IMG/VR virus record: IMGVR_UViG_3300031259_000409
Location: 1-36,146 of that record
Source of the DNA: a virus
Direction: 5' to 3' (one strand)
DNA length: 36,146 nucleotides
Shown here: positions 1 to 36,146 of the stretch, piece by piece
Layout: every line of letters begins with the position of its first letter
How positions within the stretch are numbered: position 1 is the stretch's first letter
Made by a program: the position numbers and the translations under genes
Notes under the pieces: model-generated
Seen by the model: the letters and a program-made list of their open reading frames with translations, nothing else
Told to the model about the DNA's origin: nothing
The model's database searches: none

Positions 1-282
1 TGCCAGCGGAAGTCCTGCAGCGTCCATGGGCGCGTCTATGCCACGCGAGCAAAGGCCATCGCCGCATGGAACACCCGCGCATCGGACGCATTGCTGACCG
101 AGCGTGATGCGGAGCTCGCCGCGCAGACGGCCCTGGTGGAGAGGCTGAGGACGGCGCTGGAGAAGATGTGCTCGGACGTGAACCGCAGCGACTACCACGC
201 ACGCAGAACAGCTTTTGAACAAGCACGCGCCGCCCTGGTCGCCACCCGCGCACAGGAGCCACAGAAGGAGAGCGCGAGTTGA
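1..282 (+). CDS. Lar-like zinc protein, C-terminal part (5' end outside window)
   Basis: The frame is open from base 1, so the gene begins upstream of the window. The visible part starts with Cys-x4-Cys and continues into ATRAKAIAAWNTRA. That segment matches the end of the Lar (restriction alleviation) / Ea22-type small zinc protein family, in which a four-Cys ribbon is followed by an EAIAAWN-R motif. The remaining ~60 residues are Ala/Glu/Arg-rich and probably helical. Lar proteins of prophage Rac modulate host type I restriction, but many phage proteins with this domain have no known role, so the function here is inference. The TGA stop (280-282) overlaps the TTG start of the helicase gene, and the helicase SD lies inside this gene's last codons, which indicates translational coupling. 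Confidence 0.7.
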   Translation, partial: CQRKSCSVHGRVYATRAKAIAAWNTRASDALLTERDAELAAQTALVERLRTALEKMCSDVNRSDYHARRTAFEQARAALVATRAQEPQKESAS

Positions 283-1646
283 GCTACCCCGACCTGACTC
301 TCGATTCCGGATTGCCTGCAAATGTCGACGCCGAGCGGATCGTTATCGCCGCGGTCCTGATCGACAACGCCTACTTTACCGAGGCCTCCGAGAAGTTAGA
401 CTCTGATGACTTCTGCCTCGATTCCAACCGGCGTATCTGGCTGCGGATCTCAGAGTTGATGGCGAAGCAAAAGGCCGTCGATGAGATTACCCTCGCCGCA
501 GAACTTCGTCGCCATAGAGAACTTGATGCTGTCGGCGGTGTATCCTACATCGCCGGGCTGTCTGAGGGAATGCCGCGGCGACCAGCCATCGGCGATTACG
601 TTGCCGAACTTAAAGACAAGGCCCTGCTGCGCAAACTCATCCACATCGCGAATCTAAGCAGCCAGCGGGCCCAGGACCAATCCGAATCAGCTCAGGATGT
701 TCTCGGCTTCGCCATGGAGCAGATGCAGGCTGCGGCCGAGCAGGGCATATCTTCACCGCTCCAGAGCTTCGGCGCGTTCGTCGAGAAGTCGTATCCATCG
801 GTAGATGCGGTGTTCAAGCACTCGGCACGGTCCCAGGGGCTGCCCAGCGGCTTAAAGGAACTCGACGAGTTGACCTGTGGCTTCCAGCGGAAGGAGTTGA
901 TTGTGGTTGCGGCCAGGCCCGCCATGGGGAAGACAGCTGCCGGCCTGTGCTTCTCCGTTCATGCTTCAATCAACCTCGACCAGACGGTTGCGCTGTTCTC
1001 GATGGAGATGCGCAAGGAAGCAATTCTTCACCGACTGGTATCCATGCGGAGCACGGTGAGCCTCCAAGACATCCGTGAAGGCCGCTGGACCGATACGAAC
1101 AAGCGGTACGCACTCGACGCCATGAGCGAGATTGTGAGTGCCCCGCTCTACATCGACGACCAGGCAGGGCAGTCCGTCCAGAAGATCAAGGCTAAGGCCG
1201 CAAGGTTGAAGTCTCAGACCGGGCATCTTGACCTGATCGTGATCGACCAGTTGAACTACATCGCGCTCCCGATGGACTCGAAGAAGTACGGCAACCGGAG
1301 CCAGGATCTAGGTTTCATCACGCGCGGGCTGAAAGGCATGGCCGTGGAGTTGGATGTGCCGGTGGTGGTGCTGCATCAACTGAGCCGGGCAAATGAGAAG
1401 CGGGATGATCGGGAGCCGCGCTTGAGCGACTTGAGGGACTCGGGCGAGATTGAGCAGGATAGCGACGTGGTGATCTTCCCGCACCGTCCGAGTTACTATG
1501 ACACCAAGGCCGACGACAAAGAGAAGTTGAAGGCGGTCATGCTACTCAGTAAGCAGCGCCAGGGGCCCACTGGCCGGGCTGAGTGTGAGTATGTGGCCGA
1601 GAATACTTTATTTCGCAACACCGAGGTAAAAGCTTCACTGTGGTAG
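279..1646 (+). CDS. dnaB: Replicative DNA helicase, DnaB family
   Basis: 455 residues, the usual length for DnaB. An N-terminal helical domain (about 10-115, with NVDAERIVIAAVLIDN and the DAVGGVSYIAGL segment) precedes a RecA-like motor. Walker A is ARPAMGKTA at about residues 212-220, Walker B is LDLIVIDQLNYI at about 317-328, and the later LHQLSR, LRDSGEIEQDSDVV and LSKQRQGPTG segments are DnaB motifs H3/H4. It would form the hexameric ring that unwinds the phage replication fork with ATP. The start is TTG at 279: AGAAGGAG at 263-270 is 8 bases upstream, and TTGA overlaps the stop of the previous gene. No primase or helicase loader is recognisable in the window. The TAG stop (1644-1646) directly abuts the conserved leader of homing endonuclease A, and the helicase frame appears intact. 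Confidence 0.96.
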   Translation: MSYPDLTLDSGLPANVDAERIVIAAVLIDNAYFTEASEKLDSDDFCLDSNRRIWLRISELMAKQKAVDEITLAAELRRHRELDAVGGVSYIAGLSEGMPRRPAIGDYVAELKDKALLRKLIHIANLSSQRAQDQSESAQDVLGFAMEQMQAAAEQGISSPLQSFGAFVEKSYPSVDAVFKHSARSQGLPSGLKELDELTCGFQRKELIVVAARPAMGKTAAGLCFSVHASINLDQTVALFSMEMRKEAILHRLVSMRSTVSLQDIREGRWTDTNKRYALDAMSEIVSAPLYIDDQAGQSVQKIKAKAARLKSQTGHLDLIVIDQLNYIALPMDSKKYGNRSQDLGFITRGLKGMAVELDVPVVVLHQLSRANEKRDDREPRLSDLRDSGEIEQDSDVVIFPHRPSYYDTKADDKEKLKAVMLLSKQRQGPTGRAECEYVAENTLFRNTEVKASLW

Positions 1647-1648
1647 CA

Positions 1649-1717
1649 TGGGGTTGTCGGGCGTTGGAAGCGCCGGGCAACTTCAAGGCCGGAGGAGGCC
1701 AATCAGTGACAACCCCA
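1649..1717 (+). promoter_or_regulatory. Structured leader RNA of HNH-AP2 gene A
   Basis: Three helices can be drawn. P1 is TGGGGTTG (1649-1656) with CAACCCCA (1710-1717), eight perfect pairs linking the leader to codons 2-4 of the gene. P2 is GGCGTT/AGCGCC (1660-1665 with 1669-1674; four GC pairs plus T-G and T-A). P3 is GGCC (1687-1690)/GGCC (1697-1700) with loop GGAGGA, which is the SD. The GTG start (1706-1708) lies between P3 and the 3' strand of P1. The same layout precedes genes B and C with different bases. The box before P1 is GTAGCATGGGG, where TAGCAT could also act as a -10 element; no convincing -35 was found. The fold is inferred by eye. Confidence 0.6.
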
Positions 1718-2212
1718 CCTACACCATCCTACCGTGAAATCCCGCTGACCAGAAATCAAGTTACTCTTGTCGATGAAAGAGACTTTGAGAGCCTGAACGC
1801 CTATAAGTGGCATGCCGCATGGTACGCGCACACTCAGAGTTTTTACGCACAAAGGAACGAGCGGGGTACGTGCGGGCGCAGGAGACGAGTTGCAATGCAG
1901 CGGTCAGTCCTTGGGCTTGATTTTGGCGATAGGCGACTGGCTGACCATATTGATGGAAACACTCTCGATAACCGCAGATCAAACCTCAGAATCGTCACGC
2001 CGTCTCAAAACGCAATAAATAGCCGCGAGCGCAAGAACAACACGACCGGATTTCGCGGCGTGTATCGTGACCGAAACCTCTTCCAAGCCAAGATTCGATC
2101 TAAAGGTAAATTATTGTTCCTTGGTATGCGCAGTACGGCTAAGGCCGCATATGAGGAACTATACCTGCCTGCCATCGAAAAGCATTATGGTGAATTTGCG
2201 AGGAAGCCATGA
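1706..2212 (+). CDS. HNH homing endonuclease with AP2 DNA-binding domain (copy A)
   Basis: 168 residues from the GTG at 1706, chosen because GGAGGAGG (1691-1698) lies 7 bases upstream; the frame stays open back to 1640 but has no SD there. An N-terminal region (REIPLTRNQVTLVD) is followed by the HNH core LADHIDGNTLDNRRSNLR, carrying the DH pair, the Asn and the DNRRxNLR helix of this family. An AP2-type module follows (GFRGVYRDRNLFQAKI to LGMRSTAKAAYEE), and the gene ends YGEFARKP. HNH-AP2 proteins are typically free-standing or intron-borne phage homing endonucleases that cut a neighbouring intron- or endonuclease-free allele. The gene sits directly after dnaB, is more AT-rich in its second half than its neighbours, and its TGA overlaps the next start. 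The catalytic residues look intact. The target is unknown. Confidence 0.9.
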   Translation: MTTPPTPSYREIPLTRNQVTLVDERDFESLNAYKWHAAWYAHTQSFYAQRNERGTCGRRRRVAMQRSVLGLDFGDRRLADHIDGNTLDNRRSNLRIVTPSQNAINSRERKNNTTGFRGVYRDRNLFQAKIRSKGKLLFLGMRSTAKAAYEELYLPAIEKHYGEFARKP

Positions 2213-2466
2213 ACAAGTGGAAGCGCAGAATAGCAACGGCGTGGAAGGTACTGACGGGCAAGCAGTGCCTGCTGGGCGACGCCAAGTCAAACATCGTCTA
2301 CGTGCAGGCATCAGGGCCGGACGGGAAGATCGTGCAACTCGTCCCATGGCGCGATCAGATTCTGGCGCTGGATAGCAACGGGAGCATCCTGCTGATCAAG
2401 TGCGACTATGATCCGTCGATGCCGACAATTCAGTTGTGGATGCAGGAACCGAGGTTAAGGGGATGA
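2209..2466 (+). CDS. Hypothetical 85-residue protein
   Basis: Starts with ATG at 2209 in an ATGA overlap with the endonuclease stop and ends in another ATGA overlap with the next gene, so it reads as an ordinary member of the coupled early operon. The N-terminus is basic (MNKWKRRIATAWKVLTGK). The rest looks like beta-strands (NIVYVQASGPDGKIVQLV, SILLIKCDYDP). No catalytic motif, signal peptide or membrane segment is visible, and I do not recognise the family. The endonuclease separates it from dnaB; before that insertion it would have followed the helicase directly. Confidence 0.7.
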   Translation: MNKWKRRIATAWKVLTGKQCLLGDAKSNIVYVQASGPDGKIVQLVPWRDQILALDSNGSILLIKCDYDPSMPTIQLWMQEPRLRG

Positions 2467-2642
2467 GACAGCGATGGAATTGCTGGTTCGGAACGACGTA
2501 CAGCCGTACTCGCTGGTGGAGCATCAACCTCTGGCCTGCGGTCCAATTCGACTGGATTTGCGGCAATGAGTCGTTCCACATCGAAGCCAAGTGGCTGCTG
2601 TGGGAGTTCAAACTTAACACTTTTTGGAAGAGGGAGCCATGA
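2463..2642 (+). CDS. Tryptophan-rich 59-residue protein
   Basis: The ATG at 2463 overlaps the previous stop (ATGA) and is preferred to the in-frame upstream ATG at 2436, which would overlap the previous gene by 31 bases. Nine of 59 residues are Trp (for example TRWWSINLWPAVQFDW and AKWLLWEF), with short strand-like blocks between them. There is no signal sequence, and the spacing of the Trp residues is unlike a transmembrane helix; a compact beta-fold is more likely. Function unknown. The TGA stop overlaps the next gene's ATG at 2639. Confidence 0.65.
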   Translation: MRQRWNCWFGTTYSRTRWWSINLWPAVQFDWICGNESFHIEAKWLLWEFKLNTFWKREP

Positions 2643-2953
2643 GCATCTTCGATCAGAGTGTAGACCGCGACTACTACCTCCAGCACATGAAAGACACGAT
2701 GGACTGGGTTGAGCGCAAGCTGCGCGAGGCCGAGGAAGCCGCCGCTCAAGACCCGACACTGCGTAAGACCGGCTACGATGTCGGCATCTACGTCGAGGCG
2801 CGCTGGCTGAAGCAGTTGATTGCTGAGTGCGTGGCCAAGCACCAGATGCTTGAAGGGATGCAGCGCAGGATGATCGATACGGCCTGCGCCGGGCTGAACA
2901 TGATGCCTCAGCCATTCGTCTATCAGGAAGTCAAAAACGACGGCAAGTCTTGA
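2639..2953 (+). CDS. Hypothetical 104-residue helical protein
   Basis: ATG at 2639 in an ATGA overlap with the previous stop; GAGGGAG just upstream serves as SD. The in-frame TTG at 2624 is a poorer start. The protein is mostly alpha-helical and charged: MKDTMDWVERKLREAEEAAA, then WLKQLIAECVAKHQMLEGMQ. No catalytic motif or membrane segment is visible. The layout (N-terminal helix, central Trp, C-terminal helix with a Cys-x-x-Lys-His patch) is vaguely like small actinophage proteins of unknown function, but the match is too weak to name a family. The stop overlaps the following TTG start. Confidence 0.7.
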   Translation: MSIFDQSVDRDYYLQHMKDTMDWVERKLREAEEAAAQDPTLRKTGYDVGIYVEARWLKQLIAECVAKHQMLEGMQRRMIDTACAGLNMMPQPFVYQEVKNDGKS

Positions 2954-3177
2954 AGCGCACCCGAGTCCGCCAATACGTCGAGCGCCTGACCGGCTGGCGC
3001 CGGGCATGGGAAGGCTTGAGGAATCAGGCATTCATCATGCTCGACTACGAGATTTCCATCGAGGATGCACGGAGGATGTTCCCGACTGCCGAGCGGCTGT
3101 GGTACAACCGGGGCAAGACGGCAGTTGAAGTGTACGCACCGCTCGAAGTGGAGGTTGACCCGTGGCCGATGAAGTGA
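2950..3177 (+). CDS. Hypothetical 75-residue basic protein
   Basis: Starts with TTG at 2950 in a TTGA overlap with the previous stop, the same arrangement as the helicase gene, and ends at 3177 overlapping the next gene by 16 bases. The first half is rich in Arg and Trp (RVRQYVERLTGWRRAWEGLR); the second half is strand-like and acidic. Isolated basic N-terminal helices of this kind can bind nucleic acid, but nothing specific supports that here. Confidence 0.6.
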   Translation: MKRTRVRQYVERLTGWRRAWEGLRNQAFIMLDYEISIEDARRMFPTAERLWYNRGKTAVEVYAPLEVEVDPWPMK

Positions 3178-3368
3178 AGAAAGCAAACTGGTTCAATCCG
3201 TCGCTAAACTGGCGTGAGCGCGGCCTGCCAAAACCGGGGCGGAAGGCGGACTATGCGCGGCTCGTCATCAAGAATCGCTTTGGCTTGACTGAGCGCCAGG
3301 GAGTGTTATCGGCCCATGCCTGCGCGACAAGATCGTGCAGTGCGAAGACAACGGCGTTATCCGGCTGA
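3162..3368 (+). CDS. Hypothetical small protein, probably broken by a -1 frameshift near 3300
   Basis: Begins at GTG 3162, overlapping the previous gene. The first ~46 residues (through FGLTERQ) look like ordinary protein. After base ~3299 the frame turns into a Ser/Ala/Thr/Cys string and stops at 3368. The -1 frame, open from just before this point, reads SVIGPCLRDKIVQCEDNG and then VIRLMLGVSR, and stops at TGA 3386-3388 in an exact ATGA overlap with the next gene's ATG at 3385. Every other junction in this operon uses such an overlap, so the original gene very probably ran 3162-3388 (about 75 residues). No canonical slippery heptamer is present, so a mutation or sequencing/assembly error is likelier than programmed frameshifting. 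Function unknown. Confidence 0.55.
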   Translation: MADEVKKANWFNPSLNWRERGLPKPGRKADYARLVIKNRFGLTERQGVLSAHACATRSCSAKTTALSG

Positions 3369-3384
3369 TGTTGGGGGTTTCTCG

Positions 3385-3630
3385 ATGAACTACTCTTTCG
3401 GCATCCGCTCGGTCCCACCCTGCTCCGACTGCTGGGAAGATGGGCAGTGCTCGATGAACTGCGGACCCGCTGTGTCGCCGACGCAAGTGGCCAACACGCC
3501 GAAGGTATCGACCGCTACCTGCGCGAACTGCGACAAGGCAATCCGCAAGGTTGAGGGATTCGGGTGGCGACACGTTGCCAGTCACCGCTACGAGTGTGAG
3601 CCAGTGAAGAGAGTGGCGACGCCGCGCTAA
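3385..3630 (+). CDS. Small Cys-rich, probably zinc-binding protein
   Basis: 81 residues from the ATG at 3385, chosen over the in-frame ATG at 3316 because of the ATGA junction with the -1 frame of the upstream gene. Two Cys clusters are visible: PPCSDCWEDGQCSMNC near the N-terminus, and CANC followed 16 residues later by a WRHVASHRYEC segment. The second resembles a C-x2-C ... H-x3-H-x3-C zinc site. The family is not recognised; a small nucleic-acid-binding or adaptor protein is possible. It is the last gene of the plus-strand operon, and its TAA (3628-3630) is two bases from the stop of terL on the other strand. Confidence 0.7.
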   Translation: MNYSFGIRSVPPCSDCWEDGQCSMNCGPAVSPTQVANTPKVSTATCANCDKAIRKVEGFGWRHVASHRYECEPVKRVATPR

Positions 3631-3632
3631 GG

Positions 3633-6221
3633 CTACATGCGCCTGCCGACCCGCCCATGCCCCAGCCTCGCCGGCTCCTCCGAAGTCCGAACCTCTTGGC
3701 TGAGCTGGATGCGGTAGATGTTCAGCGAGTGGCCGTCGAGTCCCGACTCCTGCATCGCCCGTAACTTCTCCTCATTCTCGACCGCCTTGGGCTTCTTGCC
3801 GGGCTCTAGTTTGCTCTTGAGGCCATAGCGGCAGTTATGGACCAGTATCCCGTTGGCGAAGAACTCGTGTGCGTCTTCAACTTCCAGGTCGTACACGTCC
3901 GCGAATCCCGCCGTTTCTAATCCGCAGAGCCGCACGGCATTGGAGGCTGCACGTTCGCACCTTGTCGTAGAGATTCCTGAGAACAACATCGCCACAAATG
4001 ACGCAAGCGACCTCGACATAATCAACTTGATTGTCTCGGCGCCACTTTGACTTGCAGGCGTTGGAGCAGAATCGCTGATTTTCGCTTCCTTGGAAGTCTC
4101 CATTGCAGCAATGACAGACTTTTGGAACCAACTTCTTTTCACCGAATTTACATACCTTGGCGTGTCCTCTGTGCCACTCTTTTCCAGCAGGGGAGTTGTG
4201 CCAATCTTTTGCTGCGAGGGAGGCTTTAGCCATATTGATCTTGGCTTGGGCGAGGCGCTCAGGGCCATGCTTGGCCGCATGTTGCTTCGGAGTGAGGCAC
4301 TCCAGATCGTCAACATTCGTAGTGCTCTTTGGACAGCGTTCCTTATGGTGGATGTGCATCCGACTTGGGATACGACCGAAGGTTTGAATCCATACCTGCC
4401 GATGCAAGAAACCTTTTCCACAAGCGTAGTACCCATCCTTGCGGATTTTGTAGACATCGCCGTTAAATTCAATGAACTCCACGACATAAGTTCATCACCG
4501 TAACGGACAGTATTCAATGGCAAAAACCCCCTGTCTGTCCAGAATTCATGGTCGGGAGTGCAATGTATTTCTCTTCCATCCGAGAACAGTGCGCGAACTA
4601 TTGGCGCGCCCGCGCGGTTCTTCCAGGCATTGACCACGCGCCTCCACCCTGAGCGCGTCATCACGTAATCGTTCCACCGCACCTGCTCGATCGGAACCTG
4701 CCCGCGCGCGGTCCAAATCAGCGTCCCGGCGACAAAGCAGGAGTCAAGACAATCCATTTCGATCTTCGCCGCGCCGATATCGGTTTTCAGAATTACTTCC
4801 AGGCGTTTTGGATCGCGCATAGCGAGCGGGATAGCCGACACCAGCTCAACACAGTTGGCCGAGATCAGCCAAACCTCTTCGCCGCGCTGCCCTTTTCGCT
4901 TGGTCGCCAGCATCAACTTCGACATCAAACCCCAGCCGCCCTCAAGGTCGTTGTCAGCCGCTCGCGGATAAGGCATCTCGGACGCCATAAGAATCTCGCC
5001 CTCGGTCTGGGCGATGGTGTTCTTGCTGTTCTTCTTGCCGAACGCATCAGGCGAAAGAAAGAAGTCAGACAATTGCTTCCGCTCGGTTTCAGGAGTCAAC
5101 TCTACGATCTTCCGAGCGATATCTTCCTCGTCCAACTCTCTGCCTCCACCAGAGTCCGGAGCCGCCTCGCCACCCGCCACGTACTCCCGGTAGGTGATGA
5201 TGACCTTGAGAGCGTAGCGCACGTCCCAGCCGAGAAACTTCTTAATCTCCATTGGAGACATCTCGCCCATGGCATGCCAGTAGGTGATGCAGTAGTGGCC
5301 GCGGGCCCAGTCCTGCGACAGCCACCGCTCCCACCACGGCTTAATCATCTCCCGAATGTCTTCCGGCGGCCGCACGCTGGCGTTACGGTCAAATGATCTG
5401 GTAAAGTAAGCGCCTTCGAGTGAATCCCACGAGCCGTCGAAGTCGCGCGCGACCAGAGCCTCATCTTGGCTAACCAGGGCTTTACCGTAGTCCGAACGGG
5501 TTGCGCAGTATTCGCGCCGCTTCGAGATGGGCCAGGAATAGTAATCCTCGACTGTCAGACCATCGGCCTGGAGCGCCGGCCGGACCCACTCGCAGTTGTC
5601 GTAGGGGAAGAAGTGGACGAAAGCAAAAGACTTGGGATCTTCGCGCTCATTGAACTCATCGTCGTGGAACTTCTTGCGTAGGAAGCCGATGCCCACGCCG
5701 CCCATGTTGAAAGCAAGGATGAGCTTGCATGTGCCTTCGGGAACGTCGGGCCAACGGACGGCTTGCTTGATTTCGCGGAGTTCCTCTTCCGTGAATTGCT
5801 CGGCCTGGTCAACGGCAATATCGAAATAGTTGGCGGACCGGAACCGGCGGATCACATCATCGAGAGTTTCGGCGTAGTTGAACTCAATCTGAGATGGTGC
5901 GCCATTCGCAAAGGGTAGAGTGATCTTGCGGTCGCCTTTGTGGTAGCAATCTCGCAACTGGGGCCACGCGCGCAGCATGGCGTCCTCGTGGTACTTGCGC
6001 ACCTGGTCTGAGTTGCGCATGACGATAGTGCCGAGAGTGCCTGGGTTGGCTAGCCGCCGGGCCAACATGACGGACTGAACGCAGCGGGACTTTGCGCCGC
6101 CGCGGCCGCCACCTCCCCCGATCCACGTCGCATCATTGCCTTCGGCTAGGTCGAGAACATCGCCCTGTTTGGGCTGGAAAACTAGAAGTGGATTATAGAG
6201 AGGGGTCGGGGTCTGCGCCAT
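3633..6221 (-). CDS. terL: Terminase large subunit, interrupted by an intein
   Basis: 862 residues as translated: N-extein 1-494, intein 495-796, C-extein 797-862, giving a mature protein of about 560 residues, normal for TerL. The Walker A-like loop GGGGGRGGAKSR is at 35-46, and a Walker B-like FDIAVDQAEQF lies near 131-141. The C-terminal RNase H-like nuclease ends in DCLDS/CRYGLKSK, where family members typically have D-x2-D-A-x-RYGL. The intein is therefore inserted in the nuclease metal-site motif, with Cys as the +1 residue. TerL is the ATP-driven motor that packages DNA through the portal and cuts concatemers; it should be inactive as a nuclease until splicing. AAGGAG lies 4 bases before ATG 6221, and the start overlaps terS by 29 bases. 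It is the last gene of the minus-strand operon. Confidence 0.94.
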   Translation of the reverse strand: MAQTPTPLYNPLLVFQPKQGDVLDLAEGNDATWIGGGGGRGGAKSRCVQSVMLARRLANPGTLGTIVMRNSDQVRKYHEDAMLRAWPQLRDCYHKGDRKITLPFANGAPSQIEFNYAETLDDVIRRFRSANYFDIAVDQAEQFTEEELREIKQAVRWPDVPEGTCKLILAFNMGGVGIGFLRKKFHDDEFNEREDPKSFAFVHFFPYDNCEWVRPALQADGLTVEDYYSWPISKRREYCATRSDYGKALVSQDEALVARDFDGSWDSLEGAYFTRSFDRNASVRPPEDIREMIKPWWERWLSQDWARGHYCITYWHAMGEMSPMEIKKFLGWDVRYALKVIITYREYVAGGEAAPDSGGGRELDEEDIARKIVELTPETERKQLSDFFLSPDAFGKKNSKNTIAQTEGEILMASEMPYPRAADNDLEGGWGLMSKLMLATKRKGQRGEEVWLISANCVELVSAIPLAMRDPKRLEVILKTDIGAAKIEMDCLDSCFVAGTLIWTARGQVPIEQVRWNDYVMTRSGWRRVVNAWKNRAGAPIVRALFSDGREIHCTPDHEFWTDRGFLPLNTVRYGDELMSWSSLNLTAMSTKSARMGTTLVEKVSCIGRYGFKPSVVSQVGCTSTIRNAVQRALRMLTIWSASLRSNMRPSMALSASPKPRSIWLKPPSQQKIGTTPLLEKSGTEDTPRYVNSVKRSWFQKSVIAAMETSKEAKISDSAPTPASQSGAETIKLIMSRSLASFVAMLFSGISTTRCERAASNAVRLCGLETAGFADVYDLEVEDAHEFFANGILVHNCRYGLKSKLEPGKKPKAVENEEKLRAMQESGLDGHSLNIYRIQLSQEVRTSEEPARLGHGRVGRRM
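3834..4739 (-). other. Intein within TerL (302 residues), splicing residues intact
   Basis: Block A begins at Cys1 (codon 4739-4737): CFVAGTLIWTARGQVPIEQV. Block B is GREIHCTPDHEFW with the TxxH residues at intein positions 61-64. Blocks F and G are VYDLEVEDAHEFFANG and ILVHN, ending at Asn (codon 3836-3834) followed by Cys+1. These are all the residues needed for class 1 protein splicing, so excision is expected. The stretch between about intein residues 87 and 280 reads as Ser/Thr/Lys-rich sequence with no recognisable endonuclease in this frame. The same DNA encodes an HNH enzyme in a shifted frame, and that gene's stop lies inside block F. Inteins in terminase motifs are established; this nested arrangement is the unusual part. 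Confidence 0.93.
3877..4482 (-). CDS. HNH homing endonuclease nested out of frame inside the TerL intein
   Basis: 201 residues from GTG 4482; the frame is open four codons further upstream, to a TGA. The N-terminal part is a classic phage HNH domain: GDVYKIRKDGYYACGKGFLH, then RIPSRMHIHHKERCP (HH pair) and VDDLECLTPKQHAAKH. Two Cys-pair modules follow, VCHCCNGDF...RFCSNAC and ACVICGDV...TCSLQC, typical of zinc-finger tails on such enzymes. It is read one frame off from TerL-intein, and the intein frame has no stop over the same ~200 codons. It presumably spreads the intein by cutting intein-free terL alleles. No strong SD was found before GTG 4482 (a weak GGTGA lies further back), so translation may depend on terL ribosomes or on frameshifting. 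Confidence 0.85.
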   Translation of the reverse strand: MEFIEFNGDVYKIRKDGYYACGKGFLHRQVWIQTFGRIPSRMHIHHKERCPKSTTNVDDLECLTPKQHAAKHGPERLAQAKINMAKASLAAKDWHNSPAGKEWHRGHAKVCKFGEKKLVPKVCHCCNGDFQGSENQRFCSNACKSKWRRDNQVDYVEVACVICGDVVLRNLYDKVRTCSLQCRAALRIRNGGIRGRVRPGS

Positions 6222-6849
6222 CGCTCTCCTTCTTGCCGCTCAACCGGATCAACTGAAACGCCATCGGCGCACCATTCGCCCCGGTGTTCTCTACCTTCTC
6301 CTTGAGCATGCCGAACCGCTTGTAGGCTGTGCCGAGTAGCGTAGCCTTCACCGCCGCCGGCGTCTCCTTGCTGTCCAGCAGCGCAACCGTGTGGGAGTCG
6401 AGCAAGTCCTCGGTGAGCCCGCGAGCTCGTGCTCTGATTTCCGCCTTGGCTTGCTCGATCTGCTCGAGCTTCGCATCGATGATTTCGCGCACGGACGGCT
6501 TGCGCCAGTAGCCACGGAGTATCTCGGCGTCAAGTCCAACCATCTCCGCCACCTTGGTCACCGTCTTCGTATGGTCGCGGGCCGGGAGGTCAAGCCAGCA
6601 CTCGATGGCGAGCTGAACCTTGGAGGGCAGGTGGATGACGTTCTTTACTTCCATGTTCGCTACAACCGTAGGGGTTCGCATGCCAGCAGCCGCCTCGGCC
6701 GCCTCGCCCCTGACTCTCTCCTCGGTCGCAGCGTCGTCCAGCCGCTTCTGCTCTTTGGCTGCCTGTCTCTCTGCCCGCGTCGTGCGGGGCTTTCCTGTGC
6801 TGGTGAATCCGCGCGGTGCTGCCTCTCCCGGTTTACGTCCATTCGGCAT
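6193..6849 (-). CDS. terS: Terminase small subunit (probable)
   Basis: 218 residues immediately upstream of terL, with its 3' end overlapping terL by 29 bases. After a basic, disordered N-terminus (about 1-60) come a helix-turn-helix-like segment (TVTKVAEMVGLDAEILRGYW, then RKPSVREIID, about 98-130) and a long helical region (KLEQIEQAKAEIRARARG). This layout of an N-terminal DNA-binding HTH plus an oligomerisation helix is typical of TerS, which recognises the packaging site and loads TerL. Identification rests on position and domain layout rather than a diagnostic motif. GGAGG 6 bases before ATG 6849 supports the start; the giant virion gene ends 18 bases upstream. Confidence 0.75.
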   Translation of the reverse strand: MPNGRKPGEAAPRGFTSTGKPRTTRAERQAAKEQKRLDDAATEERVRGEAAEAAAGMRTPTVVANMEVKNVIHLPSKVQLAIECWLDLPARDHTKTVTKVAEMVGLDAEILRGYWRKPSVREIIDAKLEQIEQAKAEIRARARGLTEDLLDSHTVALLDSKETPAAVKATLLGTAYKRFGMLKEKVENTGANGAPMAFQLIRLSGKKESDGADPDPSL

Positions 6850-6867
6850 TTCGGTCCTCCAGTCTTT

Positions 6868-9800
6868 CTATGCTACGGGCTTTCCTTTGAACTTCGGTTT
6901 AGGGTTTAGAGCGTCCTGGTAGGCCTTCTTGAGCTTCGCCCGTTCCTCGGGGTCGTTGGTGAAGCTGTCGATTTCCCCTTGCTTGCGCTCAATCTCGGGG
7001 CGAATCTCCTTCTTCTCTTCCGGCGTCGCCGCGATGTAGACGTTGATGGCCTGATCGACGTGTAGGGGATTCACCGCAGCCAGCAATGGCGACCGGCGCG
7101 CATAGAACCGAGCTTTGGTAAGGTCGTCCTCGGACAGTACACCAGCCGTCTTGTAGGCTTGCTCGACGCTCTTGTCTGTCTTCCCTGCGCGGATCAGGTC
7201 TTCGACAACGTGCATGGCTCGGGACCGCTCAGTTTGCTCTTTCGTCCTGGTCCCCGCCGGCCGGTTCGTCTGGCTGTACTCCCGCGCTTTGTTGAGTGCG
7301 TCGGAGTTCTGGATGAAGGCCGGAGCTTGATTGAAGCCGAAGAAACTCTCGGCAACTAGAGCCGGATTATGGATAGCGGTTTGGATCATGGACCATGCAT
7401 TGTCCTGTGCGCCTCTTTCTTCGAGGAGATGGGCTGCGCCTGTGGCCGAGAAGGGCAACTCCTGCTTTGCTGCCCACCCTGCGAACTCTTCGGCCTGCTT
7501 GGGCGCTGAGTCGTCCGTGTGCCGAATCTCGGTGCGGTAAAAGTCTTGGTTGTTGATCGCTTGCCCGATGACATTCCAGAGCGGCGCAATCTTGTTGATG
7601 GCCGTCTGTTCCGGGTGCTTGACGAAACTCACGATCTGGTCCGCGTATCCAGCGATGGAGTGCATGATGCCGTGTGAGTCCTCAATGTAGAGGTAGTCCA
7701 GTGGTTTTTTGGGAAGGTGCCCAGTGCACATAAATGTGCCCGACGCCCCAAGTATCGCCGTGCACAGGAACGAACTGAGAGCGAATGACATCTTGGGAGT
7801 GATCCTCGCCTCTTTCCCATGGCCGGTAGCGACAAGCCCAGCAGCCTTCGCGGTATCCACGATGGCGCCACCATAGATTCTCACGTCGCCATTGGTGTAT
7901 CCAACAGCTCTGAACGTCAACTGCAGCGCGTCTTTCAGCCCGCGAGGCCAGAAGCGATTCTCGTAAACGATCTGTCCAAACCTGTCGTCCACGGCGTCCC
8001 ATGCCTCCTGCATGCGCTCGCGGAGCTTTTCGGGCGTCCAGTTCTTTTTCTGCGCCTCTTCTAAAAGGTTGTGAGCCATCAGGTAGAAGGCTCCAATCTT
8101 CATCTTCGGCACCCAGAATCCAAGGACGGGCCATACGCCCGCCTGGAGTAAAGCGCTTGGCAGGGACTTCGCCTTGTCCCAATTGGTGCCGCTGTTCCAC
8201 GCATTGATTGCCTTCCGAATCGGACTCAGCTCCAGAGTCGATGGGGCGAGCCTTCCTCCAGATCGCGCAATCCAATCGGCCTCCTTCTCCATCTCCGGAT
8301 AGGTGCCGGGCTTCATGTACTCGCGGGTGGCCTTCCATCCGTTCTTGATGGTCCGGACCAGAGACGGCAGGAGAGCGATTCCGGCCAGAGCATTGCCGGC
8401 GGCCTTGACGGGCTTGCCTTGGAAGAGTTGCTCGACACCCAGAGCAACATCAGAAGCCGCCGCGTTGACGGTCGTAACCGTCGCGTGGAAGGCGGAGATG
8501 CCCAACTGGAGGGCGTTGAGGTTGTTGTTAGCCCAGCGCAGCGCGTCGAAGATGGCAGACCGGCCCGCGAGTCCCTTGGAGACGAAGTTGTTGAATACCT
8601 TGGCTGCATCAGCCGGTGCCCAGTAGTGGCCGGTGATGACCAGAGCTTTGCCGCTGGCATCCTCTAAGTCTTCGATGGCAATGCTGGGGATGGGACGCTT
8701 GCCGCCCATGTAAGTCTTGTCGTAAGTCGCGTCCTCAACCTTCTGGTCGTCGATTGTCGTGGCCCGGCGCCATACTGTGCCGATCTTGTCGTCGAGCTTC
8801 GTCCATCCTTCAGGGGCATCCGCCCCAGCCCTTACAAACTTCGCCGTGCCTGAATCCTTCATCACCTTCAACACCTGGTGCGCCATGATGAATTGGTCCA
8901 TCTCGTAAATCTTCATCAGCGCGCCGCTGACAGGGTTCCATGTTGCCGGGGTGAGCCCGATGTCGATGCCATCGCGCGTGGTGGGTATCTTCCGCTGCTT
9001 CCTGAAAGATGCCTTGCCTTCGAGTGGGCGCTTGCCGACGCCCATGAACTTCTTAATCTTCTTGCGGGCCAGGCTTGGGCGCTCCCACCAGTGGGCGAAG
9101 TAGTTATCGATCCAGTCATTGATTGGACCAAAACCCATGGCGTCGATGTAGTCCTTGCGCTCCTGATACGCCTTCTCAAGTATCCCGGCCAACTGCTGAT
9201 CCTTCACACTGAGGTCGGCCACTGTCTTGCCGCCAACATGCTCCACAGCATCGGCAAAGGCTAGAAAGTCAGCCCTGGGGCGCTTGTCCCATGCGTTCGA
9301 CTCCTGCTCCAGCGCAGCCAGCGCGCGGGCCATACGGCGGTCCATCTGGCCACGCTCCTCGCGCATGATAGCTTGCTGAGTCTTTCCGGGTGTGGGACCA
9401 TCGCCAGCCCATTGGTAGATGCCGCCAGCCATGCCGGGGAATAGCTGGCTGACTGTGGCAGGATTGAGGAAGCCGAATGCGGAGAGGGTGCCGGAGTCGG
9501 GGAGGTTGGGTTTTACTTTTGGGCTGTCGCCAGTTCCCGGCCTTGGGCTGCTATTTCCTTCGGGGCTGGGTGATAGAAGTCCACTCCTGGTTTCTTGGGG
9601 TCCATTGGGTTTGCTCGAATCGATCCGTCCGCTAGACCGTCCTGCATCGTCTTCGCTAGATCGTCCCATGCCTGCTGTTCCTGCTTGCTTCGCATTTGAA
9701 ACCGCCTCTTCTCCAAGCTTTTCAGTGTTTTCTAAGTCCTCAAGTTGCGCCTGCCTTAGTTGTTCCTCTGCGTTGGCTAGATTCTCCTTCGCCGCGTCGA

Positions 9801-12800
9801 GAGTCTCTTGCAGGAACTGTCGGTCCTCGGAGCGAGCTCGCCGCAAGTCCTGTTCGGTCTCTTCAATCTGACCTTTGAAGTGAGCCACAAGCCTTTGAGC
9901 GGTTTCGATCTCCTCCTGCTTAGGTGCGCGTGGGATGCTGCGCTTACTCGTACCAGGCGCGGTCTCGGTCGGCTTGGCGAACGCCTTTGGCGCAGACTTC
10001 AGCAGTTTGTCTATTGCTGCCGGAGAGTTCTTGACAAGGAACTTTCCGTCGCCGGGAACTTCGATGCGAATGAAGTCGTCCGGGAATGCCTCGGGGCGAT
10101 GCTTCGCGCTTCCCGTCCCATTGTAAGTATCGTTCTTCTTGAGGAAATCCCAGTTCTCTTGCGTGTCCCGGTTCGATGCGGGATGGGCAGCCAGCCACGC
10201 CTGCTTCACCGGCTCCAGCGCCTTGATGAAATACTGTGACTGGTATTTCCATTTGTCCGCGTGAGGGCTGGGGAGAGAGTTATCATCAGGCTTTGTGAGC
10301 GGGATGCCCGATACCCTGACAGCGTGCTCCGCGTCGGCAATGCGACCGCGCAGGACAGATGCCTGAGAGCCAAGTTGCTGGCGACGGTTGCCGGGGACAT
10401 CGCGCCCATTCAACTGAGATTCGATCTTGCTCAGTTCTTTCTTCCATCCCTCCAGTTCAGATGGCGGAGCGGTGTCGGGAGCGACGGCATCGCCCTCGGC
10501 CTTTGGAGCTTCTTTGGTTTTCGGAAGCAGATCGGGGTAATCCTTCAGAACCTCATCAGGGACCTTCAATCCCATCCGCAAGGCTGTCTTGACTGAATCC
10601 TCGTGGTAACTCTCATAGTCGCTGTTCGGTGCGTAGCGAGTGCCTGAGTCCTGCGATTGCCCAAGGGCCGCACGGTGGGCACGCTGGAAGGCTACCCACT
10701 CCTTCTGCGTTACCTCGTAGGGCGCTCCACCGTCCTTTTCAAACTTGTCGAGCGGCGTCTCGATCTTAGCCGGTCTCGTCTCACTTACGGCTGCTTTCGT
10801 TCCGCCGCCGGCCAGCACTGAGGCGGCATAGTCGTGCTCCGTTTTGGAGATGATGTACTCGTTGCCGTCTTTATCGGTGATCCGGTGAGACGGAACCTTG
10901 ATACCGGCCTTTTGCTGGGCCAGCATCTCCCGATACTTGATCGTCTTCGGGTGCATCTCGTTTCCGGTGGGAACCCCGGCCTTGCGCATCGCGCCAATCT
11001 CGCGGTCTAACTTCCGCTCTGCGGCGTCGTCCTGCACCTGCTTAATCGCCGTGGCACCTCCGCCAGCCATGCGCTCATTGATGATCTCGCGGCGCGTGAG
11101 AACCTGCCCGGACTCGCGGCGAACCTGGGTGTCGAGGAACTTGTCCGCCTTGGCTTGGACTGCGCGCTTGAACGCCTCGCCCGGTCCCGCCTTCGGCTTC
11201 ACTCCCATCGGGCTCGTCCCGGCCATCGGCGCTACCTGGGGCGTCGGAGGCTTGTAGAAAGAGGGCTTAGGTTTGCCCTTGAGTTGAACCTCCGTCTTCG
11301 AGCCATCCTTATTCGAGATAGACACAGAACTGACGGTGAACTTCTTCCCTTCCATCCCACCCATGCCGACGTACTTCTTGGCTGCATCTGGCTTCACATA
11401 GCCCAGGGTCGCATGAGGCTTGTAGTCAGGAAACGTGCGATCGATGAACTTGCCGTGCTGGTCCAACTCCTTCTCCAGCCGCCGCAGGTCCGCTGACTCA
11501 ATCGCCACCACGATAGGCGCGGCTCCGTCCGAGTGCTCACTTGGCGGGAAGGATGTCACCTTGCCGAGCGTGGCCTCAAAGGGTGCTTGCTTCTCAAGGA
11601 ACGCGCGCAGGCCGGTCGTATCGTCGCTGTCGATACCGTAGCGGATGGTGATGTGCGAGTCCTCTTCGAGTCCGCTACCGTCCGTGGTGTTGGTGGACGG
11701 CATGAGGTCGGCAGGATCGATCTTGGCGCGAAGTCTAGCCAGCGCCTTGCCTGCGTCCGAGTCCGGCGGGATGTCGGCCTGCGTATTGCCAAACTTGTAC
11801 TTTGTGGGTTCGTTTTTGTCAGAAACTTGTGCGCTTGTTTCTGACGGCTTAGGCCTCGATTCGAGGGCTGCAAGCTCCTTTTCCAGTCTCTCAATCTCAT
11901 CCTCGGCCATGTCGAGTTCGCGGTACTTGTACTCCTGATCGATGTCGGCCTCGTCGTTTTCGAGGATCATCAGCCGATTGCGAGCCTCTTGGAGTTTCCG
12001 CTTTACTTCTTCTTTGCCTTTGTCTTCCCCACCGCCTTGCTGACCCAGTGGCTTTTCTTCGCCGGCGGCATCGACATCTGGCTTTGGCTGGCCGGAGGCT
12101 GCTGCTGGTTTTCCGCTGGCGGCATTGGCCCCATCGGCTTCTTCTTGCGGAACATTCCCGCCACCTTTTGCTTCATCATCGGCTGCTGGTTTGCTGCTGC
12201 TCCCAGGTTTTGCATTGCCATTGGTATCTTCCTTTCCGTAGAAGAGCGTGTCGTCGAAATCAACGTAGAGTGACTTGCCGGGAGCCACATACGGAATATC
12301 CATCCGCTCGTTCTCGTCCGGCGTGACATTCACATCGTTGTCGAGGATGGCGCCGAAGTCCGGCCCTTTGATATTGGTCACTGGCAGGCTTCCCAGTCCG
12401 GCGGAGGCGAGGGCCTCATGCACAGCCGGGTTGTCAGCCTCGGCGGAGAAGATGACCACCTTCTGCCCTTTGGCGACGAGTTCCTTGATCTGGGCCACAC
12501 GCTTGGGGATTGGTGCTCCTACCGGATGGGACTCGCCGGGAGCTGGCTGGCCTTGCTGGACGGGTTCGGGCTGCTGGCCTGATTCGCCGGTTCCTGTGCC
12601 ACCTTGGGCCACTTCATGTTTTCCCCCTTGATTTGAGGGGCTTTGGGACTGGGATAAAACCTTGGCCTTCTCTGCCGCGTAGGCCGTTCCCCATGCCTCA
12701 GTGTCAGCCGGATTCACTCCACGAGCCAAGAGGTCGGCCTTGATCTTCTTGTATTCCTCGGGAGTCACTTCCCTCTTGGCAGGCGTCGCCTGTTCCGGCC

Positions 12801-15018
12801 TGAGCCTTTCCAGTGGAACCGCTGGCCATGCTCTCCCGTCGTCCGTCTTGACTCCCGCTTTCCGGTTCTTGGGATCAACGTGCGTCACAGTGCCCGACTT
12901 GGGGTTTCCCGGTACGCTGCCAGACATCTGAACCCTGTCGCCCTTCTTCGGGGTGTATGGCCCCTGCTGCGCCGCCTCATGCACCTTCTGGATCTTCGCT
13001 TCGAGTGCCTTGGCCTCCTCTTCCTTCCCAGCCGCGCGCAACTCCTGCGCCTTCCGGTAGTCGTCATGGGTCTGGTCGGTTGCCTTCGCCATTTCCGGCG
13101 TCTGCACCAGAACCTCGGCCCGCTTGACCGGCTCTCCCGGCTGGGCGATGTTGACGATTGCCTGAACCTGCTGGACGCCGTTCTTCCCTGGCTCTCCGTC
13201 CACGCTTCCGGTAACGCTCTCGACGGGAAACCGCTGGTGGAGGTTTTCGAGTACCTGGTCGGCTGCCTGCTGGTTCGGCGCAACCACTTTGGCCGCGGCG
13301 ATGTCCCCTATCTGGTTTGGGTCTACGCCCTGACGGTCGGCTTTGTCCGTGATGCGGTCGCTGTCTTTCGAGTCGCGTACCGCTTCAACCTTGGCGCCGG
13401 GGACTCCCTGGGTCGCTTCGGCTAAGGCGTCGCCAACTTTAGGAGCCTGGCGCTCGGCGCTGGCTCTCAGGGCTTCCACGTCGTTGCTGGCGTGCAGGAC
13501 GGGCTTGGGGGCGTCCGGGGCGTTCGGCTGGGCCTGCGGAGGCTTGGAGGTGGGGCGGGGTGGGACGGCAGCGATCGCGGCGCTGGCGAGCGCCTTTATG
13601 TTTGGCTTGGCTGCTGTGGCGTCGCCAGATGGAGAGACTGCGGCGGGCGTCTCCGGCGGCGCTCCCAGCGGCTTGCCGCTCAAGGCGTCTGTGGCCGCCT
13701 GTAGATGGGGCGGGAGTGGAGTTGCAGGCTTCCGCCCTTCTCCGGTTCCAACCTTGCGCTCAGTGGCAAGTTGGTCGAGCAGTCCGGCGTACTCTTGCCC
13801 TGCGGCCTGCGCTTGGTGTGCTCCCTCCTCGTCTCCCTTTTCGATGGCCTCTTTACCGCGTATGCCAATCTCGTCAAGGATGCTGCGCACGGTGGGCTCT
13901 ACTTGCGCCGGCTCTTTCCCGAATCGACCTTCTCCGACGAGCTTATCGAGCAGGCTTCCTTCGACCGTAACCGTTTGAGCTTGCGGCGCCGGAGCAACTG
14001 CGGGAGGTTCGGGTGCGGGCCGAGGTCCGGCATGGATGTTCGTGCCGCCTTCGCTCTCTGGACCTTTGAGTGTGGCGAGGATTTCCGCCTGGGTCGGAAC
14101 CGGCTTCCTCTGCGCCGCATCGCGCCATGCCTGGTCCTGTGGGCTGGCTGCCGGTGCCTGGGGCTCGGCGCGCACATCTGCGGGAGCTTGGAGGTTGTCA
14201 GGTCCGGGGGGGAGCTTGGCGAGAGGAGCCGGGGCGGGAGTCTCCAGTGGAGTGCGTACCGGGCCTTGGGCGGCGCGCTGCTGCGCTTGAGCGTTCTCCC
14301 ATGCCTGCTCTTGCGGATTGAGCTTTGGTGCGTCTGGAGCTACAGCAGCAGGTTCAGGCGCGGGGGGAGGAGTTCCACCACTGCCGCCGCTACCTCCAAA
14401 CTTGGCATTGTAGGCGTTCTTGAACCCTTCCCAACCTCCAAGAATGGCGGGCGCGGCCTGAGCGGATGCCGCCAATGTCGAGCCAACCACTTCCCGCCCG
14501 TATGCGTCGCGCTCCTCCGGCGTTGCGTTGGACCCTGGTGCACGATCGGACTCCTGACGAATCACTGGGCCGACAATTGGAACGGCTTGGATGGCATGGG
14601 CTATCGCGCCGTAGGGGTCGCCTTGCCTTCCGGCCTGTATCGCCTGAGTGGCCTCTCCGACTGAGTCTTTTGCCGTCGCTTGTGCTCCGCGCAGAACCCC
14701 GGTGGGGTCGACCAAGGTTTCAACGGCATTGCGAACAGGATGCTGCATGAACTGCTGGGCGCGCTGTTCTACTTCCGATAAACTGGTTGGCAGTCCAAAG
14801 CCATGAGCGATGGCACCAAGGGTGCTGTCGTACTGGGTCGGGGTCTGCTGGACTGGAGCGGGTGATTGAGTTGGCTGCGCTGGCGCGGCAGCCTGCTGAG
14901 GCTTCACTGGCGCTGCAATCGAGGCGTAGGGATCATCGGGCGTGGCTACCGCGCTGTTGGATGCTGGAGCCTTGGCGATTGCCGCATAGGGGTCTTGCTG
15001 CTGCTCTTGATCTGCCAT
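6868..15018 (-). CDS. Giant multidomain virion protein, probably ejected (2716 residues)
   Basis: By position it corresponds to the last and largest internal virion protein of T7-like ejection cassettes, though far longer. Residues 1-800 are Ala/Pro/Gln-rich linkers with short repeats (DPYAAIA, DPYASIA). A HAD-like region (~840-930) has VAKGQKVVIFSAEAD, then PVTNIKGPDFGAILDN, then SLYVDFDDTLF. A 2H-phosphoesterase-like module (~1095-1240) has the two H-x-T motifs SHITIRYGI and PHATLGYV. A charged helical region follows. The C-terminal ~870 residues (from ~1840) are predicted helical, with DNYFAHWWERP and hydrophobic stretches near LSSFLCTAILGASG. Large polyvalent phage proteins combine enzymatic modules in this way and may be delivered into the cell with the DNA; delivery here is inference. 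The ATG directly follows the TAA of the upstream gene with no clear SD, suggesting coupling. Confidence 0.88.
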   Translation of the reverse strand: MADQEQQQDPYAAIAKAPASNSAVATPDDPYASIAAPVKPQQAAAPAQPTQSPAPVQQTPTQYDSTLGAIAHGFGLPTSLSEVEQRAQQFMQHPVRNAVETLVDPTGVLRGAQATAKDSVGEATQAIQAGRQGDPYGAIAHAIQAVPIVGPVIRQESDRAPGSNATPEERDAYGREVVGSTLAASAQAAPAILGGWEGFKNAYNAKFGGSGGSGGTPPPAPEPAAVAPDAPKLNPQEQAWENAQAQQRAAQGPVRTPLETPAPAPLAKLPPGPDNLQAPADVRAEPQAPAASPQDQAWRDAAQRKPVPTQAEILATLKGPESEGGTNIHAGPRPAPEPPAVAPAPQAQTVTVEGSLLDKLVGEGRFGKEPAQVEPTVRSILDEIGIRGKEAIEKGDEEGAHQAQAAGQEYAGLLDQLATERKVGTGEGRKPATPLPPHLQAATDALSGKPLGAPPETPAAVSPSGDATAAKPNIKALASAAIAAVPPRPTSKPPQAQPNAPDAPKPVLHASNDVEALRASAERQAPKVGDALAEATQGVPGAKVEAVRDSKDSDRITDKADRQGVDPNQIGDIAAAKVVAPNQQAADQVLENLHQRFPVESVTGSVDGEPGKNGVQQVQAIVNIAQPGEPVKRAEVLVQTPEMAKATDQTHDDYRKAQELRAAGKEEEAKALEAKIQKVHEAAQQGPYTPKKGDRVQMSGSVPGNPKSGTVTHVDPKNRKAGVKTDDGRAWPAVPLERLRPEQATPAKREVTPEEYKKIKADLLARGVNPADTEAWGTAYAAEKAKVLSQSQSPSNQGGKHEVAQGGTGTGESGQQPEPVQQGQPAPGESHPVGAPIPKRVAQIKELVAKGQKVVIFSAEADNPAVHEALASAGLGSLPVTNIKGPDFGAILDNDVNVTPDENERMDIPYVAPGKSLYVDFDDTLFYGKEDTNGNAKPGSSSKPAADDEAKGGGNVPQEEADGANAASGKPAAASGQPKPDVDAAGEEKPLGQQGGGEDKGKEEVKRKLQEARNRLMILENDEADIDQEYKYRELDMAEDEIERLEKELAALESRPKPSETSAQVSDKNEPTKYKFGNTQADIPPDSDAGKALARLRAKIDPADLMPSTNTTDGSGLEEDSHITIRYGIDSDDTTGLRAFLEKQAPFEATLGKVTSFPPSEHSDGAAPIVVAIESADLRRLEKELDQHGKFIDRTFPDYKPHATLGYVKPDAAKKYVGMGGMEGKKFTVSSVSISNKDGSKTEVQLKGKPKPSFYKPPTPQVAPMAGTSPMGVKPKAGPGEAFKRAVQAKADKFLDTQVRRESGQVLTRREIINERMAGGGATAIKQVQDDAAERKLDREIGAMRKAGVPTGNEMHPKTIKYREMLAQQKAGIKVPSHRITDKDGNEYIISKTEHDYAASVLAGGGTKAAVSETRPAKIETPLDKFEKDGGAPYEVTQKEWVAFQRAHRAALGQSQDSGTRYAPNSDYESYHEDSVKTALRMGLKVPDEVLKDYPDLLPKTKEAPKAEGDAVAPDTAPPSELEGWKKELSKIESQLNGRDVPGNRRQQLGSQASVLRGRIADAEHAVRVSGIPLTKPDDNSLPSPHADKWKYQSQYFIKALEPVKQAWLAAHPASNRDTQENWDFLKKNDTYNGTGSAKHRPEAFPDDFIRIEVPGDGKFLVKNSPAAIDKLLKSAPKAFAKPTETAPGTSKRSIPRAPKQEEIETAQRLVAHFKGQIEETEQDLRRARSEDRQFLQETLDAAKENLANAEEQLRQAQLEDLENTEKLGEEAVSNAKQAGTAGMGRSSEDDAGRSSGRIDSSKPNGPQETRSGLLSPSPEGNSSPRPGTGDSPKVKPNLPDSGTLSAFGFLNPATVSQLFPGMAGGIYQWAGDGPTPGKTQQAIMREERGQMDRRMARALAALEQESNAWDKRPRADFLAFADAVEHVGGKTVADLSVKDQQLAGILEKAYQERKDYIDAMGFGPINDWIDNYFAHWWERPSLARKKIKKFMGVGKRPLEGKASFRKQRKIPTTRDGIDIGLTPATWNPVSGALMKIYEMDQFIMAHQVLKVMKDSGTAKFVRAGADAPEGWTKLDDKIGTVWRRATTIDDQKVEDATYDKTYMGGKRPIPSIAIEDLEDASGKALVITGHYWAPADAAKVFNNFVSKGLAGRSAIFDALRWANNNLNALQLGISAFHATVTTVNAAASDVALGVEQLFQGKPVKAAGNALAGIALLPSLVRTIKNGWKATREYMKPGTYPEMEKEADWIARSGGRLAPSTLELSPIRKAINAWNSGTNWDKAKSLPSALLQAGVWPVLGFWVPKMKIGAFYLMAHNLLEEAQKKNWTPEKLRERMQEAWDAVDDRFGQIVYENRFWPRGLKDALQLTFRAVGYTNGDVRIYGGAIVDTAKAAGLVATGHGKEARITPKMSFALSSFLCTAILGASGTFMCTGHLPKKPLDYLYIEDSHGIMHSIAGYADQIVSFVKHPEQTAINKIAPLWNVIGQAINNQDFYRTEIRHTDDSAPKQAEEFAGWAAKQELPFSATGAAHLLEERGAQDNAWSMIQTAIHNPALVAESFFGFNQAPAFIQNSDALNKAREYSQTNRPAGTRTKEQTERSRAMHVVEDLIRAGKTDKSVEQAYKTAGVLSEDDLTKARFYARRSPLLAAVNPLHVDQAINVYIAATPEEKKEIRPEIERKQGEIDSFTNDPEERAKLKKAYQDALNPKPKFKGKPVA

Positions 15019-16527
15019 TTAGGGGGCTACCGTGTGGCCGTGCGCTTTGATGTCGGCCGTAATTTGCGCGTCTGTCTTTCCCTTATTGAATGGAAGCTCG
15101 CGGGCCTGAGCCAAACTTACCACCTTGCCGCTCGGAGCTACCTGAGCGGATGGCTTGGCTGCCGGCGCCGCCGCTGGACTCGCCGCAGGCTGGGGTGGAT
15201 TCGCATTGTGTCCTACCGCGCTTCCGTCTTTCTTTCTCCAAACAAGGTTCTCATCCACTGTGAGAGGTTCAACCTTCTGGCCGCGCCGCGTCAGTTCATC
15301 CTCGTAGGCGTCCTGCGCAGCTTGCATATCCGTCTGGGCTGCCTTGATTGCATCAGGGTCGTTTGGAGCCTTATTCAGCGCATCCTGCGCTTTGGTAACG
15401 GCCTTGTCCTTTGCCCTCGCCGCCGCATCTATTGCTCCCCGCGTCTCTTTGTCCTGGGCAATCGAGGTTCGCTTATCGAGGCGCGCGTCGGCCCGGTCTG
15501 CCGCCGCACCCGCGCTGTCATCCTTCATTTGCTGGCGAACCCTTATGGCTTGTCCGTAGAGTTTCTTCTTCGCCGGGTCTTGCTCCATGGTGAACTTCAT
15601 GGCGAGGGCAGTGTCGTTTGTGGGTAGCTTGTCGCCAGCCTGATCCGCCAACTGCTGCTTGATCTGCTCAAGTTGCTGGTTGTAATCGGCCTTCTGGTTG
15701 GCTGTCTGCTCGGCTACTTCATCCTTAGCAACATTTCCGAAAGCTGTTCCTACCCCGCGCGCCTCAGACCCAATATCCTTTTGGCGGTCACTTTCGGCCT
15801 TATAGTTGCTTACGTTGCGGTCTTCCTGCTGCTGGATGGCTCCGGCCTGCTGTTGGCGGATCTGCTCGGCCTGCTGGTAATTCCTATTCGGATCGCCGTA
15901 GGCTGTGCCTCCAACATCTTTGGGATCGAACGCTCCCAGTACCCCACCGCGGCGAACAGCATCTATTCCGCGCACAATGCGAGTTCCGATGCCCGGCTTA
16001 TAGAGTTTCGACGGGTCGATGGTCTGGCCGGTCTCCGGGTCCACTGCGGAGGTCAGAACCTTCCCAGTCTGCGCATCACGGTAGGGGATTGGCGCGGCAA
16101 GAGCTTGGCGGCGCTGCTCCAGTGTAGCGTTCTGGGCACTGGGGCCCGGGGTGTTTTGAAGCGCCGCGGTTGACTTAGCCGCAAGCTGGGCCGCATCAAG
16201 TGCCCCCTGTTGCGCCTGACTGAATCTTTGGTACCCGTCAGTCGCCCATGACTTTGACGCTCCACCGGCGGCTGGCCCATTACCCGAGGGAGTGACAGCG
16301 TTGGGGGTTGCTACCTGCTTCGGTTGCGCTGGCGGAGGCGTCTGGATCGCCTGCCCTGCGGCCTGCGCTCCGGCACGGATGGCCTGCGCCGCGGCTGATG
16401 CTGGCGCCTGGGGTTCTGCGCCGGATGTCGGCTGCGCCGGTTGCTCATGTGGCGGATTGAGCAGGTTGCCGAGAAGTGCACCGTACTTTTCGTCGTCTGA
16501 TTGGAAAAATGGGCCTTCACCGGCCAT
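15019..16527 (-). CDS. Probable internal/ejected virion protein (502 residues)
   Basis: Starts at ATG 16527 with AAGGAG 8 bases upstream. The first ~150 residues are Ala/Pro/Gln-rich and probably disordered. The middle and C-terminal parts are long charged helices (ADYNQQLEQIKQQLADQAGD; ARAKDKAVTKAQDALNKAP) suited to coiled-coil assembly. A short conserved-looking tail, LAQARELPFNKGKTDAQITA, resembles a small helical end domain. No enzymatic motif is seen. Its position between a 189-residue Gln-rich protein and the giant virion protein parallels the T7 gp14-gp15-gp16 order, so a role in the DNA ejection channel is inferred from context only. Confidence 0.75.
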   Translation of the reverse strand: MAGEGPFFQSDDEKYGALLGNLLNPPHEQPAQPTSGAEPQAPASAAAQAIRAGAQAAGQAIQTPPPAQPKQVATPNAVTPSGNGPAAGGASKSWATDGYQRFSQAQQGALDAAQLAAKSTAALQNTPGPSAQNATLEQRRQALAAPIPYRDAQTGKVLTSAVDPETGQTIDPSKLYKPGIGTRIVRGIDAVRRGGVLGAFDPKDVGGTAYGDPNRNYQQAEQIRQQQAGAIQQQEDRNVSNYKAESDRQKDIGSEARGVGTAFGNVAKDEVAEQTANQKADYNQQLEQIKQQLADQAGDKLPTNDTALAMKFTMEQDPAKKKLYGQAIRVRQQMKDDSAGAAADRADARLDKRTSIAQDKETRGAIDAAARAKDKAVTKAQDALNKAPNDPDAIKAAQTDMQAAQDAYEDELTRRGQKVEPLTVDENLVWRKKDGSAVGHNANPPQPAASPAAAPAAKPSAQVAPSGKVVSLAQARELPFNKGKTDAQITADIKAHGHTVAP

Positions 16528-16545
16528 AGCGCACTCTCCTTGGGA

Positions 16546-17115
16546 TCAACCGCTAACCTGTTTGCCGCCCACTACTTCAGCTGCTTCCTTATTCCAGATG
16601 TTTGCCGCCGGATCGGTAATTGCCGCCGACCGCGCCATCACGTCAAGAGACTGATTGCCAGCTCCGGCCATGTTCTGGGCCATCTGGGAAGCGAACTGTG
16701 CCGGAAACTCGGTTGCCTGCAGCACGTTCTTGTTGTAGCCCGCGCCCGCCCCGATGCGCTCCTGGTTCGCCTGAGCCTCTTCGCCGGAGATGTCGCGCGT
16801 ACCCTGCTGGGTCATGTTCTCGGTCGCGGCTACGCCTCCAGCAGAATTGCTGCCAGTGCGCAAAGCCTGACTTTGGAGAGCATTTCCGGCCGCCCTGGCT
16901 CTGGCGTCTGCCGTGTTGGCAACAATCTGGTTGGTAGTCTTCTGGAACTGCCCACCCTCGCCATAGGGGTTACTCGCCGCATACTTTGAAAGTTGGCTCT
17001 CGTAGTCACCCTCGGCGTTCTGGGCCTGGGCGTAGGAGTTCTGGGCCTCGTTATAATAGCCAGCGTTCTGATCCGCTGAGGCCTTGTCTGTTCTTTCGAC
17101 CGCTGCACGTCCCAT
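16546..17115 (-). CDS. Probable internal virion protein (189 residues, Ala/Gln/Asn-rich)
   Basis: ATG 17115 is preceded by GAGGGGGTAGGAAA. The protein is rich in Ala, Gln, Asn, Gly and Tyr and mostly helical: NAGYYNEAQNSYAQAQNAEG, YAASNPYGEGGQF, NALQSQALRTGSNSAGGVAA. Its size is close to T7 gp14 (196 residues), and it lies directly upstream of the larger ejection-protein candidates, as gp14 does. That parallel is positional, not a sequence match I can demonstrate. No signal peptide or membrane segment is evident. Only 18 bases separate it from the next gene. Confidence 0.7.
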   Translation of the reverse strand: MGRAAVERTDKASADQNAGYYNEAQNSYAQAQNAEGDYESQLSKYAASNPYGEGGQFQKTTNQIVANTADARARAAGNALQSQALRTGSNSAGGVAATENMTQQGTRDISGEEAQANQERIGAGAGYNKNVLQATEFPAQFASQMAQNMAGAGNQSLDVMARSAAITDPAANIWNKEAAEVVGGKQVSG

Positions 17116-17127
17116 TTTCCTACCCCC

Positions 17128-17550
17128 TCAAATCTCTCTGAAGAAACTGGCAAAGCGTGTATCGTCGCGTCTGAATCCAGCTTCTTTCATCGCGGGCTTG
17201 AGCTGCTTAACTACTGATTTTGTTACCAATGAGCGAATCCATTTGAATCCCATCGCACGCAATGTGTAGAGAATCCCCGGTGCGCAATCCCCTACCGTCA
17301 AAGTGACCCTCGGACTGCACCCGACCAGCATCATTTCCACGCCCTTGGACTCGAAGATGACTCCGCCGAAGACTTCATCCCCGCGCTCGATCACATAGGC
17401 CAAAGGAATGTTGTCCATCTGCCTGCCGTCCTCGTCGAAGATGTCGGGGAGCGGGTAGCTCGTCCCGTCGCGCTCATTTTGCTCGTGGATCTTGCGCAAC
17501 AGGACGGGAATGTCTTTGGGCTGGGCCAGCCGGAGGGTTGTCTTACTCAT
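17128..17550 (-). CDS. GNAT-like acetyltransferase-fold protein
   Basis: 140 residues starting at an ATGA overlap with the upstream gene. The N-terminus LRLAQPKDIPVLLRKIHEQN has the typical GNAT first strand and helix. PLAYVIERGDEVFGGVIFES matches the central beta-hairpin, and LYTLRAMGFKWIRSLV a later helix and strand. The canonical acetyl-CoA loop (Q/R-x2-G-x-G/A) is not obvious, so catalytic activity is uncertain. GNAT-like folds occur in podovirus virion clusters near the internal-protein genes, including at the position of T7 gp13. The location here, between tail and ejection genes, suggests a virion-associated rather than metabolic role. Confidence 0.65.
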   Translation of the reverse strand: MSKTTLRLAQPKDIPVLLRKIHEQNERDGTSYPLPDIFDEDGRQMDNIPLAYVIERGDEVFGGVIFESKGVEMMLVGCSPRVTLTVGDCAPGILYTLRAMGFKWIRSLVTKSVVKQLKPAMKEAGFRRDDTRFASFFREI

Positions 17551-17825
17551 TTGCCAGCCTTCAAGATCGGTACGTTGTGCTTCTGTGCATGTGCCCGGCT
17601 CTGTGCGTGGCTGGCCTCAAGGACTTCCATCTCCTGCTTTAAGATGGCCTTGACGTCGAGTTCCCCGGTGTTGGTCTTCGGCTGAACGTGGCCACATAGG
17701 GCACAGGAGTCGTGCCCGACGTAGATGATGACGTGGTGCTCTGCCCCTGTTACCGGCTCGTGGAGCACAACGTAGTGCCGCCCGAGTGCAAGATCAACGT
17801 GCTGGTGCTTTACTTGCCAACTCAT
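17547..17825 (-). CDS. Hypothetical 92-residue protein with a CxxC/His motif
   Basis: Coupled at both ends by ATGA overlaps (start 17825 with the upstream stop; stop with the GNAT start). The N-terminal half is beta-rich with many His residues (KHQHVDLALGRHYVVLHEPV, AEHHVIIYVGHDSCALCGH). The Cys-x2-Cys plus clustered His could bind one metal ion. The C-terminal half is a helix (VKAILKQEMEVLEASHAQSR). No known family is recognised. Its place in the operon suggests a minor virion or assembly protein. Confidence 0.65.
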   Translation of the reverse strand: MSWQVKHQHVDLALGRHYVVLHEPVTGAEHHVIIYVGHDSCALCGHVQPKTNTGELDVKAILKQEMEVLEASHAQSRAHAQKHNVPILKAGK

Positions 17826-18631
17826 ATCGCCGTCAACCTCGCCCCATTTCCGCCGCTAATCCCGCCGCCGCCTGGGTTGCCGTTCACGAGAGCCTGCCCA
17901 ACCGGCTCCCACTTGTCACTCATCGCGCCGGCAATCGTCGAACTCAACTGGAACCGCTTGCCGTCGAAAGCCACAATCTGCGACTGCGCATAGTTCGCAT
18001 TGAGGATCGTCGCCGATGGCCTCGTCCCCTGCGTCGTCCCCCGGCCCGCCGTATAGCCCGAGTAGGGTCCATTGGGACCGTAGACCTGAATCAGCGGAAC
18101 CTGCCCCGGTGCGCCCTGGCCAACCACATTGGCGAAGTTCCAGTTATTGAGAGCCATTCCCGGTTCGCTGGCCGCGCTCGACTGCAGGCCGGCATCCACC
18201 GCCGTCTGTTGGATCAGTTGGTGAGTGTTCCATGTGGAACCATCGTAGCTCGACCGGATTCGGATGAATGGCGTCTGACCCGGCGCCGGGATGCTCACGG
18301 TGTTGTTGGCTGAGACAGGGAGTACGGTCACGCCCTGAGAGAAGTTCTTGACGGGCGAAGTGCTGACCTCGTGGTAGATCGTCGCCTTAGCCGCCTGTGC
18401 GGGATTGGTGATGGTGAGGGCGATAGTTCCGTTTGCGCCCGCCGCTGTCGCTGTCGCTGGTGGGGGAGGGGTGCTGGCTGCCTTCAGTTTAGAAGAGGTC
18501 GGATTGAGCCACGCGCTGCCGAGTAGTTGATTGTGGAGTTCGTGCTGGTCGTTGAACGCGAGGAGCAGCCGGCGAAGGTCTTCCTTGTTTCCGCCGACTG
18601 CGGATTCGATAAGGCTTCTAGTTTCGCTCAT
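17822..18631 (-). CDS. Probable tail/appendage structural protein with Fn3/Ig-like segment
   Basis: 269 residues. The first ~45 residues are helical (SLIESAVGGNKEDLRRLLLA). A Pro/Ala linker (STPPPPATATAA) leads into a beta-sandwich-like region (IALTITNPAQAAKATIYHEV ... PFIRIRSSYDGSTWNTHQLI) with strand spacing like Fn3 or Ig domains. The end is Gly-rich (GNPGGGGISGGNG). Such proteins decorate tails or act as fibre connectors; this role is inferred. GGAG in the short leader precedes ATG 18631. A terminator hairpin lies 13 bases further upstream, so this gene may need its own promoter or read-through from the tail operon. Confidence 0.65.
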   Translation of the reverse strand: MSETRSLIESAVGGNKEDLRRLLLAFNDQHELHNQLLGSAWLNPTSSKLKAASTPPPPATATAAGANGTIALTITNPAQAAKATIYHEVSTSPVKNFSQGVTVLPVSANNTVSIPAPGQTPFIRIRSSYDGSTWNTHQLIQQTAVDAGLQSSAASEPGMALNNWNFANVVGQGAPGQVPLIQVYGPNGPYSGYTAGRGTTQGTRPSATILNANYAQSQIVAFDGKRFQLSSTIAGAMSDKWEPVGQALVNGNPGGGGISGGNGARLTAI

Positions 18632-18643
18632 TTTGCTCCAACG

Positions 18644-18666
18644 AAAAGCCGCCCCAAAAGGCGGCT
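18644..18666 (-). terminator. Rho-independent terminator after the HNH pair
   Basis: On the minus strand AGCCGCC (18666-18660) pairs with GGCGGCT (18653-18647) around a 6-base loop, TTTTGG, followed by TTTT. It lies 24 bases after the stop of the HNH gene at 18690 and just before the next tail gene. It therefore ends transcripts of the tail-nozzle/HNH segment and isolates the two endonucleases from the downstream virion genes. Confidence 0.8.
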
Positions 18667-18689
18667 ATTAGTACGATTTCGACTCAAAA

Positions 18690-19139
18690 CTACGCGAACA
18701 AAAGCATGGGCTGCGGTTCTGGTTTTCTTGCCTTCGCCATACGTTTGGCTAAAGCCGTCGTTTCCGCTTTGTGGCATGCCGTGCAGAGCGTTCTGTAATT
18801 TTCGATTCCGCATTCTCCCCCGCCCTCGGCGACCGGAGTTATGTGGTCTGCTTGCCATAGATGGCCAGTCCCCTGGGAGCGGCGGCGCTTCTCGAACACC
18901 GTGCCTGCCAAGGTGTCTCTCCTACATCCCGCACAGATACCGTTATCCCTTCTGAATACGACCAGCCGTGCGTAACTCGGACTCGTCAAAATACGGAACT
19001 CATCGGAGCATTTCTTGGTGCAAAAAGTGTATCGCTTCCTATCGACTATGTCCGAATCACAATGTAGGCAAGCGAGACGCCCATTTTTTCCCATTAGTTG
19101 CTTTTTGCTGTAGGCGCGATGTCTCCTAATCGTGCTCAT
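18690..19139 (-). CDS. HNH endonuclease, McrA-like, with N-terminal zinc knuckle (copy D)
   Basis: 149 residues. An N-terminal C-x2-C ... C-x3-C element (Cys 24, 27, 40, 44) precedes the HNH domain: ICAGCRRD (~68-75), WQADHITPVAEGGGE (DH at ~97-98), then IENYRTLCTACHKAET. The two CxxC pairs around the HNH fold are the structural zinc site of McrA-type HNH nucleases, and the catalytic His is present. Its start overlaps the stop of endonuclease C by four bases, so the two are co-translated as a pair inserted between tail genes. This HNH subtype is different from the HNH-AP2 copies. It could be a second homing enzyme or a DNA-processing nuclease; position and pairing favour homing. Confidence 0.88.
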   Translation of the reverse strand: MSTIRRHRAYSKKQLMGKNGRLACLHCDSDIVDRKRYTFCTKKCSDEFRILTSPSYARLVVFRRDNGICAGCRRDTLAGTVFEKRRRSQGTGHLWQADHITPVAEGGGECGIENYRTLCTACHKAETTALAKRMAKARKPEPQPMLLFA

Positions 19140-19693
19140 AAGACCCTCGCAAACTTGCCGTGGAGTTCGAGTGCAGCCGGGACGTACAGTTCGCGGTGCG
19201 CGGCCTCGGCAGTCGATCTACTGCCAAGAAACCTGTTTTTTCCGCCGACCATAATATTTGCTTGGTAGACGTTGCCGTGGAGAGCAACCCCCTTAAACCC
19301 GGAAGTGTTGTCGCTGCGGACCTTTCTATTGCACGCATTCTGTGACACCGTCGAAGCTCGTAACTTGTTCCTCCGATTATCGAGAGTTACCCCGTGCTCG
19401 TGGTCGCCATGCCGCTTGTCGCCACGCTTTAATCCCAGTACCGCTCGATGCATCTTGAGTTGGTTATTCCTTCCATCAATTCGGATGAGCCTCTGCGCAT
19501 AAAAGGTCTTGGTGAACTTGCTCCATACGGCGCTCCAAGTGTTTTTGCTCAGCCAAAGATAATCCTCAAGCCACACTAAGGAAAATTGGCATTGTGTCAG
19601 TGGAATCAGTTTGCAGTAAACGCCGTCGATCTTGAACGGCGCGGCGTCGTCGAAGAAGTCGCGTGGTAGTCTGTCAGTGAACGGGGATGCCAT
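19136..19693 (-). CDS. HNH homing endonuclease with AP2 domain (copy C)
   Basis: 185 residues from ATG 19693, chosen because GAGGAG lies 7 bases upstream; the frame stays open to 19777, but that would overlap the nozzle gene and lacks an SD. The segment DDAAPFKIDGVYCKLIPLT is shared with copy B almost word for word. The HNH core is KRHGDHEHGVTLDNRRNKLR, keeping DH and DNRRxxLR; the residue after DH departs from the DHIDG seen in copy A. The AP2 module runs from GFKGVALHGNVYQANI to LGSRSTAEAAHREL, and the end is HGKFARVL. It lies directly behind the nozzle gene and is coupled to HNH copy D downstream. Activity is plausible but less certain than for A because the core deviates. Confidence 0.9.
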   Translation of the reverse strand: MASPFTDRLPRDFFDDAAPFKIDGVYCKLIPLTQCQFSLVWLEDYLWLSKNTWSAVWSKFTKTFYAQRLIRIDGRNNQLKMHRAVLGLKRGDKRHGDHEHGVTLDNRRNKLRASTVSQNACNRKVRSDNTSGFKGVALHGNVYQANIMVGGKNRFLGSRSTAEAAHRELYVPAALELHGKFARVL

Positions 19694-19750
19694 TGATTCG
19701 CTCCTCATAGCGATGATTTGAGCGGGCGCTGATACGCTCCGCGTCCCCAT
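19681..19750 (-). promoter_or_regulatory. Structured leader RNA of HNH-AP2 gene C
   Basis: Same plan as the leaders of A and B with different bases. P1: ATGGGGA (19750-19744) pairs with TCCCCGT (19687-19681), seven pairs including one T-G wobble. P2: GAGCG/CGCTC (19739-19735 with 19724-19720). P3: TCGCT/AGCGA (19713-19709 with 19702-19698), with loop ATGAGG carrying part of the SD. The ATG (19693-19691) sits between P3 and the 3' strand of P1. The box GTAGAATGGGG begins two bases after the nozzle stop and contains TAGAAT preceded by TG one base earlier, a possible extended -10. Confidence 0.58.
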
Positions 19751-19760
19751 TCTACACCGA

Positions 19761-22700
19761 TTAACCTCCATTTTCACTCTCGTCTCTTGCTTGGTACATG
19801 CTAATCGAGTACATTGCGAGCCACTTTAACTCAAACCATGAATCGGCCACCTTGCCGTTATTGAACTCCATCCTCCACCGCTCATTGATCTTGCTCGGCA
19901 CCATGCGGCTCAGACCCTGGCTTTCGAGGATGTCCAAGTCAATCGGACGACATGGGAGAATCAGGCTCTTGATGGCGTTCCCCGTCACATCGACCGTATT
20001 GGTCATCATCTGCCTGCCGCCGATGAAGTACGGGTAGAGAGTTCCATTGCCGCGGGCATTGAGCGTGAATCCCTCGATCTTGCTCAGGGCCATCGTGGTT
20101 TCAGGGCACACAGTCTGGTAGCGGCAGTCGATTCCCGCCCCGTTATCGTTGAACTGCCCAGGGGTCACATTCTGCACCGTCCCATCGGCCGCACTGGACC
20201 CGTAGCAGAACTGCGATGTGAAGTAGCCAGAGTCGAGGAATGGAATCCCCACCTGGCCCTGCGCAAATGGCTCGGTAATCGGCAACGCCCTTTCCAGTCG
20301 CTCGCAGATGAAGCCCTGCACATCGTTGATTGAGAACTTGCGCACGTCCGCAATCGCAATCTCTTTCGCCGAGAACGTCGAGAAGTGGACCGGCTGCGCC
20401 CATCCCTCAAGGTAGTTGAGGACAATCTCCTGATTCGGAACGGTCGAGTTTCCAACCGGCGCGAGGATATGGACCTCATGCCGCTCCTGGTCGATCTTGC
20501 AGCAGATGGTGTTTGCCGCACTCCAGTTGATCGTTTTCCAGAAGTAGGGGATTTCCTTGGTTACGAGCTCGGGACTGGTCTCCTCGTATTTGTAGATCCC
20601 GCTGCGGTGGACGAAGATCATAAAGTCCCCGCATGCGTCAAAGGCCCGAGGCCCGCACGGTCCTCTTTCGCTCCACCGCTTTGTCGCTGTCCAGGACTGG
20701 GGATTGTTCGGGTTGGCTGTAAAGGTGAATCCAGACCGCTCCCTGAGCCCGTAGACGGTGCCGCGGTACTCGATGGTGCCCCAGGCTCTCTCCCCATCGT
20801 CAGAGCCAACCGAGATGTAGCTTAGGTCCGCGTAATAGCTTTCCGGGTCGCCTGCCAGTGACACCCACCAGCCTGAGTAGTACCCAGGAACGCCTGCCTG
20901 AAAGATGCGATCGACACTCGGACAGTAGGTGCAATGCACCGCCTGGTTCGGCCAGATCACATCCAGCCGGTCAGTCACGTCATTGGAGCCGTCGAGGTAC
21001 TCATCGGTGAAGTTGAAGACGCCGTTGGTCGTCGCATTGTCCTGAAAGACAGTCGCCGACTGATTGATGGTGTCGGAGAGGAATGTCTGAGGGTAGACGA
21101 AGTTCTGAGCTGGATACTGGAGGTTGACGTTGCCAATCCACCAGAACGGACCAGCGTTCGATCCATCAGCCACTGAGAACGCAACAATGCGGGCGAGAGT
21201 ATAGGCCGGTCCGGTAGCAACCTTGAAGATGCCCAATTCCCAGCCGTCCTCGTCGACGTCGTACTGAATCACCGAATTCGCGGTGAATCCCGAGACGGTG
21301 TAATTCTGGTTCATGTACATCAGGGCCGCGTACCGATAGCCCTGGGTGCCATTTATGCCGCCCGTCGCTGTGTCGGCCACGATGGCGCCGCCTGGTCCCG
21401 TACCGTTTACCGTCGGGGGATTTGGGCCGGTGGCTGACTCCAAGATGAATGGCTGGGCTGCGGGCTGGTAGAAGCCGACGAGCGCAAAGGCCGTAGACGG
21501 CGGAGACGGCGTCCCTGTCGGGACATCGGCCTCATAGATGCCCACTGAGCCGATGGTGTAGAGAGCGTTGTTGTTGTCGTCCTCAGGGACTGCAACCGTG
21601 ACCAGGACCGCATCGTTGCCGTTCGTATTGATGATTGAGTTGAACGGTCCGAGAGTCGTTTCTCCAAGTGAGTTTGTGTAGGTCTGCGCAACGTAGACGT
21701 CACGGCCCGCGGCGAAACTACCAGCGGGAAGCTCGGCGGTGTTTGCCAATGGAGGGTTGACGCCTCCGGCTGAGGCGGTGATCGTAGGCGTCGCCCCAGG
21801 CGCGTAGCTTCCATAGAGTTGGTACGATGTGATCGGTGGAACCGGGCTGCCCACTGCAACGTCGATTTCGTAAACATTGACTCCCGTTACGGTGGGCCCG
21901 TAACTGGCGGCCAGCGCCACGGTAACGCCCTGGGTTGCTCCCGTCGTCGTGATGTTGGCCGTTGCGCCCGCTGTGGTCTCTCCAGCGGCGTTGGTGAGGG
22001 TCAGGAGAACGTAGATGGTTCGGTTGATGGCAAAGGTGCCAACTCCAAGCGAGAGGCCCGGTGCGTTCGGCGGAGCCACGAGGCTGCCTGCCGGGATGCG
22101 CTGGATCTGGACTTCGGTATCCGGGGTAGGCAACTGACCAGGCACCACGCGCGCCGTGCAGAGCGATGGTGGGGCGACTCCCGAAGGCGGGTCCGTGCAA
22201 CTGTAGATTGAGTTCAGGACGATCGGCGAGCTATTCGACTTCTCATAAGCCGAAATAGACGGAGCCGCGGCGTTGTGCGCCACGCTGGCTGCATAGACGT
22301 TGGCGCCGGTGGGAACGTAAGACGGTCCAAGTTCCTGAAACCAGCTCGGCATTGAAGATAGCGGCGGGATGGTGACGAGGATGGTTGACGATCCGGCAAT
22401 CGTCGTAACAAAGGCAGGGGGAGAAGGCAATGTCTCCCCCATGGAATTGACCAGCGTGACAACGATATAGACATCGAGAGCGGTGCTCCATGAACCGCCA
22501 GAGGACTGGACGGCAAGAACAGGCTTCGCCGGCGGAGGCACCCGGTTGGCCATGACGGCCGTATATTCCTGCCACTGGGCAGTGCCATCGTTGAATGTGC
22601 CGCTGTCGACCAGTGAATAGACCGGAGGCTTCGCGCCAGTGACGCCCGCCGTGATGCAGCGGTAGGTGTGCCCGTTGCCGCTCGGCGTGTTGGGCGTCAT

Positions 22701-23192
22701 CATCTCGCCCACGAGGACGGGAGTATTGGCGACCCACTTAAACCCGAATGGCTTCATTCCGTAGGGCCACACGTTTCTGGTGAGCGGGTCGATTACGGCC
22801 ATGCCCGAGAGTGGGAGATTCAGGTCAGAGAACGCGGCATAGACCTTGTTGTAGGCCTGGGCTGCGACCATGTGGGCATTGGCGGGAGGGGTGAAACTGG
22901 AGTTGTAGCCGAAGGCATGCATCTCGCCGGAGCCAACCGGACTCTCGTACTGAAGAGCACCGAGCATGTCAAAGATGATCGGGAGTTGGAAGAAATACTC
23001 CGTCGCCGTCTCGGGCGTGTAGAGAGCCCCGATTAAGCCAGTTACAGGGCTCTCATTGATGCCCTGCATGGTTGTCGAGATTCCGTCGCGGGTGCGCACG
23101 GAGGTCAGCCCATCGAACGCGCAGTTTCTAACGAGTGGTGACAGTCCTGTCGGGACATTAGTGAAATCGTCGGAATCGAAGTAGCCGAGCAT
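19761..23192 (-). CDS. Tail nozzle / tail tubular protein B-like (1143 residues)
   Basis: The N-terminus MLGYFDSDDFTNVPTGLSPL resembles the start of many podoviral nozzle proteins, and the long beta-rich body fits a T7 gp12-like ring. Residues ~220-345, ~365-485 and ~488-600 are three related Ig/Fn3-like units with a repeated strand (DVYIVVTLVNSMGET, TIYVLLTLTNAAGET, DVYVAQTYTNSLGET), probably exposed insertions. The rest (CTYCPSVDRIFQAGVPGYYS; GERAWGTIEYRGTVYGLRER) is beta-propeller-like. It would form the distal tail through which DNA leaves. Homologues in T7 are ~800 residues; the repeats account for much of the extra length. The start lies 42 bases after HNH copy B with only a weak AGTAGG as SD, so the endonuclease insertion may have altered its initiation. 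Confidence 0.8.
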   Translation of the reverse strand: MLGYFDSDDFTNVPTGLSPLVRNCAFDGLTSVRTRDGISTTMQGINESPVTGLIGALYTPETATEYFFQLPIIFDMLGALQYESPVGSGEMHAFGYNSSFTPPANAHMVAAQAYNKVYAAFSDLNLPLSGMAVIDPLTRNVWPYGMKPFGFKWVANTPVLVGEMMTPNTPSGNGHTYRCITAGVTGAKPPVYSLVDSGTFNDGTAQWQEYTAVMANRVPPPAKPVLAVQSSGGSWSTALDVYIVVTLVNSMGETLPSPPAFVTTIAGSSTILVTIPPLSSMPSWFQELGPSYVPTGANVYAASVAHNAAAPSISAYEKSNSSPIVLNSIYSCTDPPSGVAPPSLCTARVVPGQLPTPDTEVQIQRIPAGSLVAPPNAPGLSLGVGTFAINRTIYVLLTLTNAAGETTAGATANITTTGATQGVTVALAASYGPTVTGVNVYEIDVAVGSPVPPITSYQLYGSYAPGATPTITASAGGVNPPLANTAELPAGSFAAGRDVYVAQTYTNSLGETTLGPFNSIINTNGNDAVLVTVAVPEDDNNNALYTIGSVGIYEADVPTGTPSPPSTAFALVGFYQPAAQPFILESATGPNPPTVNGTGPGGAIVADTATGGINGTQGYRYAALMYMNQNYTVSGFTANSVIQYDVDEDGWELGIFKVATGPAYTLARIVAFSVADGSNAGPFWWIGNVNLQYPAQNFVYPQTFLSDTINQSATVFQDNATTNGVFNFTDEYLDGSNDVTDRLDVIWPNQAVHCTYCPSVDRIFQAGVPGYYSGWWVSLAGDPESYYADLSYISVGSDDGERAWGTIEYRGTVYGLRERSGFTFTANPNNPQSWTATKRWSERGPCGPRAFDACGDFMIFVHRSGIYKYEETSPELVTKEIPYFWKTINWSAANTICCKIDQERHEVHILAPVGNSTVPNQEIVLNYLEGWAQPVHFSTFSAKEIAIADVRKFSINDVQGFICERLERALPITEPFAQGQVGIPFLDSGYFTSQFCYGSSAADGTVQNVTPGQFNDNGAGIDCRYQTVCPETTMALSKIEGFTLNARGNGTLYPYFIGGRQMMTNTVDVTGNAIKSLILPCRPIDLDILESQGLSRMVPSKINERWRMEFNNGKVADSWFELKWLAMYSISMYQARDESENGG

Positions 23193-23234
23193 CCTACTGA
23201 TAACACTCGGAGTTCCTGAAAAGTTAGCCGTAAA

Positions 23235-23891
23235 TCACTCTCGAAAGTTCAGATTTGCAAATTCACCGTGATACTGCCTTGCTGCCGCATCGCGTTTCTT
23301 GGCTGCCTCTATTGCTGTATTTGAGACGCCGAGGTAAATCTGTTTGCCGTCGGCCTGCAATACAGATGAGAACTTCTTACCTTTGACATATACCCCAATG
23401 AATCCAGTCGTGTTGTCCTTGCGCATTGAAGCGTTCTTGACGTTTTCGCGCTGGTCGCATGGACGCAAGTTCTTGCGCCTGTTATCAATGCCGCATCGAT
23501 TGATGTGGTCTCGCTTTTCTCCCTTTGGGACTCCAAGCAGGTAGTTCTGCATCTTGACGCCGTTGCGATCTGTAGCGTAAAAGCCATTTGCCCCGCTCCT
23601 GATCCGCACAGCTTGCCAGCTAACCCGCATCGCTGTGAGGTAGTCATCTGCATCGACAATTGCATGGAGTCCTTTGGTGAGCGGAACGAGCCGACAGTAA
23701 ACACCACCAATCTTGAATGGAGCGGCGTCTTCTGGAAGCCTTGGATTGATTTTGTGGCCCGGTAGAAAGCGGTGCGGCTGACCTTTGACCTCATGGTTTC
23801 TCGTGTGATTACGAATAGCCACAGTCGTCTTGCCGCCGCAGCCACAGTGGCAGAAGCCGTAGGGTACACTGATTCCTGATGGGGTTGGCAT
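23235..23891 (-). CDS. HNH homing endonuclease with AP2 domain and N-terminal Cys motif (copy B)
   Basis: 218 residues from ATG 23891 with GGAGGAG 6 bases upstream. The N-terminus has a C-x-C-x-C element (FCHCGCGGKT) followed by KGQPHRFLPGHK, a motif found at the front of many phage HNH proteins and absent from copies A and C. Then come DAAPFKIGGVYCRLVPLT, shared with C, and the HNH core KRDHINRCGIDNRRKNLR. The AP2-like module follows (GFIGVYVKGKKFSSVL, QIYLGVSNTAIEAAKK), and the end is YHGEFANLNFRE. The catalytic DH and the DNRRxNLR helix are kept. It sits between a small structural gene and the nozzle gene. Together with A and C it forms a three-copy family in one genome. Confidence 0.9.
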   Translation of the reverse strand: MPTPSGISVPYGFCHCGCGGKTTVAIRNHTRNHEVKGQPHRFLPGHKINPRLPEDAAPFKIGGVYCRLVPLTKGLHAIVDADDYLTAMRVSWQAVRIRSGANGFYATDRNGVKMQNYLLGVPKGEKRDHINRCGIDNRRKNLRPCDQRENVKNASMRKDNTTGFIGVYVKGKKFSSVLQADGKQIYLGVSNTAIEAAKKRDAAARQYHGEFANLNFRE

Positions 23892-23946
23892 GGATTGCTC
23901 CTCCAGAGCATGAAGTGATGGGCGTTCTCAGCGCCCACAACCCCAT
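23879..23946 (-). promoter_or_regulatory. Structured leader RNA of HNH-AP2 gene B (strongest example)
   Basis: P1: ATGGGGTTG (23946-23938) pairs perfectly over nine bases with CAACCCCAT (23887-23879) inside codons 2-5. P2: TGGGCG/CGCCCA (23937-23932 with 23924-23919), loop CTGAGAA. P3: TGCTC/GAGCA (23910-23906 with 23900-23896), loop TGGAG; P3 and its loop contain the SD GGAGGAG. The ATG (23891-23889) lies between P3 and P1. The GTAGAATGGGG box precedes P1, 21 bases after the upstream stop. If folded, the start site is enclosed by P1 and the SD partly paired, so initiation should be restricted. Confidence 0.65.
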
Positions 23947-23967
23947 TCTACCCCATACCTTCGCCTT

Positions 23968-24333
23968 TTAGAACGGCACTTCGACAACGATGGACTGGTT
24001 GAGGATGCCAGCCGGATAAGCGCCTGCGCCCAACTCGACTCCGCCGCTGGCAATCTGGACCTTGAAGTTGCCCAAGGTAGTTCCCTCGACGACTTGCGCC
24101 GTGTAGAGCGCATAGGCCCCAGTGAAGCTCTGCGAGAAGACGGCTACGCCTTCCTTCGGCACATCCTGGGGGTATCCAAGGATGCCCTTGCCGTTCGGAT
24201 CTTTGAAGGCGGATGGATTGAGGTTGAGGGTGTCGCCGCCAGTGGCGTAGTTGCCGGTAAAAACGAGCTGCAAGAAGAGCCGGTCCGGCACTCCAGCGGG
24301 CGAATACTTTAGTACATTTTCTGTGAGAGCCAT
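23968..24333 (-). CDS. Small virion structural protein (121 residues)
   Basis: ATG 24333 follows AAGGAG at 7 bases. The protein is beta-rich without Cys: MALTENVLKYSPAGVPDRLF, NYATGGDTLNLNPSAF, AYALYTAQVVEGTTLGNFKV, ending ILNQSIVVEVPF. This looks like a small jelly-roll or sandwich domain of the kind found as head-decoration or minor capsid proteins. It lies between the adaptor and nozzle genes, so a head-tail or decoration role is inferred. The family is not recognised with confidence. Its stop is 21 bases before the conserved leader of HNH copy B. Confidence 0.65.
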   Translation of the reverse strand: MALTENVLKYSPAGVPDRLFLQLVFTGNYATGGDTLNLNPSAFKDPNGKGILGYPQDVPKEGVAVFSQSFTGAYALYTAQVVEGTTLGNFKVQIASGGVELGAGAYPAGILNQSIVVEVPF

Positions 24334-24363
24334 TGATTTTCTCCTTGAGGTTGAAGGTTGAAG

Positions 24364-25083
24364 TTAGTAACCACCATAGCCACAGCCACTACTGCCACTG
24401 CGTCTGCCATTCATACGCCCTACTCTGCTGCTTGTTCCCTGCTGCTGGCGAACCAGGATGGCCGAGATGTCATCGAGCGTGTCAATGCCCTGCTTGCCGT
24501 AATTCGCCATATACCCGGAATTCTGCCGCTCGCTGCCGACCAGAGCCGCTGTCATGTATCCAAGCGCAACACTCATCAGCGGGTGAAGCTGAATAGGGTC
24601 CGTGTCTTTGATTAGCGCCGGCGGCCGGAACTCACCACGGATGCGGATGTCGAAGGCGTAGCCCAGTGCCGTGATGTAGACGATGTAACTGCGCCACTCC
24701 CAGCAGAAGCGCCCGGTCCAGTAGTTCGTGGGCTGGCCTGCCGCGTAGTTGCTGGAGTTGGGCAGGATGTCTCTCCGGGTGCCCATGACGTAGCTGGTTT
24801 CAGGGAGCCCGGTTCCCTTTACCTCAATGTCGAGAGGGTTGACCAGGCCATCGAACGGCTGGCCCTTCTTCTGGAGTTCGGCCAGTGAGCTGGTGCCGAG
24901 CGCCACGTTGGTTGCAACTTGCAGTTGGGTGATGAAAGGGGAGCATGTGCCTTCGAGATAGTTGAGGGCCTGTTTGTACGCCGTGTTGATGAGCGGCATG
25001 ACATAGCTGTCGGTAATGAAGTCCCCGTCTGGGTCTCCACAGAGCGACCTGACCTGCGCCTTCACATCTAAAACAGAATCCAT
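24364..25083 (-). CDS. Head-tail adaptor / tail tubular protein A-like (239 residues)
   Basis: Begins MDSVLDVKAQVRSLCGDPDG with AAGGGGAGC directly before ATG 25083. The N-terminal helices (VMPLINTAYKQALNYLEGT) and the following beta-region (FCWEWRSYIVYITALGYAFD; RIRGEFRPPALIKDTDPIQL) match the overall plan of T7 gp11-type adaptors: helical bundle, then strands, at ~200-240 residues. HPLMSVALGYMTAALVGSER is another family-like helix. The last ~25 residues are Gly/Ser/Arg-rich. These proteins form the dodecameric ring joining portal to nozzle. The gene lies between the structural genes following the capsid and the nozzle, as expected. Assignment is by layout and context. Confidence 0.7.
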   Translation of the reverse strand: MDSVLDVKAQVRSLCGDPDGDFITDSYVMPLINTAYKQALNYLEGTCSPFITQLQVATNVALGTSSLAELQKKGQPFDGLVNPLDIEVKGTGLPETSYVMGTRRDILPNSSNYAAGQPTNYWTGRFCWEWRSYIVYITALGYAFDIRIRGEFRPPALIKDTDPIQLHPLMSVALGYMTAALVGSERQNSGYMANYGKQGIDTLDDISAILVRQQQGTSSRVGRMNGRRSGSSGCGYGGY

Positions 25084-25098
25084 GCTCCCCTTCCCGGT

Positions 25099-26103
25099 TT
25101 ACAGCCCTTCGCGCATCGCCTTGCGCTTGGCTTCGATCTTGCGGATTTCGACCCACTCAGTTGCAGAGCAGCGATCAAGCGACGGATGAGCGATTGGAAT
25201 TTCAGCCGCCTTGTATGCTTCAAATGGGTTGTAGGGGCGCTGGCACTTGTGGCAGAAGTATGCGTCCACGCGCTTCTTCGACTCTCCGCAGCCCTCGCAC
25301 GTTACAGCGTTCTCGTGCTGCATCGTGACCCATGGCGCCGGCGTCTGCCTCCAGCCCATATCCAGCTCGTACTGATGCCAGATGCGGTGAACCGTCGTGA
25401 TGTTCCCACGCTGGTCCTCCTGGTCCCAGAAGGACTGCGCCTGCTGAGTGCTGGTTGCACAGAAGGACTTTTGCAGGTCCAGCGTCTGCGCGAGGGCCGA
25501 ATCAAAATCGGTGCTTTCCGTTAAATACTCGCACCAGCCGTTCGGCAGTTGGAGTTTCTGCGGAACCTTGATGCTCGCTTTCTTTGAGGTCGTCGGGAGG
25601 TAGCGTCGATCGCCCTCGAAAGCCAGAATCCCGCCCATGCCTGAGGAGTTCGGTGTTCCCGTGGTGTAGGACGCGAGGAAGTGATGAGCTATCTCCACCT
25701 GCTTGCAGGCGCGAGGCTCGTAGACGCCATACTCGCGGTCGCCCTCGACCATGACATCCTTGATGCGCGAGAAGATGATCGGCTCTTTGATTGGCACTAC
25801 CACGGCTTTGTAGGTGCGGCCGGCATACTTGAAAGTGGTGAGGTCGTCTTCGAGCACATGAGGGTCATTGATCGAGCGCAGCTTGAGGTTGATTCCACCG
25901 TCGAGACTGCCAGCTACCGGGTTGAACCAGAGAATCGTTGCGGGCTGGGCCTGGCCGGTGGCTTTGAGTGAGACGAGCAGAGATTCCCTTTCGATCCTGA
26001 GCGCCTTCATGGACCGGCCCTCAATGGCCCTTTGGGCGTTCATGTACTCGCGGATATTGGCGTTGGCGTTCGGATTGACTGATGCGAAACTCGGTGATCC
26101 CAT
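25099..26103 (-). CDS. Virion-associated protein with C-terminal zinc ribbon (334 residues)
   Basis: The start is ATG 26103 because AAGGAG stands 9 bases upstream; a longer in-frame TTG (26121) would place that SD inside the gene. The N-terminal ~170 residues are mixed (MGSPSFASVNPNANANIREY; LLVSLKATGQAQPATILWFN; AGRTYKAVVVPIKEPIIFSR). A four-Cys zinc ribbon, CEGCGESKKRVDAYFCHKC, lies at about 267-285, followed by YNPFEAYKAAEIPIAHPSLD. It occupies the interval between the capsid genes and the tail adaptor, so it is probably a minor head or connector protein. The ribbon echoes the one inside the portal of this phage. No known family can be named. Confidence 0.65.
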   Translation of the reverse strand: MGSPSFASVNPNANANIREYMNAQRAIEGRSMKALRIERESLLVSLKATGQAQPATILWFNPVAGSLDGGINLKLRSINDPHVLEDDLTTFKYAGRTYKAVVVPIKEPIIFSRIKDVMVEGDREYGVYEPRACKQVEIAHHFLASYTTGTPNSSGMGGILAFEGDRRYLPTTSKKASIKVPQKLQLPNGWCEYLTESTDFDSALAQTLDLQKSFCATSTQQAQSFWDQEDQRGNITTVHRIWHQYELDMGWRQTPAPWVTMQHENAVTCEGCGESKKRVDAYFCHKCQRPYNPFEAYKAAEIPIAHPSLDRCSATEWVEIRKIEAKRKAMREGL

Positions 26104-26139
26104 GGTTCTCTTCTCCTTCAAGTGGGTCGGTCCTGCGGG

Positions 26140-26841
26140 TTATGCGTCGTGAACCGCGCCCAGGTGCTCCCTGAGTCCGGCCTGCGCTGTAAGGTCGTTG
26201 CGGAACCGCTGCGCTCCGAGCGATGTGCTCTTGAGCACCGGAACCAGTTCGTTCTTGCGTCGGTAGTTGAGTTCAGCAACCAACTTCTCTTTCGCCTTCT
26301 TTCGCGCGTACTCCTCATCCCGCATGACCTGGCGGAAGTAGTTGTCGTAGTTGGTGGGTTGGGTCGCCATGCTCTCTTTGTGCATGGCAATAGCGTTTTC
26401 AAGGTCGCTTAGGTCGGGGATGTGATCGAACGGCCCCATCATCATCCAGTAGCGCCCACGAGACGGATAATCCTCGCAGAGTAACCGGCTTCCGTCCTCA
26501 GACTTCTGCGATGCCCACTGCTCCGGAGTTCCCCAGGTCGAAGCAGGGAACCACCGCTCGACAATCCAGCCGGCGGCGCAGGCGTACTTGGGAAGGTCCA
26601 GCGTTCCCGAGGTCATCGAGTCGAATATCTTGGCCTCGACGATCTTGCCTTTGGCTCCCACCGCGAAGACGGATTGTTCTCCGCCGCCGAGGTCGTGCAA
26701 GATGCCGCCGCGCCTGACAATGCAGTTCTGCGCGAGCACGACGCGCCACATGGGTTCGCCGTAGGGATTCTTCCCTCCAATGCGCGCAATGGCCGCCTGT
26801 AGGGACTTTGGTGCGTCGTTCGTTGGGTCTATGGTGCTCAT
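26140..26841 (-). CDS. Hypothetical virion-region protein (233 residues)
   Basis: Start ATG 26841 (MSTIDPTNDAPKSL) has AAGGAG 5 bases upstream and forms an ATGA overlap with the stop of the small gene upstream; the in-frame GTG-type start at 26865 is less likely. The N-terminal part has a compact alpha/beta look (IGGKNPYGEPMWRVVLAQNC; FDSMTSGTLDLPKYACAAGW; ERWFPASTWGTPEQW). The C-terminal ~90 residues are a long basic helix (YFRQVMRDEEYARKKAKEKL). No catalytic motif is recognised. Operon position suggests an assembly or minor structural role. Confidence 0.65.
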   Translation of the reverse strand: MSTIDPTNDAPKSLQAAIARIGGKNPYGEPMWRVVLAQNCIVRRGGILHDLGGGEQSVFAVGAKGKIVEAKIFDSMTSGTLDLPKYACAAGWIVERWFPASTWGTPEQWASQKSEDGSRLLCEDYPSRGRYWMMMGPFDHIPDLSDLENAIAMHKESMATQPTNYDNYFRQVMRDEEYARKKAKEKLVAELNYRRKNELVPVLKSTSLGAQRFRNDLTAQAGLREHLGAVHDA

Positions 26842-26978
26842 GCGGTCTCCTTCAATGTGAACCACATGAACCTGATATATGCCCTGCGCCAGCCACGGTT
26901 GTACTCGCAGATATCGCCGACATAATCGCGGCTATGCCAAAAGAAGAACTTGTGAGCCTCGATCATTCGCTTCAACAT
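26838..26978 (-). CDS. Small 46-residue aromatic-rich protein
   Basis: A short open frame from ATG 26978 to TGA 26840-26838. The stop forms an ATGA overlap with the next gene, and GGAG lies 5 bases before the ATG, so both ends carry real gene signals. The sequence begins MLKRMIEAHKFFFWHSRDYV and ends FMWFTLKETA; it is basic with many Phe, Trp, Tyr and Arg. It lies just after the capsid terminator and may be the first gene of the unit that follows, helping translation of the downstream gene by coupling. No family is known. Confidence 0.5.
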   Translation of the reverse strand: MLKRMIEAHKFFFWHSRDYVGDICEYNRGWRRAYIRFMWFTLKETA

Positions 26979-26990
26979 TGGTGCTCCGGT

Positions 26991-27022
26991 CAAACAAAGA
27001 CGGGCCAGCCGAAGCCAGCCCG
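26991..27022 (-). terminator. Rho-independent terminator after the major capsid gene
   Basis: On the minus strand CGGGCTGGC (27022-27014) pairs with GCTGGCCCG (27009-27001) over nine pairs, two of them G-U, closed by a TTCG loop. The strand then reads TCTTTGTTTG (27000-26991). It lies about 50 bases after the capsid stop. A terminator here would let the capsid be made at a higher level than the downstream genes. Confidence 0.8.
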
Positions 27023-27072
27023 CCGGGTTTGCGAAAGCCTCTGTTATTATCAGAAACCTTCAGTTAAGTGGC

Positions 27073-28365
27073 TCAATTCGACAAAATTGCTTGCACGCCG
27101 AGGTTAAAAATACTGCCGTTGGCCACAGGAAGCGACGAGTAGTAGTTAAAACTGTCCCGATACATCGCATCCGACTCGGAAACCCACAGCCCGCCAGAGT
27201 TGCGCGGCCAGAAGATTTCAGACCCACCGAAGGGAATGAACATCTGGCTCTTGGGGTACCGGACGCGCTTCATCGTCGCCTTGTCGATCCAGCGCAGGGT
27301 GTCGGTGCGGCACATCGAATCCTCAATGACTTCGAGGCCGGCCAGCATCCAGGTTGCGAAGGGGTTGGTCGCCACATCGTAGCTGTCCGGCAGTTTGCCG
27401 TTTCCTGCGGTGTAGAGGGTCTTTGCAAAGCCCAGAATCTGAGCAGAGACGCGCTGGGCCGGGTGAGCGTACCAGACGTTCCGCTTGCGCTGGGTGAACC
27501 GCTTGACGCCCAGGGACTGCTTCATGCGCGCCATGAACGCTTCCACCATGCCCAGCGTCAGGTACGCGCCGTTGGCATTGTAGGTAGGAGCCTGGACATA
27601 GGGGTTGGAGCGAGAAATTCCGCAATACTCCAGAGCCGAAGAACCGGAAATGATGTAATCCAGCCCGTTCACGCCGATGGGGTTTCCGGTCGAGAGGCCG
27701 GTCGGGATGAAGTAGTAGCCAGCTCCAATTCCAGCCGGGGCCGCATCCACCGTCGCGGTATCGATCGTGCCCACGCCGCCATTCTGGAGGCTCAGGACGT
27801 TCACGTTGCCGATGACGTTGAAGTTGGCATCGGTGATCTGGTAGTAGCCGTTGCGGTCCAGCAGGCGGCCACCAAAGGGAGGCGTAACCAGCGGGATGGT
27901 GTTGCCACCGGCATAGGTCGCGTTCACCTGCGCCAAGATGCCGTTGTTGTAGCCCTGGATGTAGGCATTGCGGGTGTGGGCAGTTTTCTCCTTCACATCC
28001 GAAATCATCAGGCTGATCCAGTTGTCGACCACCACGTCACGGCCACCAGAGGCGATGCGGCGCGCGAGGTCAGTTGCCGAGATGACATCGAGGATCGTCA
28101 AAGGAGCAACGATCATCTGGTCAACCTGGCTGGCCTGCCCTTGGGGATAGGTGCCGCCATCGTCCTGGATGTACCCGACGATGCCGCCGACTTCCGTCCG
28201 GATGGGGTGGCGATACTGTTGGAGACCGATTTCCTCGGTCGGTGCGGCGGAGAACAGGGTATCTCCTGCCATGTCGAGATTCGCGGACAACTGAACGTCC
28301 GAGTTCACTTTCTGGAGCATCCAAGACGTTTGCTGGGATGCGGCGCCTAGATTCTGCTGGGGCAT
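27073..28365 (-). CDS. Major capsid protein (HK97-fold, 430 residues)
   Basis: Identified by size, by position directly after the scaffold and before a strong terminator, and by composition. There is an extended N-terminus (MPQQNLGAASQQTSWMLQKV), a spine-helix-like stretch (TDLARRIASGGRDVVVDNWI), and a P-loop/A-domain-like end (SQMFIPFGGSEIFWPRNSGG; MYRDSFNYYSSLPVANGSIF). AYLTLGMVEAFMARMKQS and GKLPDSYDVATNPFATWMLA are typical of podoviral capsid proteins lacking a fused scaffold. The SD AAGGA is ~10 bases before ATG 28365. There is no fused protease or delta domain; scaffolding is a separate gene. Confidence 0.88.
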   Translation of the reverse strand: MPQQNLGAASQQTSWMLQKVNSDVQLSANLDMAGDTLFSAAPTEEIGLQQYRHPIRTEVGGIVGYIQDDGGTYPQGQASQVDQMIVAPLTILDVISATDLARRIASGGRDVVVDNWISLMISDVKEKTAHTRNAYIQGYNNGILAQVNATYAGGNTIPLVTPPFGGRLLDRNGYYQITDANFNVIGNVNVLSLQNGGVGTIDTATVDAAPAGIGAGYYFIPTGLSTGNPIGVNGLDYIISGSSALEYCGISRSNPYVQAPTYNANGAYLTLGMVEAFMARMKQSLGVKRFTQRKRNVWYAHPAQRVSAQILGFAKTLYTAGNGKLPDSYDVATNPFATWMLAGLEVIEDSMCRTDTLRWIDKATMKRVRYPKSQMFIPFGGSEIFWPRNSGGLWVSESDAMYRDSFNYYSSLPVANGSIFNLGVQAILSN

Positions 28366-28591
28366 GGTGACCCATTCCTTTTCTTGCCGGCCCTCGTTCG
28401 TTGCCGGATTGGGTTGTTGGGCACTGCCTGGCGTCGCGCTTCTGCCGGTCTTTGATCCGCCGGGAGCGGTTTAAGTCTTTCCGTTTAGTGCTTCGGCTGT
28501 TCTGTTTAGCGATTCATCCGTTTTGCCCTGCGCCTCCGGGTAGGCGTTTACACCGGTGGACCGGGATGAGTTGCTTTATCAAGAGAGCCGA
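28366..28591 (-). other. 226-base intergenic region between scaffold and capsid genes
   Basis: No convincing gene was found in this interval. On the minus strand it holds a small hairpin, CGCCT/AGGCG with loop ACCCGG, not followed by a T-tract, and the capsid SD near its end. It is the largest gap in the minus-strand operon and a likely place for a capsid promoter or mRNA processing site, but I could not identify -35 and -10 boxes with confidence. Confidence 0.5.
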
Positions 28592-30268
28592 CTAGGACCG
28601 CAACATCTCGTCTTTCTTCATCAGGGCTTTGGCTGTCCGTTCGCGTGGATCTGCGTCGGGGAAGTTTTGGTCGACCCACTCATAGGCTTGCTTCATCGCA
28701 TCCTGTGGAGTGAGTGATTTGGGCGTTCCGGCACTGCCGCCTGCTCGCGGCTCGCGCTCGGCCAACTTTTCACGAACGGCTGACTTACCCTGCCGTTTTT
28801 CACGGTCGGCAATCTCTGTCCGCTGAATTTCGCGGAACTGCTTGTCGAAGATGGCTGGCAGGTGCTCATCGATCAGCCGGTTGGCGAAGTCTACGCGGGC
28901 GGCTTCGGCTTCCGGCGATGGGAGCCGGTTGCGCAGCATTGCCGCCTGGTCGCGGATATAGGCCACGCCACCGATGATCTTGCCGGTTGCGCGGTCCCTG
29001 CGGCCATAAGTGGCCTCTTCGAACTTGTCGAGCAAACCCTTGGCGAAAACGCTGATGCCGGTTGCCGGGTCTTTCGCGTCGAGGACATAGCTTGGGATGA
29101 AGGCCCCGACCTTCTCCTTGTCAGCAATCATGGCCTGGAGACGCTTGCCTACCGAGCCACCCACCTTTGTGGCTACTGCTGTTTCATAGTTCGCGCGTTC
29201 TGCCTTCTTCTGTTCGGCGGTCTGAGCTTTGGCCTTTCCGCCGAGAGCTTCCTCTCGAGCTGCAATCTCCGCCTCTTTGGCCTCGTAGTAGGCTTTTGCC
29301 TCGGGGCTGAGTCCACTCAGGTCCGGCTTCTCCTCGCCGCCTGCTGCGCCTTTCTTCCAGTCCTGAATGAACTTGAAAGCCTGGAGGGCCATGTCGGCCT
29401 GCTCTCGGGCTTGCTCGGTCTGAAACTGGTCGGCGGCCAACTGCGCTTCGAGGTCGCTGATTTCTACGCCGTGGTAGGAGTCCACGATGTAGTCATTGAG
29501 CATCTGGAAGTCTTCGCCGTACTGCGGATTCCCTTGAGCGTCGAGGACGGGCTTGCCATCCTTGTCGGTGATCGCAAATTGCTCCGCGAACTGAGAGAAG
29601 GCATCGGGAAACTGCTCTGGGCTATCCACTGCTTCAAGAAACCCTGTTCGAAGACTGACCACGGTGTTGGCTGCGTCGGCGGCATACTTGGCCGATTCAA
29701 CGTTTGGGAAGACTTCGAGGATCGGTGCGGCCTTGGCGTTCGTCCTAGCCATCGCAAACAGGGCATTCTTGACCTCCGGACTGGCATCCATCGCCGCTTG
29801 GAGTTCAGGACTCTTGGCGGCTAGAGCGTTGAGAGCCTCTGGCGTAACCGCTTCAACCGGTTCAACTGCGGCTGCTGGCTTTTCCTCGGCAGGCTTATCC
29901 GCTTCCACTTCGGCCGGCTTCTCAACAACTGCCGCCGGATCAACTGGCGCTGCTTCTGCATCGGGTGCTGCTCCCTCCTGCTCGCGCTCCCAGGCGTTGT
30001 GCGCGTCGAGGAAGCTAACGATGTCGCCTTCGAAATCCGACTGCTTGGGTTCTGTGCCCTTGGCTGCTGGGGCAGCCGGAGAGAGTGTGTCGCCGGGGGC
30101 TGCTGCTCCGGCTACTGGCGGGGTGCCTGCGCCGCCCGCTGGGGCTTCTACGGCTGGCGTGGACGTTGAGACAGACGTTGCGGGTACTGAGGCTGCTGGT
30201 GCTGCCGCTGGTGCGGCGGCGGGGGCTGCGGCGGGTGCAGTTGCTATCGGTGCTGCGGGTGTGGCCAT
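28592..30268 (-). CDS. Scaffolding protein (558 residues)
   Basis: The start is ATG 30268, preceded by AAGGAGAG at 4 bases; an in-frame ATG at 30319 has no SD and overlaps a terminator. The first ~130 residues are Ala/Pro-rich low complexity (repeated APAA units and EKPAE-type acidic repeats). Then comes a charged, largely helical protein (PELQAAMDASPEVKNALFAM; QFAEQFAITDKDGKPVLDA; YEAKEAEIAAREEALGGKAK), ending in a basic region (AREKLAEREPRAGG; TAKALMKKDEMLRS). A long, acidic, helical protein with a basic C-terminus encoded immediately before the capsid gene is the scaffold signature: it guides procapsid assembly and leaves before packaging. It is larger than T7 gp9 (~310 residues), mainly because of the disordered N-terminus. 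Confidence 0.8.
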   Translation of the reverse strand: MATPAAPIATAPAAAPAAAPAAAPAASVPATSVSTSTPAVEAPAGGAGTPPVAGAAAPGDTLSPAAPAAKGTEPKQSDFEGDIVSFLDAHNAWEREQEGAAPDAEAAPVDPAAVVEKPAEVEADKPAEEKPAAAVEPVEAVTPEALNALAAKSPELQAAMDASPEVKNALFAMARTNAKAAPILEVFPNVESAKYAADAANTVVSLRTGFLEAVDSPEQFPDAFSQFAEQFAITDKDGKPVLDAQGNPQYGEDFQMLNDYIVDSYHGVEISDLEAQLAADQFQTEQAREQADMALQAFKFIQDWKKGAAGGEEKPDLSGLSPEAKAYYEAKEAEIAAREEALGGKAKAQTAEQKKAERANYETAVATKVGGSVGKRLQAMIADKEKVGAFIPSYVLDAKDPATGISVFAKGLLDKFEEATYGRRDRATGKIIGGVAYIRDQAAMLRNRLPSPEAEAARVDFANRLIDEHLPAIFDKQFREIQRTEIADREKRQGKSAVREKLAEREPRAGGSAGTPKSLTPQDAMKQAYEWVDQNFPDADPRERTAKALMKKDEMLRS

Positions 30269-30317
30269 TGTCTCTCCTTGTTTCATTCCTGCTGGGTGGT
30301 TCGGTGTTGCGGGCAGC

Positions 30318-30346
30318 AAAAAGGCCCACCCGTGATGGGTGAGCCT
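30318..30346 (-). terminator. Rho-independent terminator upstream of the scaffold gene
   Basis: On the minus strand AGGCTCACCC (30346-30337) pairs with GGGTGGGCCT (30331-30322), ten pairs with one G-U, loop ATCAC, then a TTTTT tract. It lies 56 bases after the stop of the coiled-coil gene and 50 bases before the scaffold ATG. It separates the portal unit from the scaffold/capsid unit, which then needs read-through or its own promoter. Confidence 0.82.
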
Positions 30347-30401
30347 AATTGCTTAATGAGTGAGGGTCCGGTTTGAGCACTGTTAGGAGGCTTGGACCCT
30401 T

Positions 30402-31214
30402 CTAACCGGGGAGTGGGTTATCCGAGGAGCTGCCCGGCTCAGAAGATGTCTCCGAGTCCGCCTGTTTCGCAGAATCTTGTGAATGTTCCCCATCCTGAGA
30501 TGTCAAGGTAGGGTCCGCTGTCGCTTCCGGCGCGGCCTCCTTTGCGGCCGTCGCATCGGCAATGCCCTGCAACTGCTTGTCGATCCCCTCGGTTGTCGTG
30601 GCGAGTTCCGCCTTTACCGCTGCCAACTCGGATTCAAGCTCCGCAATCTTCTCCCGGTGCGTCTTGATGAGCAAGCCCTGCTGCTCGATGATCGCGGCGG
30701 CGGCCTTGAGGTTCGGGCTGGGCTCGTCCGATGTCGGCTCCTGCGGGGGCGTTGGCTCAGGCTTCCTCAAGAGAATCTCTTGCAGCAGCGTGTTCGCGCT
30801 GATGATTGTGCCCTGCGGCGAAATCTCCATGCCCGGCGCGATAATGGCAACCGTCTTGGAAAGTTCAACCAGGTGCGGCATGATACTAACGACAAACTCT
30901 TCATCGAATGTCATGGCTCCAGCCTGCACTACAACCTGCTCGGCGGCCTCTTCCGAAGGCTCACTGGCGGTGGGCAATACAGGCTCAGGCAAATCCTTCC
31001 ACCCGAACTTCTTCCCATCGGTCAGCGGGGTTACGAAGTCTTTCTTGATAGCCGCGTCAACGCTCTGGCCGCCCATGGCCGTGGCCTCATGCGCCGGGTC
31101 AAGGTAGAAAACCACAAGATGCTCGCCGTCGGCCTGCTCGACCGATTGCACGACGAGTGCATTGACCAAGACATCATTGAGCGCCAACAAAACTACCTGA
31201 CCATACTTCTTCAT
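30402..31214 (-). CDS. Coiled-coil protein between portal and scaffold (270 residues)
   Basis: ATG 31214 follows AGTAGGACGAA and lies 6 bases after the portal stop. The N-terminal ~60 residues form an alpha/beta domain (KKYGQVVLLALNDVLVNALV; EHLVVFYLDPAHEATAMGG). A helical middle (DEEFVVSIMPHLVELSKTVA) is followed by a strong coiled coil (THREKIAELESELAAVKAEL, ~195-225). The tail is Ser/Glu/Asp-rich, probably disordered. No enzymatic motif is seen. Genes at this position in podoviruses are often of unknown function or assembly cofactors; I cannot be more specific. Confidence 0.68.
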   Translation of the reverse strand: MKKYGQVVLLALNDVLVNALVVQSVEQADGEHLVVFYLDPAHEATAMGGQSVDAAIKKDFVTPLTDGKKFGWKDLPEPVLPTASEPSEEAAEQVVVQAGAMTFDEEFVVSIMPHLVELSKTVAIIAPGMEISPQGTIISANTLLQEILLRKPEPTPPQEPTSDEPSPNLKAAAAIIEQQGLLIKTHREKIAELESELAAVKAELATTTEGIDKQLQGIADATAAKEAAPEATADPTLTSQDGEHSQDSAKQADSETSSEPGSSSDNPLPG

Positions 31215-31220
31215 TTCGTC

Positions 31221-33770
31221 CTACTTTCCTTCGGCTTGCGCCAGTTTGGAGGCCATGTCGAGGATGCCTTTTCCGGCGGTGACCTGGGCCGCCTCTGATC
31301 CATTTTGCCCGAGAGGCGGCAAGTGGCTGATCCTCTTCAGATTTTCTACCTGATCGGCTGCATCCTGCAACAACAATTTCTTTGCGGCCTCCATTGTCGG
31401 GTCAGGAGGCGGTGGCGGCGGCGCACCGGCGGCCTTTACCTTCATTGACCTTTGCGCTTCCGCTGCGGCCTCTGCTGCTTCCATCTGGACCGCCATCGCG
31501 TAATATGCTTTGGTCCGCTCCCAGCCACCTGGGTTCGACTTCTTGTAGTCGCCATTCTCCTGCCAGTAGAGGCGCATCGTATCGCGCAGCGTTGGGAAGT
31601 CCTCGACCTCCTGCTCTGGCGTAACCGGCAACTGATTGACCTGCTGGCCGCTCTGCGGGTCGATTACCGCGATGTAGTCGTTCTCCATGAGGACGCCAAT
31701 TGCTTGCAGTGTCCTTGACCGCTGTGCAGCCTTGGGAAGTACAGCTCCCGGCGGTCCAAGGATAGCAATGGCCATTTCCTGATTCGGAACACACTCCATC
31801 ATCTCGGTTGCTATCGGATTGCCTTCGCCGGCCATCTTAACGAAGTTACTCAGCGTCTCTCGGACCTGCTCAGGCGTCTGTGGGAGGCCCTGGTCGATGT
31901 CCTGATAGACCTTGATGTGCCCCTGCATCTTGTTCCAGTTCACATAGTTGTTCCGGAACTCAGAGCCGTTGGACTGAATTACATCCCAGATTTCCCCAAC
32001 TGCGCCGGCCTTCATCAGATTCTGGAGGCACTCAAGCGCGTTCTGTGCCGCGGTCGCGTGCTCGCTCTTGACTCCTTTCCAGTAGATGTTAAGGCGGCTC
32101 AGTGCAGTGTTGAGCGACTGCTCCTGGCCTGATGCTGTCTCGATGCCCTTCTGTCCACCGCCTCCAAAGGTTTGCGGTGTCACTCCCGAGATGGTCTCGG
32201 CCATCTGAATCAGCATCGGCGGGTAGTTGAAGACCTGGGGGTCAAGCTCAAACTTGAACTGCATGATGGCGTCCTGGATTGGCTTATCAATTCCAGCGCC
32301 CTTGGTCTGGATGCCATTGAGAACGCCTGGCGACATTACGCGGCCCGCCATCTCGCGCCGGTCGATTTTGCTCGCGTCATAGATCGTCATGCCCGCGGCG
32401 CATCGCTCGATCCAGTCGTCAATCAGGTCCATCACGTCATTCAGCCGGATATTGAACGGCACCACCAGGTCAGCAATCGACTCTGGGTACATGCCCACGT
32501 TCTCATGGAGAACACAGGCTGACCACTCTTTTGGAAGATTAGCTTTCCGCACATCCGCAACAACTGTGCCGATGAGCGTTACCTTTGCACCATCGGGGAA
32601 GTTGTCGTGCATCCATGCGGCGAACGTCTCATCTCCGCAGCGGCCGTAGGAGCTTGGCTGCATCCAGTTTTGGCTTAAAGTCGGCTTTTCGTTCTGGCTG
32701 TCGGTCGTGTAGCCCCAGCCCATAGAGGTTATTTCGCTGCGGCGCAACTTCTCGAAGGATGCGTTTGGCGTAGTGGCAAGCTCGTCGCCTTCAGTGATCT
32801 GCTTGAAGATCGCCGGATAAGTTAGGCGAAGAGCGCCAATGTCGATTTCCTGATCGAAACTTAGCGTTGGCGTATGTTCGATGCACTGAGCCATCGGGTC
32901 AACATCGATTTCCATTGGCCCGTGGACGCTCCACTTGACCATTGCCTTGGGAACACGCTTCTGGCCGACAATGCCAGTCTCCTGGCTCGCCTCAGCTCCG
33001 TAGAAGGCTTCTGGCCCCAGCGGGGCACGGCAGGTGGGGCAACTCTTTGCCTGGTCAGCAGGAAATTGCGCAGCCGGCGTATCGGTCCCGCACTTGTAGC
33101 AGTGATAGCGGTCGGGCTTCTGGACTGGGATGGGGCCGAAGATGTCCTCATTGTCCCAGCCTGCCCAATCACCATCGAGAACCGCTCGCGTGTGCTTGAA
33201 ATAGACGCCGTAGAGATATAGGTTGTTGCTCTCGGACAATAGAATCTTGTCGCTTTTGTTCATCCGCTCGATGATCGAAATAGCTTCCTGAGACGCTTTA
33301 GCCGTGGTTACATCGGCGAGCACTTCGGCATTCTCAGGCTTCACGATGACGCTGGGGACTTCGCCCGCAATCACCGATGAGAAGCCACCCTCAAGCATTT
33401 GAGTGATGTTGTTGCCGTACTTCTCGAGATAAGTGTCCTCGGCCTCAGCCTTGCCGTTTTGCCGGTTCCAGGCGAGCACGTCGACGTAGGTGTTGCCGCT
33501 TGGGTCGTACTCGATGAGCTGGCTGCCGCGAAACATCAGGACGTTGCGTGTCCATCGGGGGAAGTGAAGAAGGCGATTCGGGGCCCATCCAGTGCGGTAG
33601 GTCGTGATCGTCTCGACCATCTTCTCTTTATAGCCCTTGGGGAACTGGAGTTCCTGCTCCTGTTGTTCGGGAGTCTCCAGTTGGGGATTGTCCGGCCCGT
33701 GGGCGAGGTCTGCGCCCCCTTGCTGTGGTGGTGCTGAATTTTGTCCCATCGTCACAGCAGGTGAGGCCAT
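31221..33770 (-). CDS. Portal protein with an internal zinc ribbon (849 residues)
   Basis: The family fit comes from size, position before the scaffold and capsid genes, and regions such as FPRWTRNVLMFRGSQLIEYD, FNIRLNDVMDLIDDWIERCA, ETISGVTPQTFGGGGQKGIE and SGQEQSLNTALSRLNIYWKG, typical of podoviral portals. The portal forms the dodecameric DNA channel to which terminase docks. At about 224-255 there is a complete zinc ribbon (YHCYKCGTD ... SCPTCRAPLGPEAF) with two CxxC pairs, unusual inside a portal core; it probably extends into the wing or clip. The C-terminus is helical and Ala/Gln-rich with a PPPPPP stretch. The start at 33770 is 4 bases after the preceding stop, with AAGGGGA 12 bases upstream, so coupling is likely. 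Confidence 0.85.
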   Translation of the reverse strand: MASPAVTMGQNSAPPQQGGADLAHGPDNPQLETPEQQEQELQFPKGYKEKMVETITTYRTGWAPNRLLHFPRWTRNVLMFRGSQLIEYDPSGNTYVDVLAWNRQNGKAEAEDTYLEKYGNNITQMLEGGFSSVIAGEVPSVIVKPENAEVLADVTTAKASQEAISIIERMNKSDKILLSESNNLYLYGVYFKHTRAVLDGDWAGWDNEDIFGPIPVQKPDRYHCYKCGTDTPAAQFPADQAKSCPTCRAPLGPEAFYGAEASQETGIVGQKRVPKAMVKWSVHGPMEIDVDPMAQCIEHTPTLSFDQEIDIGALRLTYPAIFKQITEGDELATTPNASFEKLRRSEITSMGWGYTTDSQNEKPTLSQNWMQPSSYGRCGDETFAAWMHDNFPDGAKVTLIGTVVADVRKANLPKEWSACVLHENVGMYPESIADLVVPFNIRLNDVMDLIDDWIERCAAGMTIYDASKIDRREMAGRVMSPGVLNGIQTKGAGIDKPIQDAIMQFKFELDPQVFNYPPMLIQMAETISGVTPQTFGGGGQKGIETASGQEQSLNTALSRLNIYWKGVKSEHATAAQNALECLQNLMKAGAVGEIWDVIQSNGSEFRNNYVNWNKMQGHIKVYQDIDQGLPQTPEQVRETLSNFVKMAGEGNPIATEMMECVPNQEMAIAILGPPGAVLPKAAQRSRTLQAIGVLMENDYIAVIDPQSGQQVNQLPVTPEQEVEDFPTLRDTMRLYWQENGDYKKSNPGGWERTKAYYAMAVQMEAAEAAAEAQRSMKVKAAGAPPPPPPDPTMEAAKKLLLQDAADQVENLKRISHLPPLGQNGSEAAQVTAGKGILDMASKLAQAEGK

Positions 33771-33773
33771 TGG

Positions 33774-34049
33774 CTACGCTTTCCCCTTGTTGGCTTGCTG
33801 CTCTTTGAAGCGAATGTCGGCTTTGCGGCGGAAATCTGCGCGAATCTCAGCGCCCAGTCTCCGGTGCGGCTTTTGCGGCTCAATCGGCTTTTCATCCGGA
33901 TTCGCAACCGGCGGGCCTGCGATGATCTGCTTGTTGAGGTCGAGAAGTTCGGCGTTGACGTTCAGCAGTTCTTCGATACGCTGCTCCCGGTCCAGAAGCC
34001 GCTTCTCAGCAAGTTCCAAGCGCCAGCGAGATACCCAGGGCCATCTCAT
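33774..34049 (-). CDS. Hypothetical basic coiled-coil protein (91 residues)
   Basis: Start ATG 34049 (MRWPWVSRWRLELAEKRLLD) shares one base with the upstream TGA and has AAGGA 6 bases before it; a longer in-frame start at 34127 would overlap the KTSC gene. Residues ~8-45 form an amphipathic coiled coil (REQRIEELLNVNAELLDLN). A Pro-rich spacer and a basic end (RRLGAEIRADFRRKADIRF) follow. The arrangement recalls small membrane-anchored or lysis accessory proteins, but no signal peptide or convincing membrane helix is visible. It lies directly upstream of the portal. Confidence 0.6.
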   Translation of the reverse strand: MRWPWVSRWRLELAEKRLLDREQRIEELLNVNAELLDLNKQIIAGPPVANPDEKPIEPQKPHRRLGAEIRADFRRKADIRFKEQQANKGKA

Positions 34050-34249
34050 CAGAGTTCCTTGTACTTTCCGCGAATGTGCTTGTTGTAAAATTCGCCCTTG
34101 CTCGATGCGGCCTGAAATGCTTCCCATATCGACCCAGGAACGCCCAGGTGGACAATCCTCTTGCCCTTGTTAGTTGTCACGGTCAGGAGGCCACCAGAGA
34201 AGTCGATACTGCCCACCCACGAGCTATTGACTTGAATTGGATTTGCCAT
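34049..34249 (-). CDS. KTSC-domain protein (66 residues)
   Basis: The start is ATG 34249 (MANPIQVNSSWVGSIDFSGG), just after the upstream stop; an earlier in-frame start at 34276 would overlap that gene. Nearly the whole protein is a KTSC domain: S-S-x-V-G-S-I-x-F, then LTVTTNKGKRIVHLGVPGSI, then the ending AASSKGEFYNKHIRGKY. KTSC is a small domain named for resemblance to the C-terminus of lysyl-tRNA synthetases; its S-K-G-x-[FY]-x-N-x2-I-[RK]-x-x-[FY] signature is visible here. The function of free-standing phage copies is unknown; nucleic acid binding has been suggested from structure. Confidence 0.82.
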   Translation of the reverse strand: MANPIQVNSSWVGSIDFSGGLLTVTTNKGKRIVHLGVPGSIWEAFQAASSKGEFYNKHIRGKYKEL

Positions 34250-34253
34250 GGAA

Positions 34254-34694
34254 CTAGAAATACTCCACGATCTCAACTGAGGTTGCTGTGCCAGTCAAAG
34301 AGCAGGCGTAGCAGAGGATCGTTGCCGTCGTCGCGCCAAGTCCGAAGCCTGGAGTTGGATTGGCAGCATTGGCGAAAGCATCTCCATAAGGACCGTGCGC
34401 GCTAATTTGGTTCCAGTTTTCAAAGCCGAGGTCTTCGGGCGCGATATTAGCCGAATATACCGGGCGCTGAAATACGGTAGTGAAGCCAGCAGCACTGTTG
34501 TCGTTCGGGATCTTGATCTGGTAGCCCTGTGAAGCCAGTGCTGCCGCAACACTGGAGCAAATACTTTCTCGAACTCTCCAGCCCTTGCAGGGTCCGGTCG
34601 CATAAATAGGAATGAACTTGGGATTGGCATTGTTTGCTGGCAGGTCGATGATTCGACGAGTGAGGTTAGGACCACCATTGTTGGGAATTGACAT
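34254..34694 (-). CDS. Hypothetical virion-associated protein (146 residues)
   Basis: AAGGAG lies 4 bases before ATG 34694. The sequence begins MSIPNNGGPNLTRRIIDLPA and contains short strands (KFIPIYATGPCKGWRVRESI; GYQIKIPNDNSAAGFTTVFQ) and a Gly/Ala/Thr-rich end (GFGLGATTATILCYAC) that looks beta-structured. It is placed between the lysis terminator and the portal unit, as the first gene of the morphogenesis operon. No family is recognised. Expression may be tuned by an inverted repeat in its leader (34703-34731) whose 3' arm runs into the SD. Confidence 0.62.
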   Translation of the reverse strand: MSIPNNGGPNLTRRIIDLPANNANPKFIPIYATGPCKGWRVRESICSSVAAALASQGYQIKIPNDNSAAGFTTVFQRPVYSANIAPEDLGFENWNQISAHGPYGDAFANAANPTPGFGLGATTATILCYACSLTGTATSVEIVEYF

Positions 34695-34702
34695 AAAACT
34701 CC

Positions 34703-34731
34703 TTTTTCCGTGCTAAAAGGTTGCGGAAAAA
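34703..34731 (-). promoter_or_regulatory. Inverted repeat adjoining the SD of the 34254-34694 gene
   Basis: On the minus strand TTTTTCCG (34731-34724) pairs perfectly with CGGAAAAA (34710-34703) around a 13-base loop. The 5' arm is also the T-tract of the terminator at 34727-34760, and the 3' arm overlaps the first bases of the SD AAGGAG. The two structures therefore share sequence, which could link read-through to translation start, but only the complementarity is seen. Confidence 0.45.
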
Positions 34732-34760
34732 CACCAAAGGGCACGACTGAAATCGTGCCC
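34727..34760 (-). terminator. Rho-independent terminator after the lysozyme gene
   Basis: On the minus strand GGGCACGA (34760-34753) pairs perfectly with TCGTGCCC (34746-34739), loop TTTCAG, followed by TTTGGTGTTTTT. It closes the lysis cassette 45 bases after the lysozyme stop and separates it from the morphogenesis genes. Confidence 0.83.
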
Positions 34761-34804
34761 CTCAATGGCTCTGGCTATTCTCCGCGACCTCCTTTTGGTT
34801 TGAT

Positions 34805-35260
34805 TTAACCGTTCTGTCCAGCCGTCCAGAGAGCCATCTCGGCTACTCTGCGAGCGTGGAGTGCTGCGTTTGGCTTTCCGCCTGCGTTGTCCCAGCGGGC
34901 TAGTTGAGCCTCCGCCCCTGCGTTGTCCCCAGCTACCAGCAAGCGCAGCAGGGTAGACGCCTTGAGGAAGTCGCCCATGTTGAAGCAGGCATCCGAGAGC
35001 GCGTCGAACTCGCCCTGGGATACCTGCCCAGCTTCAATCAATGCGCGGCATTCGGTGTTGACGATGTTGTCGGCCTTGGCTTTGTCCTGCAGGTACAGCG
35101 CATCGGCCTGGTCCTGGGTGATGCCTGCGGAGAAGTCCTCGCCTGCCACGATCAAGTGGCCGCGGCCGATGGTCGGATTGCCCACTGAATCAAGGTAGAC
35201 GTGCAGGACGTCACCTTCGTAGCTTTCCGTGATCGCGTTACCTTGTGGACTGGACTGCAT
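34805..35260 (-). CDS. Endolysin, GH24 lysozyme (T4-type muramidase)
   Basis: 151 residues, matching the compact phage lysozyme length. The catalytic Glu-8x-Asp-5x-Thr triad is visible in SYEGDVLHVYLDSVGNPTIG as Glu15, Asp24 and Thr30, followed by RGH, as in T4 lysozyme (Glu11, Asp20, Thr26). Later helices (QGEFDALSDACFNMGDFLKA; HARRVAEMALW) also fit GH24. It cleaves the MurNAc-GlcNAc bond of peptidoglycan. No N-terminal signal-anchor is present, so export should depend on the holin. ATG 35260 follows the stop of the previous gene by 5 bases without a clear SD, suggesting coupled translation. Confidence 0.93.
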   Translation of the reverse strand: MQSSPQGNAITESYEGDVLHVYLDSVGNPTIGRGHLIVAGEDFSAGITQDQADALYLQDKAKADNIVNTECRALIEAGQVSQGEFDALSDACFNMGDFLKASTLLRLLVAGDNAGAEAQLARWDNAGGKPNAALHARRVAEMALWTAGQNG

Positions 35261-35265
35261 CGCTG

Positions 35266-35658
35266 CTACTTTGCTGCCGGTGCTGCCGGCCCGGTAGGGA
35301 CCGATGGAGCCGCCGCCGGCATAGCCGTCGCGACTGCTGCCATTACACCCTGTCCGAGCGCCTTGGCAGTTGCGACGACGTTAGCATCGAGCCCCAGGTT
35401 GAGCAACTTGGCTTCGGCCGCATCGCCGCCAGCATGCAGAAATGCTGCGATCTCACCTGCAACGGCAAATGCGCCCTTCTCCGCGGTCAACAGGAGAGGA
35501 CCATAGACTGGAACCTCCGCTGTGACGGCCTCAATGATCGGAGTGTCTTTGGCGATGACACCGAGGAGCGCGAGGGTCTTTTGCAGGACGCTAGCGAAGA
35601 AGTGCCCGATGTTCTTCCAGGGACTGACCTTTGCAGGTGCTGTTGTTGCTGTTGTCAT
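35266..35658 (-). CDS. Hypothetical lysis-region protein (130 residues)
   Basis: Start ATG 35658 (MTTATTAPAKVSPWKNIGHF) follows AAAGGAGG at 9 bases; the frame is open further upstream, but that part is an out-of-frame reading of the holin-like gene. The protein is Ala-rich and helical (FFASVLQKTLALLGVIAKDT; ALGQGVMAAVATAMPAAAPS) with a Pro/Ala C-terminus. Two moderately hydrophobic helices could associate with membranes, but neither is a clear transmembrane segment. Encoded between the holin-like protein and lysozyme, it may be a lysis accessory factor; no family is known. Its SD is enclosed in a 6-bp hairpin. Confidence 0.65.
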   Translation of the reverse strand: MTTATTAPAKVSPWKNIGHFFASVLQKTLALLGVIAKDTPIIEAVTAEVPVYGPLLLTAEKGAFAVAGEIAAFLHAGGDAAEAKLLNLGLDANVVATAKALGQGVMAAVATAMPAAAPSVPTGPAAPAAK

Positions 35659-35662
35659 GGTT

Positions 35663-35680
35663 GCCGCCTCCTTTGGCGGC
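35663..35680 (-). promoter_or_regulatory. Hairpin enclosing the SD of the lysis-region gene
   Basis: On the minus strand GCCGCC (35680-35675) pairs with GGCGGC (35668-35663) around the loop AAAGGA. The SD AAAGGAGG thus spans the loop and two bases of the stem, just before ATG 35658. There is no T-tract after it, so it looks like a translational control hairpin rather than a terminator. Its stem has the same GCCGCC/GGCGGC pairing as the terminator at 18644-18666. Confidence 0.55.
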
Positions 35681-35690
35681 TGTAAAACGA

Positions 35691-35888
35691 CTAAGGGTTT
35701 GAGGATGGGTCTTTGGCCAGCATGCCGAGTAGAGCGGTGGCCAGAGCCCCGATGAGGGTGATAACCGTCCCTGAGCCAGCCTTGCCGCCGCTGATGCCCT
35801 GTTGAGAGAGGACGCCGGCCACGATCACCGCGGCGGTCAGGATGCCGGTTGCTGAGGTTTTGGGGTGCGCGAGGAAGTTCTTGAACAT
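35691..35888 (-). CDS. Holin-like small membrane protein (65 residues)
   Basis: Two hydrophobic segments are visible: TGILTAAVIVAGVLSQQG (~14-31) and TVITLIGALATALLGMLA (~41-58), joined by a short Gly-rich turn (ISGGKAGSG), with a basic N-terminus (MFKNFLAHPK). This two-helix plan, the small size and the place two genes before lysozyme fit a class II holin, which permeabilises the inner membrane to release endolysin. A clear SD, AAGGAG, lies 7 bases before ATG 35888. Sequence alone cannot exclude another small membrane protein. Confidence 0.72.
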   Translation of the reverse strand: MFKNFLAHPKTSATGILTAAVIVAGVLSQQGISGGKAGSGTVITLIGALATALLGMLAKDPSSNP

Positions 35889-35912
35889 GAATTGTCTCCT
35901 TACAGTAGGGAT

Positions 35913-36146
35913 TTAGTGAACGTGCGATGCAATTACTGCCCACACCAGATGGAGTAATGATCCGGCAAGACTTAGACCGGCGCCCATCACCAACTTGATA
36001 GCAATGGCTTCCCATCTCTTTTGCGAACTCTCTATATTTGTCACTCGATCTTCAACCTGAGCAACCCTGGTCACGAGAGCAGGTTTTCCATTTCCCTTGT
36101 AGACCGTATCTTCGAGATCTCCAACGCGGCTTGCAAGTCCATCCAT
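35913..36146 (-). CDS. Coiled-coil plus membrane-anchor protein (may continue beyond window)
   Basis: The visible ATG coincides with the last three bases of the window, so the true start may lie outside. The first ~45 residues are heptad-like (VTRVAQVEDRVTNIESSQKR), and the end is a single membrane helix (LVMGAGLSLAGSLLHLVWAV) with a short His-containing tail. Coiled coil followed by one C-terminal membrane segment resembles XhlA-type and other phage lysis accessory proteins. Placement beside the holin-like gene supports a lysis role, by inference. Its stop is 24 bases before the holin-like ATG. Confidence 0.6.
   Translation of the reverse strand: MDGLASRVGDLEDTVYKGNGKPALVTRVAQVEDRVTNIESSQKRWEAIAIKLVMGAGLSLAGSLLHLVWAVIASHVH

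Follow-up and report, generated by a model that had tools for sequence, protein, structure and literature searches.

A family of phage leader RNAs, in which a promoter and a structure over the translation start share the same nucleotides, is best explained as a sensor of transcript origin, off on read-through mRNA and on when transcription starts from the leader's own promoter; from sequence and folding models we put the probability of this reading at about 0.72. Three members lie in the 36,146-nucleotide stretch of phage DNA analysed here (IMG/VR record IMGVR_UViG_3300031259_000409, positions 1 to 36,146; ‘the window’), each before an HNH-AP2 endonuclease gene. The 5′ strand of a long-range helix, P1, coincides with the promoter discriminator (+1 to about +9 after the −10 element) and its 3′ strand falls within the opening codons of the gene; P1 would close a three-way junction containing two hairpins, one bearing the Shine-Dalgarno (SD). 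An mRNA reading through from upstream genes would carry the whole leader, P1 would form and the start region would be hidden, whereas an mRNA from the own promoter, beginning about 7 nt after the −10, would come without the P1 5′ strand and have its start region open. Because its own transcripts would be free of that strand, a mobile nuclease gene could sit directly behind an essential gene, staying untranslated on the latter's transcripts yet being made on its own schedule. The activity of the promoter, its start site, the repression of translation and the timing of expression are inferred. An earlier note on this DNA had proposed a cis-acting switch that keeps the endonuclease gene quiet: the covarying RNA pairing with the start region stands, and a block on read-through transcripts, presumably exerted on translation, is its best explanation, but the embedded promoter, which would turn a plain off-structure into a switch, had been missed.

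The window leaders are at 1649-1717 (+), 23946-23879 (−) and 19750-19681 (−), and share the order first described for them, here termed type I: −10, P1, P2, P3 with the SD, start codon and then the P1 3′ strand (P1′) in codons 2-5, with 51-64 nt from −10 to start codon in this type. The GTAG(A/C)ATGGGG motif reported as a single box is present, and is a −10 hexamer (TAGAAT or TAGCAT) fused to the 5′ strand of P1. In leader 1 (+ strand) the −10-like hexamer TAGCAT (1644-1649), its TAG being the stop codon of DnaB, is preceded by TGG (extended −10) and runs into the P1 5′ strand TGGGGTTGTC on the promoter discriminator (1649-1658); hairpins P2 (GGCGTT/AGCGCC, 1660-1674) and P3 (GGCC/GGCC, with the SD GGAGGA as loop, 1687-1700) follow, and the P1 3′ strand GACAACCCCA (1708-1717) overlaps the GTG start (1706-1708) and codons 2-4, giving a helix of 10 bp. 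Leader 2 (− strand) has TAGAAT at 23945-23950, the P1 5′ strand ATGGGGTTG at 23938-23946, P2 (TGGGCG/CGCCCA) at 23919-23937, P3 (TGCTC/GAGCA, with the SD in loop and 3′ strand) at 23896-23910, an ATG at 23891-23889 and, in codons 2-5, the P1 3′ strand CAACCCCAT at 23879-23887, P1 being 9 bp. The corresponding elements of leader 3 (− strand) are TAGAAT (19749-19754), ATGGGGA (19744-19750), P2 (19721-19742), P3 (TCGCT/AGCGA, with the SD, 19698-19713), ATG (19693-19691) and TCCCCGT (19681-19687), with a P1 of 7 bp including one G-U. The earlier count of 9, 8 and 7 pairs thus holds for leader 3, P1 of leaders 1 and 2 being slightly longer; the three P3 stems are those originally given, with the SD within or beside the loop. 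Folded from just after the −10, the minimum free energy structure of the read-through form of leaders 2 and 3 is exactly P1+P2+P3, and that of leader 1 has P1 with a different interior. Single-sequence folding z-scores for the three, −1.5 to −3.0, are unremarkable to moderate, and the evidence for structure therefore rests on comparison.

A protein search of IMG/VR with HNH gene 2 gave homologues (34-42% identity for the full-length ones), and five of their loci, L001-L005, keep the layout but differ in P1 sequence, for instance TGGGGCATC/GATGCCCCA, where the start codon is inside P1, GAGGGGTC/GACCCCTC and AGGGGTGTC/GACACCCCT. About 25 more distinct leaders came from three pattern scans, and the layout is common to about 35 additional leaders in IMG/VR phage contigs; seven distinct pattern matches without P2/P3 or −10 (L042/43, L047/53, L052, L054/60, L062, L063/65 and L070) were discarded by eye as chance. 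A covariance model, R1, of the kind the earlier note had suggested, was built from 16 leaders (15 external ones and leader 2); searched against 445 kb, it recovers leader 1 (E=6e-10) and leader 3 (E=3e-7), both held out of the training set, and it also finds L093, a copy no pattern had selected. The excess of compensatory change anticipated at the outset is found in all three helices. In A9, an alignment of 37 leaders fitted to the structure, many of them chosen by P1 pattern and with covariation statistics calculated without a tree, 96.0% of pair cells are in standard pairs vs 80.1% in shuffles, and 91 cells have two-sided changes vs 24.6 (0/500 shuffles as high); the covariation score, similarly qualified, is 0.371 vs 0.089 shuffled, and at most 0.030 when the partner is slid by 1-3 columns.

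Because A9 was fitted to the structure and enriched by P1 pattern, P1 was tested separately on protein-found leaders. In 26 leaders located through their proteins alone, with registers set by hand, 202/234 P1 cells are paired (145.5 when shuffled), and there are 53 two-sided changes vs 16.2 (0/5000). At 21 protein-found loci the 12 bases after the −10 pair with their true start regions at −16.1 kcal/mol, and with those of other loci at −12.4 (sd 0.49), none of 20000 swaps reaching the real value. Finally, of the HNH-AP2 loci, 53 have a −10-like hexamer; at 15 of them (two are near-identical copies) the −10-adjacent bases pair with the start region in a helix of −12 kcal/mol or stronger, the mean number for swapped boxes being 2.1 and the maximum 4. 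Covariation strongly supports the leader structure. Could the leaders nevertheless be just recent copies of each other, with a pairing that does nothing? Those of subgroup A are similar in sequence across different genes, from which it follows that leaders have probably spread by recombination. However, compensatory changes in P1, P2 and P3, judged against shuffles, slides and swaps, and the recurrence of the layout with entirely different P1 sequences make shared ancestry as the sole explanation barely credible.

What of the hexamer? In 48 leaders, for some of which it was part of the search pattern, it reads T45 A47 n A41 A45 T47, with TGn before it in 18/48 (chance about 1/16 each) and no clear signal for a −35 element in the same set. 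It was left unspecified in the GGGGTTG...CAACCCC scan and in the protein searches, and leaders found without specifying promoter bases have TATAAT, TACAAT, TAAAAT, TATTAT and similar; weak versions occur in L002 (GATACA), L071 (GAGTAT) and L050. It is as well conserved as P1, which it adjoins in nearly all leaders. By these features it would be a sigma70-type −10 element, often extended (TGnTATAAT), and probably part of an active promoter. At sigma70 promoters the first transcribed base is about 7 nt beyond the −10, which puts the predicted start of the leaders' own transcripts after GGGGTT.

A truncation scan of type I leaders puts the predicted cost of opening the ribosome site at about 12.9 kcal/mol for a transcript beginning at the first base after the −10; moving the 5′ end two bases downstream lowers it to 10.4, and at the predicted start it is 9.5. 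Opening cost generally rises with RNA length, which accounts for part of the difference between read-through and own transcripts: when the 7 discriminator bases of the long RNA are scrambled, a median of only about 1.5 of the roughly 3.3 kcal/mol is recovered. The −10 takes in the stop codon of the upstream gene in five leaders (W1, L036, L045, L075 and L169), where read-through is therefore hard to avoid. By a crude call on the longest nearby ORF, the upstream gene is on the leader's strand in 26 cases, on the opposite strand in 12 and undetermined in 10; that 12 of the 38 leaders with a call face an opposite-strand ORF counts against the read-through model.

A second architecture, type II (L139, L155, L156, L163, L165, L185, L223, L225, L238, L257, L263, L269, L271 and L278), has the order −10, P1 (e.g. 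AGCGGCTGAAC), SD hairpin, start codon, in-gene hairpin and P1′ at about codons 8-18 (e.g. GTTCAGCCGCT). The two types are alike in enclosing two hairpins, one with the SD, in a P1 that starts on the discriminator and in having the same overlap of −10 and P1. The predicted opening cost of type II goes from 15.1 to about 12.9 kcal/mol, a smaller and later drop than in type I, and L163, L056 and L134 have little or no predicted change.

P1-P2-P3 might instead form on every transcript, as a constitutive damper of translation or as a leader opened in response to a phage or host protein, to temperature or to a metabolite, the −10 being incidental or minor. A three-way junction would suit such a leader, and in one subgroup the junction contains a conserved linker, GCACAYYTCA. 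So would alternative folds: by inspection of A9, UUG(UC) at bases 5-9 after the −10 has two possible partners in many leaders, the one in P1 and the CAA/CACA immediately 3′ of P2, which makes the two folds mutually exclusive. Against this, the linker is not conserved outside its subgroup, no aptamer-like conserved core was seen in the leaders, and a −10 as conserved as P1 adjoins it even where the search had left the −10 unspecified. We regard a signal-opened or constitutive leader as unlikely, and favour a sensor of where the transcript began.

The genes behind the window leaders encode proteins of 168 aa (gene 1, 1706-2212, +, with an HNH_3 match), 218 aa (gene 2, 23235-23891, −, with an N-terminal CxCxCG motif) and 185 aa (gene 3, 19136-19693, −); for genes 2 and 3, which match nothing in Pfam, the HNH-AP2 assignment is by alignment only. 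With an HNH domain and presence or absence among relatives, all three have the sequence hallmarks of free-standing homing endonuclease genes. Insert boundaries were taken from relatives of the window phage with 73-91% DnaB identity. At site 1 the insert (1647-2208, +) lies between the DnaB stop, with which leader 1 begins, and the next ATG, a relative having different sequence there. At site 2 (23193-23967, −), where a relative has a short divergent sequence, the leader comes first, directly after the upstream stop codon, and homology ends at the base of that codon. Site 3 (18632-19760, −) comprises leader 3, gene 3 and a second HNH gene, and is absent from two relatives, in which flanks 78-88% identical join as TAA-TGG/CGG-ATG, with 3 nt between; the window has 1129 bp instead, beginning 6 nt before the −10. 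These boundaries make the leader the 5′ end of each insert, and in this comparison of sequences leader and gene are seen to have been inserted together, as a unit. The second HNH gene (PF01844; 18690-19139, −), also missing from both relatives, is behind leader 3 and gene 3 and is without a leader of its own.

Type I leaders also precede genes for Endonuclease VII, DUF559 proteins, a serine resolvase, an SNF2-type helicase and unknown proteins, as well as CGCL-type HNH genes (assigned by inspection). Proteins of these different families mostly start M[PTSA][TS]P, since P1′ dictates the first codons. It seems somewhat more probable than otherwise that the leader is a portable cassette, ‘read-through-off, own-promoter-on’, placed by phages before unrelated accessory genes of many kinds (nucleases, a recombinase, a helicase) as a general insulator for operon insertion, which comes in at least two topological variants and dictates how the protein begins (M-[PTSA]-[TS]-P).

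The same gene range bears on whether the pairing matters as DNA. I-TevI binds an operator and represses its own late promoter (PMC2988022), and the gene start is enclosed by an inverted repeat, that of the P1 strands, one of which overlaps the promoter; the repeat could be an operator, for instance for autorepression through the AP2 domain, with RNA pairing a by-product. However, P2 and P3 also covary and enclose the SD, the same leader stands before genes for unrelated proteins, and the P1 arms still pair although they differ in sequence and in spacing (47-74 bp), so that an operator is improbable. That the leader ‘travels with’ the HNH-AP2 gene does not hold in that simple form: other families carry it, and by eye only about a quarter of the distinct protein-found HNH-AP2 loci sampled have it, many others having short leaders without it, a proportion that is not an unbiased prevalence as the samples were drawn with leader-bearing queries. 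Most HNH-AP2 homologues elsewhere lack the pairing, a finding the earlier note would have taken as telling against it, and an HNH-AP2-specific leader, neither general among such genes nor confined to them, is rejected. No such leader was found at 14 named-phage loci (6 + 8) of HNH/endonuclease relatives, where R1 finds nothing, and two leaders compared by blastn with 50,697 phage records had no match; one pattern scan of 84,980 bacterial and archaeal species genomes (257 Gb) gave a single chance-like match (L113). The earlier note knew of no named RNA family with this layout, and indeed the Rfam 15 covariance models give no plausible leader match; no description of the family was found in the open-access literature searched.

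Phage morons are accessory genes with their own promoter, and as usually described rely on promoter plus terminator. The leader-borne genes resemble them as accessory genes between essential genes with an own sigma70-type promoter, and differ in the RNA block tied to that promoter. A closer parallel is in T4-type phages, where the leaders of I-TevI, I-TevII, I-TevIII, segB and Aeh1 mobE have a hairpin over the ribosome binding site with a promoter inside or adjoining, and the structure arises only on transcripts from upstream, those from the own promoter being without its 5′ part and being translated (PMC2988022, PMC3014915). In this group the device controls homing endonuclease genes, of which mobE encodes an HNH enzyme (PMC2988022, PMC3014915). 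Likewise long early transcripts of T4 gene e form an inhibitory structure whose 5′ part is missing from late-promoter transcripts, and with soc and 49 its leader takes the device beyond endonucleases (PMC3014915). These three are single-gene structures within T4-type phages and not a recurrent family across gene types. Common to the I-TevI group and the present family are an RNA structure at the translation start, here conserved by covariation, and a promoter so placed that own transcripts would lose one strand, here by the predicted start site. As described, the T4 elements are local hairpins with T4 middle or late promoters in T4-related phages, and it is by those descriptions that they are set apart; the family considered here has a sigma70-type −10, a long-range P1 reaching codons 2-5 or about 8-18, two enclosed hairpins and recurrence over unrelated gene types. 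Lacking the local hairpin with a T4 late or middle promoter, it is not a member of the I-TevI/mobE leader family. The logic is known from T4 I-TevI; the RNA family, the promoter type and the gene range are new. The T4-type device would thereby extend to another promoter class and, in unrelated uncultured phages, to an RNA family that recurs; it would also explain, in a way testable on sequences, how selfish genes can persist within essential operons and avoid ill-timed expression. Many phage nuclease genes would gain correctly annotated promoters and start codons (including GTG), and those wishing to shield an inserted gene from read-through would have a natural design.

Other upstream pairings were encountered. 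Strong helices in L125, L137, L017 and L171 are not of this leader type; the one in L171 (about 1110-1190) is a different block before an HNH-AP2 gene, a perfect 13-bp helix TGGCCTTCTATTG/CAATAGGAGGCCA over the SD, and that upstream of the HNH gene in L137 is a perfect 16-bp helix with a 54-nt loop that starts 4 nt after TATAAT and ends well upstream of the start codon. A third leader type is possible: upstream of an HNH gene in L131, L122 and L301 (Salmonella phage SB28), a GCAGCTA-type box lies some nt beyond TATAAT and has its complement further downstream, as in GCAGCTA/TAGCTGC and TTGCGGC/GCCGCAA, the pairing in L301 being of only about 5 bp. Lastly, a terminase-like ORF of the window (3633-6221, −; weak Terminase_3 match) carries an intein at about 3831-4739, with Hint/intein N- and C-terminal motifs over residues 495-797, and within the intein-coding stretch, on the same strand in another reading frame, is an HNH_3 ORF of 201 aa (3877-4482, −).
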